DNA from: Pectobacterium atrosepticum
Lineage (GTDB): Bacteria; Pseudomonadota; Gammaproteobacteria; Enterobacterales; Enterobacteriaceae
DNA length: 64,000 bases
NCBI GenBank assembly: GCA_019056595.1
Contig: CP036163.1
Location: forward strand, 1 to 64,000
Direction: 5' to 3'
Both the position numbers and the translations under genes were made by a program. This document shows, one piece after another, positions 1-64,000 of the stretch. The notes under the pieces are model-generated. The model was not told the DNA's origin. It made no database searches and was given only the letters and a program-made list of their open reading frames with translations. Each line of letters opens with the position of its first letter. Position 1 is the first letter of the stretch.

Positions 1-465
1 GGTAAAGATCGCGTTATCTGGATGGTATTCCCCGCCGCATAAAATCACTCTGCACGCCTTTTTTTCCTGTAACGCCAAAAAGGTGTTCAGGGAATAGCAA
101 ATCGCAGTAAAAAGCAGCTCATCAGGAATTGCATCGATGATGAAGGGAATGGTCGTGCCACAATCGAAAAAAACGGTATCGTTTGCTTCCACCAGATAAG
201 CTGCGGCAGTACCGATAGCCTGCTTTTCTCTTACGTGTTTGGTCTGCTGGTCAGAAACAAAATAATTTGTGACACCGTTATTCTTCAGGTCGCTAACGAC
301 ATAGCCGCCGAGCAGCATAACGCTGGTGGAATCTGCATTTAGATCGCGGCGCACGGTCATCTCGGACACGCCGAGTAGCTGTGCGGCGTCCTTAAGATGG
401 AGTTTATCGGTTTTCTTTAATGCCTGAGCCAGTCTGCCGATTCGTTCGTCGCGCCGCGTTTCCAT
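1..465 (-). CDS. deoR: Deoxyribose operon repressor DeoR (C-terminus cut by window edge)
   Basis: DeoR-family transcriptional repressor that senses deoxyribose-5-phosphate and controls deoxynucleoside catabolism. Only the first 155 codons are present; the reading frame is open to base 1. The protein starts METRRDERIGRL and has the N-terminal helix-turn-helix (LLGVSEMTVRRDL, about residues 30-42), then the sugar-phosphate-sensing domain with FFDCGTTIPFI. This closely follows E. coli DeoR from the first residue. ATG at 463-465 is preceded on the minus strand by AGGGAA. It lies 31 bp downstream of deoC on the same strand, so the two are probably one operon under the operators at 1229-1274. In E. 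coli deoR stands apart from the deo genes. Confidence 0.95.
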   Translation of the reverse strand, partial: METRRDERIGRLAQALKKTDKLHLKDAAQLLGVSEMTVRRDLNADSTSVMLLGGYVVSDLKNNGVTNYFVSDQQTKHVREKQAIGTAAAYLVEANDTVFFDCGTTIPFIIDAIPDELLFTAICYSLNTFLALQEKKACRVILCGGEYHPDNAIFT

Positions 466-496
466 AAAATTCCCTGCTAGTAAGCTATTTTTGTTG

Positions 497-1165
497 TTAG
501 TAGTTCCCTGCTGCGGCAGCGTCATCAGAAACGATAGCAACGCCTGAACTGGTGCCAATACGTGTGGCACCGGCTTCAATCATACGTTGTGCCGTTTGGC
601 GATCGCGAACCGCGCCGGAGGCTTTTACACCCATCTCGCTGCCGACAGTGCTACGCATCAGTCGAACGTGTTCTTCGCGTGCGCCGCCGGTGCTGAAGCC
701 GGTAGACGTTTTGACGAACGCGACATCCAACTGACGACACATTTCACACACCAGCACAATCTGTTCGTCATCAAGCAGACAGGTTTCCAATATTACCTTC
801 AACGGTATAGCGGCGCAAACCTCACACACGGCCTGAATATCCGCTTTGACGGCATCAATCTTCCCGCTTTTCAGCCAGCCGACGTTAATCACCATGTCGA
901 TTTCCTGTGCACCGGCATCAATCGCGGCTTTCGCTTCAAAAGCCTTGCTGGAAGTCAGGCCTGCACCGAGAGGGAAACCAATAACCGAGCACACCTGTAC
1001 CGCTGAACCTTTCAATTTTTCAGCTACTAAGGGAACGTAGCCGGAATTAACACAGACGGCATAAAAATGGTGCGCTATCGCTTCATCGCACAGCGTGACG
1101 ATTTGCTGTTCGGTGGCATTTGCTGCCAGCAGGGTGTGGTCGATATAACGTGCATAGTCAGTCAT
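497..1165 (-). CDS. deoC: Deoxyribose-phosphate aldolase
   Basis: Cytosolic class I aldolase that splits 2-deoxyribose-5-phosphate into acetaldehyde and glyceraldehyde-3-phosphate. The 222-residue protein is a TIM barrel. The Schiff-base lysine is in FVKTSTGF (K152), with a second conserved lysine in VKASGAVRD (K181) and an acidic residue in EIDMVINVG (D90). It resembles the short (about 220 aa) DeoC type more than the 259-residue E. coli enzyme. The open frame extends upstream to 1348, but ATG at 1163-1165 begins the conserved [13 protein letters not shown] and follows AAGGAT on the minus strand. It is the first gene of a probable deoC-deoR unit. The thymidine and purine nucleoside phosphorylase genes that accompany deoC in E. 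coli are not in this window. Confidence 0.95.
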
Positions 1166-1205
1166 GGTAAATCCTTGGTTGTGTCGATAAAAATCACATA
1201 GCGTG

Positions 1206-1234
1206 ATTATGGCATTCAATGATTTCAATGTCAC
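1206..1234 (-). promoter_or_regulatory. Predicted sigma-70 promoter of deoC-deoR
   Basis: Read on the minus strand, GTGACA (1229-1234) lies 17 bp from CATAAT (1206-1211). Each hexamer matches the sigma-70 consensus at five of six positions. Transcription would start near 1199, about 35 bp before the deoC ATG. The -35 hexamer lies inside a DeoR-like operator, which fits repression. Confidence 0.6.
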
Positions 1235-1244
1235 AAAAATAACA
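1229..1244. promoter_or_regulatory. DeoR-like operator overlapping the -35 box
   Basis: The 16-bp sequence TGTCACAAAAATAACA has the half-sites TGTCA and TAACA of the known DeoR operator form (TGTTA, six bases, TAACA), with one half-site mismatch. It covers the predicted -35 hexamer of deoC. Its start is exactly 30 bp from that of the second operator. Confidence 0.55.
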
Positions 1245-1258
1245 AAATAATTAATATT

Positions 1259-1274
1259 TGTTATTTTAATAACA
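1259..1274. promoter_or_regulatory. DeoR operator (perfect half-sites)
   Basis: The 16-bp sequence TGTTATTTTAATAACA has both perfect half-sites (TGTTA and TAACA) of the E. coli DeoR operator at the right spacing. It is the core of a longer inverted repeat with 11-bp arms at 1255-1265 and 1268-1278. It lies upstream of deoC, next to deoR itself, so autoregulation is likely. Confidence 0.7.
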
Positions 1275-1329
1275 AATAATGAAGCGAATGTGATAGCGGA
1301 TGTGTGGATATCGGGAAATAGGGAAGAGG

Positions 1330-1617
1330 TATACTCTAAATAATTCAAATTTCAGGACAAAAACGGCAAGACGTTTTTGAACAGCGCTTGCGCTGACCCC
1401 GGAAGGGAGAGGCCATAAGGCCGAATAATGCGGCAAACGAAGGACAAATTTGTCGGGAACGAATTTGACCAGCCAGCGGCTGGCCTTCGGTGAGAGACTG
1501 GATGTCTCTCATTTAATCCCGATGAGCTTACACAGGTAAGTGATTCGGGTGACAAATCTGCCGGGAGCAGATTTGAACGTAGCCAACGCACATGCAATTT
1601 GAAGTATGACGAGTATA
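1330..1617. repeat. Composite ERIC-like element, 288 bp
   Basis: Both ends match the other ERIC-type elements in the window: TATACTCTAAATAATTC at the left and GAAGTATGACGAGTATA at the right. Near the right side is a diverged ERIC core (GATGAGCTTACACAGGTAAG, then GATTCGGGTGA). The element is more than twice the usual 127 bp. Extra sequence includes two imperfect 26-bp direct repeats at 1443-1468 and 1551-1576 (21 of 26 identical). Open frames across it are shadows. Confidence 0.8.
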
Positions 1618-1626
1618 AGGCAGAAA

Positions 1627-1707
1627 AGAAAACGCCCATCGCTCTTGAACCTGAAAGGCGGGAACGATGGGCTTCCTCAATAAGGGGAATCAAAGAAAAG
1701 CAGTGGC
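1627..1707 (-). ncRNA. rybB: Small RNA RybB
   Basis: Hfq-dependent small RNA that represses outer-membrane protein mRNAs during envelope stress. On the minus strand it starts GCCACTGCTTTTCTTTGAT, which as I recall is identical to the first 19 nt of E. coli RybB and includes the 5-prime seed. The middle differs. The end is a terminator hairpin with arms GCCCATCG (1665-1672) and CGATGGGC (1634-1641), the inner text GGTTCAAGAG, and a T-rich tail. The length of about 81 nt fits the family. The place, just downstream of ybjL, is also where rybB lies in E. coli. The 3-prime end is approximate. Confidence 0.9.
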
Positions 1708-1713
1708 ACTTAT

Positions 1714-1741
1714 TCAGACTGTGGACCAAAGAAAAAGTTCT
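1714..1741 (-). promoter_or_regulatory. Sigma-E promoter of rybB
   Basis: On the minus strand AGAACTT (1735-1741) is followed after 16 bases by TCTGA (1714-1718), which matches the sigma-E pattern GGAACTT and TCTGA/TCAAA. The first base of RybB (1707) is seven bases downstream. RybB is a known sigma-E target in E. coli and Salmonella. Confidence 0.8.
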
Positions 1742-1779
1742 GAGTTTTCTGGAAAAAATTCACGCTTTTTTACATTTTG

Positions 1780-3468
1780 TTAGCCGGGTAATTCAGGCCA
1801 GATAACCACGATAAGTGAACCCGCTAATGTGAGTAGCACGTTAGCGATGGCGTAGGTACCCGCATAGCCGAGTGCAGGAATATTGCTGCGTGCCGTATCG
1901 CTAATGATCTCCATGGCTGGCGCGCAGGTCCGAGCGCCCATCATGGCACCAAACAGCAGCGCTCGGTTCATTTTCAGCACATACGCGCCGAACAGAAAAC
2001 AAATCACCACCGGCACGAGGCTGACAATCAGCCCTGAAGCCAGCATCTGGATACCGACTTCTCCCAGGCTACTGTTGATGGTGCTACCGGCACTCAGACC
2101 TACGCCCGCCATAAACACCATCAGGCCAAACTCTTTGACCATGTTAAGCGCGCCTTGCGGAATATAGCCGAAGGTCGGGTGGTTGGCGCGCAGGAAGCCC
2201 AGCATGATACCGGCGAAGAGCAACCCGGCCGCGTTACCGATGCCAAAGGTGAAGTTGCTGAACTGGATCGTGATCAGCCCGACCATCACGCCGATAACAA
2301 AAAAGGCGCAGAAGGCCAGCAGATCGGTGACTTGACTGTGAATAGAAATGAACCCGATTCGCTCAGCAATGCTTTTTACCCGACGGGCGTCACCGCTGAC
2401 CTGTAAGACATCGCCTTTATTCAGCACGACGTTATCGTCGAGCGGCATTTCTATCTGGCTGCGAACAATACGGTTAAGGAAACAGCCGTGGTCAGTCAGC
2501 TTCAATTGGCTGAGGCGCTTACCGACGGCGTTGTGATTCTTGACGACAATCTCTTCCGTCACGATGCGCATGTCCAACAAATCACGGTCGAAAACTTCTT
2601 TGCCATCGCGGAAATTGGAGTTCAGACGAGAGTGTGCATCGGGATAACCGACCAGCGCGATCTCGTCGCCGATTTGCAGGACGGCATCGCCGTCGGGATT
2701 TGCCAGAATTCCGTTGCGTCGAATGCGCTCGATGTAGCAACCAGTCTGGCGATAGATTCCCAGTTCGCGCAAGTTTTTGCCAGCCGCCCAGTCGACCAGT
2801 TCTGGCCCGACGCGATAGGCACGAATCACTGGCAGATATACTTTTCTTTGGCTGTCTACATCCAGCCCGCGCTCGCGTGCAATTTGCTGCGCACTGGTGG
2901 GAAGATCCTGATGCTGAAGTTTGGGCAGATAGCGTGCACCAAAAATGAGACTGACCAGCCCGACCAGATACGTCAGCGCATAGCCCAGGCTCAAATGATC
3001 TTGTTCAACACCGAGTTGACCACCCAAACTGGCGGTATTGCGTAGTGTGTCGCCTGCACCGACCAGCACCGGTGTCGATGTCATGGATCCTGCCAGCATC
3101 CCCGCGGTCAGGCCGATTCCCCAGCCGAAAAGTTTGCCTAACCCTAACGCCAGTAACATGGCGCTGCCGACCATCACCAGCGCCAGCATGAAATAATTTT
3201 TCCCGTCGCGGAAGAAAATAGAAAAGAAATTCGGCCCGGCTTCTACTCCCACGCAAAAAATAAATAACATAAAACCGAGGCTCAGTGCTTCGGTATTAAT
3301 CGAAAAATGTTGTTGGCCGAGTAATAAAGAAACCACTAAAACGCCAATAGAATTACCGAGTTGTACTGGCCCGAGGCGCAATTTTCCCAGACAGAGTCCT
3401 AATGAAAGAACCACGAATAAAAGCAGAATGTAATTCCCGTTTAACAAATCAGCGACGTTTATATTCAT
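1780..3468 (-). CDS. ybjL: YbjL, AspT/YidE-type putative transporter
   Basis: Inner-membrane protein of the aspartate:alanine antiporter (AAE) family; the substrate is not known. The 562-residue protein has an N-terminal block of hydrophobic segments (residues about 8-200), a central soluble part with two TrkA-C-like domains ([11 protein letters not shown] and [13 protein letters not shown] near their ends), and a C-terminal membrane block. The glycine-rich repeats [11 protein letters not shown] and [11 protein letters not shown] occur in equivalent places, one in each membrane half. It is nearly collinear with E. coli YbjL. The open frame has an ATG at 3513, but the one at 3468 gives MNINVADLL as in E. 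coli. Neither start has a strong ribosome site. Confidence 0.92.
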
Positions 3469-3843
3469 GGGATGTAACTTGTTGTTTACCAGTAAGTTCT
3501 TGATGTTATTCATTATAGCGGCTAGATTTAGCCATGAAATGCATGAATTCCCGTGACGGTATCAATACACGTCAGCTGAAAGGAATCAGCCTCGTTCAGT
3601 ATAATTTATCCGATAAAAATTGTTCAGTGTAATTATTGTTTAATTTAATGATTGTGGTGTCGCTGTTGACGAAATGCGCGGGTTATCGTCTTTTTCTACG
3701 GACAACTTGTGCGTCGAATAAATCATAGCGAAGCCTCATGTTTTTCATATCGGGGAATAGATACACCAATCATTTTTGCCATACCGAGCGCTTTCGGTAT
3801 CTGGTCGATGCAGGTTGGGGGGCATATTGAGAAGGGGCGATTT
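3469..3843. other. Intergenic region between divergent ybjL and ybjM
   Basis: This 375-bp region must hold promoters for both genes. It is AT-rich near 3600-3660. I see no repeat element, RNA gene or convincing operator. Confidence 0.5.
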
Positions 3844-4215
3844 ATGGCAAGAAATAAAGGTTGGGTTGGTGCGACCTGCTGTTTTCTATTGTTCACCGTA
3901 GTCTTTCTGAGTCAAAAGATTGAAGTATCGGAGGTCGCGGTGAATGATGGGCTGCGGGGCAGTCCGGGCATGTTGCTCTTTCTGCTGCCCGGCATGGTGG
4001 CTTGTTTTCTTTCCGCACGCGGTCGTCTGCTTTACCCGCTGTTTGGCGCGCTGGCGGCTATGCCGGTGTGCTTACTGCTACTTCACTTGTGGAATACGCC
4101 GATGCGCTCTTTCTGGCAAGAACTGGCCTATGTGATGAGTGCGGTCTTTTGGTGTGTGCTGGGCGCGATGGGCGTGCTGTGTTTACGCAGTCTGTATCGA
4201 CGTTATCTTCGTTGA
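3844..4215 (+). CDS. ybjM: YbjM, small inner-membrane protein
   Basis: A 123-residue membrane protein of unknown function. Hydrophobic segments lie at about residues 8-24, 43-57, 62-80 and 92-113, followed by a basic tail (RSLYRRYLR). The conserved RSFWQELAYVMSAVFW resembles E. coli YbjM, and the position between ybjL and grxA is the same. The open frame starts earlier at 3709, but ATG at 3844 follows GAAGGGG and gives the family N-terminus (ARNKGWVGATCCF against KHKQRWAGAICCF, as recalled). Confidence 0.85.
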   Translation: MARNKGWVGATCCFLLFTVVFLSQKIEVSEVAVNDGLRGSPGMLLFLLPGMVACFLSARGRLLYPLFGALAAMPVCLLLLHLWNTPMRSFWQELAYVMSAVFWCVLGAMGVLCLRSLYRRYLR

Positions 4216-4237
4216 GTGGGTTCTCGACAATATCCCA

Positions 4238-4266
4238 TAAAAAAGCGCGGACTTTCGCCGCGCTCT
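4238..4266 (-). terminator. Rho-independent terminator of grxA
   Basis: On the minus strand the stem GCGCGG / CCGCGC with loop CGAAAGT is followed by six T residues. It lies just past the grxA stop and just after the convergent ybjM stop. Confidence 0.8.
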
Positions 4267-4285
4267 TGTCCTGCCAGTCTGATGA

Positions 4286-4552
4286 TTATGACTGGAACAG
4301 CGCCAGATGCTCTTTGGCATAAGCTTCAAAATCAGTGCAGCCGCCGATGTGTTTTTCATCCAGGAAAATCTGCGGTACAGTTTCAACCGGTTTTCCTACC
4401 GTCTTGGACAAATCTTCTTTCGAAATGCCTTCGGCGTGAATGTCTACATAGCGGAAGCTGAAGTCATCACGTTGCTCGGCCAGTTTCTCTGCCAGTTCTT
4501 TCGCACGTACACAATAAGGGCAAGCAGGGCGCCCGAAAATTACAGCGAACAT
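4286..4552 (-). CDS. grxA: Glutaredoxin 1
   Basis: Small glutathione-dependent dithiol oxidoreductase that reduces ribonucleotide reductase and OxyR in the cytosol. The 88-residue thioredoxin fold has the redox motif CPYC (C11 and C14), the cis-proline in TVPQIFLD and the glutathione-binding GGCTDFEAY. The length is close to E. coli GrxA (85 aa). ATG at 4550-4552 is preceded by AAAGGAG on the minus strand. OxyR controls it in E. coli; I did not find a clear OxyR site here. The E. coli gene ybjC that follows is absent, and an ERIC repeat occupies the grxA-nfsA gap. Confidence 0.95.
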   Translation of the reverse strand: MFAVIFGRPACPYCVRAKELAEKLAEQRDDFSFRYVDIHAEGISKEDLSKTVGKPVETVPQIFLDEKHIGGCTDFEAYAKEHLALFQS

Positions 4553-4738
4553 GTAAACTCCTTTGTAAAATTAGAAAATGTGCTCATTCTTGGAACGCAT
4601 AGCGTGACGCGGTTTGCAGACAAGGTCACAGTTAAAAATGTTACGGTTAATGAGGTTACTGCGAATCGCGCTACTATGCCCGTATTCATTGATGAAAAAA
4701 AGTAGTCATTACCTGTTACAACGATTTGCTGAAGCTAT

Positions 4739-4937
4739 TATACCCGTCATACTTCAAGCTGCTTGTGCGTTGGCAATACTCGGCTCATCTCCGAGCCTCG
4801 CCCTGAAGGGCCGCCGCAAGCGGCGTTTAAATTGGCTAAGCCAATTTGTCCTTACTCACCCCAGTCACTTACCTAAGTAAGCTTCAGGGGATTCGCGCAG
4901 TTGCCGCCTTCACGCAACTCGAATTATTTAGGGTATA
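4739..4937. repeat. ERIC element with internal insertion, 199 bp
   Basis: Termini TATACCCGTCATACTTCAAG and TTATTTAGGGTATA form the usual inverted ends. It holds the ERIC core in reverse (CTTACTCACCCCAGTCACTT, then TAAGCTTCAGGGGATTCGCG). Against the 126-bp copy at 21090 it has about 72 extra bases, roughly 4770-4847. That insert is made of three small hairpins: CTCGGCTCATCTCCGAG, GCCGCCGCAAGCGGC and AAATTGGCTAAGCCAATTT. It ends 30 bp before nfsA and so forms most of its upstream region. Confidence 0.9.
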
Positions 4938-4967
4938 AACGAATTTTACCGACCCAAGGATGCCAGT

Positions 4968-5687
4968 GTGATACCAACTATTGATTTGCTACAACGCCAC
5001 CGTTCCATTCGTGCGTTTACGTCTCAAGCTGTGACAGATGAGCAACGCCACGCCATCATTGCCTCCGCACAAAGCGCGTCCAGCTCCAGCTTTTTACAAT
5101 GCAGTTCGATTATTCGTATTACCGATCCTGCCGTACGTGAAACGCTCGTTCACTATACCGGCGAACAAGCCTATGTGGCACAGGCGGCAGAGTTTTGGGT
5201 CTTTTGTGCCGATTTTCACCGGCATGTGGAGATTTTCCCACAAGCGGAAACTGGGCTGGCGGAGCAATTGCTGATTGGTTGTGTCGACACCGCTATCATG
5301 GCGCAGAATGCGCTGGTTGCCGCTGAGTCGCTGGGGTTGGGCGGGGTATTTATCGGCGGCATCCGCAATCGGATTGCTGATGTGACGCAGTTACTGCAAT
5401 TGCCGACGCTGGTGATACCGCTGTTTGGCCTGTGTCTGGGTCACCCAGACGCCGAACCTCAACTGAAACCGCGTATGCCAACCGCCATGATGCTGCATGA
5501 AAATGTCTATCAGCCGCTCGACCGCGATGTGTTGGCACAATACGATCAGCAAATGGTGGAGTATTATCTGCAGCGTACCGGTAGCCGCCGTGAAAGCTGG
5601 AGTGAGCATGTTGAACTGACGCTGAAAAAAGAGTTACGTCCATTCATGCTGGACTACTTACATCAACAAGGATGGGCGATACGCTAG
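4968..5687 (+). CDS. nfsA: Oxygen-insensitive NADPH nitroreductase NfsA
   Basis: FMN-dependent flavoprotein that reduces nitroaromatics and quinones by two electrons with NADPH. The 239-residue protein shows the N-terminal HRSIRAFT motif, the FMN-binding [14 protein letters not shown], and [13 protein letters not shown] further on. It follows E. coli NfsA over its whole length. The start is GTG (4968), preceded by AAGGA at 4956-4960; a nearby ATG at 4960 is out of frame. The next gene, rimK, starts 16 bp after the stop, as in the E. coli nfsA-rimK unit. Confidence 0.95.
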
Positions 5688-5703
5688 TATCTGTAGGATA
5701 TTT

Positions 5704-6615
5704 ATGAAGATAGCCATTCTGTCTAGAGATGGGACGTTATATTCCTGCAAACGTCTGCGTGAAGCGGCTGAGTCGCGCAAGCACAGCGTTGAGATTATTG
5801 ATCCACTTTCCTGCTATATGAATATCAATTCGGCGGCACCGTCGGTGCATTATCGCGGACGCCGGTTGGATAAATTCGATGCGGTTATTCCGCGTATCGG
5901 TTCACAGATCACCTTTTACGGCACGGCAGTGTTGCGCCAGTTTGAAATGCTGGGAAGCTATCCGCTGAATAATTCTGTTGCGGTGATTCGTGCCCGTGAC
6001 AAACTTCATTCACTGCAACTGCTTGCCCGTGAGGGAATTGACCTGCCGATCACTGGGTTCGCCCACTCGCCGGATGATACCGGTGACCTGATTGCTATGG
6101 TGGGCGGAGCACCGCTGGTCGTGAAACTGGTGGACGGTACGCAGGGGATCGGTGTCGTATTAGCCGAGACGCGGCAGGCGGCGGAAAGCGTGATTGATGC
6201 GTTTCGCGGGCTGAATGCCCATATTCTGGTGCAAGAATACGTGCATGAAGCGCAGGGTAAGGATATTCGCTGCTTTGTGATCGGCAATCGAGTTGTTGCG
6301 GCCATTGAACGGCAGGCGAAAGCAGGGGAGTTCCGTTCAAATTTGCACCGTGGTGGGTCGGCAAATAAAGTTAAAATCACGGCGCAGGAACGTGCGATTG
6401 CCATCAAGGCGGCGAAAACATTGGGGCTGAATGTGGCGGGTGTTGATATTTTGCGTGCCGATCGGGGACCGCTGGTGATGGAGGTAAACGCTTCGCCGGG
6501 GCTGGAAGGGATTGAAACAACGACCGGGCTTGATATTGCTGACATGATGATCGAGTTTATTGAGCAAAAGACTCAGAGGCGCATCGCAACATCGTCAACA
6601 ATAGGAAAAAGTTAG
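5704..6615 (+). CDS. rimK: Ribosomal protein S6:glutamate ligase RimK
   Basis: ATP-grasp ligase that adds glutamate residues to the C-terminus of ribosomal protein S6. The 303-residue protein has an N-terminal domain with the family signature [10 protein letters not shown], the ATP-grasp core ([36 protein letters not shown]) and the metal-binding end [15 protein letters not shown]. It is collinear with E. coli RimK. ATG follows GTAGGATATTT. It lies 16 bp behind nfsA and is probably cotranscribed with it. Confidence 0.95.
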
Positions 6616-6858
6616 CTTTCTGAAACAGATCCTGCGCCGTAAAATACGGTGTTGCTCCTTGGCTCATGGGCCTTGGCGTAAGGTTGAGTGAAGATGTTGC
6701 CACATTGCGGAACGAGAAATGCGCGTAGTGAGGCACTTTTATAATGGCATCGTCGCACAATATTCCGTAAGCTATGGGCCGTTTTTAACATCGCTTTTGC
6801 GTGAGTGGTGTTCCCTTTTCAACAAGGCTGTCTTTATGGTGGCAGGTATGAGGCAAAC

Positions 6859-7341
6859 ATGATGGATTCACTCATCGTACCGGATTTGGCTATGCTACGG
6901 CGATGGCTGGATCAACTGAATATTCTGTATTTCGAATGTGATTCCTGTCAGGCACTTCATCTTCCTCATATGCAAAATTTTGATGGTGTGTTTGATGCGA
7001 AAGTTGATCTGGTAGATGACGTGATCCTGTTTTCCGCACTTGCGGAAGTGAAGCCTAGTGCACTCATTCCTCTGGTCGGCGATCTGAGCCAAATCAATGC
7101 CAGTTCATTGACCGTCAAGGCATTTATCGACGTTCAAGACGATAATCTGCCAAAACTGATTGTCTGCCAGTCATTCAGCGTTGCCGCAGGCATGACGTTG
7201 GAACAATTCAGACATTTTATGCAGCAATCCGAAGAACAGATATCGATGGTGATTCTTGAAGCTGGTGCTAATAATCTGCTGTTTATTGGGGATGAAGAAG
7301 AGGGCTCTGCTGCCAGAGTCACGACTTCACATTTGCATTGA
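6859..7341 (+). CDS. ybjN: YbjN family protein
   Basis: A cytosolic protein of about 160 residues with no clear enzymatic role; E. coli YbjN has been linked to motility and stress phenotypes. The recognisable block runs FECDSCQALHLPHMQNFDGV and continues to the SQINASSLTVKAFIDVQDD and SEEQISMVILEA segments, all close to E. coli. The open frame begins at 6805, but ATG at 6859 (or 6862) gives the family start MMDSLIVP/MDSLIVP and is preceded by GAGG at 6850-6853. The C-terminal tail differs from E. coli. It lies between rimK and potF as in E. coli. Confidence 0.88.
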   Translation: MMDSLIVPDLAMLRRWLDQLNILYFECDSCQALHLPHMQNFDGVFDAKVDLVDDVILFSALAEVKPSALIPLVGDLSQINASSLTVKAFIDVQDDNLPKLIVCQSFSVAAGMTLEQFRHFMQQSEEQISMVILEAGANNLLFIGDEEEGSAARVTTSHLH

Positions 7342-7346
7342 TACGG

Positions 7347-7375
7347 TTGCTGCCAACGGCAGCAATTAGTTTTAC
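7347..7375 (+). terminator. Terminator after ybjN
   Basis: The stem TTGCTGCC / GGCAGCAA (7347-7354 and 7358-7365) has a 3-nt loop and is followed by the T-rich TTAGTTTTA. It starts six bases after the ybjN stop. Confidence 0.7.
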
Positions 7376-7709
7376 TTATTTTCCGCTCGCCGCCATTTAT
7401 TCTGGTAATTTCGCATTATTGCCAGATATTTCTCTTTGTTTGTCGCTAAACGCCTTCATCACATCGATAAAATGTGAATAAATAATCGTTAAAACCCATT
7501 TTTTACGTTCAAGTATGGTGTGCATGATGTTGTGGGGTTATGCTTTATTCCTGTAAGGGACAGACTGCCGAATCGGTGCTATGTCTGTGTCTGAGCGAAT
7601 AAAAATCGGTGCATATTCATTCACCGATTAGATATCGCGGCAGGATATATTTTGTATCGGAACGATACATATACCCACGAATCACCCCCTTGAATGGAGG
7701 AAGGAACGG
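7376..7709. other. Upstream region of potF with repeated operator-like words
   Basis: This 334-bp region should hold the potFGHI promoter. The word AATCGGTG occurs at 7571-7578 and 7604-7611, and inverted (CACCGATT) at 7622-7629. A perfect inverted repeat TGTATCG / CGATACA with centre GAA lies at 7653-7669, 41 bp before the potF ATG. These are candidate regulator sites; no regulator can be named. Confidence 0.45.
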
Positions 7710-8819
7710 ATGTTCACCCAACGTAAAAAATGGCTCTCGGGTGTTGTTACCGGCTTGCTGATGGCCGCGTCCGTCACCGCATCTGCGGAAGAGAAAACGC
7801 TGCATGTTTATAACTGGTCCGACTATATCGCACCGAACACGTTAGCCAATTTCCAGAAAGAAACCGGCATTAAGGTCGTCTATGATGTGTTTGACTCCAA
7901 CGAGGTGTTGGAAGGCAAGCTCATGGCGGGCAGCACGGGTTTTGATCTGGTGGTACCTTCTGCCAGCTTCCTTGAGCGCCAACTCTCAGCGGGCGTTTTT
8001 CAGCCATTAGACAAGAGTAAACTGCCGAATTACAAAAATTTGGATCCTGAGCTGATGAAGCTCATTGCACAGCACGATCCTGATAACAAATATGCGTTGC
8101 CTTACCTGTGGGCGACTACGGGCATTGGCTATAACGTTGATAAAGTTAAAGCTGCGCTGGGTGCCGATGCGCCGGTTGATAGCTGGGATCTGGTATTGAA
8201 GCCAGAGAATCTGGAAAAGCTGAAAAGCTGCGGCGTATCCTTCCTGGATGCACCGGAAGAGATCTTTGCCACGGTATTGAATTATCAGGGTAAAGATCCG
8301 AACAGTACCAAACCGGGTGATTACACCACGTCAGCGACTGACCTGCTGCTGAAGTTGCGCCCGAGCATTCGTTATTTCCACTCGTCGCAATATATCAACG
8401 ATCTGGCGAACGGCGACATCTGCGTTGCAGTCGGCTGGGCCGGCGATATCATGCAGGCGGGGAATCGTGCGAAAGAAGCGAAGAACGGAGTGAATATCCA
8501 ATATAGTATTCCGAAAGAAGGTGCGTTGGCATTCTTTGATGTCCTCGCCATTCCGAAAGATGCTAAAAATCTGGATGAAGCCTATGCGTTTCTGGATTAC
8601 CTGATGAAGCCGGAAGTGATGGCTGAGATCAGTAACCACACCTATTACGCTAGCGGTAATCTGGCATCCTTGCCTTTAGTGAACGAAGAGATTCGTAACA
8701 ACCCAGGCGTTTACCCGCCAGCAGATGTCCGCGCTAAAATGTTTACGCTCAAGGTGCAATCTCCTCAGATTGACCGTACGCGTACTCGTGCATGGACCAA
8801 GGTTAAGAGCGGCAAATAG
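7710..8819 (+). CDS. potF: Putrescine-binding periplasmic protein PotF
   Basis: Periplasmic substrate-binding protein of the PotFGHI putrescine ABC transporter. The 369-residue precursor has a signal peptide (residues 1-26, basic start, hydrophobic core, cut after TASA), then the spermidine/putrescine-binding fold with [34 protein letters not shown] and [14 protein letters not shown]. Length and sequence match E. coli PotF (370 aa). The ribosome site GGAGGAAGG precedes the ATG. It is the first gene of the operon, separated from potG by 271 bp with a short ERIC element. Confidence 0.96.
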
Positions 8820-8893
8820 ACTTTTGGATCTGAATAGTTACCCAAGAGCTTGATGGTTGCCGGTTTCGGCAACCAGAGAATAGATGGGTATAA

Positions 8894-8957
8894 AATACTC
8901 TAAATAATTCAAGTTTCAGGCAGCCAACGCACATGCAACTTGAAGTATGACGAGTAT
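8894..8957. repeat. Short ERIC-type element (ends only)
   Basis: About 64 bp: the left end ATACTCTAAATAATTCAAG joins directly, through AGCCAACGCACATGCA, to the right end ACTTGAAGTATGACGAGTAT. The central ERIC core is missing. The same form occurs at 60382-60447. It lies inside the pot operon between potF and potG, so it is probably transcribed as a hairpin. Confidence 0.85.
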
Positions 8958-9090
8958 TAATGTGGCAAAGAACAGGCGGAGATACCGCCTGTTTGCGCTC
9001 TATATTGTGTCACACCGCTGAATGTAAAAAGTGCCTACTGGCGACATCAGCGGTGTGGCTTGTTCTGCTTTTGCCGGAGAGCAATACGAA

Positions 9091-10224
9091 GTGAATGACG
9101 CGATCCCCCGCCCTCAATCAAAACCTCAAAAAGCGGCCACGCCGCTGCTGGAAGTGCGCAACCTGACGAAGTCGTTCGATGGTCAGGCCGCCGTTGATGA
9201 TGTCAGCCTGACGATTTATAAAGGCGAAATTTTTGCTCTGCTGGGTGCATCCGGCTGTGGGAAATCCACGCTGCTGCGCATGCTGGCAGGTTTTGAGCTC
9301 CCCACGCAGGGGCAGATTGTTCTGGATGGTCAGGATTTGTCATTGGTGCCGCCTTACCAGCGTCCCATCAATATGATGTTTCAGTCTTATGCGCTGTTCC
9401 CACACATGACGGTGGAGAAGAATATCGCGTTTGGTTTGAAACAGGACAAGTTACCGCGTGCAGAAATCAAAGATCGCGTGGAAGAGATGCTGTCGCTGGT
9501 GCATATGCAGGAGTTCGCTAATCGTAAGCCGCATCAGCTTTCCGGCGGTCAGCGTCAGCGTGTTGCGCTGGCACGTAGTCTGGCGAAGCGTCCAAAACTG
9601 TTGTTGCTAGACGAGCCGATGGGAGCGCTGGACAAGAAATTGCGTGACCGCATGCAGCTTGAAGTGGTCGATATTCTGGAACGCGTAGGGGCGACCTGCG
9701 TGATGGTGACGCACGATCAGGAAGAAGCCATGACTATGGCTGGTCGTATTGCCATCATGAATCGCGGCAAGTTCGTACAGATTGGCGAGCCAGAAGAGAT
9801 CTATGAGCACCCGAATACGCGTTTCAGCGCGGAATTTATCGGCTCGGTTAATATGTTTGAAGGGATATTGCAGGAACGTCAGGACGATGCTCTGATCATC
9901 AAAAGTCCCGGGCTGGTGCATTCGCTGAAAGTAGATTCGGATGTCTCGGTGGTGGATGGCGTTCCGGTTTACATCGCGTTGCGTCCTGAAAAAATCATGC
10001 TGTGCGAAGAGGTGCCAGCTGACGGCTGTAATTTCGCGGTGGGGGAAGTGGTGCACATCGCTTATCTGGGCGATTTGTCGATTTACCACGTCAGGCTCAA
10101 CAGCGGGCAAACTATCAGCGCACAGTTACAAAACGCCTACCGCTATCGCAAAGGCACACCGACCTGGGGAGATGAGGTTCGGTTGTGTTGGGATGCGGAT
10201 AGCTGTGTCGTTCTGACGGTGTAA
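9091..10224 (+). CDS. potG: Putrescine ABC transporter ATPase PotG
   Basis: ATP-binding subunit of PotFGHI, on the cytosolic face of the membrane. The 377 residues are exactly the E. coli length. Walker A is GASGCGKST, the signature motif LSGGQRQRVALARSLA, Walker B LLLLDEP and the switch histidine VTHDQEEA; a C-terminal TOBE-type domain follows (IALRPEKIML). The open frame starts at 9031, but GTG at 9091 gives VNDAIPRPQ, the E. coli N-terminus, with GGAGA at 9076-9080. It is 14 bp upstream of potH. Confidence 0.95.
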   Translation: MNDAIPRPQSKPQKAATPLLEVRNLTKSFDGQAAVDDVSLTIYKGEIFALLGASGCGKSTLLRMLAGFELPTQGQIVLDGQDLSLVPPYQRPINMMFQSYALFPHMTVEKNIAFGLKQDKLPRAEIKDRVEEMLSLVHMQEFANRKPHQLSGGQRQRVALARSLAKRPKLLLLDEPMGALDKKLRDRMQLEVVDILERVGATCVMVTHDQEEAMTMAGRIAIMNRGKFVQIGEPEEIYEHPNTRFSAEFIGSVNMFEGILQERQDDALIIKSPGLVHSLKVDSDVSVVDGVPVYIALRPEKIMLCEEVPADGCNFAVGEVVHIAYLGDLSIYHVRLNSGQTISAQLQNAYRYRKGTPTWGDEVRLCWDADSCVVLTV

Positions 10225-10238
10225 CGAGGAAGAATGCC

Positions 10239-11204
10239 ATGACTTTATTTCCCGAACATCACACGGCGGAACCACCAGGCAAAGCCAGACTCTGGCTGCG
10301 AGTGTTGATGGCGCGCTGGCGTCAAAAGCACGGCCGCAAGCTGGTTATCGCGCTGCCGTATCTGTGGCTGCTGCTGCTGTTTATGCTGCCATTCCTGATC
10401 GTATTTAAAATCAGTTTTGCTGAAATGGCGCGGGCGATTCCGCCCTATACCGATCTGGTTTCCTGGATGGACGACAAGCTGGATATTTCCCTTAACCTTG
10501 GGAACTACCTGCATTTGTTGGACGATCCGCTGTATTTCGATTCCTATATGCAATCGCTTCAGGTTGCTGCTGTATCGACGCTGTGCTGCTTGTTTATTGG
10601 CTATCCACTGGCCTGGGCAGTCGCGCACAGTAAACCCTCAACGCGTAATATTCTGCTATTACTGGTGATACTGCCGTCATGGACGTCGTTCCTGATTCGC
10701 GTTTACGCCTGGATGGGGATTCTGAAAAATAACGGTATCCTGAATAACTTTCTGCTGTGGCTGGGCGTGATTGATGAACCGCTGATCATTCTGCATACCA
10801 ATTTGGCGGTTTATATCGGCGTCGTCTATTCCTATCTGCCGTTTATGGTGTTGCCGATTTATACCGCGCTGACGCGGCTGGACTATTCGCTAGTGGAAGC
10901 CTCGTTGGATCTGGGCGCACGGCCATTAAGAACCTTTTTCAGCGTGATCGTCCCGCTAACGAAAGGCGGAATTATTGCGGGCTCGATGTTGGTATTCATT
11001 CCAGCGGTGGGGGAATACGTGATTCCAGAACTGCTTGGCGGGCCGGACAGCATCATGATTGGCCGTATTCTGTGGCAGGAATTCTTTAATAACCGCGATT
11101 GGCCAGTGGCATCCGCTGTCGCCATCGTCATGCTGCTGCTGTTGATTATGCCGATTATGTGGTTCCACAAGCATCAGAGCAAAACGGCGGAGGGGGAAGC
11201 GTGA
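10239..11204 (+). CDS. potH: Putrescine ABC transporter permease PotH
   Basis: One of two inner-membrane subunits of the putrescine transporter. The 321 residues contain about six transmembrane helices, the first at about residues 36-57. The cytoplasmic EAA loop that contacts PotG is seen as VEASLDLGARPLRTFFSVIVPL. E. coli PotH has 317 residues. GAGGAAG precedes the ATG. The stop TGA overlaps the GTG start of potI by four bases (GTGA), which suggests translational coupling. Confidence 0.95.
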   Translation: MTLFPEHHTAEPPGKARLWLRVLMARWRQKHGRKLVIALPYLWLLLLFMLPFLIVFKISFAEMARAIPPYTDLVSWMDDKLDISLNLGNYLHLLDDPLYFDSYMQSLQVAAVSTLCCLFIGYPLAWAVAHSKPSTRNILLLLVILPSWTSFLIRVYAWMGILKNNGILNNFLLWLGVIDEPLIILHTNLAVYIGVVYSYLPFMVLPIYTALTRLDYSLVEASLDLGARPLRTFFSVIVPLTKGGIIAGSMLVFIPAVGEYVIPELLGGPDSIMIGRILWQEFFNNRDWPVASAVAIVMLLLLIMPIMWFHKHQSKTAEGEA

Positions 11205-12046
11205 ATAATTTACCTGTTGTTCGCTCACCGTGGCGTATTGTGATTTTGGTGCTGTGTTTTACGTTCCTCTATGCACCGATGCTGATGTTGGTGATCTATT
11301 CGTTCAACAGCTCCAAGCTGGTTACCGTGTGGGCAGGATGGTCGACGCGCTGGTATATCGAGCTATTCCACAATACGGCAATGATCAGTGCCGTGTTCCT
11401 AAGCCTGACGATTGCTGCCGCCTCGGCAACGATGGCCGTGATCCTCGGAACGATCGCTGCCGTGGTGATGGTGCGTTTTGGCCGTTTCCGCGGGGCTAAT
11501 GGGTTTGCGTTTATGCTGACAGCACCGCTGGTGATGCCGGATGTGATTACTGGCCTGTCGCTGCTGTTGCTCTTTGTGGCATTAGGGCATGCTATTGGAT
11601 GGCCAGCAGAGAGGGGGATGTTCACCATCTGGCTAGCGCACGTCACGTTCTGCACCGCGTATGTCACAGTAGTGATCAGTGCTCGTCTGCGTGAACTGGA
11701 CCGTTCTATTGAAGAAGCTGCTATGGATCTGGGCGCGAACCCGCTCAAAGTCTTCTTCATTATCACGGTACCGATGATTGCCCCTGCGCTGCTTTCCGGC
11801 TGGCTTCTGGCGTTTACGCTGTCGCTGGACGATCTGGTTATCGCCAGTTTTGTGGCAGGGCCTGGCTCGACAACGTTGCCAATGCTGGTGTTCTCCAGCG
11901 TCAGAATGGGCGTTAATCCACAAATTAACGCATTGGCTTCTCTGATATTGTTAGTCGTTGGTATTATTGGTTTTATCGCCTGGTGGTTTATGGCGAGAGC
12001 AGAGAAGCAGCGCTATCGCGATATGCAAAAAGCGAGACGCGGCTGA
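11201..12046 (+). CDS. potI: Putrescine ABC transporter permease PotI
   Basis: Second inner-membrane subunit of the putrescine transporter, 281 residues as in E. coli. About six transmembrane helices and the EAA loop IEEAAMDLGANPLKVFFIITVP are visible, and it ends in the basic RAEKQRYRDMQKARRG. The open frame starts further upstream at 11099, inside potH. GTG at 11201 gives VNNLPVVRSPWRIVIL, the E. coli N-terminus, follows GGAGGGGGAAGC, and overlaps the potH stop by four bases. A strong terminator follows. Confidence 0.95.
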   Translation: MNNLPVVRSPWRIVILVLCFTFLYAPMLMLVIYSFNSSKLVTVWAGWSTRWYIELFHNTAMISAVFLSLTIAAASATMAVILGTIAAVVMVRFGRFRGANGFAFMLTAPLVMPDVITGLSLLLLFVALGHAIGWPAERGMFTIWLAHVTFCTAYVTVVISARLRELDRSIEEAAMDLGANPLKVFFIITVPMIAPALLSGWLLAFTLSLDDLVIASFVAGPGSTTLPMLVFSSVRMGVNPQINALASLILLVVGIIGFIAWWFMARAEKQRYRDMQKARRG

Positions 12047-12087
12047 TTCGATTTCTCACCGTAATTTGCTAGCCTAGCGAAGATTTC

Positions 12088-12125
12088 CAGCAACGCCGCC
12101 AAAGTATGGGGGCGTTGCTGTTTTA
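12088..12125 (+). terminator. Terminator of the potFGHI operon
   Basis: Perfect 10-bp stem CAGCAACGCC / GGCGTTGCTG (12088-12097 and 12111-12120) followed by TTTTAT. It lies 41 bp after the potI stop. Confidence 0.88.
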
Positions 12126-12192
12126 TAGGGTTATCAAGTTTTATATCAGTATCACGTTTTATATTGGCATCGAATTCTATATTGGTGCTGTA
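12121..12192. repeat. Four imperfect 18-bp tandem repeats
   Basis: Four consecutive 18-bp units begin TTTTATAGG (12121), TTTTATATC (12139), TTTTATATT (12157) and TTCTATATT (12175). Each continues with a G/T-rich half such as GGCATCGAA. Period and phase are exact with point differences only. The first unit coincides with the T-run of the potI terminator and the array lies upstream of ybjO. Confidence 0.65.
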
Positions 12193-12253
12193 TTTTTAGC
12201 GGATAAATGCCGCATGAAGGGAGAGCGTTGAAATTCTGTACACGAAGAAGGAA

Positions 12254-12706
12254 ATGACACAACGCAAAGTTTATGCCCCGGTGCCAGTGATGGTGGCGGG
12301 GATTGCGATTATTGCTACCCGTTTTTTGGGGATTTTGCTGCTCGTGTGGGAATTGGGGCTCAGCGATTTAAGCGGCTGGATTGGCAGTAACGCGGAGGCT
12401 TGGGATTCGACGCTGGTGTTACTATTATCGCTCATTATCGTCGGTGTAGAGATCCGCTGTGGCTTTGCCGTTTTGGCTGGTGTGAACTGGGGACGATGGG
12501 GCTATATAGCCTGTCAGGGAGTTGTAGTGTGTTATCTCCTGCTGGCGTCACTAAGCGAATTTATGCCGGCGATATTCCATATTTCGGGGGAGAACCACGC
12601 CGCCGTGCTGCATCAACTCCTGATGCAAAAGATCCCCGATCTTCTGGTGATTGTTTTACTGTTTCTGCCACGACGCAGTAAGCGTTTTTTTCTACGCCAG
12701 AAATAG
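12254..12706 (+). CDS. ybjO: YbjO, inner-membrane protein
   Basis: A 150-residue membrane protein of unknown function. Hydrophobic segments lie at about residues 9-32, 52-73, 82-100 and 128-141, and the C-terminus is basic (RRSKRFFLRQK). The place between potI and rlmC is that of ybjO in E. coli, and the general layout is alike, but the sequence is less conserved than its neighbours. ATG is preceded by GAAGGAAATG. Confidence 0.75.
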   Translation: MTQRKVYAPVPVMVAGIAIIATRFLGILLLVWELGLSDLSGWIGSNAEAWDSTLVLLLSLIIVGVEIRCGFAVLAGVNWGRWGYIACQGVVVCYLLLASLSEFMPAIFHISGENHAAVLHQLLMQKIPDLLVIVLLFLPRRSKRFFLRQK

Positions 12707-12832
12707 AAATTTCTATCTCCTGAGCCAGTTGTGCTGCTGGCGTCGCCCATGAGCAGCGGAAAGATCATAGGGTGACGCTGTCAGGGTGGTATAATCCTTT
12801 TATTCTGTATTTCTTCTGATAGTTAGATTTTT

Positions 12833-13960
12833 ATGCATTGTGCCCGCTACAGCACGGGAACCTGTCGTTCCTGCCAATGGTTGGAAAAACCCTACCCACA
12901 GCAATTGTCTGATAAGCAGCAGCACCTTGAAGACTTGCTGCAACCGCACGCCGTGCAGCGCTGGCTACCGGTGCAACCTTCTGCGCAGACTGCATTTCGT
13001 AATAAAGCCAAAATGGTGGTGAGCGGCAGCGTGGAACGCCCGTTATTGGGGATGTTACACCGTGATGGAACTGCGGTAGATCTCTGTGATTGCCCGCTTT
13101 ATCCGACCAGCTTCGCGCCAGTTTTCGATGTGCTTAAAGTCTTTATTGCCCGTGCGGGGCTGACGCCTTATAACGTGGCCCGGCGCCGTGGGGAACTGAA
13201 ATACCTGTTGCTGACGGAAAGTACGCAGCGCGGTACGTTCATGCTGCGCTTTGTCTTACGCTCAGAAACCAAGCTGGCACAATTACGTGCCGCAATGCCT
13301 TGGCTACAACAGCAGTTGCCCCAGCTTGAGGTGATATCCGCCAACATTCAGCCTGTGCATCAGGCGATTATGGAAGGGAAAACGGAGATTATCCTGAGTG
13401 ACGCGGCTGCATTGGCTGAGCAGTTCAATCAGGTGCCGTTGTATATCCGTCCGCAAAGCTTTTTCCAGACTAATCCGCAGGTAGCGGCTGCGCTATATGC
13501 GACGGCACGCGACTGGGTTGCAGAGCTGAAGATAACTAGCATGTGGGATCTGTTCTGCGGGGTAGGGGGTTTTGGCCTGCACTGTGCATCATCTGAGATG
13601 CGTTTGACGGGCATTGAAATCAGCGCTGAGGCGATAGCCTGCGCACGTCGCTCTGCGGAACAGCTAGGGTTGAAACATGTGGAGTTTCAGGCGCTGGATT
13701 CAACACAGTTCGCGACAGCAAAAGCGGAAATACCCGATCTGGTGCTGGTTAACCCACCGCGCCGTGGTATCGGCAGCGAGCTGTGCAGCTACCTGAGCCG
13801 GATGGCGCCGGACTACATTCTCTATTCCAGCTGTAATGCTGAAAGCATGGCAAAAGACATGACGGAACTGGCGAACTACCGCGCGCTGCGTGTACAGCTG
13901 TTCGATATGTTCCCACACACGGCGCACTACGAAGTACTGACGTTATTGAAGCGCGCTTGA
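12833..13960 (+). CDS. rlmC: 23S rRNA (uracil-747-C5)-methyltransferase RlmC
   Basis: S-adenosylmethionine-dependent enzyme that methylates U747 of 23S rRNA; formerly RumB/YbjF. The 375 residues equal the E. coli length. The N-terminal cysteines [12 protein letters not shown] and the later CDCPLYP fit a 4Fe-4S centre. The SAM motif is [14 protein letters not shown], then [10 protein letters not shown] and the catalytic cysteine in [12 protein letters not shown], with the base-acting glutamate in HYEVLTLL. It is transcribed alone on the plus strand. Confidence 0.95.
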
Positions 13961-14133
13961 TAAGCGATAACTATATGTAATAAAAAATATCTCGGTAGCA
14001 ATTTACTACGTTGTTGTATCTATGTTCGACAGTATGAAAGTTTCGGGCGTGTCAATCCTAGTGCTTTTCTATGATTTCATCACATGCCCGACAAGGAGCG
14101 CTCAATTGCCGCAGCTCCTTGACCACTGGCTTT

Positions 14134-14286
14134 TGGCGTGAATTGCGCCGCTGCGCGGTGCCTTCGGTGATCGTTCCCGCTTTTCGAGCCGCCAGTGACG
14201 CGTTCCCGACGCGGCACTGTCTTTCGCGGCGTCCTGCCGCTCACTCGACGGTAACGATCACCTCAGCGCAATTCTTTACGCCTGGA
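14134..14286. repeat. Large imperfect palindromic repeat, about 153 bp
   Basis: Outer arms GAATTGCGC (14140-14148) and GCGCAATTC (14266-14274) enclose inner arms GGTGATCGTT (14166-14175) and AACGATCACC (14253-14262). More short GC-rich hairpins lie between. The spacing of the two arm pairs is unequal (17 against 3 bases). It takes up much of the 387-bp gap between the convergent rlmC and artJ. I see no coding potential; the rest of the gap is unremarkable. It is unrelated to ERIC. Confidence 0.6.
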
Positions 14287-14347
14287 CGACAAAAAAGCGG
14301 CGTTATATGCATGATTTCATACGATATCACACTGCGCAGATCGAACC

Positions 14348-15079
14348 TTATTGCGGGAACCACTTGTCATTGATGGTTTTGTACGTGCCATCGGCTTTGA
14401 TCGCATCCAGCGCTTTATTTAACTTCTCCAGCAGTGCCTTGTCATCGGGACGAACGGCGATGCCCAATCCAGTGCCGAAGTATTCTGCGTCAGTCACATG
14501 CTCACCAACCGTCGCCAGTTCAGGGTTCGTCTTAATCCACTCGTTGACGACCGCAGTATCACCGAATACGCCGTCGATACGGCCGTTCTTCAGATCCAGT
14601 ACCGCATTCTGATAGCTGTCATAAGAGACGGTTTGCACTTCTGTGTGCTTATCGTGCATGTATTTCTGGTGCGTCGTGCCATTTTCCATACCGATACGTT
14701 TACCTTTCATGGCAGCAAAATCGCTGAATTTCCCTTTCTGCGCGATAACCACGGCAGAGTTAGCATAGTAGGGCTGTGTAAACGCCACCTGCTTGCTGCG
14801 CTCTGGCGTGATATCCATACCGGAAATTACCGCGTCATAGCGACGGAATTTAAGCGCGGGGATTAGGCTGTCAAACGCCTGATTGGTGAACGTACATGTG
14901 GCTTGCATTTGTTTGCACAGCGCTTTCGCCAGATCCATATCGAAACCGACAATTTCATTGCTGGCATCCAGTGACTCAAATGGCGGGTAGGTGGCTGATG
15001 ACGCAAAACGGATGGTGTCTGCGGCGGTGGCGCTGAAGGTGATTCCTGCCAGTAACGTGGCGAGCACTAATTTTTTCAT
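14348..15079 (-). CDS. artJ: Arginine-binding periplasmic protein ArtJ
   Basis: Periplasmic binding protein with high specificity for L-arginine, a partner of the ArtPQM transporter. The 243-residue precursor has a signal peptide (MKKLVLATLLAGITFSATA) and the solute-binding domain with RFASSATYPPFESLD, ISGMDITPERSKQ, GMENGTTHQKYM and VFGDTAVVNEW. It follows E. coli ArtJ closely. GGAGTAGGTA precedes ATG. It stands downstream of artPIQM as a separate unit and has its own pair of ArgR boxes upstream. It is paralogous to ArtI at 16753. Confidence 0.94.
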   Translation of the reverse strand: MKKLVLATLLAGITFSATAADTIRFASSATYPPFESLDASNEIVGFDMDLAKALCKQMQATCTFTNQAFDSLIPALKFRRYDAVISGMDITPERSKQVAFTQPYYANSAVVIAQKGKFSDFAAMKGKRIGMENGTTHQKYMHDKHTEVQTVSYDSYQNAVLDLKNGRIDGVFGDTAVVNEWIKTNPELATVGEHVTDAEYFGTGLGIAVRPDDKALLEKLNKALDAIKADGTYKTINDKWFPQ

Positions 15080-15158
15080 TACCTACTCCTTTCTACTTTT
15101 TTTATATAATAGAGTTGCGCGGAAGGATTCCAGCGTTATGGTGATTACCATGCCAGTC

Positions 15159-15197
15159 ATTGAATTTATATGCAATTAAAATGATTAATAAATCGAT
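15159..15197. promoter_or_regulatory. Tandem ArgR boxes upstream of artJ
   Basis: Box 1 (15159-15176, ATTGAATTTATATGCAAT) differs from the ARG box consensus at one conserved position. Box 2 (15180-15197) differs at three. The two 18-bp boxes are 3 bp apart, the usual spacing for an ArgR hexamer. They lie 80-118 bp before the artJ ATG. E. coli artJ is repressed by ArgR. Confidence 0.7.
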
Positions 15198-15303
15198 TAA
15201 TTGCATGTTTTTACATCAGCAGGCAATAAAAAATTTTTGGGAGAAATTTTTAACGTTGTGTCAGCAACGGCCCTTAAGGGGGGCGGCCAGTGATGGCACG
15301 CCA

Positions 15304-15332
15304 TAAAAAAGCAGGCTATAAAAGCCTGCTTT
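15304..15332 (-). terminator. Terminator of artPIQM
   Basis: On the minus strand AGCAGGCT / AGCCTGCT with a short loop is followed by six T residues. It lies 25 bp beyond the artM stop. Confidence 0.85.
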
Positions 15333-15356
15333 CTAAGTGGGTAAGTGCGTTAAGGA

Positions 15357-16025
15357 TCAGTTGCGGCGTTCGAATACCAGTGAGCGACGTTCAACCCAGC
15401 GCATCAATAATGTCAGTAACCCATTGACGCAAAGGTAGATAATTCCAGCCGCGCCAAACACCATCACATCATATGTCCGGCCGTACATCAGTTGGCTGTA
15501 GCCCATGACTTCCATCAGCGTGATGGTATAAGCCAGCGACGTACTCTTAAATACCAGCACCACTTCGTTTGAATAAGAAGACAGCGCGCGTTTAAACGCG
15601 AACGGCAGCAAAATGCGTAATGTCTGCTTCTGATTCATTCCCAGAGCGGCGCAGGATTGCCACTGTCCGGCGGGAATTGCTTTTACCGCACCATAGAACA
15701 GCTGTGTGGTATAAGCCGCGCTATTGAGCGCTAGCGCCACCATCGCACATAGCCACGGCTGTGAAAGCAGGCTCCACAGCCAGGGGATTTGCTGAATAGA
15801 GGTAAATTGCCCCGGGCCGTAGTAAATCAGAAAGATTTGCACCAGCAGCGGCGTACCGGTAAACAGCGTAATGTAGCCTTTCGCCAACATTGATATGATG
15901 GGCGTTTTTAGCGTCAGTACAACAGTAAGCAGCAGTGATAACACCAGCGCGACGACAATGGAGACGGCAGTTAACGTCAGACTGGTATGCAGGCCTTTTA
16001 ATAGCTCAGGTAAATAAGCGAGCAT
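15357..16025 (-). CDS. artM: Arginine ABC transporter permease ArtM
   Basis: Inner-membrane subunit of the arginine transporter, 222 residues as in E. coli. It is a HisM/GlnP-type permease with about five transmembrane helices and the EAA-like loop IPAGQWQSCAALGMNQKQTLRILLP, cut here into its parts IPAGQWQSCAALG and MNQKQTLRILLP. The ATG overlaps the artQ stop by one base (TGATG), so the two are translationally coupled. It is the last gene of artPIQM and is followed by a terminator. Confidence 0.94.
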   Translation of the reverse strand: MLAYLPELLKGLHTSLTLTAVSIVVALVLSLLLTVVLTLKTPIISMLAKGYITLFTGTPLLVQIFLIYYGPGQFTSIQQIPWLWSLLSQPWLCAMVALALNSAAYTTQLFYGAVKAIPAGQWQSCAALGMNQKQTLRILLPFAFKRALSSYSNEVVLVFKSTSLAYTITLMEVMGYSQLMYGRTYDVMVFGAAGIIYLCVNGLLTLLMRWVERRSLVFERRN

Positions 16026-16741
16026 CAGGAAGGCCTCCGCTCAAAACGCGTGGTGCGCAGTTCAATGCGTTTCAGCACATACTGACTTAATAGCGTGATA
16101 ACCAAATAGATTGCTGCTGCGACGACGTACCAGGTAAAGGGCTCCTGTGTCCGTGTAGCAATGCTTTTGGTTTGCAGCATCAAATCGTTAACGCTAATCA
16201 GCGAAACCAGTGCGGTATCTTTCAGCAATACCAGCCACTGATTACCCAATCCCGGCAGGGCATGGCGCCACATCTGCGGCATAATCAAGCGGAAAAAAAT
16301 CGCAGACTTGCTAAGCCCGAGGGCTTGTCCTGATTCCCATTGTCCTTGCGGGACGGCTTTCAATGCGCCGCGCAGCGTTTGGGAGGCGTAGGCCGCATAC
16401 AGCAGCGCCAGCGCAATGACGCCGCACAGGAAGGGGCTGATTTCAAACATGCCGATATCCAGTTTTACCGGAATCTGCACAATGAAGAGGTTCAGGATAA
16501 AACCATCCGCCAGCAGCATCAGCAACTGGGAAGAGCCAAAATAGATAAATAGCACGACCAAAATTTCTGGCAGGCCGCGCACGAGTGTGACTACCGCTGT
16601 ACCCGTCCAGCTAACGGCTTTCCAGCGAACGGTTTCCCAAACGGCAAACAGCATCGCCAGCGCTAGGCCGAGCACCAGTGCACAAACGGCAAGGCCGACG
16701 GTCATACCGGCGGCGCTTGCAAGAGGTTGAAATTCAATCAT
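16025..16741 (-). CDS. artQ: Arginine ABC transporter permease ArtQ
   Basis: Second inner-membrane subunit, 238 residues as in E. coli. Helices are seen at about residues 10-35, 55-75, 98-118 and 190-220. The ATPase-contact loop is [20 protein letters not shown]. The start ATG is 11 bp after the artI stop. It forms a heterodimeric channel with ArtM, energised by ArtP and fed by ArtI or ArtJ. Confidence 0.94.
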
Positions 16742-16752
16742 TGAGCGTCAGA

Positions 16753-17484
16753 TTACTGCTGGAACCATTTTTTATAGATGGTCTCGTAAGTGCCATCCTG
16801 CTTGATTTTGCTGAGTGCATCGTTGAATTTTTTCAGCAGCTCATCGTTATTCTGGCGTACCGCGATGCCCAGACCGATACCGAAGTAATCTTTATCCGTT
16901 ACGTTTTCACCAACGGTAGCCAGCGTATCGTTCTGTTTCAGCCATTCGTTAACTACGGCGGTGTCACCGAATACTGCATCCAGACGGCCACTTTTCAGAT
17001 CCAGCACCGCATTCTGGTAGCTGTCGTAAGGCACCGCAGTAATTTCAGGATGTTTTTCCAGCAGATATTTCTGGTGAGTGCTGCCATTCTGCATCCCTAC
17101 ACGTTTGCCTTTCAGTGCAGCGACGTCGGCAACTTTGCCTTTCTGGGCGATAAACAGGGCGGCGTTATCATAATAAGGCTGACTGAATGACACCTGCTGC
17201 TGACGCTCCGGGGTGATATCCATCCCTGCGATGACGGCTTCAAAACGACGGAATTTCAGGCCAGGGATCAGGCTGTCGAAAGCCTGATTGCTGAACGTGC
17301 AGTTTGCCTGCATTTCTTTGCACAGTGCGTTAGCCAGATCGATATCAAAGCCCTGAATCTGGTTATTGGCATCAACAAATTCGAACGGAGGGTAGGAGGC
17401 TTCTGTCGCGAAACGGATAGTATCCGCGGCGTTAGCAGAGGCGGCACTCACTGCGAATAATGCTGCAACAATCAATTTTTTCAT
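16753..17484 (-). CDS. artI: Arginine/basic amino-acid binding protein ArtI
   Basis: Periplasmic binding protein of the Art system, 243 residues. A signal peptide (MKKLIVAALFAVSAASANA) precedes a solute-binding fold with RFATEASYPPFEFVD, IAGMDITPERQQQ and VFGDTAVVNEWL. It is a close paralogue of ArtJ. The open frame starts at 17508, but ATG at 17482-17484 gives the signal peptide directly and follows CAGGAAAA. It is between artP and artQ. Confidence 0.94.
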   Translation of the reverse strand: MKKLIVAALFAVSAASANAADTIRFATEASYPPFEFVDANNQIQGFDIDLANALCKEMQANCTFSNQAFDSLIPGLKFRRFEAVIAGMDITPERQQQVSFSQPYYDNAALFIAQKGKVADVAALKGKRVGMQNGSTHQKYLLEKHPEITAVPYDSYQNAVLDLKSGRLDAVFGDTAVVNEWLKQNDTLATVGENVTDKDYFGIGLGIAVRQNNDELLKKFNDALSKIKQDGTYETIYKKWFQQ

Positions 17485-17504
17485 TATTGTTTTCCTGATA
17501 GTAA

Positions 17505-18233
17505 TCAATGTGATAAATAACCAGCGAATTCAGGCGTCTGCGGCTGAGCAAAGTGCGTCGCATCGCCTTGTTCAACGATGCGGCCGTTTTCCATATAAAC
17601 CACTCGGCTGGCCGTTTTACGGGCAAACTCGACTTCGTGGGTCACGATCACCTGTGTAATGCCGGTTTGCGCCAATTCACGGATGATATTGACGACCTGA
17701 GCGGTAATCTCTGGATCTAATGCGGCAGTCGGCTCATCAAACAGCAAGACCTGAGGTTCCATCATCAGCGCACGAGCAATCGCGACACGTTGTTGCTGTC
17801 CACCAGAAAGATGGAGAGGAAATCGATCGGCAAAATCATTGAGGCGCAGGCGAGTCAGCAGCTTGTCTGCACGCGCTTTAGCTTCTTCCTTACTCAGCCC
17901 CAGCACGCGGCAAGGCGCTTCGATCAGGTTCTGCACCACGGTCAAATGTGGCCATAAATTATATTGCTGGAACACCATCCCGACGTTCTGACGCAGTTCA
18001 CGGATTGCGCCGTCGGAAGGCGTGCGCTGAAAATCAAACTGATTACCAGCGATGGAAAGCGTACCTGAGCGTGGCATTTCCAACAGGTTAAGAACGCGTA
18101 TCAGCGAACTCTTTCCCGCCCCGCTAGGACCGAGAAGCACCAGCGTTTCACCCGCAGGACAATCGAGGGTGATGTCAAATAGCGCCTGGTATGTGCCGTA
18201 GAAACAGTTAATGCCGTTTAGTTGAATACTCAT
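17505..18233 (-). CDS. artP: Arginine ABC transporter ATPase ArtP
   Basis: Cytosolic ATP-binding subunit, 242 residues as in E. coli. Walker A is GPSGAGKSS, the signature [15 protein letters not shown], Walker B VLLFDEP and the switch VTHEVEFA. The chosen ATG (18231-18233) gives [13 protein letters not shown], the E. coli N-terminus. An in-frame ATG seven codons upstream (18254) begins [12 protein letters not shown], a small duplication of the start. Neither ATG has a clear ribosome site. artI follows after 20 bp. An ArgR-like box lies upstream. Confidence 0.93.
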
Positions 18234-18277
18234 GCGTAATAATTGAATAGACATTGATGCGGCGAATGTTAACGTTG

Positions 18278-18295
18278 GCAGAATAGTTATGCAAT
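18278..18295. promoter_or_regulatory. ArgR-like box upstream of artP
   Basis: GCAGAATAGTTATGCAAT keeps GAAT and AT.CA of the ARG box with the correct 18-bp layout. A poor second box would fall at 18299-18316 with 3-bp spacing. It lies 45-62 bp before the artP start. Confidence 0.45.
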
Positions 18296-18390
18296 CACCG
18301 TGGGTTAAAATTTGCCAATAAGCGATTTATTGGTTAAATAATAGCACAAAATAGTGGTTTACGGCTTGAGGCCTGCTTTAGGAGAAACGA

Positions 18391-18714
18391 ATGCAATTAT
18401 CCACCACGCCCAATCTGGAAGGCTTCACCATTACTGAATATTGTGGCGTCGTAACCGGCGAAGCTATCTTGGGCGCGAATATCTTCCGTGACTTTTTCGC
18501 CAGTATCCGTGATGTGGTCGGCGGCCGTTCCGGTGCCTATGAGAAAGAGCTACGTAAGGCGCGGCAGATTGCGTTCAAAGAGCTACAGGAACAAGCTGAA
18601 GATTTAGGTGCGAATGCCATTGTCGGCATTGATCTTGACTATGAAACCGTTGGGAAGGATGGCAGCATGCTGATGGTGACCGTCAGCGGTACCGCAGTGA
18701 AGGTTCGCCGCTGA
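18391..18714 (+). CDS. ybjQ: YbjQ family protein
   Basis: A 107-residue cytosolic protein of the UPF0145/YbjQ family, which forms pentamers in known structures; a metal-related role has been proposed for the family. The conserved core is [20 protein letters not shown], then [15 protein letters not shown] and [15 protein letters not shown]. It matches E. coli YbjQ end to end. GGAGAAACGA precedes ATG. It is divergent from artP and 75 bp upstream of amiD on the same strand. Confidence 0.92.
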
Positions 18715-18789
18715 GGATGGAAGTCGCTTGTATAGAGGGTGAAGTGGTAAAGCGATGTGGCGCAAAAGACACATAAGAGTGGAATAACG

Positions 18790-19617
18790 ATGTTTAAATG
18801 GGTGAGTTGCATAGCGTTGGGGTTGTTGGCGGGCTGCCAGGCGCCGTCTTCGTTGCAGGAACAGCATAATTATGTACTGGAGACCGCGTTGCAGTCGCGG
18901 GCGCAGGAATCCCGTATCCGCTTTTTGGTGATTCACTACACGGCGGAAGATTTTGCCACCTCGTTGAATATTCTGACGGACGATCACGTCAGCGCCCATT
19001 ATCTTATTCCGGCACATCCGCCGTTGCAGCACGGCAAGCCGCTTGCGTGGAAACTGGTGCCTGAATCTCAGGCTGCCTGGCATGCAGGGGCGAGCAGTTG
19101 GCGTGGGTTTAGTCGACTGAATAATTCCTCGATTGGTATTGAGATCGAAAACGCGGGCTATCAGCGCACGTTAACCGGCTATACGTGGGCACCGTTCCCC
19201 ACCTCGCAGATTCAGCTCGTGACCGCAATTGCTCGTGATATTGTCGAACGTTACCAGATTGCACCACAGAACGTGGTGGCGCACAGCGATATTGCCCCAC
19301 AGCGGAAACAAGACCCCGGCCCACTCTTCCCTTGGCGGATGCTGGCGCAAGCTGGCGTTGGTGCCTGGCCGGAGGCACGTCGGGTTACGTTTTATTTAAA
19401 GGGACGGCAATCGACAGAACCGGTGGATGAAGCCATTTTGCTGGAAAAATTGTCGCGTTACGGCTATTCGGTGCCGGAAACGATGACGGCACGCGAGAAG
19501 CGGCAGGTGATTGCCGCTTTCCAGATGCATTTTCGTCCTGAGAATTATCAAGGCCAGCCAGACGCGCAGAGTGAGGCGATCGTTGATGCGTTGCTGGAAA
19601 AATACAGCCGCCGCTAA
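18790..19617 (+). CDS. amiD: N-acetylmuramoyl-L-alanine amidase AmiD (lipoprotein)
   Basis: Outer-membrane-anchored zinc amidase that cuts the bond between N-acetylmuramic acid and L-alanine, acting on anhydro and normal muropeptides. The 275-residue precursor has a lipoprotein signal with lipobox LLAGC (C16). The Amidase_2 domain shows the zinc motif VIHYTAEDF and later [21 protein letters not shown]-terminal peptidoglycan-binding-like domain ([11 protein letters not shown]) ends the protein. The open frame begins at 18757, but ATG at 18790 yields the lipoprotein signal. Its stop overlaps that of convergent ybjT by three bases. Confidence 0.93.
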
Positions 19618-21050
19618 ACCGTTTCCTTCTCTGCCAGCTTCGCAATACGGGCCGCCATGCCACGGAAGATAAACAGGTGAGCGGGCATCATTAGAAACCA
19701 GTAGACCAGCCCGTTAAACCCGGAAGGGTGCCAGCGGGCGCGCACATCTACGGTTCGGTGAGTGCCTTTGTCCGTGATAGTAAAATTGAGTTTACCCAGC
19801 CCCGGTGCTTTCATGCCGAATAGCAGTACCAGTTGGCGCTGTGGCTTGATCGAAATCACCTTCCAACTGTCAATCTTGTCGCCGACCTCCAGCGTTGGGC
19901 GGTCGGGGCGTCCGTAAGTCACACCGTTGCCGCAGAGATCGTCCAGCCGGGCGCGGATATTCCAGAGCGTATTGGCGTAAAAATAGCCTTCCTTGCCCCC
20001 AACCTGCTGGATCACTTGCCAGAGTGCTTGGCTGGATGCAGACGTTTCAAGCGTATGGCCCGCCTGTTTGGGGTAAAAGCCGTAATTCGGCTTCCAACGT
20101 GCACGTACTTCGGTATCGTCGCCCCAGTCAGCCTGCTGTCCGCTCTCCATTTCGCTTTGCAGCGTGGTGCGCACGGCGTCATCAAAGCTAATCAGCTTTT
20201 GTGGAATCAATGCCTGTAGTTCGCAGCCATCGGCCTGCAAATCGTGTTTTAACCCCTGAATCAGGGCACGAGCGATGGACGGAGGAACTGATGTCACCAG
20301 ATGTAAAAACCAGACAGACACCAGATGCGTGGGCATGGGAACCGGGATCAGCAATCTGCGCTTGCCGCTGATCTGAATGAAGCGCTCGAACATCGTTTGA
20401 TAGCTGATGTATTCGGGGCCTGCCGCATCCATAATGCGATTTTCTGTCGCAGGGTGATGCGCAATGTTGATCAGATAAACCAGCAGGTTTTCCAGCGCAA
20501 TCGGCGACGATTTAGAGCGCACCCAGCGCGGCGGGGTCAGCACCGGCAGGTTATAGACCATGTCGCGCATGATCTCGAACGCCGCCGACCCAGTCCCGAT
20601 AATAATACCCGCGCGCAGCTCCGTGACAGGAATCCCACTACTGCGTAAGACATCACCGGTGATCTGGCGTGCCAGCATATGCGGTGAGGTATCATCCTTC
20701 GCCTGAAGCGACCCCAGATAGATAATCTGCTTTACGCTGCTGGAGGTGAGTGCCAGCAACAGATTCATGGCCACCATGCGCTCTTTGGCGACGAAATCCG
20801 CGCCGTCGCCCATGCTGTGCACCAGATAATAGAGCGTTTCCGCCCCCCACAGACCATTAGGCAGGCTTTCTGGCTTAGTGAGGTCAACCTGCTGACAGTC
20901 GACGCCCGGCCAGTTCCGCGACGCGAGGGATTCGATATTCCGACCGGCAGCAATCACCCGGTTGCCCTGCTTGCTCAAGCGTTCGGTTAAATGGCGGCCA
21001 ATGTAGCCAGTTGCGCCCAGAATCAGAATCGGGGCTGAGGGGGATGTCAT
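19614..21050 (-). CDS. ybjT: YbjT, NAD(P)-binding SDR-like protein with DUF2867 domain
   Basis: Predicted nucleotide-diphosphate-sugar epimerase-like protein of unknown substrate. The 478 residues begin with a Rossmann motif ([12 protein letters not shown], about residues 10-21) and an atypical SDR domain, with [14 protein letters not shown] and [19 protein letters not shown]-terminal DUF2867 part holds [15 protein letters not shown] and ends near the membrane-like [11 protein letters not shown]. It follows E. coli YbjT (476 aa). ATG at 21050 gives [12 protein letters not shown], with GTGGAG upstream; an in-frame TTG exists at 21071. In E. coli ltaE and poxB lie between it and hcr; both are absent here. 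Confidence 0.9.
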
Positions 21051-21089
21051 ACGCCAGCGGCTCCACAGCAAAATATAACCATGGCTTAC

Positions 21090-21215
21090 TATATCCTAAA
21101 TAATTCGAGTTGCGTGAAGGCGGCAACCGCATGAACCCTAGGAGCTTACTCAAGTAAGTGACTGGGGTGAGTAAGGGAAGCCAACGCACAAGCAATTTGA
21201 AGGATTACGGATATA
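21090..21215. repeat. ERIC element, 126 bp (standard length)
   Basis: Its ends are TATATCCTAAATAATTCGAG and GAAGGATTACGGATATA. The core CCTAGGAGCTTACTCAAGTA, then AGTGACTGGGGTGAG, matches the classical ERIC primer sites. The length agrees with the 127-bp consensus. It lies between ybjT and hcr and gives the reference against which the other forms in this window can be read. Confidence 0.93.
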
Positions 21216-21317
21216 ACGGGGAACGACGAAAAGTGTGCGATAACAAGGCGTAATTTAACATGGCCTACCTGCCCGATAGCCGTGCTACCGAGCAGAAGGA
21301 GGTAAAACGGGGGAATA

Positions 21318-22343
21318 TCAGGCCAGAACAGTATCGCCTTGTAGCTGGCAGCTACAGGCCAGAACATAGCCTTGCTCGATCTCGGCAGGCGTCAGCGTCA
21401 TGGTGCTGGTAGTGGTGTATTTACCGGACAGCACGCGGGTTTTACAACTCCCACACACCCCAGCACGGCAGGCGGCGAGAACGTGCACCTTATTGGCTTC
21501 CAGTGCGGCCAGCAGGCTGATACCCACCGGAACACGCAGATTCTTCAGCGGACGGCTGATGGTCAGCGTGATCTGATCGGCGTCTTCATCCACCACTTCA
21601 TCAGTCGGGCGGAACTGCTCTTTAAAGATGCGATTTGACGCCACGCCAAGCTGCTGACTCAGCGTTTCAATCTGGTTCATATATGGCGCAGGGCCGCAGG
21701 TCATGACGGTGCGGTTGGTGATATCCGGCACGCGTTCGACGAGCAGGTCGCCGCTGATGCGTCCGGCGAGGAAACCGGGCGCGGCGTCAAATTCTGCCAT
21801 CAGCGTCAGATGCAATTGCTGCGGGTAGCGCTGCACCAGATCTTGCCATTCGCTGGCGAAGATCACCTGCTGTGGGTTGCGCACGTTGAAAATGATGTGG
21901 ATATCGATTTGCGGCTTGTTTGCCAGCAGCCAGCGGCACATCGACATAATCGGCGTGACGCCGCAGCCTGCTGCTGCCATCAGGTAGCGATCGCTGACCG
22001 CGTTGGCGCAGGTAAATTCGCCCTGTGCATCGGACAGCCACAGATAGTCACCAATTTTTAGCGTTTGGGTCAGCCAGCGGGAGCCAACGCCGTCGTCCAG
22101 CCTTCTTACCGTCAAGGTAATAAAGCGGCTGAGGCCCGGCGAAGAGGAGATCGTATAAGCCCGTAGCGTCTCTTCGCTGTTAGCAATGCTGACTAGCGCA
22201 TATTGACCCGGCTGATACGGATAAAAATCATGATTAACCAGTGAAATTGTCCAGACATCCGGGGTTTCCTGGGTAATCGAGTGCACCTGCATGCGGTTAG
22301 AACAAAGCGGTGTCGGCCCAGCGTGTGGTACTGGCATCGTCAT
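21318..22343 (-). CDS. hcr: NADH oxidoreductase Hcr
   Basis: Electron-transfer partner of hybrid cluster protein: takes electrons from NADH through FAD and a 2Fe-2S centre and passes them to Hcp. The 341 residues show the FAD-binding LRAYTISSSPG, the NAD-binding AAGCGVTPIMSMCRW and TCGPAPYM, and a C-terminal plant-type ferredoxin domain with CRAGVCGSCKTRV and LACSC. E. coli Hcr has 322 residues, so there are small insertions. ATG at 22343 is preceded by GGAG on the minus strand. It lies 139 bp behind hcp, almost surely in one operon. Confidence 0.94.
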   Translation of the reverse strand: MTMPVPHAGPTPLCSNRMQVHSITQETPDVWTISLVNHDFYPYQPGQYALVSIANSEETLRAYTISSSPGLSRFITLTVRRLDDGVGSRWLTQTLKIGDYLWLSDAQGEFTCANAVSDRYLMAAAGCGVTPIMSMCRWLLANKPQIDIHIIFNVRNPQQVIFASEWQDLVQRYPQQLHLTLMAEFDAAPGFLAGRISGDLLVERVPDITNRTVMTCGPAPYMNQIETLSQQLGVASNRIFKEQFRPTDEVVDEDADQITLTISRPLKNLRVPVGISLLAALEANKVHVLAACRAGVCGSCKTRVLSGKYTTTSTMTLTPAEIEQGYVLACSCQLQGDTVLA

Positions 22344-22482
22344 AGTCAATCTCCATAACAAACGGATACGGTGAAGCGTGTAAAGATAGCGGCCCATGAT
22401 TAGCAGGGCTTAGCGTGAAGCATCAATGCCGACACTTCACGCTGCGTGACGAGGAACGCGCTCCTCCGTCCGCGTTGATTCA

Positions 22483-24135
22483 TCAAGCGGCCAGAATGGT
22501 GTTCATGTCCTGTTCAACGGTGGTAATCGCCCGCATACCGAATTTGTCGTTCAGAATGGCAAGCAGGTTGTCCGTCAGGAAGCCCGGTGCAGTTGGCCCG
22601 GTGTAAATATTTTTCACGCCAAGAGACAGCAGGGTAAGCAGGATGACAATCGCTTTCTGTTCAAACCAAGACAGCACCAGACTAAGCGGCAGATCGTTGA
22701 CGCCACAGCCCAGTTTTTCCGCCAATTTAACGGCCAGAATAATTGCCGCATAGGCGTCGTTACATTGACCAACATCCAGCAGACGTGGCAGGCCTTCCAG
22801 CGTACCGAAATCCAGTTTGTTGAAGCGGTATTTACCGCATGCCAGCGTCATGATCAGGCAATCCTGCGGGACGCTCAGCGTGAAGTCAGTGAAGTAGCTG
22901 CGTTCTTCACGGCTGCCGTCACATCCGCCAACCAGAAAGACGTGGCGCAGTTTTTTCTGTGCAACCAGGTCGATGACGGTATCTGCGGCGCTCAGCAACG
23001 TTTCACGACCAAAGCCGACGGTGATCATGTGCTCGATTTCGCTGTATGGGAAACCCGCCAGACCTTGTGCCTGTTCGATAACCGAACTGAAATCGTCACC
23101 TTCCAGATGGTTCACGCCCGGCCAGCCTACGATGCTGCGCGTCCAGATGCGATCGCCGTAGTTGCCCACGTTCGGGTCGATAATACAGTTAGACGTCATG
23201 ACGATCGCGCCAGGGAATTTGGCAAACTCGGTTTGTTGGTTTTGCCAGCCGCTGCCGTAGTTACCTGCCAGATGCTTGAATTTTTTCAGCTCTGGGTAAC
23301 CATGTGCAGGCAGCATCTCGCCGTGCGTATAAATATTCACGCCAGTGCCTTCGGTTTGCTCTAGCAGCATGCGCAGGTCTTTCAGGTCATGACCTGAAAT
23401 CAGAATGGCTTTACCCGCAATCGGGCGTACGTTAACGGAGGTTGGCTGTGGGTGACCGTAAGCGTCGGTTTCGCCATGATCGAGGATTGCCATGACGTTA
23501 AAGTTCATTTTACCGATGCCCATTGCGTTGTTCAGCAAGGTATCGACGTCGGTTGGCTGTGTGCCCAGCCATGCCATGAAAGCATGATATTCGGCATAGA
23601 TAGCGTTGTCATATTGACCAAGAACATGGGCGTGTTCCATGTAGGCCGCTGCGCCTTTCAGGCCGTAGAGGTTGAGCATACGCAAGCCGTGGACGTCATC
23701 ACCCACGATGGCTTTATCGCTGTCCAGCGCAAAATCCTCTGCCTGTTGCAGTAAGGTCGGAATATCGTTGCCTGCCAGTTGCAGCGCTGCCATCGGGTGA
23801 TCTACGGTCGCCGTGGCATCGTGCAGACGGCAGCGAACTGCTAGCGACTCACGCAGTGTAATGGCTTCCTGTGCGTAGCCAATAATACGTTGGGAATCGA
23901 AGTTAACGTTGGTCAACGTAGAGAAGAAAGCGCGTGGTGCAAAGTTATCGACATCATGATCGATAATATCCAGTTCGCGTGCTTTCAGCGCCCAGGCAGA
24001 AAGCCCTTGCAGCACAGCCACCAGCAGGTCTTGCAGATCGGAGGTTTCTGCGGTTTTGCCGCACATGCCCTGCGCGTAAGAGCAGCCGTTTCCAACAGGG
24101 GTACGAATCGTTTGTTCACATTGCACACAAAACAT
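22483..24135 (-). CDS. hcp: Hydroxylamine reductase / hybrid cluster protein Hcp
   Basis: Anaerobic cytosolic protein that reduces nitric oxide (and hydroxylamine) and can drive protein S-nitrosylation. The 550 residues match E. coli Hcp in length. N-terminal cysteines C3, C6, C18 and C25 ([23 protein letters not shown]) hold the 4Fe-4S cluster. Hybrid-cluster ligands lie in [21 protein letters not shown] segments (here [16 protein letters not shown]), [16 protein letters not shown] and LACGKYRFN. NsrR- and FNR-like sites lie just upstream, in keeping with its known control by nitric oxide and low oxygen. Confidence 0.96.
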
Positions 24136-24152
24136 GATGACTTCCTTTTTTA

Positions 24153-24175
24153 AAGTTGCATTTTAAATGCTTGTT
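24153..24175. promoter_or_regulatory. NsrR-like operator upstream of hcp
   Basis: An 11-1-11 inverted repeat, left arm AAGTTGCATTT and right arm AAATGCTTGTT, fits the NsrR pattern (AAGATGCATTT and its complement); the arms agree at eight of eleven positions. It ends 18 bp before the hcp ATG, close to the expected transcription start. A second half-site, TAATGCAACTT, is at 24216-24226. Confidence 0.7.
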
Positions 24176-24235
24176 TAAAGCATAGTGTCAGCCGAGGCAG
24201 GTAAAAAGGCTTTTTTAATGCAACTTTAGGTAAAT

Positions 24236-24249
24236 TTGATTTAGCGCAA
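24236..24249. promoter_or_regulatory. FNR-like site upstream of hcp
   Basis: TTGATTTAGCGCAA matches the FNR consensus TTGAT, four bases, ATCAA at eight of ten positions. A possible -10 (TATGCT on the minus strand, 24179-24184) would put it near -70, a class I position. Confidence 0.5.
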
Positions 24250-24324
24250 GTTTGGTGATGGGCAATGAAAATCACTCTCAATCACAGCCCATAAACGAGG
24301 GAGAAAACGACGATGAATGTGCAC

Positions 24325-25224
24325 TTATGAGGAAAATAACGCCATCAGTATCGGTGCCGCGAGACTTAATAAGAAACCATGTACGATGGCAGCAGGCACG
24401 ATATCAATACCCGCACTGCGTTGTAAAACCGGCAGCGTGAAATCCATCGACGTCGCACCACAAAGGCCTAATGCACATGAGCGATTGCGCTGTGCTAGCG
24501 CAGGAATCAGCATAATAGCCAGCAACTCGCGGGCCAGATCGTTGAAAAATGCCGCGCTGCCGATGACGGGGCCAAGGGCGTCGGTCAGCAGAATGCCTGA
24601 CAGCGAATACCATCCGTAGCCGGATGCCATCGCCAGACCGGTTTTCAGCGGTAGTCCCAGAACCCATGCGGCAAGCAGGCCGCCACCGAGTGCGCTGATA
24701 CCCACGATGAGCGCGATAACCAAACCGCGACGGTTTAATACTATCTGGCGTAATGTCATCCCGCTGTTACGCAGTTGAACGCCCACCAAAAATAGCAGAA
24801 AGATCAGTGCATATTCGCTGCCTTTGCTGGCGTGAGTGAACCCAGACCATTGTGTTAAACCGAGCAAAAAGCCCGCGAAGACCACGCCACAGAGTTTGAA
24901 CGATTCAAGGATCATATGCAGTCGGGAAGGCGGTGCGGCGTCTTTGAATTTGCTGTGCCACGCGCTGCGTTTTTCCCATAGCCACAGCGCAATACCGTTT
25001 GCCGCGACAATGCAGAATGCGAATACGGCGGTGTAGCGAAAGATCAGTAACAAATTGCTGCTGAGGTTTTCCAGAAAGGCCAGACTAATCCCCATTAAAA
25101 ACAGAATAACGTACACCATCCAACTCAGCAGTTGGTTAATCAACAGTAATGTTTTTTTGGCACGCAGCGGCACTAGATAGCCAATGATGAGCGGTAATAA
25201 AATAATTAATAATCCTGAATACAT
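24325..25224 (-). CDS. lysO: L-lysine exporter LysO (YbjE)
   Basis: Inner-membrane exporter for L-lysine and its toxic analogue thialysine. The 299-residue protein has about eight hydrophobic helices in two halves, with LLLFLVGVQLRNSGMTL, MASGYGWYSLSGILLTDALG, SAAFFNDLARELLAIMLIP and ALGLCGATSMDFTLPVLQR near-identical to E. coli YbjE. The open frame begins at 25302, but ATG at 25224 gives MYSGLLIILLPLIIGYL, the E. coli-like N-terminus, with AGGA about 13 bases upstream. The upstream gene in E. coli, aqpZ, is absent. Confidence 0.93.
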   Translation of the reverse strand: MYSGLLIILLPLIIGYLVPLRAKKTLLLINQLLSWMVYVILFLMGISLAFLENLSSNLLLIFRYTAVFAFCIVAANGIALWLWEKRSAWHSKFKDAAPPSRLHMILESFKLCGVVFAGFLLGLTQWSGFTHASKGSEYALIFLLFLVGVQLRNSGMTLRQIVLNRRGLVIALIVGISALGGGLLAAWVLGLPLKTGLAMASGYGWYSLSGILLTDALGPVIGSAAFFNDLARELLAIMLIPALAQRNRSCALGLCGATSMDFTLPVLQRSAGIDIVPAAIVHGFLLSLAAPILMALFSS

Positions 25225-25532
25225 CACAGAATTGATGTCCTTACGCGAGAAAAACGGCACTAACCCGTATTTTAGGATTTGCGGGGGGCCGTAGTTAAAC
25301 AATGAGGCTTTTCTTCTTCATTCTACCCCGATAGGCGTCGACGCGACGGGAATGCAAACCGTGCGTCAACAACATCGTGGGATTCATCGGCTACACTTGG
25401 CGGGAAGAAAAACGATAATCTATTAAAATTAAACAAATTATCGGAGCGAGTAAAGCGCTGACTGGCAGGATATTCTACGTGATGGAGATCTTGCCAGCAG
25501 AAACCCGCAGGTAGCCGCTACAGGAGAGAAGA
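25225..25532. other. Intergenic region between divergent lysO and ybjD
   Basis: This 308-bp region holds promoters for both genes. It is the place where E. coli has aqpZ. I looked for a lysine riboswitch and for tandem ArgR boxes and saw neither. Confidence 0.45.
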
Positions 25533-27197
25533 ATGCATCTGGAAAGTATTGAAATCCTGGGGTTTCGGGGAATTAATCGTCTGTCGCTGACACTGGACGA
25601 GAATAACGTGCTGATTGGGGAGAACGCCTGGGGGAAATCGAGCCTGCTGGATGCGCTTTCGCTGCTGCTGGCGCCGACATTGCCGCTTTATCATTTTGAT
25701 ATGCAGGACTTTCATTTTACCCCGGGGGATGAAAACAGTCGGGAAAAGCACCTTCAGATTATTTTCACTTTTTGCGAGACGGCGCCCGGCCACCATTTAT
25801 CCCCTCGCTATCGTTCGCTTAGCCCAGTTTGGGTGGAGGGAAATGAGTCGCTATACCGCGTTTTTTATCGGCTGGAAGGTGAGGTGGACGAAAGCCAGTC
25901 AGTCTTCACCTGGCGCAGCTTTCTGGACGCCGACGGGCATCCGATACCGCTGGATAATATTGATGAACTGGCCAGAGAAATCATCCGCCTGCATCCGGTA
26001 TTGCGGCTGCGCGATGCGCGCTTTATGCGGCGTCTGCGCTCCGGGACGCTGGCGGCGACGTTAGATAACAGCAATGAAAAACTGGCTCAGCAGTTTGAGC
26101 AACTGATACGTGAGTTGGTGCAAAACCCGCAGAAGCTGACGGATAAAGAGCTGCGTCAGGGCTTAGTGGCGATGCAGCAACTGCTGGAGCACTATTTTTC
26201 CGAGCAGAATGCTACGGGTAACGACCGACGTCATCATCGCCATGCGCGAACACACAATGGTAAATCGTGGCGATCGCTGGACAACATCAACCGCCTGATT
26301 GCCGATCCCAATAGCCGCAGTAGCCGAATTATCCTGCTAGAGCTGTTTTCTACGCTGCTACAGGCGAAAGGTTCAGTGGTGTTGGATCCCCATGCTCGTC
26401 CGCTCTTGCTGATTGAAGACCCAGAAACCCGGCTGCATCCGATTATGCTGTCCGTTGCCTGGGGGCTACTGACGCAACTGCCGCTCCAGAAAGTCACGAC
26501 AACCAACTCAGGAGAGCTGCTGTCGCTGGTGCCAATGGAGCAGGTGTGCCGTCTGGTGCGGGAATCTTCACGGGTTGCGACGTACCGCATTGGTCGTCAG
26601 GGTATGAATGCGGAAGATAGCCGGCGTATTGCGTTTCATATTCGTCTGAATCGACCTGCTTCTCTCTTTGCTCGCTGTTGGCTGCTGGTGGAAGGGGAGA
26701 CTGAAGTCTGGATGTTGAATGAACTCGCGCGTCAATGCGGCCATCATTTTGAGGCGGAAGGGGTAAAAGTGATTGAATTTGCCCAGTCGGGCCTCCGGCC
26801 ATTGTTGAAATTCGCGCGCCGTATGGGGATTGAATGGCATGTGCTGGTCGATGGTGACGATGCGGGGAAAAAATATGCGGCGACGGCAAGAAGCCAGCTA
26901 ATCGTACAGGATGAAAGTGAGCGAGATCATCTGACCGTCTTGCCTGCATCGGACATGGAGCACTACATGTATCGTGAGGGGTTCAGTCAGGTTTATCACC
27001 GCATTGCACAATTACCGGAGAAAGTGCCGCTATCGATGCACAAAGTCATCATTAGGGCTATCCATCGGTCATCCAAACCCGACTTGGCGATTGAAGTGGC
27101 AATGGAGGCCGCAACGATGGGCAGCGATGCCATCCCTCCACTCATTCGCGGTATGTTCTCTCGCGTGCTATGGCTCGCTCGAGGGCGTGCAGATTAA
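25533..27197 (+). CDS. ybjD: YbjD, OLD-family ATP-dependent endonuclease-like protein
   Basis: Member of the overcoming-lysogenisation-defect (OLD) family: an ABC-type ATPase joined to a Toprim nuclease domain. The 554 residues match E. coli YbjD (552 aa). Walker A is IGENAWGKSSLLDAL (about residues 28-42), the ABC-type Walker B is LLLIEDPETRLHP, and the Toprim glutamate and aspartates are in LLVEGETEVWML and VLVDGDDAGKKY. The biological role is not settled; OLD proteins include phage-defence nucleases. GGAGAGAAG precedes ATG. In E. coli ybjX and macAB follow; they are absent here. Confidence 0.9.
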   Translation: MHLESIEILGFRGINRLSLTLDENNVLIGENAWGKSSLLDALSLLLAPTLPLYHFDMQDFHFTPGDENSREKHLQIIFTFCETAPGHHLSPRYRSLSPVWVEGNESLYRVFYRLEGEVDESQSVFTWRSFLDADGHPIPLDNIDELAREIIRLHPVLRLRDARFMRRLRSGTLAATLDNSNEKLAQQFEQLIRELVQNPQKLTDKELRQGLVAMQQLLEHYFSEQNATGNDRRHHRHARTHNGKSWRSLDNINRLIADPNSRSSRIILLELFSTLLQAKGSVVLDPHARPLLLIEDPETRLHPIMLSVAWGLLTQLPLQKVTTTNSGELLSLVPMEQVCRLVRESSRVATYRIGRQGMNAEDSRRIAFHIRLNRPASLFARCWLLVEGETEVWMLNELARQCGHHFEAEGVKVIEFAQSGLRPLLKFARRMGIEWHVLVDGDDAGKKYAATARSQLIVQDESERDHLTVLPASDMEHYMYREGFSQVYHRIAQLPEKVPLSMHKVIIRAIHRSSKPDLAIEVAMEAATMGSDAIPPLIRGMFSRVLWLARGRAD

Positions 27198-27210
27198 TGT
27201 CATGTAGCGA

Positions 27211-27245
27211 TAAAAAATGCCGTTCAGTGTGCTGAACGGCATTTG
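27211..27245. terminator. Bidirectional terminator between ybjD and cspD
   Basis: A perfect 13-bp stem (27215-27227 and 27232-27244) around TGTG. The A-run on the plus strand makes a strong T-run for the minus-strand cspD transcript; the plus-strand T-run is weak (ATTTG). Confidence 0.8.
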
Positions 27246-27317
27246 TCGCATTGTATTAATTTTACTGTTTAGCGTCGTGTGTTCTGAGTAGAAATGTAGG
27301 GTGTAGTGTAGAAGGGG

Positions 27318-27539
27318 TCAGGATACGGCCTCGACGATTTGCGGGACGATCAGGCAGGCATGATTGCCTTTCGGCCCTTCATGAACATCAAACCTGACAA
27401 CCTGTCCGGCTTTCAGCGTCCGGTAGCCATCCATTTGAATAGTTGAGTAGTGCGCGAAGATATCGTCACCACCCCCTTCTGGACAGATAAAACCAAACCC
27501 TTTGGCATTATTGAACCATTTAACAGTACCTGTCTCCAT
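27318..27539 (-). CDS. cspD: Cold-shock-like protein CspD
   Basis: Single-stranded-DNA-binding cold-shock-domain protein that inhibits replication in stationary phase. The 73 residues form one OB fold with RNP1 KGFGFICP and RNP2 DIFAHY. Length and sequence match E. coli CspD (74 aa), including the [11 protein letters not shown] segment that marks it from CspA. It is divergent from clpS, as in E. coli, where CspD is a Lon substrate. Confidence 0.95.
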
Positions 27540-27963
27540 GCATTGACATCCTTCGCAAGAGTATTCTTTTCAGTAATAGGTGTGGTTATTTGGTTACTAC
27601 GAATACGAATTGATTAAAACCTCATCAATTCTTCCGTACACTTTAGTGAAATCGATCCCGGCGTCAAGCGATCCACCGCATGGTGACGAGGGGAGTTTGT
27701 CAAAGTTTGATGCAGATAACGCTATTGATGAACTAACAATCGCGTTGCGTAATCAATATATCGGATACAGGACTTGAATTTTGCTTTCCGGGAACCATTT
27801 CATTCCTCAGGTGGTAAAATAAAAAGTAGACGTGCTACTGTAAATGTAGAGATACCCGTCATCTTTCAAGTTGCAGGCACTCATTTACTGCTTCTCGGAT
27901 TTTTTGGGAATAAACAGACGAATGTCGCGAGTCGCGATATTCGTTACATGATGTGGATAGAGA
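27540..27963. other. Intergenic region between divergent cspD and clpS
   Basis: A 424-bp AT-rich region with promoters of both genes. A solo ERIC end lies at 27851-27877. Two open frames (27580-27777 and 27774-28049) have no ribosome site or family resemblance, and the second runs into clpS in another frame, so I read them as chance. Confidence 0.5.
27851..27877. repeat. Solo end of an ERIC-type element
   Basis: GATACCCGTCATCTTTCAAG followed by TTGCAGG matches the right end of the other ERIC elements (reverse orientation). No partner end is seen before clpS, so it is a remnant. Confidence 0.6.
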
Positions 27964-28284
27964 ATGGGAAACAACCGTACGTGGTCACAATCGGAAAGCC
28001 TGACCGCCGATCAACAGAAAGAAAAATTGCAGCCGCCATCCATGTATAACGTGGTGTTGAATAACGATGATTACACCCCGATGGAATTTGTTATTGACGT
28101 TCTGCAAAAGTTCTTTTCTTATGATATTGAACGTGCCACACAGCTTATGTTAACGGTGCATTATCAGGGTAAAGCAATTTGTGGCGTATTCAGCGCTGAA
28201 GTCGCTGAGACCAAGGTCGTACAAGTCAATCGTTATGCCAGAGAAAACGAGCAGCCGCTGCTCTGTACGCTGGAAAAAGCCTGA
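27964..28284 (+). CDS. clpS: ClpAP adaptor ClpS
   Basis: Adaptor that binds N-degron substrates and delivers them to ClpAP; it also changes ClpA substrate choice. The 106 residues equal E. coli ClpS. The conserved domain shows [20 protein letters not shown] (with the N-end-rule pocket residues N, D and M), [11 protein letters not shown] and the end [12 protein letters not shown]. The first 25 residues are the flexible extension that enters ClpA. It lies 29 bp before clpA in the same operon. Confidence 0.96.
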
Positions 28285-28313
28285 AGTCAGGCAATTTATT
28301 GGGAGAGGTGCCT

Positions 28314-30587
28314 ATGCTCAATCAAGAACTGGAACTCAGTCTCAACATGGCTTTCGCCAGAGCGCGTGAGCACCGACACGAGTTTATGACCGTGGAGCAC
28401 CTGTTGTTGGCTCTGCTCAGTAATCCGGCCGCCCGTGAAGCACTGGAAGCCTGCACGGTAGATTTAGCCGCGCTGCGTCAGGAACTGGAAGCCTTCATTG
28501 AACAGACCACTCCAACATTGCCGCAGAGTGACGATGAGCGCGAAACGCAACCGACGCTCAGCTTCCAGCGCGTACTACAACGCGCCGTCTTCCACGTGCA
28601 GTCCTCCGGCCGCAGTGAAGTATCCGGCGCCAACGTTCTGGTCGCCATTTTTAGCGAACAGGAATCTCAGGCCGCCTACCTCCTGCGTAAGCATGACGTC
28701 AGTCGTCTGGATGTCGTGAACTTCATTTCCCACGGCACGCGTAAAGAAGAAACCGATCAGGCACCTAACGCTGAAAGTCCCGTCAATGAAGAACAGGCAG
28801 GAGGGGAAGATCGTATGGAAAACTTCACCACCAATCTGAATCAACTGGCTCGCGTTGGCGGTATCGATCCGCTCATTGGCCGGGAGAAAGAACTGGAGCG
28901 CACGGTTCAGGTATTGTGCCGTCGCCGTAAAAATAACCCGCTACTAGTCGGCGAATCCGGCGTGGGTAAAACTGCCATTGCCGAAGGGCTTGCCTGGCGT
29001 ATTGTGCAGGGCGATGTACCGGAAGTGATGGCTGAGTGCACCCTGTACTCGCTGGACATCGGTGCGTTGTTGGCAGGCACCAAATATCGTGGTGATTTTG
29101 AAAAACGATTCAAGGCGCTGTTGAAGCAGTTGGAGCAGGATAAAAACAGCATTCTGTTCATTGATGAAATCCACACGATTATCGGTGCGGGTGCCGCGTC
29201 CGGTGGTCAGGTTGATGCTGCTAACCTGATTAAACCGCTGCTTTCCAGCGGCAGGATCCGCGTGATCGGTTCCACCACCTATCAAGAGTTCAGCAATATC
29301 TTTGAAAAGGATCGGGCGCTGGCGCGTCGTTTCCAAAAAATCGATATCACTGAACCTAGCGTAGAAGAAACCATACAAATCATTAATGGTCTGAAGCCGA
29401 AGTATGAGGCTCACCATGATGTCCGCTATACATCGAAAGCAGTTCGCGCTGCGGTAGAGCTGGCGGTGAAATATATCAATGACCGTCATTTGCCGGATAA
29501 AGCCATCGATGTGATCGATGAAGCGGGTGCACGCAGCCGTTTGATGCCGGTCAGCAAACGCAAGAAAACGGTCAACGTGAGTGACATCGAATCGGTTGTC
29601 GCCCGTATCGCCCGTATTCCAGAAAAAACCGTCTCCGCTAGCGATCGCGATGTGCTGAAAAACCTCAGCGATCGCCTGAAAATGCTGGTGTTTGGGCAAG
29701 ACAAGGCTATCGAAGCGTTGTCTGAATCTATCAAGATGAGCCGTGCAGGATTGGGTCAGGAGCGTAAGCCGGTAGGGTCCTTCCTGTTCGCAGGCCCTAC
29801 TGGTGTCGGTAAGACAGAAGTGACGTTACAACTGGCAAAAGCGCTGGATATCGAATTGCTGCGCTTTGATATGTCAGAATATATGGAGCGTCATACTGTC
29901 AGTCGCTTGATTGGTGCGCCTCCAGGCTATGTTGGCTACGATCAAGGGGGCCTGCTGACGGATGCGGTGATCAAGCATCCTCATGCGGTGCTGCTGCTGG
30001 ATGAAATCGAAAAAGCGCACCCTGACGTCTTTAACCTGTTGTTACAGGTGATGGATAATGGCACGCTGACGGATAACAATGGTCGTAAAGCCGATTTCCG
30101 TAATGTCATTGTCGTCATGACCACCAATGCGGGCGTGCGGGAAACACAGCGTAAATCCATCGGTATCATCCATCAGGACAACAGTACGGATGCGATGGAA
30201 GAGATTAAGAAGGTGTTTACACCGGAGTTCCGTAACCGTCTGGACGGCATTATCTGGTTCAACCATCTATCGACCGACGTCATCCAGCAGGTTGTCGATA
30301 AATTTATCGTTGAACTCCAGGCGCAACTGGACGCGAAAGGCGTGTCGCTGGAAGTGAGCGATGAAGCGCGTGACTGGCTGGCAGAGAAAGGCTACGACAA
30401 AGCGATGGGTGCCCGACCGATGGCGCGCGTGATGCAGGAAAGCCTGAAGAAACCGCTGGCCAACGAGCTGCTGTTTGGTTCGCTGGTGGATGGGGGTTCT
30501 GTGACGGTAGAACTGGATAAAGAGACGCAACAGCTGACGTACGGCTTCCAGAGTGCGCAGAAGCGTAAAGCGGAAAGCGTTAATTAA
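28314..30587 (+). CDS. clpA: ATP-dependent Clp protease ATPase subunit ClpA
   Basis: Hexameric AAA+ unfoldase that feeds proteins into ClpP. The 757 residues include the N-domain repeats (LNQELELSLNMAFARAREHR), AAA-1 with Walker A GESGVGKTA and Walker B ILFIDEIHT, and AAA-2 with GPTGVGKTE and VLLLDEIEKAHPDV. The ClpP-docking loop IGIIHQ (IGL/IGI motif) is near residue 617. The open frame starts at 28299, but ATG at 28314 gives MLNQELEL and follows GGGAGAGG. The C-terminus is close to E. coli. Confidence 0.97.
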   Translation: MLNQELELSLNMAFARAREHRHEFMTVEHLLLALLSNPAAREALEACTVDLAALRQELEAFIEQTTPTLPQSDDERETQPTLSFQRVLQRAVFHVQSSGRSEVSGANVLVAIFSEQESQAAYLLRKHDVSRLDVVNFISHGTRKEETDQAPNAESPVNEEQAGGEDRMENFTTNLNQLARVGGIDPLIGREKELERTVQVLCRRRKNNPLLVGESGVGKTAIAEGLAWRIVQGDVPEVMAECTLYSLDIGALLAGTKYRGDFEKRFKALLKQLEQDKNSILFIDEIHTIIGAGAASGGQVDAANLIKPLLSSGRIRVIGSTTYQEFSNIFEKDRALARRFQKIDITEPSVEETIQIINGLKPKYEAHHDVRYTSKAVRAAVELAVKYINDRHLPDKAIDVIDEAGARSRLMPVSKRKKTVNVSDIESVVARIARIPEKTVSASDRDVLKNLSDRLKMLVFGQDKAIEALSESIKMSRAGLGQERKPVGSFLFAGPTGVGKTEVTLQLAKALDIELLRFDMSEYMERHTVSRLIGAPPGYVGYDQGGLLTDAVIKHPHAVLLLDEIEKAHPDVFNLLLQVMDNGTLTDNNGRKADFRNVIVVMTTNAGVRETQRKSIGIIHQDNSTDAMEEIKKVFTPEFRNRLDGIIWFNHLSTDVIQQVVDKFIVELQAQLDAKGVSLEVSDEARDWLAEKGYDKAMGARPMARVMQESLKKPLANELLFGSLVDGGSVTVELDKETQQLTYGFQSAQKRKAESVN

Positions 30588-30612
30588 TCGATACCGTGTG
30601 TTATCTAAGAGG

Positions 30613-30640
30613 AGGGATGCTGATGCATCCCTTTTTTATT
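30613..30640 (+). terminator. Terminator of clpS-clpA
   Basis: The stem AGGGATGC / GCATCCCT (30613-30620, 30625-30632) with loop TGAT is followed by TTTTTTATT. It lies 25 bp after clpA. Confidence 0.88.
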
Positions 30641-30829
30641 GCTGCACCTATCGCTTTTGGTGTTCTATTGCGCATTATGGCCCAGTTGAAAATACGATTC
30701 TTGGAGCTTGGCGGATAGGCCAAGATTTCACACAATCATGGTTACTGAACTGAGGCATTACCCTGTGCACATTAACGGGCATGTGGCTGTCTCTCTTCAC
30801 CTCAACCCTGTCTAGTTTTGGAGTTAACT

Positions 30830-31309
30830 ATGAGCCAACGTCTTGATTATTACAGTAAGTCTCCCGATGCTGCCAAAAAGTATCTGGAGTTCAATAACAT
30901 TCTACACAAGAAACCGTTTCTGGCTGAGATAGGCCATCTGGTTACGCTGCGTGCTTCCCAGCTTAATGGCTGTGCATTTTGCGTCGATATGCATGTTAAA
31001 GAAGCCAAGATTAATGGGGAGCGGGAGCTACGCTTGCACCATGTGGCTGTCTGGCGTGAATCACCGCTTTTCTCCCCGCGTGAGCGTGCCGCACTTGAGT
31101 GGACTGAGGTATTGACGCATCTTCCTCCACATGGTGTGCCGGATGCGGTATTTTCACGCGTGCGTGAGCAACTGTCAGAAGAGGATTTGGCTGACTTATC
31201 GTTCATGATTATCGCGATTAATGGCTGGAACCGGCTGGGGGTTGCGTTTCAGGTCGTTCCTGGTTCCGCAGATAAGCTGTACGGGTTGGAAAAAGCGAAC
31301 TTAAGCTAA
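30830..31309 (+). CDS. Carboxymuconolactone decarboxylase/AhpD-like protein
   Basis: A 159-residue helical protein of the CMD/AhpD superfamily, peroxidase-like or peroxiredoxin-reducing in known members. The motif CAFCVDMH (C48, C51, H55) is the redox CxxC-x3-H signature of AhpD-like proteins. RERAALEWTEVLTHLP and SFMIIAINGWNRLGVAF also fit the family. ATG at 30830 follows GGAG; the frame is open from 30818. No AhpC-type peroxidase gene is nearby. It is convergent with, and overlaps by nine bases, a MocR-type regulator gene, and the pair sits between clpA and infA. Exact function unknown. Confidence 0.85.
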   Translation: MSQRLDYYSKSPDAAKKYLEFNNILHKKPFLAEIGHLVTLRASQLNGCAFCVDMHVKEAKINGERELRLHHVAVWRESPLFSPRERAALEWTEVLTHLPPHGVPDAVFSRVREQLSEEDLADLSFMIIAINGWNRLGVAFQVVPGSADKLYGLEKANLS

Positions 31310-32767
31310 CGAGTTTCCGTGCTGTTCACATTCAGCAAGAATTAATGCGGCAAGCCGTTCCGACTCCATCACGGTGGTGCAGTTAGTGAAGCTGACGAGT
31401 AAAGCATTATCGCCACTCCCTGATACTGCCCAACGCGATAGCGGCTGAACGGCAATTCCCTGAGCCAGCAAGCGGTCGGCGAGTTGCCGATCGCTAAATT
31501 TATCCGGTAGGCGTAAAACTAAATGCATGCCGCCGGGCTGGGAGTCGATGCGTATGCGGTTTCCCAAAATACCTTGCAGCACAGTGATGGTGGCCGTGCG
31601 ACGTTCTGCATAAAGGCGTCGCGTGCGCTGAATGTGCCGGGCAAAATGCCCCTCAGTAATGAAGCTGGCAACGATAGACTGCGTCATTGTTGGCGATGCT
31701 GACGCGAAGAAAATTCGATTTATGTGCTCAAAGGCTGCAACCTGCGATTGGGGCACAACCAAATAGGCCAATCGAATCCCCGGAAATAATACCTTGCTAA
31801 AGGTCCCCGCATATAAAACCCGTCCATGACGATCCAGGCTCGCGAGGGCCGGAAGTGGGCGACTGATATAACGATATTCTCCATCGTAATCATCTTCCAT
31901 TATCCAGGCATTTTGCGCCGTTGCCCACTGTAATAATGCTTGCCGGCGAGGAAGCGACAACGACATGGACAAGGGGCTTTGATGCGCGGGAGTGACAACG
32001 GCCATACTGGCATCATTCGCCTGCGCGATGCCGCGTTCGACGTTAATTCCTTCACGATCAACGGATACTGCGATCGGACATAATCCAGATTGTGATAGCA
32101 ACTGGCGAGTGGGGGGATAACCGGGATCTTCGACCCATACGCGTTGCCCCGATTTCAGCAGAGCCAACGTCGCGAGTTGCAAATTGGCGCGCCAACCCGA
32201 GGTGATGAATACCTGATTTGCTGTACAGTCAATGCCGCGTGACACTTGCAGATAAGAGGCGATGGCGTTTCTTAGTGCTGGTAAACCATAAGGCGCAGGG
32301 TAATCCAAATCCGGTAATTGCATGCTGCGAAGGTAGCGTGCACCCAGTCGAGCCCACAGTTTGCGCGGAAAGGCGTCAAAAGCGGGAACGCCCATTTGAA
32401 AGGGCAATAATTGCGATGGACGCCATAGTATCTGTTGTTCATCGTCTGGAGCTGAGGGAGATACTGGTGTCTCTGCAACGGGAAGGGATGCTGAGGGTAA
32501 ATCAGGATTTACACGCGTCCCTGCTTGTCCGTGAGCCTGTAGATAGCCCTCGGCAATAAGTAATGAGTAGGCTTGTTCTATCGTTCCGCGTGCAACACCG
32601 AGTTCTTTAGCAAGCATGCGAGCAGAAGGTAGACGGTCGCCCGGAAACAATAGGCCTACGCTGATAGCCCGGCGCACCCGCTCATAAAGCTGACGATAGA
32701 GCGGCGTACTCTCCTGAAAGGAAAGAGGTGAAAATAAGTGAGAGCCAGGCTTCATAGTGGAATCCAT
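31301..32767 (-). CDS. MocR/PdxR-type GntR-family regulator with aminotransferase-like domain
   Basis: Transcription factor with an N-terminal GntR winged helix (GDRLPSARMLAKELGVARGT) joined by a linker to a fold-type I aminotransferase domain that binds pyridoxal phosphate. The PLP lysine is probably in GTFSKVLFPGIRLAYLVVP, with the aspartate in WIMEDDYDGEYRY. About 488 residues, usual for the family. Starts are possible at TTG 32788, ATG 32767 and ATG 32755; none has a strong ribosome site. Regulators of this type often control vitamin B6, GABA or taurine genes, but its only near neighbour is the AhpD-like gene. Confidence 0.85.
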   Translation of the reverse strand: MDSTMKPGSHLFSPLSFQESTPLYRQLYERVRRAISVGLLFPGDRLPSARMLAKELGVARGTIEQAYSLLIAEGYLQAHGQAGTRVNPDLPSASLPVAETPVSPSAPDDEQQILWRPSQLLPFQMGVPAFDAFPRKLWARLGARYLRSMQLPDLDYPAPYGLPALRNAIASYLQVSRGIDCTANQVFITSGWRANLQLATLALLKSGQRVWVEDPGYPPTRQLLSQSGLCPIAVSVDREGINVERGIAQANDASMAVVTPAHQSPLSMSLSLPRRQALLQWATAQNAWIMEDDYDGEYRYISRPLPALASLDRHGRVLYAGTFSKVLFPGIRLAYLVVPQSQVAAFEHINRIFFASASPTMTQSIVASFITEGHFARHIQRTRRLYAERRTATITVLQGILGNRIRIDSQPGGMHLVLRLPDKFSDRQLADRLLAQGIAVQPLSRWAVSGSGDNALLVSFTNCTTVMESERLAALILAECEQHGNSLA

Positions 32768-32821
32768 GACAAGCAGATTATTGTCCAAAAAAACTGTTGG
32801 CTCTAAAAACTATTAGCTCTA

Positions 32822-32855
32822 AAAAACAAAGCCCTTGCCATGAAGGAAAGGGCTG
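32822..32855 (-). terminator. Terminator of infA
   Basis: On the minus strand AGCCCTT / AAGGGCT encloses an 11-nt loop and is followed by TTGTTTTTT. It lies 53 bp beyond the infA stop and before the MocR gene. Confidence 0.75.
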
Positions 32856-32907
32856 GAGAGGGAGTCACATCCTCATATACCGCTGTTATCAGCGATGAGC
32901 GAACCGC

Positions 32908-33159
<252 letters not shown>

Positions 33160-33241
33160 TTAACCGCAAGATAATGCCGAAAAACCGACATTATGTAAAG
33201 AAGCGTTCACGTTTGGGGCGTTATTTACTCGGTTTCTGCTA

Positions 33242-33946
33242 TCAGAATGCCGGTTCTGCGAGCTGCTGTGGTAGCCAACAACCCTCCTCGACAGCGATAT
33301 CCTGCCACTGGGAAAGCTGTTGCAGAAAGCGATCGCGTGGAATTTCACTCACGCCAAGCGACGCTGTATGGGAATTTAACACCTGACAATCAATCAAATG
33401 ACCGCCGTGGCGAATAAAATGCTGTTGAAACGCCAGCAGCGCATATTTTGAGGCATTATCCATACGGCTGAACATTGACTCACCGCAAAATAATCGCCCT
33501 TGTTCAATACCATATAACCCACCAACCAGTGCGCCATTGTGCCACACTTCGACGGAATGTGCTTTCCCAACCTGATGAAGCTGGCGATAAGCTGAAATTA
33601 TGTCCGGCGTAATCCAGGTGCCGTCATGGTGTTCCTGCGCGCAGGCGTGAATAACATCATCAAACGCCTGATTCAGCGTGGCATGAAAAGTATGGCGCTT
33701 CAGGAATTTTTTCATGCTGCGGCTAAGATGGAGTTCGCCGGGAAGCAGAACCGCACGCGGATTCGGAGACCACCATAAGATAGGTTCACCGGGAGAGAAC
33801 CAGGGGAAAATGCCTTGCCGGTAAGCTGCCTTCAGCCTGGCAACGGAGAGATCGCCGCCAACGGCCAGCAGGCCGTTGGGGTTATCTAGTGCATGATTCG
33901 GGTCAGGAAACTGAAGCGATTGAGACGATAACTGATATAGACGCAT
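33242..33946 (-). CDS. aat: Leucyl/phenylalanyl-tRNA-protein transferase
   Basis: Adds leucine or phenylalanine from aminoacyl-tRNA to proteins with N-terminal arginine or lysine, making N-degrons for ClpS-ClpAP, whose genes lie 5 kb away. The 234 residues equal the E. coli enzyme. The conserved core is [39 protein letters not shown] and [16 protein letters not shown], then [15 protein letters not shown]. The open frame extends to a TTG at 33955, but ATG at 33946 gives MRLYQLS, the family start. No strong ribosome site is seen. Confidence 0.95.
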
Positions 33947-33979
33947 GTTGTTCAAACGTTGTGCTTCATTGAAATTGCC

Positions 33980-35719
33980 TTAAACGTGTTGGCGAAATTG
34001 CCAATAGCGCCCTTGTTGTGCCATCAAAGCCTGATGGCTGCCCTGTTCGATCACCTTGCCGTCATCGAGAATGCAGATGCGATCCATCGATTCTAAACCA
34101 TATAGCCGATGAGTGATGACGATCAAAGTCTTATCAGCACAGTGTTGGCGGAGCAGTTGCAGGATACGTTTTTCGGTTTCTGCATCCAACCCTTCAGTGG
34201 GTTCATCCAACAAAACTAACGGCGCATCGTGTAATAAGGCACGAGCTAAAGCGATACGACGCTGTTCGCCACCGGATAGCTGGCGACCACCTTCTCCCAG
34301 CCAGGCGTTCAGTCCCTCATTTTCCAGCAGTTTTTCTAACCCGACCTGCTGTAATACCTCAGCCAGTTTTTCGTCCGGTGCAGTTGGGGCCGCCAGCAGC
34401 AGATTATCGCGCAGCGTTGCGCTGAAAATATGTACGCGCTGCGGCACCACACTCATCATGGCGCGGAGATCTTCTTCCCGCCAATCGGTAAGGGCGTGCC
34501 CGTTCAGCGTAATATCCCCGTATTCACAATTCCATGCCCGAGTCAGCAGTTGTAATAGCGTGGATTTTCCGCACCCAGTACGTCCCAACAGCGCCAGATG
34601 CTCTCCCGGCTGAATGGAAAGGGAGATATTTTGCAGCACGGGCTGTGGCTGACCGGGATAAGTGAAGCCGACATGTGAGAGTTCAAGTGAGGCCGTGCGC
34701 GAGGTTTGTGGGCCATGCATTGGGAACGTGACGTCAACGGGCTGGCGAATGATTTGATCGACCCGAGCAGCGGACGCAATAACTTGCCCCATGTGTTGGA
34801 AGGCCACTGTAACGGGAGCCAGCGCCTCGAAGGCGGCAAGCGAAGCGAACACGAAGAGGGCGATCAATGCTCCGGGCTGTGGGTTACCGCCAACGCCATC
34901 GGCAGCCAGCCACAGAATCAGGGTAACGGTAAGCCCACTGCATAAAATCATCACAGCCTGAGACAGACCGGTAAGATTGGCCTGCTGACGCTGGCGACGC
35001 AGCCAGTTAATTTCCACCAGAGCCAACTGCTGACGGACGCGATCGAGCGCACCGAAGACGGTCAGCTCCGCCTGACCTTGCAGCCAGGTTGTAAGCTGAA
35101 GGCGGTACTGTGCGCGCAGCGCGGTCAAGTCCTGCCCGATGCCGTTCCCTGCCTGATAAAAGAGAACGGGCAGGCACAGCAGTAACGTCAGCATGATGGC
35201 ACCAAGCGTCAGAGCCAGCGAACCATCAATGAAGCTCAGACCGTAACAAACGATAAGAATGACGGCGAAGGCGCTGATGATGGGTGAAATAACACGAAGA
35301 TAAAGATGATCGAGTGTATCAACGTCAGCCACGAGCCGGTTTAGTAGTTCGGCCTGACGAAATTGTGCTAGTCCTCCGGGGGAGAGCGGCAGAATGCGGG
35401 AGAATGTGAAAACGCGTAGACGCAGTAAAACGCGGAATGTGGCATCGTGGCTGACGACTCTTTCACCATAGCGTCCAGCCGTACGCGCGATGGCAGCGCC
35501 CCGCACGCCAGCGGCGGGCAGCATGTAGTTAAAAGTAAGTAGCCCGACGATCCCTGCCAGTGCGGAGCCCGCTAGAAACCAGCCGGATAGGGCGAGTAGA
35601 CCGATGCTGGCCAGCATAGTAGCAATCGCCAGCACCACGCCCAGACTCAAATACCAGAAGTGCTGACGGTAAAGTGCCAGAAACGGTTTTAATACCCGCA
35701 TCGTTTTCATCTGAGACAT
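33980..35719 (-). CDS. cydC: Cysteine/glutathione ABC exporter subunit CydC
   Basis: Half-transporter of the heterodimer CydDC, which exports cysteine and glutathione to the periplasm and is needed to assemble cytochrome bd. About 579 residues: a six-helix membrane domain (to about residue 320), then the ATPase with Walker A GRTGCGKST, signature LSGGEQRRIALARAL and Walker B LVLLDEP. ATG at 35719 overlaps the cydD stop by one base (TAATG). ATGs at 35710 and 35701 are alternatives, the last giving the E. coli-like MRVLKPFLALY. Confidence 0.94.
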   Translation of the reverse strand: MSQMKTMRVLKPFLALYRQHFWYLSLGVVLAIATMLASIGLLALSGWFLAGSALAGIVGLLTFNYMLPAAGVRGAAIARTAGRYGERVVSHDATFRVLLRLRVFTFSRILPLSPGGLAQFRQAELLNRLVADVDTLDHLYLRVISPIISAFAVILIVCYGLSFIDGSLALTLGAIMLTLLLCLPVLFYQAGNGIGQDLTALRAQYRLQLTTWLQGQAELTVFGALDRVRQQLALVEINWLRRQRQQANLTGLSQAVMILCSGLTVTLILWLAADGVGGNPQPGALIALFVFASLAAFEALAPVTVAFQHMGQVIASAARVDQIIRQPVDVTFPMHGPQTSRTASLELSHVGFTYPGQPQPVLQNISLSIQPGEHLALLGRTGCGKSTLLQLLTRAWNCEYGDITLNGHALTDWREEDLRAMMSVVPQRVHIFSATLRDNLLLAAPTAPDEKLAEVLQQVGLEKLLENEGLNAWLGEGGRQLSGGEQRRIALARALLHDAPLVLLDEPTEGLDAETEKRILQLLRQHCADKTLIVITHRLYGLESMDRICILDDGKVIEQGSHQALMAQQGRYWQFRQHV

Positions 35720-37485
35720 TACAGCGCCTCCTGTCGTTGTGCCAGCAGCGCCGCGAAGGGGCCTATTTCGGCTTGGAGTGTTTGATAATCCCCCTGTTGA
35801 ACTAACCGACCGCTTTCCATCACCCAAATTGCATCATACTCGGTGATATCGGTGAGCTGATGTGTGATTAGCAGCGTAGTCTGGGAACGTGCAGCCTCGT
35901 TCAGCGCCGTCATAACGAGCTCCTCGCTATGGGCATCCAGGCTGGCTGATGGTTCGTCCAGCAGCAGTAAATTACAAGGATGAATGAGTGCACGGGCAAC
36001 GGCGACTCGCTGTGCTTGCCCAACGGATAAACGCGCGGCACCGTCACCGATCGTGGTTTCCAACCCCTGTGGAAGCTGTGGTAAAAATTCTTGCACATAA
36101 GCGCGCTCAATCGCCTGCTGCAACGCCACGATACTGGCCTGCGGATTGCCTAGCAGAATATTGCTGCGCAGCGTCTGTTCCGGCAAATGGGGGTTTTGTC
36201 CAACCCAACTCAACTGCTTTCGCCATGATTCAGGCGTAAGCACGTTCAATGCCTGACCATTCACTGTTAATGAACCGCGATAAGGCAGGAACCCCAGTAG
36301 CGCATTAAGCAGAGAGCTTTTCCCTGCTCCGCTGATACCGACCAGCGCGATACGTTCGCCTGCACGAATATCGAACGTCAACGGTTGAGTCAATGGTGTG
36401 CCATTCGGTGCGAGGACAACCAGGTCTTCCGCTTTAATGGCAATCGCGGTATTGCTGCTGAATTCGTGTGCGCCTCCGCCGACTGTCTCACCTTCCTCTG
36501 CCAAAAAAGTCACCAGCGATTCTGCTGCGCCAATAGCCTGTGCCTTGGCATGATAGAAAGTGCCCAAGTCGCGTAAAGGCTGAAAGAATTCAGGTGCCAG
36601 AATCAGCACGAGAAAACCGGCGAAGAGCGTCACGCCCATTCCATAATGGCCAAAATTCAGCTCACCGAGATAAGAAAAACCGAAATAGACAGCGACAACC
36701 GCGATCGAAATGGAGGCAAAAAATTCAAGGACGCCCGAGGAGAGAAACGCCATGCGCAGCACTTCCATGGTGCGGCTACGGAAATCTTCGGAAGCATGGC
36801 GGATTTGTTCGGTTTCAGCCTGACCGCGATGAAACAAACGTAGCGTCTCCATCCCGCGTAGGCGGTCAAGGAAGTGTCCGCTCAGGCGAGCTAACGCCAG
36901 AAAGTTTTGCCGGTTGGCATCCGCTGCGCCCATACCGACCAGCGCCATAAACAAAGGGATGAGTGGTGCTGTCAGAAGTAAAATCAGACCCGCTGCCCAG
37001 TTGAGCGGAAAGATCGTGATCAAGATAAGTAGCGGGATCAGAGCGGCAAGATACATTTGCGGCAGATAGCGGGCGTAATAATCCTGCATATCATCAACCT
37101 GCTCAAGAATCATCGTTGCCCAACTGCCAGCGGGTCTACCCTGTACCCAGGCTGGGCCAAGCTGTTGCAATCGATCCAATACCAGTTTACGAATGTGCTG
37201 CCGAACCGCTTGTCCGCAAAGAAAACCAACACGCTCGCGTAACAAACTATTGAGTGCGCGCAGAATAAATGTGGCGATTAGCAGAAGAAAGGGGGAGAGC
37301 AGGGATTCACGTGGGACATGATCGATGATCAAGGCATGAAGCAAGGTGGCTAACAGCCAGGCTTGTGCCACGATTAACGCGCCGCTCAGGAATCCAAGCA
37401 GCCGTGAAAGCCGTAGCCAACGTTGCGCCAGCTTACTTTGCTGTTTCAGCCAGGCGGTCAGTTCTTGCTGTCTGGTTTTTTTCAT
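35719..37485 (-). CDS. cydD: Cysteine/glutathione ABC exporter subunit CydD
   Basis: Partner of CydC; 588 residues as in E. coli. The membrane domain fills about residues 1-330. The ATPase has Walker A GISGAGKSS, signature LSVGQAQRVAVARAL (a variant of LSGGQ) and Walker B LLLLDEPSASLD. In E. coli trxB lies just upstream, as here. The gap to trxB (236 bp) holds the cydDC promoter and the trxB terminator. Confidence 0.95.
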   Translation of the reverse strand: MKKTRQQELTAWLKQQSKLAQRWLRLSRLLGFLSGALIVAQAWLLATLLHALIIDHVPRESLLSPFLLLIATFILRALNSLLRERVGFLCGQAVRQHIRKLVLDRLQQLGPAWVQGRPAGSWATMILEQVDDMQDYYARYLPQMYLAALIPLLILITIFPLNWAAGLILLLTAPLIPLFMALVGMGAADANRQNFLALARLSGHFLDRLRGMETLRLFHRGQAETEQIRHASEDFRSRTMEVLRMAFLSSGVLEFFASISIAVVAVYFGFSYLGELNFGHYGMGVTLFAGFLVLILAPEFFQPLRDLGTFYHAKAQAIGAAESLVTFLAEEGETVGGGAHEFSSNTAIAIKAEDLVVLAPNGTPLTQPLTFDIRAGERIALVGISGAGKSSLLNALLGFLPYRGSLTVNGQALNVLTPESWRKQLSWVGQNPHLPEQTLRSNILLGNPQASIVALQQAIERAYVQEFLPQLPQGLETTIGDGAARLSVGQAQRVAVARALIHPCNLLLLDEPSASLDAHSEELVMTALNEAARSQTTLLITHQLTDITEYDAIWVMESGRLVQQGDYQTLQAEIGPFAALLAQRQEAL

Positions 37486-37681
37486 CAGGCACCAGTTCGT
37501 TATGTTGCAGAAATGGACTTAACAGAAAATAACTCTTATGTAACCATGAGTTAACAAAATTATCTTCTATCATGCAGAATGCCGCCATGTTACCGCGAGC
37601 GGGACGCGCTGCAAATGAAAAGGAGAGGGGAAATAGGGTAGGCGATCAATTTTTGTGTTGCGGAAGGCAAATCGGAAGGAA

Positions 37682-37712
37682 GAAAACGGAACGGCAGTTG
37701 CCGCTCCGTTTC
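37682..37712 (-). terminator. Terminator of trxB
   Basis: On the minus strand AACGGAGCGGCA pairs with TGCCGTTCCGTT (one G-T pair) around AC, followed by TTC. It is a long stem with a short T-tract, 10 bp past the trxB stop. Confidence 0.75.
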
Positions 37713-37721
37713 AGTATCGTA

Positions 37722-39268
<1,547 letters not shown>

Positions 39269-39763
39269 ATGGTAGACACTAAAAAACGGCCAGGAAAAGA
39301 TCTCGATCGTATTGATCGTAACATCCTGAACGAATTGCAAAAAGATGGGCGTATTTCCAATGTCGAGCTTTCCAAACGGGTTGGGCTATCACCAACGCCT
39401 TGTCTGGAGCGTGTACGTCGTCTGGAAAGACAGGGTTTCATTAATGGCTACACAGCGCTGCTAAACCCGCATTATCTGGATGCGTCACTGCTAGTTTTTG
39501 TTGAAATAACGCTAAACCGCGGTGCGCCTGATGTGTTTGAACAGTTTAACACTGCGGTGCAGAAGCTAGAAGAAATTCAGGAATGCCATCTGGTTTCCGG
39601 TGATTTTGACTACCTGTTGAAAACGCGTGTGCCGGACATGTCCGCTTACCGTAAGCTCCTGGGCGAAACGCTGCTGCGTCTGCCGGGCGTTAACGACACC
39701 CGTACATACGTGGTGATGGAAGAAGTGAAGCAAAGTAATCGTCTGGTCATTAAGACTCGATAA
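39269..39763 (+). CDS. lrp: Leucine-responsive regulatory protein Lrp
   Basis: Global regulator of amino-acid metabolism and nutrition response. The 164 residues equal E. coli Lrp and are almost identical. An N-terminal helix-turn-helix (ISNVELSKRVGLSPTPCLER) is joined to the RAM effector domain (CHLVSGDFDYLLKTRVPD). ATG follows a weak GA-rich site (AGAGAGA). In E. coli it represses itself from a long leader region. Confidence 0.98.
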   Translation: MVDTKKRPGKDLDRIDRNILNELQKDGRISNVELSKRVGLSPTPCLERVRRLERQGFINGYTALLNPHYLDASLLVFVEITLNRGAPDVFEQFNTAVQKLEEIQECHLVSGDFDYLLKTRVPDMSAYRKLLGETLLRLPGVNDTRTYVVMEEVKQSNRLVIKTR

Positions 39764-39820
39764 ACGTGTGGGTGCAAAACCCGATAAATTCAGCTACACT
39801 CCTGTGAATTTATACAGTCC

Positions 39821-39848
39821 CAGCGCCGGGTTTTCTCGGCGCTTTGTC
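39821..39848 (+). terminator. Terminator of lrp
   Basis: The stem AGCGCCG / CGGCGCT (39822-39828, 39837-39843) with loop GGTTTTCT is followed by TTG. It precedes ftsK by 30 bp. Confidence 0.7.
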
Positions 39849-39877
39849 ATAAACCTTACAGGCCCCTGGAGAGACTC

Positions 39878-42800
39878 TTGAGCCAGGAATATACAGAAGA
39901 TAAAGACGTTACCCTGAAAAAACTCAACGGAACACGTCGTTTGCTTGAAGCGATTTTAATCGTAGTGGCACTTTTTGCGGTTTATCTCAGTGTCGCACTA
40001 CTCAGTTTCAGCCCCTCGGATCCCAGTTGGTCACAGACTGCGTGGCATGAGCCTATCCATAATTTTGGTGGTGTGGCGGGTGCCTGGTTGGCGGATACGC
40101 TGTTCTTTATTTTTGGCGTTCTGGCCTATGCCATTCCGCCGATTATGTTATCCCTGTGCTGGGCTGCTTTCCGCCAGCGTGATAACCACCAGTCTATTGA
40201 ATATTTTACCTTTTCACTTCGCCTGATAGGGACATTGGCGCTGATCCTGACCTCTTGTGGTTTGGCTGCGTTGAACATTGACGATCTCTATTATTTCGCT
40301 TCCGGTGGTGTCTTGGGAAGCCTGTTGAGCAGCTCAATGATCCCACGTTTCAACAGCATGGGTGCGACGCTCATTCTGCTGTGCGTTTGGGGCGCAGGGT
40401 TAACGCTGTTTACCGGCTGGTCATGGTTAACCATTGCCGAAAAAATCGGCGCGGGTGTGTTGGCCTGTCTGACATTTATGTCAAACCGTTCGCGCCGCGA
40501 TGAGGACTACCGTGAAGACGATGAGCGTGATGCGCTTAACGTGCAGCATGATGAAGTATCAGGCGAAGCCATAACACAACAGCGTGATGACGATGATGTC
40601 CTGTTTTCTACGCCTTCCGTTGCTGGTGTCGTAAACGACACTGCGATGGATGACAAGATAGAAGAAGCATCCTCTTTAACCGAAAATGCGCCAGTTACTA
40701 CACAACCGATCTCGTTAGCAGAAGCGCCGGTAGTGAATTCGGTATTATCTGAGGTTGTGCTGCCCGTTACCCCATCAGCGATTGATTCGACACCGTCGCT
40801 GAACCCGCCGTTGTATTCGTTTGAAGTCCCTGATGCGCCTATCGCGATGCCGGAGATTATGACCTCGCCTGAGATCCATAGCAGTGCGTCTATGCCTTAC
40901 GGGAATACTTACGAGAATAGTGCTGTACCGCCGATAGTAACGTCACCGATAGTCCAACCGTTTGCTGAACCGCCACAACCAGCACGTGAGACAGATTTCA
41001 ATGTGAACAACACCTTTATGCCCGCGTTCAGTGCTGATGCCGATGATAATCTGCAGATTAAACGCGGCGTAGGGCCTGAATTGCCGCGTCCTAATCCCGT
41101 GCGTATTCCTACGCGCCGTGAACTGGCGTCATACGGAATCAAGTTACCGTCACAGCGTCTGGCCGAAGAGCAAGCAAGGCTACAGGCGCAGAGCGGTAGT
41201 GCAGAAATGGAATTGACGAACGACGTGTATCAGGAAGAGACGCTGGATGATGTCGCCGAGCAAGAAGCTGCATTGCAGCAAGCGTATCTGGACCAGCAGC
41301 GCCAGCGTTACGGTGATGAGTACCCGTTACAGGAAGATGATGAAGACGCGCTTCTGCAAGCACAGCTAGCCAGAGATTTCGATGCACAACAGCAGTCACG
41401 CTATGACGCCAGTTCGTCGGAGCACGATGAACACATTCGTGCTCCGATAACACCGCCTGTGACCAGTGAGCCTATTCAGTCAAACCCTGTGGTGCCGCAT
41501 AACGCTTTTTCATTCTCACCGTTTAGCGCGGAGAGTGAGCGCGAGCCTGAGCCACGTACGTCGAGCGAACCCACGTATTCGCAGCCAACCTATAACACTG
41601 AGCCAGATCTTCCGCCGATGCATGCTGATGAGGACGAGAGCGACGAGCGCAATCCGTTGATGTTTGATCAGCCAGTGCAATCGACGTCAGCGCCTGTTGA
41701 CGTTACGCGACAGGAAAATGCAACAGCGCCAGCGCATCATCCGGCAATGGATGGCCTGATTCATCCGTTCCTGATGCGTAATGAACAACCGTTGCAGAAG
41801 CCGACTACGCCGCTGCCAACTTTGGATTTGTTGACCTCGCCGCCGACAAGCGAAGCGCCTGTTGATAATTTTGCTCTAGAGCAAACGGCGCGATTGATTG
41901 AAGCGCGTCTGGCTGATTTTCGGGTAAAAGCGGATGTGGTCGATCACTCTCCTGGACCGGTAATCACACGGTTTGAATTGGATCTGGCTCCGGGTGTTAA
42001 AGCAGCGCGTATCTCGAATTTGTCGCGCGATTTGGCGCGTTCACTGTCAGTTGTTGCCGTGCGTATTGTTGAGGTTATTCCCGGTAGGCCGTACGTTGGA
42101 CTGGAATTGCCGAATGCACACCGTCAGACGGTTTATCTGCGAGAAGTGCTGGACTGCGATGCATTCCGACATAACCCTTCACCGCTGGCAATCGTGTTGG
42201 GGAAAGATATTGCAGGCGAACCTGTCGTTGCTGATTTGGCGAAAATGCCACACCTGTTGGTTGCTGGTACGACGGGCTCCGGTAAGTCGGTCGGCGTCAA
42301 CGCCATGATCATCAGTATGTTGTATAAAGCCACGCCTGAAGACGTACGCTTTATCATGATCGACCCAAAAATGCTGGAACTCTCCGTGTACGAAGGCATT
42401 CCGCATTTGTTGACGGAGGTCGTGACTGACATGAAGGATGCCGCAAATGCGCTGCGCTGGTGTGTCGGTGAAATGGAGCGTCGCTATAAACTGATGTCAG
42501 CGCTTGGCGTGCGTAATCTGGCGGGATACAACGAACGCGTGATGACAGCAAATGCGATGGGTCGTCCGATTCCCGATCCGTTTTGGAAGCCGGGCGACAG
42601 TATGGATATGACTCCGCCAGTGCTGGAAAAACTGCCGTACATTGTCGTTATGGTTGATGAATTTGCTGACCTGATGATGGCTGTGGGTAAGAAGGTTGAA
42701 GAATTGATTGCCCGACTGGCGCAAAAAGCGCGTGCTGCGGGGATTCACCTGGTACTGGCGACCCAGCGTCCTTCGGTCGACGTAATCACCGGACTGATCA

Positions 42801-43288
42801 AAGCGAACATTCCGACGCGTATTGCGTTTACTGTTTCCAGCAAGATCGACTCACGAACTATCCTTGATCAAAGTGGCGCGGAATCGCTCCTGGGAATGGG
42901 GGATATGCTGTATATGGCACCTAACTCCTCAATACCTATCCGCGTTCATGGCGCTTTCGTGCGCGATGAGGAAGTTCATGCTGTCGTTCAAGACTGGAAA
43001 GCGCGCGGCCGCCCTCAATATATCGATAATATTGTCAGCGGCGGTGATGATGCTGAAGGTGGAAGCCTCGGTCTTGATGGCGATGAAGAACTCGATCCTT
43101 TGTTCGATCAAGCTGTAGGATTTGTGGTCGATAAGCGTCGTGCCTCTATTTCCGGCGTACAGCGCCAGTTCCGAATTGGCTATAACCGTGCTGCGCGAAT
43201 CGTTGAGCAAATGGAAGCGCAGGGCATTGTTAGTTCTCCTGGGCACAATGGTAACCGTGAGGTCTTGGCTCCGCCATCAATGGAATAG
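39878..43288 (+). CDS. ftsK: DNA translocase FtsK
   Basis: Divisome protein that pumps DNA at the septum and activates XerCD at dif. The 1136 residues comprise an N-terminal domain with about four membrane helices (residues 22-200), a long low-complexity linker rich in P, Q, E, D and S (about 200-650), the hexameric motor with Walker [10 protein letters not shown] (about 795) and Walker [13 protein letters not shown] (about 923), and the C-terminal gamma winged helix ([20 protein letters not shown]). The linker is shorter than in E. coli (1329 aa in all). It starts at TTG (39878), after GGAGAG, giving [13 protein letters not shown] as in E. coli, which also uses TTG. Confidence 0.96.
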
Positions 43289-43317
43289 AGCACTGTATTG
43301 ATTGAAACCACTCCCTC

Positions 43318-43341
43318 TAAGGGCTGCGCGAGCAGCCCTTA
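43318..43341 (+). terminator. Hairpin after ftsK
   Basis: Perfect 10-bp stem TAAGGGCTGC / GCAGCCCTTA around GCGA, 29 bp after the ftsK stop. There is no T-run, so it may not terminate well. Confidence 0.45.
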
Positions 43342-43500
43342 TGCAAAGAAGCGTAAAAGCGGCAATAAGCGGATAATTCACCTATCCCCGCTCAAGTGGG
43401 TTCAGATAACATAGATCTACGAATACGTGGGCGCTATGTGAAGCGTCTGACCTCGCTAGACGAAGGCGCGTTATATTTAGAAATTCAAAGGATTATGCGT

Positions 43501-44112
43501 ATGAAAAAGTGGTTAGCTATCAGTTGCCTGATTGCAGGTGTTACCTCAACCGCTGTCTATGCGGACGCGGCAAAAGATTTGCAGGGTCGCCTCAATAAAG
43601 TAAACAGTTTCCATGCGAACTTCAGCCAGAAAGTAACTAGCACCGATGGTGCAGCGGTGCAGGAAGGGGAAGGCGAACTGTGGTTGAAACGCCCTAACTT
43701 ATTTAACTGGAAAACCACGTCGCCTGATGAAAGCGCGTTGATTTCTGACGGTAAAACACTTTGGTTTTACAACCCGTTTGTTGAACAAGTCACGGCAACC
43801 TGGCTGAAAGATGCAACAGGAAATACGCCGTTCATTCTGATTACACGTAACGATACCAGCGATTGGAATAAATACGATGTGCGTCAGAAAGGCGATGATT
43901 TTGAACTTACGCCGAAGTCAGCGAGCGGCAATCTGAAGCAGTTCGCGATTAATGTGACGACAAACGGCACGATCAAGCAGTTTACCGCGACGGAACAGGA
44001 TGGGCAGCGGAGCACTTATGTGCTGAAGAACCAGCAAAACGGCGCGGTGGATGCTGCGCAATTCACTTTCACACCGCCGAAAGGGGTCACGCTGGACGAT
44101 CAGCGTCAGTGA
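43501..44112 (+). CDS. lolA: Outer-membrane lipoprotein chaperone LolA
   Basis: Periplasmic carrier that takes mature lipoproteins from LolCDE to LolB. The 203-residue precursor equals E. coli. A signal peptide ([21 protein letters not shown]) precedes an open beta-barrel domain with [40 protein letters not shown] and [11 protein letters not shown]. The open frame begins at 43396, but ATG at 43501 gives the signal peptide, with AAAGGA eight bases upstream; ATG 43495 is also possible. rarA starts seven bases after its stop. Confidence 0.96.
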
Positions 44113-44119
44113 GGTAAGA

Positions 44120-45463
44120 GTGAGCAATCTGTCACTTGATTTTTCCCATAACGAGTTCCAACCGCTGGCCGCGCGTATGCGGCCAGCGACATTGGCGCAA
44201 TATATCGGTCAACAGCACCTGCTTGGTGCTGGTAAGCCTCTGCCACGAGCTATCGAGGCGGGGCAGTTGCACTCAATGATTCTTTGGGGGCCGCCAGGAA
44301 CGGGAAAAACCACGCTGGCAGAACTGATTGGGCATTATGGCCAAGCCGATGTTGAACGCATTTCTGCTGTGACGTCCGGCATCAAAGAAATTCGTGAAGC
44401 GATCGAGCGTGCCCGACAAAATCGTAATGCGGGGCGACGTACCATTTTGTTTGTCGATGAAGTCCATCGTTTCAACAAAAGTCAGCAGGATGCGTTTTTA
44501 CCGCATATCGAAGATGGAACGATCACCTTTATTGGTGCGACAACGGAAAACCCTTCTTTTGAGCTTAATTCCGCGTTGTTATCTCGAGCCCGTGTTTATT
44601 TGCTGAAAGCGCTGATGGCGGAAGATATCGAGCAGGTGTTGCTGCAAGCGATGAGTGACAGTGAACGTGGTTATGGTGGGCAGAATATTGTTTTGCCTGC
44701 CGAGACTGGGCGGATGCTAGCCGAATTGGTCAATGGTGATGCCAGGCGTGCGTTGAATAGCTTGGAAATGATGGCGGATATGGCGGAAATTGACGCGCAG
44801 GGCATGCGTATCCTGACGCCTGCACTCCTCAATGAAATCGCTGGCGAACGTAGTGCCCGCTTTGATAACAAGGGCGACCGCTATTACGATCTAATTTCAG
44901 CGTTGCATAAATCGGTAAGAGGCTCAGCGCCGGATGCAGCACTCTATTGGTACGCCCGAATCATCACCGCCGGTGGCGATCCGTTATATGTTGCTCGACG
45001 GCTGTTGGCAATTGCTTCGGAAGATGTCGGTAACGCTGATCCACGAGCGATGCAGGTCGCTATTTCCGCCTGGGATTGTTTCACTCGCGTTGGCCCCGCA
45101 GAAGGCGAGCGGGCTATCGCTCAGGCGATTGTTTATCTGGCCTGTGCGCCAAAAAGTAATGCAGTATATAGCGCTTTCAAAGCGGCGATGCAGGATGCGC
45201 GCGAGAAGCCGGATTATGATGTTCCCGAACATTTGCGCAACGCACCTACCCGATTGATGAAAGAAATGGGACTAGGAGCAGAATATCGGTATGCGCACAA
45301 TGAACCTAATGCCTATGCGGCTGGCGAGAGTTACTTTCCGTCGGAAATGGCCGATACGCACTATTATGCGCCTACCTCACGTGGCCTTGAGGGCAAAATT
45401 GGTGAAAAGCTCGCCTGGCTTGCTACTCAGGATCAAAATAGCCCGACAAAACGCTACCGTTGA
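44120..45463 (+). CDS. rarA: Replication-associated recombination ATPase RarA (MgsA)
   Basis: AAA+ protein related to clamp loaders and RuvB, acting at stalled replication forks. The 447 residues equal E. coli RarA. Walker A is GPPGTGKTT, Walker [15 protein letters not shown] and sensor 1 [14 protein letters not shown]; the C-terminal tetramer part includes [19 protein letters not shown]. The start is GTG (44120), after GAGGTAAGA, giving VSNLSLDFS; the longer open frame from 44051 overlaps lolA. Probably cotranscribed with lolA. Confidence 0.95.
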
Positions 45464-45515
45464 ACTAAGCGTTGCGGTAAGGTTATTAAGGTATTTTCTG
45501 AAGCCGGCCGCGTAG

Positions 45516-46862
<1,347 letters not shown>

Positions 46863-47176
46863 TCGCTGCTATTTGAATTAAGCGCCTAAGGGCGCTTTTT
46901 TTACGTCTCATGTTCGGTAATATTTTTTTATCGTAAAAATAATTTATCTATATCATGCCGCCCGTGCTACTTAACTTTTAAGATTAAAATGTTTTAAAAT
47001 CAATCAAATACTAACCTTCTGCTTTCAAGGGTGACGACCCTTCAGCGAGTATTGATTAATTCTTTCAATCCACAATTTGAGAAAGGCGTTTTAGCACTTT
47101 TTGCTCGGATTGACTTTTATATACGCAATGGCATGATGCGCTCACTCTTCTCCGGTTGTTTGGTTATTCACTCGCT
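46863..47176. other. Intergenic region between serS and ycaD
   Basis: A 314-bp, AT-rich region with the serS terminator at its start. An open frame at 47031-47231 runs into ycaD out of frame and is not convincing. It marks the spot of dmsABC in E. coli. Nothing else is seen. Confidence 0.45.
46881..46903 (+). terminator. Terminator of serS
   Basis: The stem AGCGCC / GGCGCT (46881-46886, 46891-46896) with loop TAAG is followed by seven T residues. Confidence 0.88.
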
Positions 47177-48331
47177 ATGTCTGCTTATTCCCGCCCAGTG
47201 CTGTTATTGCTCTGTGGACTTCTGCTGCTGACGGTTTGTATTGCAGTATTAAATACGTTGGTCCCACTTTGGCTAAGTTATCAGTCTCTTCCTGTCTGGC
47301 AGGTTGGCCTCGTTGGTTCTTCCTATTTCGGTGGCAATCTGGTTGGAACGCTATTAGCCGGTAAATTAATCAAACTTTATGGTTTCAACCGCAGCTATTA
47401 TTTTGCGGCTTTATTATTTGGCATCGCGATCGTTGGCCTCGGTATTTCTGCGGATATCGGCAGTTGGTTATTCTGGCGCTTCTTGGCAGGGATAGGTTGC
47501 GCATTGATCTGGGTTGTGGTTGAAAGCGCCTTGTTATGTAGTGGAACGTCGACGCAGAGAGGACAACTGCTGGCTGCTTATATGATTGCCTATTACCTCG
47601 GTAGCGTGATTGGACAGCTATTGCTTGGCGTGTTGCCTACATCATTATTGAGCGTGCTGCCGTGGATGGTCGCGTTAGTTACTTTGGCTGTATTACCTCT
47701 GTTGTGTACTCATCTTCCTACTCCGCCCGAACAGCACGAAAAGCATGTCAATATGTGGAAAATGCTGAGGTATCGCAGTGCGCGTCTAGGAATACACGGC
47801 TGTATTATTTCCGGCGCAATTTTAGGATCGCTGTATGGCCTGATGCCGCTGTACCTCTCCCATCAAGGAATGAATGATGCGCAGGTTGGGTACTGGATGG
47901 CGCTGCTGATTAGCTCAGGTATTGTCGGGCAATGGCCTGTTGGGCGTATGGCTGACCGCTATGGTCGGTTGTTGGTTCTTCGGGTGTTAGTCTTTGTGGT
48001 GATTATTGGCTGTGTTGCCATGCTAAGCATTAGTCACTATGCCATGGCACCGTCGCTATTTTTATTGGGATGCGCAGGGTTTACGCTATACCCGGTCGCT
48101 ATGTCGTGGGCATGTGAGAAGGTGCGTCCTGAAGAGTTGGTGGCGATGAATCAGGCGTTACTCCTTAGCTACACGCTTGGCAGTCTTTGCGGGCCAAGCG
48201 TTGCTGCGGTGTTGATGCAGAATTATTCTGATCGATTACTGTTCGTACTAATTGCCGCGGTAGCGATGATCTACCTGATGATATTGCTCAGAAAAGCCGA
48301 TCATCATCCAACGCCATTAGCTGCTGCCTGA
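47177..48331 (+). CDS. ycaD: YcaD, major facilitator superfamily transporter
   Basis: Inner-membrane MFS protein of unknown substrate, 384 residues, about 12 transmembrane helices. Family marks are [20 protein letters not shown] in the loop after helix 2, [20 protein letters not shown] and the second-half loop [20 protein letters not shown]. It is collinear with E. coli YcaD (382 aa). ATG at 47177 gives [14 protein letters not shown]; no clear ribosome site is present, and a TTG lies in frame at 47156. Its 3-prime end overlaps the convergent LysR gene by 15 bases. Confidence 0.9.
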
Positions 48332-49258
48332 GTTAGCGGTATCAAGGCTGGCCAACGAGCTTTGTCCCGCGTCTACCATATTGTTCCACAGCGCCTCGGC
48401 TACCGGGCTAAGGCGTTGTTTTGCATTTCGTACCAGATAAAATATGCTGGTTAGCTTTAAACGATCTGGAGCAACTGCCGCAAGCTTCCCTTTTTCCACC
48501 CACGATGCTGCATAATGGTCGGGAAGAAAACCAATATGGGTTCCCGCGAGCAGAAGTAACAAGCTTCCTTCTAGATGCCAAGCTGTCTGGTGGTAACCTT
48601 GCTTTGATACAGAACCTAGCTGTTTAGATATCTCGTTGACGGCATGCCCACCAATTAACAGCCTGCGAGGATTTAATTCACCCTCAAGCCATTCACGTTC
48701 GATCATCTCAGCATTTTCTGCTAGAGAATAAAAGTAGCTATGTTCAACAAAGACGGGCTGATAGAAAATGTCTGCGGGGATGTCATCGGGTAGGGCGCTT
48801 AGAACAACATCGAGATGCCCGTTTTTTAGCCGTTCCATGAGCGGAAGGTATTCCATAATTTCGATTTCGACGTTGACTTCCGGGCTTTGGTCATAAAGAT
48901 GGGATATAGCTTGTGATACAACGTTGTTGGGATGTGTGGCGATATTATCCAAGCAGCCTAGTTTTACTTTACCTATAAGCTGATGTTTGATACGGGCTAG
49001 TCTGTTAGCGAAATCATCGAGCGTGGAAATGACAGATTTTGCTTCCTGATAGACCACTTCACCTTCCGTTGTTAAGGCAAAACCCCCGCGACCACGTTCA
49101 CACAAAACAAGCCCAAGTGTATCCTCGAGTCGAGACAGGTAGTGGCTTAGGACGGGTTGACTTAATCCAGTTACGGTTTGTGCGTTGGTAATTCCTTGTT
49201 TTTCAACGATTTTACAAAAAAGCTTTAACCAGCGAATCTCCAGTTTATCTAAGCGCAT
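48317..49258 (-). CDS. LysR-family transcriptional regulator
   Basis: A 313-residue LysR-type regulator: winged helix-turn-helix in residues 1-65 ([20 protein letters not shown]) and an effector-binding domain with [23 protein letters not shown] at 49258 follows AAGGAAA on the minus strand. It is divergent from the permease-DUF917-HyuA operon, with 273 bp between, so it probably controls that operon in response to the substrate or a product. I do not recognise a named orthologue; the sequence suggests a distinct subgroup, with a small-residue C-terminus ([10 protein letters not shown]). Confidence 0.85.
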
Positions 49259-49301
49259 AGCATTTCCTTCGCATACATTACATATCTGAATGTTAACATC
49301 A

Positions 49302-49325
49302 AAATATATCTGTATTAATCGATAT
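49302..49325. promoter_or_regulatory. Possible LysR-type operator
   Basis: ATATATCTGTATTAATCGAT followed by ATGA holds a loose inverted repeat (ATC, ten bases, GAT; and ATAT ends) near the LysR start, where an auto-regulatory T-N11-A site is expected. The match is weak. Confidence 0.25.
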
Positions 49326-49418
49326 GAATCCCATTTATCTTACTGTTAAGCCGCATAGTAATGTGGTTACCACGAAAAAGCGTGGTTTTATGCGTCACAT
49401 CAGGGTCTCTCATAAGCA

Positions 49419-49452
49419 CAATGGTGTTGTTAGCTTGCTGACAACACCATTG
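49419..49452 (+). promoter_or_regulatory. Perfect 12-bp inverted repeat in the permease leader
   Basis: CAATGGTGTTGT (49419-49430) and ACAACACCATTG (49441-49452) are perfect complements around the loop TAGCTTGCTG. It lies 79 bp before the permease ATG. There is no T-run after it. It could be an operator or an RNA hairpin in the leader. Confidence 0.55.
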
Positions 49453-49531
49453 TTCTATACGTCGCCAGACAACCTCTATAAAATATCACAACGATACAAT
49501 AATTATTTGCTGCTTATTCAATGGAGGAGTT

Positions 49532-50839
49532 ATGTCTCAAGGGAATGCTGTGCCTGAAAAACAACAACAGGAGCGGCAAATCTATGATTACGAATACGAA
49601 CCTGTCCCTGCCGAAGCCAGAAAACGCTGGTATGTAATTACGTTAATATGGTTGGCGATCGGAATTGATATTTCAGGTTTGTTCCTTGGTACTTTTTTGA
49701 GCGGTGGGTTACCATTTTCTCAGGCCGTCAGTGCTACGCTTATTGGTTCTGCTTTGCTCGGTGTGCTTGCAGCATTATGCGCTAATGTGGGTTATGGCTG
49801 TGGACTATCGACGACGTTGTTAAGTATCTCGGTGTTTGGCAAATTTGGCGGCAAACTTATCGGCATATTCTCTGCGGTTTCTTTAGTGGGGTGGTTCGCT
49901 TTCCAGCTTGATTTCTTTGGTGCCATGCTACAAAAGGCATTACTTCATTATCATTTTGAACCCGGCCGTTTTCCTATCTTACTATTTGGCATGATACTGA
50001 TGGCATTAACAGCTATTTGGGGAGTCAGATCATTAGGACGGCTCAGCATGTTTAGCGTTCCTTTAATGCTGATCCTGATAGTAACAGGGATTTATTTGGC
50101 CGCAGTTGATCACTCTACACCACCAACAATAACTATTAAAAATCCCATTAGTATGGGAAGCGCAATCTCTTATGTTGTCTCTATCTGGATAGTTGCGGCT
50201 AGTATTATGTCCCCTGATATTGCGCGCTACGCCAAAACACGTAAAGACGCCATCTTAGGGGCAGGATTAGGCTTTTGCTTCGGTAATAGCGCGACAATCT
50301 TAGTTGCGCTTTTACTGACCCATCTGGTCGGTAGCGATGATCTTGTCGAAATATTCTTTAGTATTGGGCTGGGCATGTCAGCCATTGTGATTTTAATCTT
50401 TGCTCAATGGACAACAAATAGCTCAAATCTAATCTCCGCATCGTTAGGGCTCTCTGTGGTTATCCGGGCATTGTCACGACCTACGCTAGTGATTTTGATG
50501 GCTTTTATCGGATTATTTTTCGCCTACAACGGGATGATTAATAATTTTACCCAATTTCTCTCATTATTGGGGGTGATAGTTTCACCAATCGCTGGTGTAT
50601 ATCTGGCTGAATATTACTTTTTTGACTTATCACCATCAAAGATCGATATATCAGAACCGAAGAATCTGAACATTGGGGCCGCTGCAGCGTGGATATGCGG
50701 AAGTTTGGTTAGCCTCTTGACATCGACAGATTTTTTCAATGTTCTTACTATTAGCTCTATTTCTGCTTTAGATGGAATAATGGTGAGTATGGCGGTATAT
50801 GTCGCTTTGCGTAAGATATTCCCACGAGTGGGAATGTAA
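49532..50839 (+). CDS. NCS1-family (cytosine permease-like) transporter
   Basis: Inner-membrane nucleobase:cation symporter-1 protein, 435 residues with about 12 hydrophobic helices. The N-terminal part (PVPAEARKRWYVITLIWLAI, then GLFLGTFLSGGLPFSQAV) resembles cytosine permease CodB and purine/hydantoin permeases. Other marks are the SPDIARYAKTRKDAILG and QWTTNSSNLISASLGL segments. GGAGGAG precedes ATG (spacing about four). It is the first gene of a three-gene operon with degradative enzymes, so it probably imports their substrate. The substrate could be a hydantoin, pyrimidine or related ring compound; codA is not beside it. Confidence 0.85.
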   Translation: MSQGNAVPEKQQQERQIYDYEYEPVPAEARKRWYVITLIWLAIGIDISGLFLGTFLSGGLPFSQAVSATLIGSALLGVLAALCANVGYGCGLSTTLLSISVFGKFGGKLIGIFSAVSLVGWFAFQLDFFGAMLQKALLHYHFEPGRFPILLFGMILMALTAIWGVRSLGRLSMFSVPLMLILIVTGIYLAAVDHSTPPTITIKNPISMGSAISYVVSIWIVAASIMSPDIARYAKTRKDAILGAGLGFCFGNSATILVALLLTHLVGSDDLVEIFFSIGLGMSAIVILIFAQWTTNSSNLISASLGLSVVIRALSRPTLVILMAFIGLFFAYNGMINNFTQFLSLLGVIVSPIAGVYLAEYYFFDLSPSKIDISEPKNLNIGAAAAWICGSLVSLLTSTDFFNVLTISSISALDGIMVSMAVYVALRKIFPRVGM

Positions 50840-50871
50840 TTGCTTGAACCCCTATTTTTAAATAGGGGTTC
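50818..50871 (+). promoter_or_regulatory. Two tandem perfect hairpins between permease and DUF917 genes
   Basis: Hairpin 1: ATTCCCAC / GTGGGAAT (50818-50825, 50828-50835) around GA, ending one base before the permease stop codon. Hairpin 2: GAACCCCTATTT / AAATAGGGGTTC (50846-50857, 50860-50871) with a TT centre, 20 bp before the next start. Neither is followed by a T-run. A role in mRNA stability, partial termination or coupling is possible. Confidence 0.5.
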
Positions 50872-50891
50872 TTCGTCTGTCTGGACAAATA

Positions 50892-52001
50892 ATGACTCGT
50901 TATATTGATTCTGAAACAATAGATGATATTGCTCTGGGAGCGTCGGTTCTCGGCACAGGGGGCGGGGGAGACCCCTATCTTGGCTCGCTAATTGCCAAGA
51001 ATGCATTACGTAATACCCAGCCTATTGTTCTGATGAATCTCGATGATATCGAAGATGACTCACTTTTTGTTCCATGTAGCACTATGGGTGCGCCGACGGT
51101 TTCTGTGGAGAAAATTATTTCACAGCGCCAGATTATTTTGGCATTTGACACGATGGAAACAGTGCTAGCGGAATCAGCTTCGGGAACATTTTCAATCGAA
51201 GTCGGTGGTATTAACTCTCTGATCCCATTTGTTGTTGCGGCTAAAAAAGGGCTGCCGGTTATCGATTGTGATGCAATGGGGCGTGCATTCCCCGAAGCGC
51301 AGATGGTGACCTTTTTTCTCGATGGCTTATCTTCGGCACCGAACACGCTAGCTGATGAGAAAGGTAACTCGGTTATCCTTAATCCTATTGATGGTGTGTG
51401 GTCTGAGCGGTTAGCCAGAGCCATTACAGAGCAGATGGGTGCCGCCTGTGCGATGTGTGATTATCCGCTCCGTGGACACGAGCTCAAACGTAGCGCCATA
51501 AAAGGAACGCTTACCCTAGCGCAAAATATCGGAAAAACGCTGCGTGAGGCTCATCAGTCGGGCAGTGATCCTGTGCAGTCTCTACTCACTGTGCTTAATG
51601 GTCACGTCATTGCATCGGGTAAGATTATCGATGTTGATCGGCGCACAACCGGTGGTTTTGCTCGAGGTAAAGTGGTGCTGGATGGTATGGGCAACGATAA
51701 AGGCGAATCGTTTACGGTACTTTTCCAGAATGAACTCTTGCTGGCTTATCGCTCGTCACAGACGACAAACCCTACGCAGGATAATCTGCTGGCAGTTGTA
51801 CCTGATTTAATCTCGATATTAGACAGTGAAACGGGACGTCCGATTATTACGGAGCATTTACGTTATGGGCAGCGAGTCGATATCATTGCCTATCCGTGCA
51901 ATGACAAATGGCGAACGCCAAAAGGGATTGAGGTCGCGGGGCCGGAGTATTTCGGCTATCCGGTGCGGTATGTACCAATAGAACAGCTTGCAAACCGCTG
52001 A
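50892..52001 (+). CDS. DUF917 / S-methyl-thiohydantoin desulfurase-family protein
   Basis: A 369-residue cytosolic protein of the DUF917 family, now named after S-methyl-thiohydantoin desulfurase (S-Me-THD) because one member acts in ergothioneine-type breakdown. The glycine-rich LGTGGGGDPYLG near the N-terminus, PCSTMGAPTVSVEKI, GLPVIDCDAMGRAFPEAQM and DYPLRGHELKRSAIKGTL are typical. No membrane part or signal peptide is seen. ATG at 50892 has a poor ribosome site. It comes 52 bp after the permease and 10 bp before the HyuA gene. The family often occurs beside or fused to hydantoinase/oxoprolinase domains. The real substrate here is unknown. Confidence 0.85.
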   Translation: MTRYIDSETIDDIALGASVLGTGGGGDPYLGSLIAKNALRNTQPIVLMNLDDIEDDSLFVPCSTMGAPTVSVEKIISQRQIILAFDTMETVLAESASGTFSIEVGGINSLIPFVVAAKKGLPVIDCDAMGRAFPEAQMVTFFLDGLSSAPNTLADEKGNSVILNPIDGVWSERLARAITEQMGAACAMCDYPLRGHELKRSAIKGTLTLAQNIGKTLREAHQSGSDPVQSLLTVLNGHVIASGKIIDVDRRTTGGFARGKVVLDGMGNDKGESFTVLFQNELLLAYRSSQTTNPTQDNLLAVVPDLISILDSETGRPIITEHLRYGQRVDIIAYPCNDKWRTPKGIEVAGPEYFGYPVRYVPIEQLANR

Positions 52002-52011
52002 GGCTTTCCCG

Positions 52012-53580
52012 ATGTTACATAAAAATGATTACCGACTCGGGATTGATGTCGGAGGCACAAACACGGATGCAGCAATTTTAGATGCTGATCTGCGCTGTAT
52101 TGCGACGGCTAAATTTCCTACGAGTATGGATATCTATAGCGGCATTGAGCGCGTGATTGCTGCGGTATTGGCGCAATCAGGCATCGAGCCGCAGCATATT
52201 TGCTATGCGATGTTAGGCACAACCCAATGTACCAATGCAATTGTTGAGCGAAAAGGGCTGGATCGCGTCGGATTACTGCGTCTGAGTCTGCCAAGCAGTG
52301 ATAGCGTCCCGCCGCTGTTTGGCTGGGATGACGAGTGGCAAAAGACATTAGGTGAGCATTTCTACCAGCTTCATGGCGGCTATGAATTTGATGGTCGGGA
52401 GATCCATCCCGTACTATTGAATGAAGTGCTGGCGGTCTGTGACAAGATGCGTGGTCATGTGGATAGCGTTGCTATCTGTGGCGTATTTTCCCCAGTAAAT
52501 AATGATCAGGAATTGCAGGTTGCCCAATGGGTGAATGCGGCATTGCCTGATGTTTCCCTGTCATTATCCCACCGAATAGGCAGCACGGGATTGCTGGAAA
52601 GAGAAAACGCGACGATCCTGAATGCGTCGCTGCAAAGTACCGCAAACCGTTTTGTTAACGGCTTTATACAAGCGCTAGTTCGGCACGGAATCAAGGCTAC
52701 GCCATTCTTCGGGCAAAATGACGGCACATTGATGTCCGAAAGTATGGTGAAGCAATATCCCATTCTGACGATGGCCTGTGGGCCAACGAACTCTATTCGC
52801 GGTGCGTGCCACCTTTCGGGATTGGATAATGCGCTGATTATTGATGTTGGCGGTACGACGACAGATATTGGCGTATTAGTTAATGGCTTCCCGCGTGAAT
52901 CGGCAATTGCCGTTGAAGTGGGCGATGTGCGGACGAATTTCAGGATGCCGGATATTATTTCTATCGGCATTGGTGGTGGGACTTGCGTTCGGCAGTCTCA
53001 GAACGGAACACTCACCCTTGGGCCTGACAGCGTCGGCTATCGTCTTCTTGAGCAGAGCGTCAGTTTTGGCGGGGAGACATTAACGCTCAACGATATCATG
53101 CTGCAACTTCAGCGTGAGCGATGGACATCCTCGCTTTCTCATCCACTGCCTGAGCTAGATAAAGCACTTTGTCTGGAGGCTTATCGTCAGATGATTGATA
53201 AAGTGGAAAGTGCTATCGATCGGATTAAATCGTCGAGTGCGGCCATTCCTGCCGTGCTTGTTGGCGGTGGCAGTATTTTACTGCCTGACGTTTTATCCGG
53301 TGTCAGTCAGGTCATGCGTCCGCAGAATTTTGATGCGGCAAATGCGGTGGGTGTGGCACTAGGGAAAGTGGGGGCACAGATCGAGCGCGTGGTTAAAATG
53401 CCGGATAACGATCGTGAAAAGATAAAAAGCGAATTACAGCAGCAAACTATTTGTCTTGCGGAAGAGACGGGAGCCATGTCTGGCAGCGTTGAAATCATCG
53501 ATTATCAGGAAATTCCGCTAGCCTATCTGCCGGGGAATGCAGTACAGGTGAAAATCAAAGCGGCAGGGAATCTGGCTTAA
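52012..53580 (+). CDS. HyuA-type hydantoinase/oxoprolinase
   Basis: A 522-residue ATPase-fold protein of the hydantoinase A/5-oxoprolinase family, which opens cyclic imides or amides with ATP. The N-terminal phosphate loop RLGIDVGGTNTDAAIL (about residues 7-22) and the second one ALIIDVGGTTTDIGVL (about 275) mark the two lobes; TMACGPTNSIRGACHLSG precedes the second. The HyuB partner gene common in other clusters is absent. The frame is open from a TTG at 51988, but ATG at 52012, with GAGG upstream, gives MLHKNDYRLGIDVGG and lies 10 bp after the preceding stop. It is the last gene of the operon. Confidence 0.85.
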   Translation: MLHKNDYRLGIDVGGTNTDAAILDADLRCIATAKFPTSMDIYSGIERVIAAVLAQSGIEPQHICYAMLGTTQCTNAIVERKGLDRVGLLRLSLPSSDSVPPLFGWDDEWQKTLGEHFYQLHGGYEFDGREIHPVLLNEVLAVCDKMRGHVDSVAICGVFSPVNNDQELQVAQWVNAALPDVSLSLSHRIGSTGLLERENATILNASLQSTANRFVNGFIQALVRHGIKATPFFGQNDGTLMSESMVKQYPILTMACGPTNSIRGACHLSGLDNALIIDVGGTTTDIGVLVNGFPRESAIAVEVGDVRTNFRMPDIISIGIGGGTCVRQSQNGTLTLGPDSVGYRLLEQSVSFGGETLTLNDIMLQLQRERWTSSLSHPLPELDKALCLEAYRQMIDKVESAIDRIKSSSAAIPAVLVGGGSILLPDVLSGVSQVMRPQNFDAANAVGVALGKVGAQIERVVKMPDNDREKIKSELQQQTICLAEETGAMSGSVEIIDYQEIPLAYLPGNAVQVKIKAAGNLA

Positions 53581-53641
53581 CTCGGTACTTGTCTACAATG
53601 TAGCGGGTCAAGATCAGTCGCGATGTTGATCCGCTGAAATG

Positions 53642-53674
53642 AAAATAGCGCGCTGAGTGAGCGCGCTATTTTTT
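53642..53674. terminator. Bidirectional terminator between the hyuA-like gene and pflA
   Basis: A perfect 13-bp stem AAAATAGCGCGCT / AGCGCGCTATTTT (53642-53654, 53660-53672) with T-runs in both directions, between convergent operons. Confidence 0.88.
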
Positions 53675-53690
53675 CAGAAAGCGTCAGAGA

Positions 53691-54431
53691 TTAGTAGATT
53701 ACCTTGTGACCGTAGCTTTCCAGAATCGATTTAACGCGATCCATCGTATCGGCTTTCGGCGGTTTAACACCGTCTAATTTGTACTCTTCCCCCATCGCTA
53801 CCCACTTGTGTTTACCAAGCTCATGGTACGGGAGAAGCTCAATTTTCTCGATGTTCGTCATATCTTTGGTGAATTCGCCCAGCTTGTGCGTGGATTCATC
53901 GTCATCAGACCAGCCGGGTACCACCACATAACGTATCCAAGTGCGCTGGTTGCGTTTTGCCAGATAGCGAGCGAAATCCAGAGTGCGGTGATTCGATACG
54001 CCAACTAAATTCTGATGGATATCATCGTTCATTTGCTTCAGGTCGAGCATCACTAAATCGCTGACGTCCAACAGCTCGTCAATGACGGGATCGTAGCGGC
54101 GTACAAATCCATTGGTGTCCAAACAGGTGTTAATGCCTTCATCCTTACAAGCACGGAACCAATCGCGTACAAATTCGGCTTGCAGAATGGCCTCGCCGCC
54201 TGATGCGGTTACACCGCCGCCGGATGCATTCATAAAATGGCGATAGGTCACGACTTCTTTCATGAGTTCTTCAACCGTCACTTCTTTGCCGCCGTGCGTA
54301 TCCCAGGTATCACGGTTATGGCAATACAGGCAGCGCATCAGACAGCCCTGAAAGAAGATAATGAAACGGATGCCTGGGCCATCGACGGTGCCACAGGATT
54401 CAAAAGAGTGGATGCGACCGATTACTGACAT
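53691..54431 (-). CDS. pflA: Pyruvate formate-lyase-activating enzyme
   Basis: Radical SAM enzyme that makes the glycyl radical of PflB. The 246 residues equal E. coli PflA. The 4Fe-4S cluster motif C30-x3-C34-x2-C37 is in [33 protein letters not shown] holds the SAM-binding part. The open frame extends to 54590, but ATG at 54431 gives [14 protein letters not shown], with GGAG upstream. It follows pflB in the order focA-pflB-pflA, with its own probable promoter in the 269-bp gap. Confidence 0.96.
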
Positions 54432-54642
54432 TGCGAGGTTTTCTCCAAATTTGACCGGACAATAGCGGTCTTTATGAGCGCAGTCATGAGAAAGCAGGTA
54501 CCTATCTGGCAGGAATTTCTGACAGAAGAACACCGTATGACAGATGCTGCGTCGAATCTGTTTTGCAAGCCATCCACATGATGAAGGCAATATAGCGGGC
54601 TGGCAAAACAGGCTGACAATCTGAACGACAAGCGAGGGCGAG

Positions 54643-54671
54643 AAAAAGGCCCCACTGACGTGGAGCCTTTA
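54643..54671 (-). terminator. Terminator of focA-pflB
   Basis: On the minus strand AAAGGCTCCAC / GTGGGGCCTTT (one mismatch) around GTCA is followed by TT and T-rich sequence. It lies 30 bp beyond the pflB stop. Confidence 0.75.
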
Positions 54672-54700
54672 TTTTACGCTTTTTCAGACAGCCATGGAAA

Positions 54701-56983
<2,283 letters not shown>

Positions 56984-57040
56984 TTTACACCTACCTTTGA
57001 TATGGATTTCTTAAAACCCGACGTTGCGGCCGATTGCACC

Positions 57041-57901
57041 TTAGTGGTGCTTGTCTCCACCGCGCAAATAAATTACCCAATATGTTAAACCGACCATTAC
57101 GCCGCCGCCGATGATGTTCCCTAGGGTGACGGGAATCAGATTATCGGTAATGAAGTGGCTAACGGTTAAATGTTCAAACTGAGACGGCACCATGCCAATG
57201 GCATTCCAGAATTCCGGGGCCGCAAAATTTTTGATAACGATGCCCATAGGAACCATGAACATGTTGGCGATGCTGTGCTCAAAACCGCTGGAAACAAACA
57301 TGGCGACAGGCAGAATCATTGCAAACATTTTATCTGTAAGCGTACGGCCAGAATAGCTCATCCACACGGCCAGACAGACCAGCAGGTTTGCCAGAATACC
57401 CAGACACAACGCTTCAACGAACGTATGTTCAAGTTTGTGTTCAGCTGTTTGCAGGACGTTCAGACCCCACGCACCGTTTGCGACCATATGCTCTCCCGAG
57501 AACCAGATAAGTCCAACGAAGAAAAGCGCGCCAATCAGGTTGCCGACATAAACATTAGCCCAGTTACAGGCTAGTTGTTTCCAGGTAATACGTCCACTGG
57601 CTTTGGCAATCACGATGAGAACGGTTGAGGTAAACAAGTCTGCGCCGCAGACGACAACCAACATGAGGCCAAGGGAAAAACAGATACCCCCGATCAGTTT
57701 CGCGATACCGAAAGGAATCGTCGCGGTCCCGGTAGTGGCAGTAATATAAAAGACGAAGGCGATCGAAATAAACACACCCGCAGTGATCGCTAAATAAAAC
57801 GTCGTACACGGTTGTTTGGTAGCTTTATAGACTCCGGCGTCTTCAGCAACTTTTGCCATAGCGGCCGGTAGTAATAGAGTGAAGGGGTTGTCAGCTTTCA
57901 C
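57041..57901 (-). CDS. focA: Formate channel FocA
   Basis: Pentameric inner-membrane channel for formate, of the formate/nitrite transporter family. The 286 residues have six transmembrane helices and the family signatures ANVYVGNLIGALFFVGL and SGFEHSIANMFMVPMG (with the pore histidine). Length is that of E. coli FocA (285 aa). GAGAGTTAGTG precedes ATG. It starts the focA-pflB operon, whose FNR-type promoter lies just upstream. Confidence 0.96.
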   Translation of the reverse strand: MKADNPFTLLLPAAMAKVAEDAGVYKATKQPCTTFYLAITAGVFISIAFVFYITATTGTATIPFGIAKLIGGICFSLGLMLVVVCGADLFTSTVLIVIAKASGRITWKQLACNWANVYVGNLIGALFFVGLIWFSGEHMVANGAWGLNVLQTAEHKLEHTFVEALCLGILANLLVCLAVWMSYSGRTLTDKMFAMILPVAMFVSSGFEHSIANMFMVPMGIVIKNFAAPEFWNAIGMVPSQFEHLTVSHFITDNLIPVTLGNIIGGGVMVGLTYWVIYLRGGDKHH

Positions 57902-57934
57902 ACTAACTCTCTCTTAAAATTTATCAGCGTTGAG

Positions 57935-57976
57935 ATACTAACAAAGCAGTATACGGTAAAATTTGATGTGGATCAT
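57935..57976 (-). promoter_or_regulatory. FNR-activated class II promoter of focA-pflB
   Basis: TTGATGTGGATCAT (57963-57976) matches the FNR consensus at nine of ten positions. On the minus strand a -10 box TAGTAT lies at 57935-57940. The distance from the FNR centre to the first base of the -10 is 29.5 bp, exactly that of a site centred at -41.5. Transcription would start near 57928. Confidence 0.75.
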
Positions 57977-58242
57977 ATTGCAAGAAATTAATAGGCAGGT
58001 AAGTAGGGGGTGATAGTATAATTTTATAGGTAACGTATTGAATTATATAATATAAAAATATTTTAAATTTTACAAAAAGAGTTGAATGGCATACGTTAAA
58101 CCTACCGATTTAGCGTTAATGAAAATCATGTTTTGTAGAATTTTAGTACCACCTTGTCGAGGTAATTTAATTAAAAATTCACCATTCAATAACAATACTC
58201 TGGTTATGCATCACGAATAATCAGTATTGCCCTTTGGATAAT

Positions 58243-58273
58243 GAAATAGCCCTTTAAATTAAAGGGCTATTTC
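58243..58273 (-). terminator. Terminator of ycaO
   Basis: A perfect 13-bp stem GAAATAGCCCTTT / AAAGGGCTATTTC around five bases, 81 bp past the ycaO stop. The T-run is short (TTTC), so its strength is uncertain. Confidence 0.6.
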
Positions 58274-58353
58274 AGGTGGTGATGCGTAGATTGCTATTTG
58301 CAATGGATCGCACTCATCGCTATGAGACGCGTGCTGGCTGCCTCACTCAGGCA

Positions 58354-60117
58354 TTATTTAGCCTGCCAATAACGACGTTTAGCTTGTTGCAGTTTTTCAT
58401 AGGCAGCCAGTAGCGACTGGTGCGCAGGTAAAGAAGTAAATGTGTCATCCACGGCAAAGAGACCGTAAAAACACGCTTCTCCAGCAACGGCGGCACTGGC
58501 AGCCTCGACCGTCTCGCTGCCGTACATTTTGGTAAACGCATCGTAATATTCTGCTGGATCGCGCTCAGGCTCTTGTGCCAGTAACAGCAGGGTTTGCAGG
58601 CAGCGGTAGTAATTGCTGCGCTGTGCCGTAAAGACGGAGTCGTTGAAATCCTGCGTCCATTCTGTCCAGATCAGAGCCTGATCCAGATCGCCACCGGCCA
58701 GACCCAGCATGGCTTTCAATTCGCCAACGCGTAGAGTGAGCCAGCCGTTATCTTTTCCGGTGGCAATACCAAGCAGCTCGCGTACGCGAGTGAAGTCATC
58801 CAGCCCTTCATCATCCAACTGTTGCAACAGCGCCAGATAGTCTTCTTTTTTCCATTTGCTGTCCGGCAGCGCCAGCAGTGTGTCACGCAGATGAGCACCC
58901 ATGCTGTTATTGGCTAACAGCAGATCGTCGGCAGGGTAGATATCTGACATTCCCGGCACGATGATGCGGCAGGCATAAACGGCCAGATGCTCATAGTCAG
59001 CAATGTAGACTTCTTTATCTTCCTGCTGGAAGATCGCCATCAGCGTTGCGAATTCTTCTTCTGTCGACCCTTTAAAGCTCCAGTCGGCAAATTCATAATC
59101 CGCCTGCTTCTTGAACATATCCCAGGAGATCAGACCACTGGAATCGATAAAGTGGGTTTCCAGATTAGCGTGTTCGCCAACTTCTTCATCATCGAACGTC
59201 GGTGGAGTAAATACGTCCAGATCTTTCAGGCCGCGACCCTGCAACAGTTCAGTGACGGTACGCTCCAGCGCTACGCCGAAGTCAGGGTGTGCGCCGAAGG
59301 AGGCGAAACAGGTGCCGTTAGCAGGATTAAACAGTACTACACAGATAACCGGATATTTACCGCCCAGTGAGGCATCGTAGGAAAAAATCGGGAAGCCTTC
59401 TTTTTCCAGCGTTGCAATCGCTTCGACCACGCCTGGATAGCGGTTCAACACGTCTTGTGGAATTTCCGGCAGGCTGATGGATTCAGCAATGATTCGGTTT
59501 TTAATGCTGCGCTCAAACACCTCTGACAGCCCCTGAACGCGGGCTTCGTTGGCGGTGTTACCGGCGGACATTCCGTTAGAGACGTACAGATTACCGATGA
59601 TATTCATCGGAATATAGACGGTTTGCTGATCGGACTGACGAGTAAACGGCAGTGCGCAAATACCTCTGTCGGCATTGCCGGATTGCAGATCGATCAGATC
59701 GCTGGCGCTCAGTTCCTGTTCTGGGTCGTAAAACTGGTGCAGACGGGCATCCAGAATACCTTCCGGCAGCGCATCATCTTCTGGAATAGGGAACCATTTT
59801 TCATTCGGATAGTGAACGAAATCACCGTTAGCGATAGTTTTGCCGAGATAGAAGTCAGCAAAGAAATAGTTGGTGGACAGACGCTCGAAATACTCGCCTA
59901 ACGCGGAAGCCAGAGCCGCTTTTTTACTGGCACCTTTGCCGTTAGTGAAGCAGAGAGGACAATCGCGATCCCGAATATGGACAGACCAGACGTTCGGCAC
60001 TGGGTTCAGCCATGACGCTTCTTCGATGTTAAACCCCAGGTCCTGGAGTTGCTGTTGAAAACGGGCGATGGAGTCTTCCAGGGCGGCGTCTTTGCCTGGG
60101 ATAAACGTTTGAGTCAT
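58354..60117 (-). CDS. ycaO: YcaO, ATP-dependent cyclodehydratase-family protein
   Basis: Stand-alone YcaO-domain protein of 587 residues. Its E. coli homologue (586 aa) is linked to beta-methylthiolation of ribosomal protein S12 together with RimO, but its reaction is not settled; relatives activate peptide amides with ATP. Acidic ATP-binding motifs are in ASALGEYFERLST and VQGLSEVFERSIKNRI. The C-terminal part is helical (TPR-like), from about residue 440. The frame is open to 60153, but ATG at 60117 gives MTQTFIPGKDAALEDS as in E. coli. The ycaP gene next to it in E. coli is absent. Confidence 0.93.
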   Translation of the reverse strand: MTQTFIPGKDAALEDSIARFQQQLQDLGFNIEEASWLNPVPNVWSVHIRDRDCPLCFTNGKGASKKAALASALGEYFERLSTNYFFADFYLGKTIANGDFVHYPNEKWFPIPEDDALPEGILDARLHQFYDPEQELSASDLIDLQSGNADRGICALPFTRQSDQQTVYIPMNIIGNLYVSNGMSAGNTANEARVQGLSEVFERSIKNRIIAESISLPEIPQDVLNRYPGVVEAIATLEKEGFPIFSYDASLGGKYPVICVVLFNPANGTCFASFGAHPDFGVALERTVTELLQGRGLKDLDVFTPPTFDDEEVGEHANLETHFIDSSGLISWDMFKKQADYEFADWSFKGSTEEEFATLMAIFQQEDKEVYIADYEHLAVYACRIIVPGMSDIYPADDLLLANNSMGAHLRDTLLALPDSKWKKEDYLALLQQLDDEGLDDFTRVRELLGIATGKDNGWLTLRVGELKAMLGLAGGDLDQALIWTEWTQDFNDSVFTAQRSNYYRCLQTLLLLAQEPERDPAEYYDAFTKMYGSETVEAASAAVAGEACFYGLFAVDDTFTSLPAHQSLLAAYEKLQQAKRRYWQAK

Positions 60118-60509
<392 letters not shown>

Positions 60510-61595
60510 ATGACTCAGATTTTTAATTTTAGCGCCGGTCCAGCAATGCTGCCGGTTGAAGTACTGCGTCGTGCTGAACAGGAATTATGTAATTGGAATG
60601 GCCTGGGAACATCGGTCATGGAAATCAGCCACCGCAGTAAAGAGTTTATGCAGGTTGCCGCTGAATCCGAACAAGATCTGCGTGATTTGCTGAAAATCCC
60701 CTCCAACTACAAAGTGCTCTTTTGCCACGGCGGTGCTCGTGCGCAATTTGCGGCAGTGCCGTTAAATCTCCTAGGTGAGCGCTCAACAGCGGACTACATC
60801 GACGGCGGATATTGGGCACACAGTGCAATCAATGAAGCCGAAAAGTACTGCACGCCTAACGTGATTGACGTAAAAACGCGCATAGACGATCTGCGCGGCA
60901 TTAAACCGATGCGTGAATGGAAATTGTCTGATGACGCGGCGTTTGTGCATTACTGTCCGAATGAAACCATTGACGGTATTGCGATTGAAGAAGAGCCGGA
61001 TTTTGGCGACAAAATTGTGGTCGCCGACTATTCTTCCAGCATTCTGTCCCGTCGCATTGACGTTAGCCGCTATGGCGTGATCTATGCCGGTGCGCAGAAA
61101 AATATCGGCCCTGCTGGCCTGACGCTGGTTATCGTGCGTGAGGATTTGCTGGGTAAAGCACGTCGTGAACTGCCATCGATTCTGGATTACCAAGTTCTGG
61201 CGGACAATGACTCCATGTTTAACACGCCGCCGACGTTTGCCTGGTATCTGTCCGGCATGGTCTTCAAATGGCTGAAAGAGCATGGCGGTCTGGCTGAAAT
61301 GGAAAAACGTAACCAAGAGAAAGCTGACTTGTTGTATAGCGCGATCGATGGTAACGACTTCTATCGTAATGACGTCGCGTTGGCGAACCGTTCTCGTATG
61401 AACGTACCGTTCTTACTGGCAGATTCCGCACTGGATAAAGTCTTCCTGGAAGAGTCAGTCGCGGCGGGTCTGCATGCGCTGAAAGGCCATCGTGTTGTGG
61501 GCGGCATGCGTGCTTCTATCTACAATGCGATGCCGTTGGAAGGCGTGAAAGCGCTGACTGAGTTTATGGCCGACTTCGTACGCCGCCACGGTTGA
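60510..61595 (+). CDS. serC: Phosphoserine/phosphohydroxythreonine aminotransferase
   Basis: PLP enzyme of serine and pyridoxine synthesis: it transaminates 3-phosphohydroxypyruvate with glutamate. The 361 residues match E. coli SerC (362 aa). It begins [19 protein letters not shown]; the PLP lysine is in [15 protein letters not shown] (about residue 197). GGTGAGGGGAA precedes ATG. It is 82 bp upstream of aroA, the known serC-aroA operon, which joins serine and chorismate supply for enterobactin. Confidence 0.97.
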
Positions 61596-61625
61596 TTAAC
61601 GTCAACCCCGCTATACATTTTGATC

Positions 61626-61650
61626 AACCCCGGGCTTTCCGGGGTTTTTA
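61626..61650 (+). terminator. Hairpin between serC and aroA (partial terminator)
   Basis: The stem AACCCCG / CGGGGTT with a 7-nt loop is followed by TTTAT. In the E. coli serC-aroA operon a similar weak terminator lets some transcripts continue into aroA. Confidence 0.65.
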
Positions 61651-61677
61651 TATCCACTTTGAAAGAATAGGCTTCAC

Positions 61678-62967
61678 ATGCAGGAATCCCTGACCTTACA
61701 CCCCATCAAGCTGATTAACGGTACCCTTAACCTTCCAGGGTCCAAAAGCGTTTCTAACCGTGCGCTTTTGCTAGCCGCCTTGTCGGAAGGAAAGACCCGA
61801 CTGACTAACCTGTTAGACAGTGACGATGTCCGTCATATGCTTACTGCGTTAACGGCGCTGGGGGTGGAATATCATCTGTCATCCGACCGGACCGTGTGTG
61901 AAATTATTGGACTGGGTGGCGCATTTGCAGCGTCGCAGCCGCTAGAACTGTTTTTAGGGAACGCGGGTACCGCGATGCGCCCACTGGCTGCAGCGCTGTG
62001 CCTGACGGATGGCGATATTGTGCTGACAGGCGAACCCCGAATGAAAGAGCGGCCGATCGGGCATCTGGTCGACGCACTACGTCAGGGCGGGGCGAAAATT
62101 GACTATCTTGAACAGGAGAATTATCCGCCGCTTCGTCTACACGGCGGTTTCCAGGGCGGTGAAATCAGCGTAGATGGTAGTGTATCGAGCCAGTTTTTGA
62201 CTGCTCTGCTGATGACTGCGCCACTGGCCGCGCAGGATACGCAAATCAGCATTCAGGGCGATCTGGTTTCCAAGCCGTATATCGATATCACGCTGCATAT
62301 GATGAAAGCGTTCGGTATTGACGTGCGCCATGAAAATTACCAGCACTTCTTCGTGGCAGGTCGTCAGCAGTATCGCTCACCGGGTGATTATCTGGTTGAA
62401 GGCGATGCGTCGTCGGCCTCTTATTTCCTGGCTGCGGCGGCGATTAAAGGTGGCGTTGTACGTGTGACTGGCGTGGGCCGTAATAGCGTACAGGGTGATA
62501 TCCGCTTTGCTGATGTGCTGGAAAAGATGGGGGCAATCGTACGCTGGGGCGAGGATTATATTGAATGCGAACGTGGTGAACTGCACGCGATCGATATGGA
62601 TATGAACCACATCCCTGATGCCGCAATGACTATTGCTACGGCGGCGCTTTTCGCTCAGGGCGGAACCACCACGCTACGTAATATCTATAACTGGCGTGTG
62701 AAAGAAACCGATCGTTTAGCTGCGATGGCGATTGAACTGCGCAAAGTGGGCGCGGAAGTGGAAGAGGGGAACGACTACATTCGTATTACGCCACCGGCCA
62801 AGCTGAAAGCGGCAGAAATCGGTACGTACAACGATCATCGTATGGCGATGTGTTTCTCGCTGGTGGCGTTGTCGGATACGCCAGTCACGATTTTGGATCC
62901 GAAGTGTACGGCTAAAACCTTCCCTGACTACTTCGAGCAATTGGCGCGTCTCAGCGAACTAGCGTGA
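61678..62967 (+). CDS. aroA: 5-enolpyruvylshikimate-3-phosphate synthase
   Basis: Sixth enzyme of the shikimate pathway; joins phosphoenolpyruvate to shikimate-3-phosphate. The 429 residues match the enterobacterial class I enzyme (427 aa in E. coli). Active-site motifs are [34 protein letters not shown] (the glyphosate-sensitive form) and [17 protein letters not shown]; the C-terminal lobe has [19 protein letters not shown], split here as [13 protein letters not shown] and AIELRK. The start ATG gives [10 protein letters not shown]. It is followed by a terminator. Confidence 0.97.
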
Positions 62968-62976
62968 TTCCATTCT

Positions 62977-63002
62977 AAGGCACGGTTTTCGTGCCTTTTT
63001 TC
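62977..63002 (+). terminator. Terminator of serC-aroA
   Basis: The stem AAGGCACG / CGTGCCTT (62977-62984, 62990-62997) with loop GTTTT is followed by TTTTTCC. It lies 10 bp after aroA. Confidence 0.9.
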
Positions 63003-63187
63003 CTCGATCGATTTCCACCACATTCCGCTGTGTTTTTTTCTGAAATTGCGTAGCGCGTTCAGAGAATGCCTTATTTTTCCCGCCATTCCGCCATTGGGGT
63101 AACCTTTCTCTGCATTGATGCGTATAATGAGGCTCCGTAATGCCATAAACGGCATAAGCGGAACTTCCCAGTATTAAGGAGAGAGAA

Positions 63188-63868
63188 ATGACGGTGATGG
63201 CACCGGTAGTTACGGTTGACGGACCGAGCGGCGTAGGCAAAGGTACCTTATGTAAGGCATTGGCTGAAGCTTTACAATGGAACCTGCTGGACTCGGGGGC
63301 TATCTATCGTGTTTTGGCGTTGGCGGCGTTACACCACCATGTGGATATCAGTTCAGAAGATGCGCTGGTCCCGCTAGCCTCTCATCTTGATGTGCGCTTT
63401 GTTGCAGAAGACGGGCAGTTGAAAGTCATTCTGGAAGGCGAAGACGTTAGCCACGAAATTCGTACCGAAGCGGTGGGCAACACGGCTTCTCAGGCTGCAG
63501 CTTTTCCTCGTGTTCGTGAAGCATTATTACGTCGGCAGCGTGCTTTCCGTGAGGCTCCGGGGTTGATTGCCGATGGACGTGATATGGGAACGGTGGTCTT
63601 TCCTGACGCCCCAGTGAAGATTTTCCTGGATGCCAGTGCGGAAGAACGTGCACAACGTCGCATGCTACAGTTGCAGGGGAAGGGCTTTAATGTTAACTTT
63701 GAACGTCTTTTGTCTGAGATAAAAGAACGGGACGATCGTGATCGTAGCCGCCCCGTTGCGCCGTTAGTACCTGCTGCCGATGCGCTGGTGCTGGATTCAA
63801 CGGAAATGACAATCGATGAAGTGATAGCGCGCGCGTTGGCTTATGCCCGCGAAATTTTAGCGTCGTAA
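63188..63868 (+). CDS. cmk: Cytidylate kinase
   Basis: Phosphorylates CMP and dCMP with ATP. The 226 residues match E. coli Cmk (227 aa). Walker A is GPSGVGKGT (residues about 12-20), then [16 protein letters not shown], the nucleotide-binding [16 protein letters not shown] and the lid [30 protein letters not shown] precedes ATG. The ycaL gene found between aroA and cmk in E. coli is absent. It is followed by rpsA, as in most gamma-proteobacteria. Confidence 0.97.
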
Positions 63869-63984
63869 TCACAGAAAACTGAATTTTTACCTCGCTGTAA
63901 GGATGCACAGCGGGGCATGTTAAACAACCCCATCGAGCAGGATGCCAGATGGACGTTAAATTGAAACCCTTAAGATTATCAAAC

Positions 63985-64000
63985 ATGACTGAATCTTTTG
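63985..64000 (+). CDS. rpsA: 30S ribosomal protein S1 (first five codons)
   Basis: ATG at 63985 opens MTESF, the first residues of enterobacterial S1, and the gene runs off the window. The place, 116 bp after cmk, is the usual one. There is no clear Shine-Dalgarno sequence before the ATG, as in E. coli, where a folded leader with GGA or GAAG loops serves for initiation and self-repression. A hairpin CCTCGCTGT / ACAGCGGGG (63891-63916) lies in the leader. Confidence 0.85.

Follow-up and report, generated by a model that had tools for sequence, protein, structure and literature searches.

NCS1 permease, DUF917 and short HyuA genes of Pectobacterium atrosepticum: a predicted module for import and opening of a cyclic imide

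What do the four genes between ycaD and pflA in Pectobacterium atrosepticum do together? They were analysed within a window of 64,000 nucleotides (contig CP036163.1, positions 1 to 64,000), and their features are collected in Table 1. Open reading frames and Pfam searches confirm a four-gene locus in which lysR faces an operon that runs from an NCS1 permease through a DUF917 protein to a short hyuA and a terminator, and the hairpin fold agrees with this arrangement, which the initial annotation had described. The same annotation held that the block replaces E. coli genes, and E. coli K-12 does carry ycaM-ycaN-ycaK in this interval. Positions 47000-54700 had no near-identical counterpart in the E. 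coli genomes searched. The LysR protein is not the orthologue of YcaN, given an identity of 22% over 87 aa.

Table 1. Features of the ycaD-pflA interval (window coordinates)
Feature	Position	Strand	Basis
LysR-type regulator	48317..49258	-	Divergent from operon; Pfam HTH_1 + LysR_substrate
Conserved block in divergent intergenic region, putative LysR operator	49290..49328		ATGTTAACAT palindrome, then ATATC-N10-GATAT dyad
Candidate structured RNA element	49366..49460	listed as +	Small hairpin, 18-base motif, covarying hairpin
NCS1 permease, hydantoin-type pocket W121, Q125, W219, N299	49532..50839	+	Pfam Transp_cyt_pur
11-bp hairpin, permease-DUF917 spacer	50846..50871	+	Fold z -5.0
DUF917 / S-Me-THD-like protein, proposed ring-opening partner	50892..52001	+	PF06032 + PF20906
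Short HyuA-type ASKHA protein	52012..53580 (ORF listed 51988-53580)	+	Pfam Hydant_A_N + Hydantoinase_A
Intrinsic terminator after hyuA	53641..53676	+	GC-rich stem then T run; fold of 53635-53680 -22 kcal/mol, z -4.9

Gene boundaries and the regulatory region

The TTG listed as the start of hyuA is probably too early, since the downstream ATG, which gives a protein of 522 aa, fits the alignment, and residues 1-10 of the structure model have pLDDT below 50; a TTG start is possible. The terminator after hyuA does not appear in the output of a terminator consensus scan. When the permease-DUF917 spacer was compared in 14 other Pectobacteriaceae loci, its hairpin was found in only one (L002), and we therefore place it outside the core system.

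The divergent intergenic region contains a conserved block. The palindrome occurs in all 14 aligned rows and the dyad in 11 of them, being absent from the three Brenneria rows; this block is probably the LysR operator. Between lysR and the permease gene there is also a candidate RNA element, which includes a conserved 18-base motif (49388-49405) and a 16-bp covarying hairpin at about 49418-49454. Across 15 sequences 98.7% of the pair cells are paired, and both sides have changed in 8 of 20 pairs. No Rfam family reached its gathering score; the best matches, to eukaryotic microRNA models, were far below theirs and were taken as chance. The RNA model (R1) also gave matches in G128, G257, G041 and G139, four genomes of the order that are only distantly related, but these matches were rejected, being plain terminator-like hairpins that lack the 18-base motif.

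Distribution of the block

All compared loci were gathered via the DUF917 gene, which is present in 25 of 25 Pectobacterium genomes. Among the 24 further genomes in which ycaD was matched, the ycaD-pflA interval was read in 20, leaving out G662, G682, G166 and G042. Gene content and order are identical in 11/11 Vibrio loci, which lie in seven different neighbourhoods, and the permease-DUF917-HyuA trio is found on plasmids of Bacilli, lactobacilli, Sodalis and Arsenophonus. The LysR gene adjoins the trio in Pectobacteriaceae (78-96% identity) and in Vibrio (38-40% identity). The same three gene types are tabulated in a genome paper on Lacticaseibacillus rhamnosus (PMC7513527) and as CDR20291_1615-1617 of Clostridioides difficile (PMC12915319), where they are table entries only.

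Because the same genes recur in seven Vibrio neighbourhoods and the trio on distant plasmids, the block is a travelling module, yet one that is old in the Pectobacterium lineage. Conservation well beyond one strain rules out a recent strain-level acquisition, and the earlier impression that the block looks acquired is not borne out in that sense. The proposed tie to plant or animal tissue is likewise unsupported, given the close counterparts in Vibrio and soil Bacilli.

A tree of DUF917 proteins was made from 73 rows, reduced to 59 by removing 14 that were near-identical; L063 and L064, whose sequences resembled L022 and L028, were omitted from the protein sets. The branch of the window protein has 23 rows, all with an adjoining HyuA, the group being defined in that way. 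Group labels for L093, L094, L068 and L098 were set from annotation or matches, while that of L092_1, the second DUF917-HyuA pair at a locus that also has a permease cassette, is a judgement. A single branch separates the 23 rows from the rest only if L092_1 is excluded from the permease+HyuA group, and a tree joining it with them is not rejected (p-AU 0.14). An unannotated Novosphingobium locus (L134) with the order HyuA-DUF917-permease lies outside the 23 (p-AU 0.01 for its inclusion).

The permease pocket and the substrate class

Residues W121, Q125, W219 and N299 of the permease correspond to Trp117, Gln121, Trp220 and Asn318 of the hydantoin permease Mhp1, so that the complete Trp/Gln/Trp/Asn binding set, which is common to Mhp1 and the allantoin permease AllW, is present. 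Overall identity to these two is 17-21%, whereas CodB is closer at 26%. Cytosine or pyrimidine salvage would suit this likeness, as a CodB-type cytosine permease is the closest overall among solved structures, but the permease reaches only 188 of the 326 bits required of cytosine permeases, the cytosine-contacting Gln105 of CodB is Leu118 here, and the block has no deaminase. Salvage is very unlikely for these reasons, and the statement that this is not a standard cytosine pathway stands. Judged by its residues, the pocket is of the hydantoin/allantoin type and not of the cytosine type.

The set is not uniformly kept. Trp219 is retained in only 11 of 22 permeases of the short-HyuA group, the 22 being a subset of those fetched. 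The Asn is also found in 5/5 NCS1 rows without a short HyuA, which leaves Gln as the one residue separating the groups. On the Novosphingobium plasmid (L134), which carries HyuA, DUF917 and an NCS1 permease, Asn replaces Gln and Asp replaces Trp. NCS1 substrates are described as poorly predictable from sequence (PMC11633122), and a search of a paper on FurE (PMC10788122) yielded no binding-site residues.

A short HyuA with DUF917 in place of HyuB

The short HyuA retains both phosphate motifs (DxGGTxTD and DxGGT), and its model has the fold of CapA and acetone carboxylase beta. Motifs and fold are shared with the HyuA/HyuB cyclic amidases (caprolactamase CapAB, N-methylhydantoinase and 5-oxoprolinase), whose HyuA chains have 670-692 aa, in contrast to about 520 here. 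All 30 short HyuA rows lack GxxPGP, the adenosine motif of CapA-type proteins, with which the stretch GYRLLEQSVSFGG of the window's HyuA is aligned; this makes ATP use by the short HyuA less certain. HyuB (PF02538), whose place in the cluster is taken by DUF917, had no match anywhere in the genome, while the same search was positive in 6 of 14 control genomes; its reported absence is thus confirmed.

The block also differs from a classical hydantoin utilisation operon in having no D-hydantoinase, N-carbamoylase or racemase, and no D-hydantoinase in the genome exceeds its cut-off. Together with the absence of HyuB, this upholds the view that the pathway is not a standard hydantoin one. The claim that N-carbamoylase is missing is correct for the block, but one hydantase-family hydrolase is found elsewhere in the genome (385 bits, cut-off 204). 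No NCS1 carrier is known to take up 5-oxoproline. Two pxpA-type genes (PF03746) already lie elsewhere in the genome, and uptake and opening of 5-oxoproline, to which the membership of 5-oxoprolinases in the HyuA family might point, is very unlikely.

DUF917 proteins were described as experimentally uncharacterised in a 2024 paper (PMC11055893). The window protein has both S-Me-THD domains (PF06032, 187 bits; PF20906, 231 bits), as do the thiohydantoin and S-methyl thiohydantoin desulfurases (NF058529 and NF058532), and Moringa seeds are reported to contain a 2-thiohydantoin alkaloid (PMC10054748). The pair might then strip sulfur from thiohydantoins, for example from products to which plant isothiocyanates can give rise with amino acids. 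However, the protein reaches only 87 and 93 bits in these families, against cut-offs of 440 and 450, and is partnered with HyuA; the true desulfurases that were found (L087 and L071, 591 and 616 bits) lie far off in the tree, at loci with no HyuA match. Score and tree rule out membership, and sulfur removal is very unlikely. A literature search on thiohydantoin and desulfurase gave no paper.

The DUF917 model is confident (pLDDT 93). Among the matches listed, 2o3i is the only clear fold match and there is no HyuB-type chain. CapB has an Asp-His-Asp-His zinc site (PMC8453981); across 45 DUF917 rows there is no invariant His and no sign of such a site. None of the loci opened fuses HyuA to DUF917, and complex formation therefore gains no support from fusions.

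DUF917 might instead be an ATP-free ring hydrolase by itself, with HyuA as a reactivating or regulatory protein. A structural comparison suggests that DUF917 proteins may be hydantoinases on their own (PMC11055893), many DUF917 loci gave no HyuA match (e.g., L065-L068, L073, L083-L090 and L101), and the lack of the adenosine motif points the same way. Against this, HyuA adjoins DUF917 in all rows of the branch defined by it and in every Vibrio locus, and has kept its phosphate motifs and fold. We consider this alternative unlikely.

With moderate confidence, we prefer to see the block as a self-contained catabolic module that takes up a compound with a hydantoin-type or related imide ring and opens this ring at the expense of ATP, with DUF917 in the place of HyuB. 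The LysR protein would sense the compound and switch on the operon, and the permease would bring in a small cyclic compound, an imide or ureide whose ring is most likely of the hydantoin type. The short HyuA, an ASKHA-fold protein, would use ATP for phosphorylation and so activate the ring carbonyl, as proposed for CapA. DUF917, at the position of HyuB in known enzymes, would then finish ring hydrolysis to give a linear product resembling an N-carbamoyl amino acid, whose breakdown could be completed by general hydrolases encoded outside the block. Gene content and order, their conservation, the predicted folds and the pocket residues are observed; regulation, substrate class, use of ATP, a complex of HyuA with DUF917 and the product are deduced from them. 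Of the original proposal that the operon imports and opens one ring compound, what survives, on predicted function, is an uptake and ring-opening unit that is conserved far beyond one strain and has a hydantoin/allantoin-type pocket; the thiohydantoin lead does not.

More tentatively, short HyuA and DUF917 may represent a two-protein class of ring-opening enzyme, in which an activated (phospho-)imide produced by HyuA is hydrolysed by DUF917 at an Arg/Asn/acid site that has no metal or is otherwise constructed, the class being carried in portable import cassettes of Gammaproteobacteria and Bacilli. DUF917 genes are widespread, and this cassette, four genes for which a substrate class is predicted, is small enough for transfer into laboratory E. 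coli. If the proposal is true, DUF917 would be a second type of partner for HyuA proteins, and the cassette would provide a nutrient route common to plant, marine, gut and insect-associated bacteria.

The gene block and the ycaD-pflA interval

Open reading frames and Pfam matches confirm that the window contains a LysR-type gene and a divergent operon encoding an NCS1 permease, a DUF917/S-Me-THD protein and a HyuA-type protein. A strong terminator-type hairpin lies 3' of hyuA, and the initial annotation, which described a LysR regulator facing this operon, is therefore borne out. The block is flanked by rarA-serS-ycaD upstream and pflA-pflB-focA downstream. The ORF finder's TTG at 51988 is less likely to be the hyuA start than the ATG at 52012. 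Among named relatives, the closest to the DUF917 protein is one of P. peruviense at 96% identity, which identifies the host as a Pectobacterium. The spacer hairpin listed below is common to the window and one other Pectobacterium locus (L002), and the spacers in 13 other Pectobacteriaceae loci are unrelated.

Features of the block, with positions in the window
Feature	Position	Strand	Description	Basis
LysR-type gene	48317-49258	-		ORFs, Pfam
RNA element	49366-49460		candidate structured element of 95 bases between lysR and the permease gene; small hairpin, conserved 18-base motif TTATGCGTCACATCAGGG, covarying 16-bp hairpin	
Spacer hairpin	50846-50871		11-bp hairpin in the permease-DUF917 spacer	

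The DUF917 gene was found in all 25 Pectobacterium genomes searched, as a single open frame in 24 and in pieces in one (G657). This genome seems to be the record of locus L027 (Pectobacterium sp. PL152), where frameshifts break the rarA, permease and DUF917 genes; since the damage extends to rarA and the permease gene, poor sequence is likely, rather than gene decay. Using the DUF917 protein, 27 loci were fetched, 16 from Pectobacterium, Brenneria or Samsonia and 11 from Vibrio. An unbroken four-gene block in conserved order is seen in 14 of the former (the exceptions being L027, which is broken, and L014, which a contig end cuts off) and in all of the latter, and the block is thus conserved beyond the one strain in which it was first noticed. 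Identities to the Vibrio proteins are 38-40% for LysR, 51-53% for the permease, 60-61% for DUF917 and 57-60% for HyuA. Nucleotide comparison of the 3-kb flanks (one right flank having merely 305 bases) gives seven neighbourhoods among the Vibrio loci: five loci have one in common, and the remaining flanks are mutually unlike, one pair having 63 bases in common. Because the Vibrio copies sit in seven different neighbourhoods, it is concluded that the block travels as a unit.

In E. coli K-12 the ycaD-pflA interval holds ycaM-ycaN-ycaK, different genes as previously stated. The interval was also read in 20 further genera of the family, which account for 20 of the 24 other genomes that gave any match to ycaD. 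It is bare in nine (the matched parts of ycaD and pflA lie 32-104 bases apart), has other content in nine, and contains the same four-gene block in one (G677) and a lone LysR orthologue of 71% identity in one (G671). The latter genome has no PF06032 gene anywhere, and retains the promoter region, including the RNA element adjoining lysR. Read most simply, the block has long been part of this lineage and occupies a variable site, and G671 has lost its three structural genes. The earlier impression that the block looks acquired thus holds only in the long view, and not as a new arrival.

A candidate structured RNA element

Across 15 sequences, 98.7% of the pair cells in the RNA element are paired, against a shuffled mean of 92.2, and 8 of the 20 pairs have changes on both sides. 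None of 500 shuffles reaches its pairing, both-sided changes or covariation score; its number of further pair types is unremarkable (172 of 500 shuffles are as high). Pairing falls to 28-65% when the partners are slid by 1-3 columns. A model built from these sequences recovers the element next to the lone lysR of L159, a ycaD-pflA interval outside the model, with 54.5 bits (E 9e-12). On another such interval, L141, it gives 15.9 bits (E 0.5), no better than a chance match in the window (15.4 bits); by eye, though, the motif can be made out there together with a complete hairpin of different sequence. A single copy of the motif is present in the window's genome, and comparison with Rfam gave no family at its gathering score. 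The 16-bp hairpin also matches the opposite strand (30 bits), so the element may lie on either strand. These patterns point to a candidate structured RNA that is locus-specific, and which may serve as a leader, as a small RNA or as a terminator acting in both directions.

Wider distribution of the cassette

PF06032 is present in 17 of 295 genomes of the order and 20 of 398 of the phylum (19 above the cut-off). In other genomes of the order, loci L065-L068 and L073 contain an NCS1 permease and a distant DUF917, without HyuA. A DUF917 relative occurs in 136 of 72,556 plasmid records, for which 40 matches were listed and 19 loci examined. Among these, 12 have permease, DUF917 and HyuA together: Peribacillus, Parageobacillus, Listeria, Limosilactobacillus (two), Lactiplantibacillus (two), Pediococcus, Planococcus, Sodalis, Arsenophonus (permease gene on the opposite strand) and Novosphingobium (by tblastn, in an unannotated record). 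Six more have HyuA without an adjacent NCS1 gene, among them L102, whose HyuA is known through tblastn only, in two frames; the last one (L101) has DUF917 without HyuA. Regulators beside the cassette vary, being of LysR, PucR, TetR or sigma-54 type. The insect symbionts keep the trio on plasmids, namely the 27-kb pSG2 in Sodalis (L099) and that of Arsenophonus (L097).

In a tree built from 59 DUF917 sequences, a single branch separates the 23 rows labelled permease+HyuA from all others, with SH-aLRT 92.6, below the 95 mark; this grouping rests on five label corrections, one of which (L092_1) is a judgement. The 23 rows cover Bacilli, Enterobacterales and Vibrio. Thiohydantoin desulfurases form a distant group. 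Adding the Novosphingobium row leaves the 23 rows together (87.0), with Novosphingobium outside them (p-AU 0.01), so that NCS1 permeases have apparently become associated with HyuA-DUF917 on more than one occasion. The Novosphingobium sp. RL4 plasmid locus (L134) has another gene order, HyuA-DUF917-NCS1 permease, and a different permease pocket, and is probably an independent assembly. Four loci (L074, L079, L081, L096) each combine HyuA with two DUF917 genes and also contain ABC transporter genes; they may represent a heteromeric form.

The permease pocket and a proposed mechanism

The window permease scores 188 bits, under the cytosine permease cut-off of 326. According to PMC9379551, the side chains that hold cytosine in CodB are Gln105, Trp108 and Phe204, and in Mhp1 the main hash-motif hydrogen bonds to hydantoin come from Gln121 and Asn318. 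The CodB Gln105 position is Leu in the window permease. At the Mhp1 positions, where the tryptophans are Trp117 and Trp220 (numbering checked against the aligned sequence), it has Trp121, Gln125, Trp219 and Asn299. The E. coli allantoin carrier AllW has Trp119, Gln123, Trp240 and Asn329 at corresponding positions, whereas CodB has Gly112 and Ala283 where Mhp1-type carriers have Gln and Asn.

From the 23-row group, 22 permeases were compared (Pectobacteriaceae, Vibrio, Bacilli and insect symbionts), and every one carries both Gln and Asn; Trp219 is kept in 11, in Pectobacteriaceae and Vibrio rows only. Where an NCS1 permease lies near a DUF917 gene but HyuA is absent, Asn takes the place of Gln (four of four, at L065-L067 and L073); one near a long HyuA has Thr there. 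Because all five of these retain the pocket Asn yet differ at Gln, the alignment identifies Gln as the discriminating residue. The Novosphingobium permease, outside the group, is an exception, with Asn for Gln and Asp for Trp. Since fungal uracil/allantoin carriers also use a related Gln/Asn pair, the pocket would point to the wider class of imide or ureide rings rather than to hydantoin specifically. Work on the NCS1 carriers of Pseudomonas emphasises the difficulty of predicting substrates from sequence (PMC11633122).

The genes themselves are established; how they are regulated, the class of substrate, the use of ATP, a HyuA-DUF917 complex and its product are inferred. LysR would sense the compound and the permease would import it; HyuA would use ATP to activate a ring carbonyl, and DUF917, in place of the usual HyuA partner HyuB, would complete ring opening. 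We give this mechanism as a whole an even chance of being correct, the main rival being that DUF917 alone is the hydrolase. The cassette is real and widespread, and is built of known protein families; its putative substrate class is now open to direct testing.
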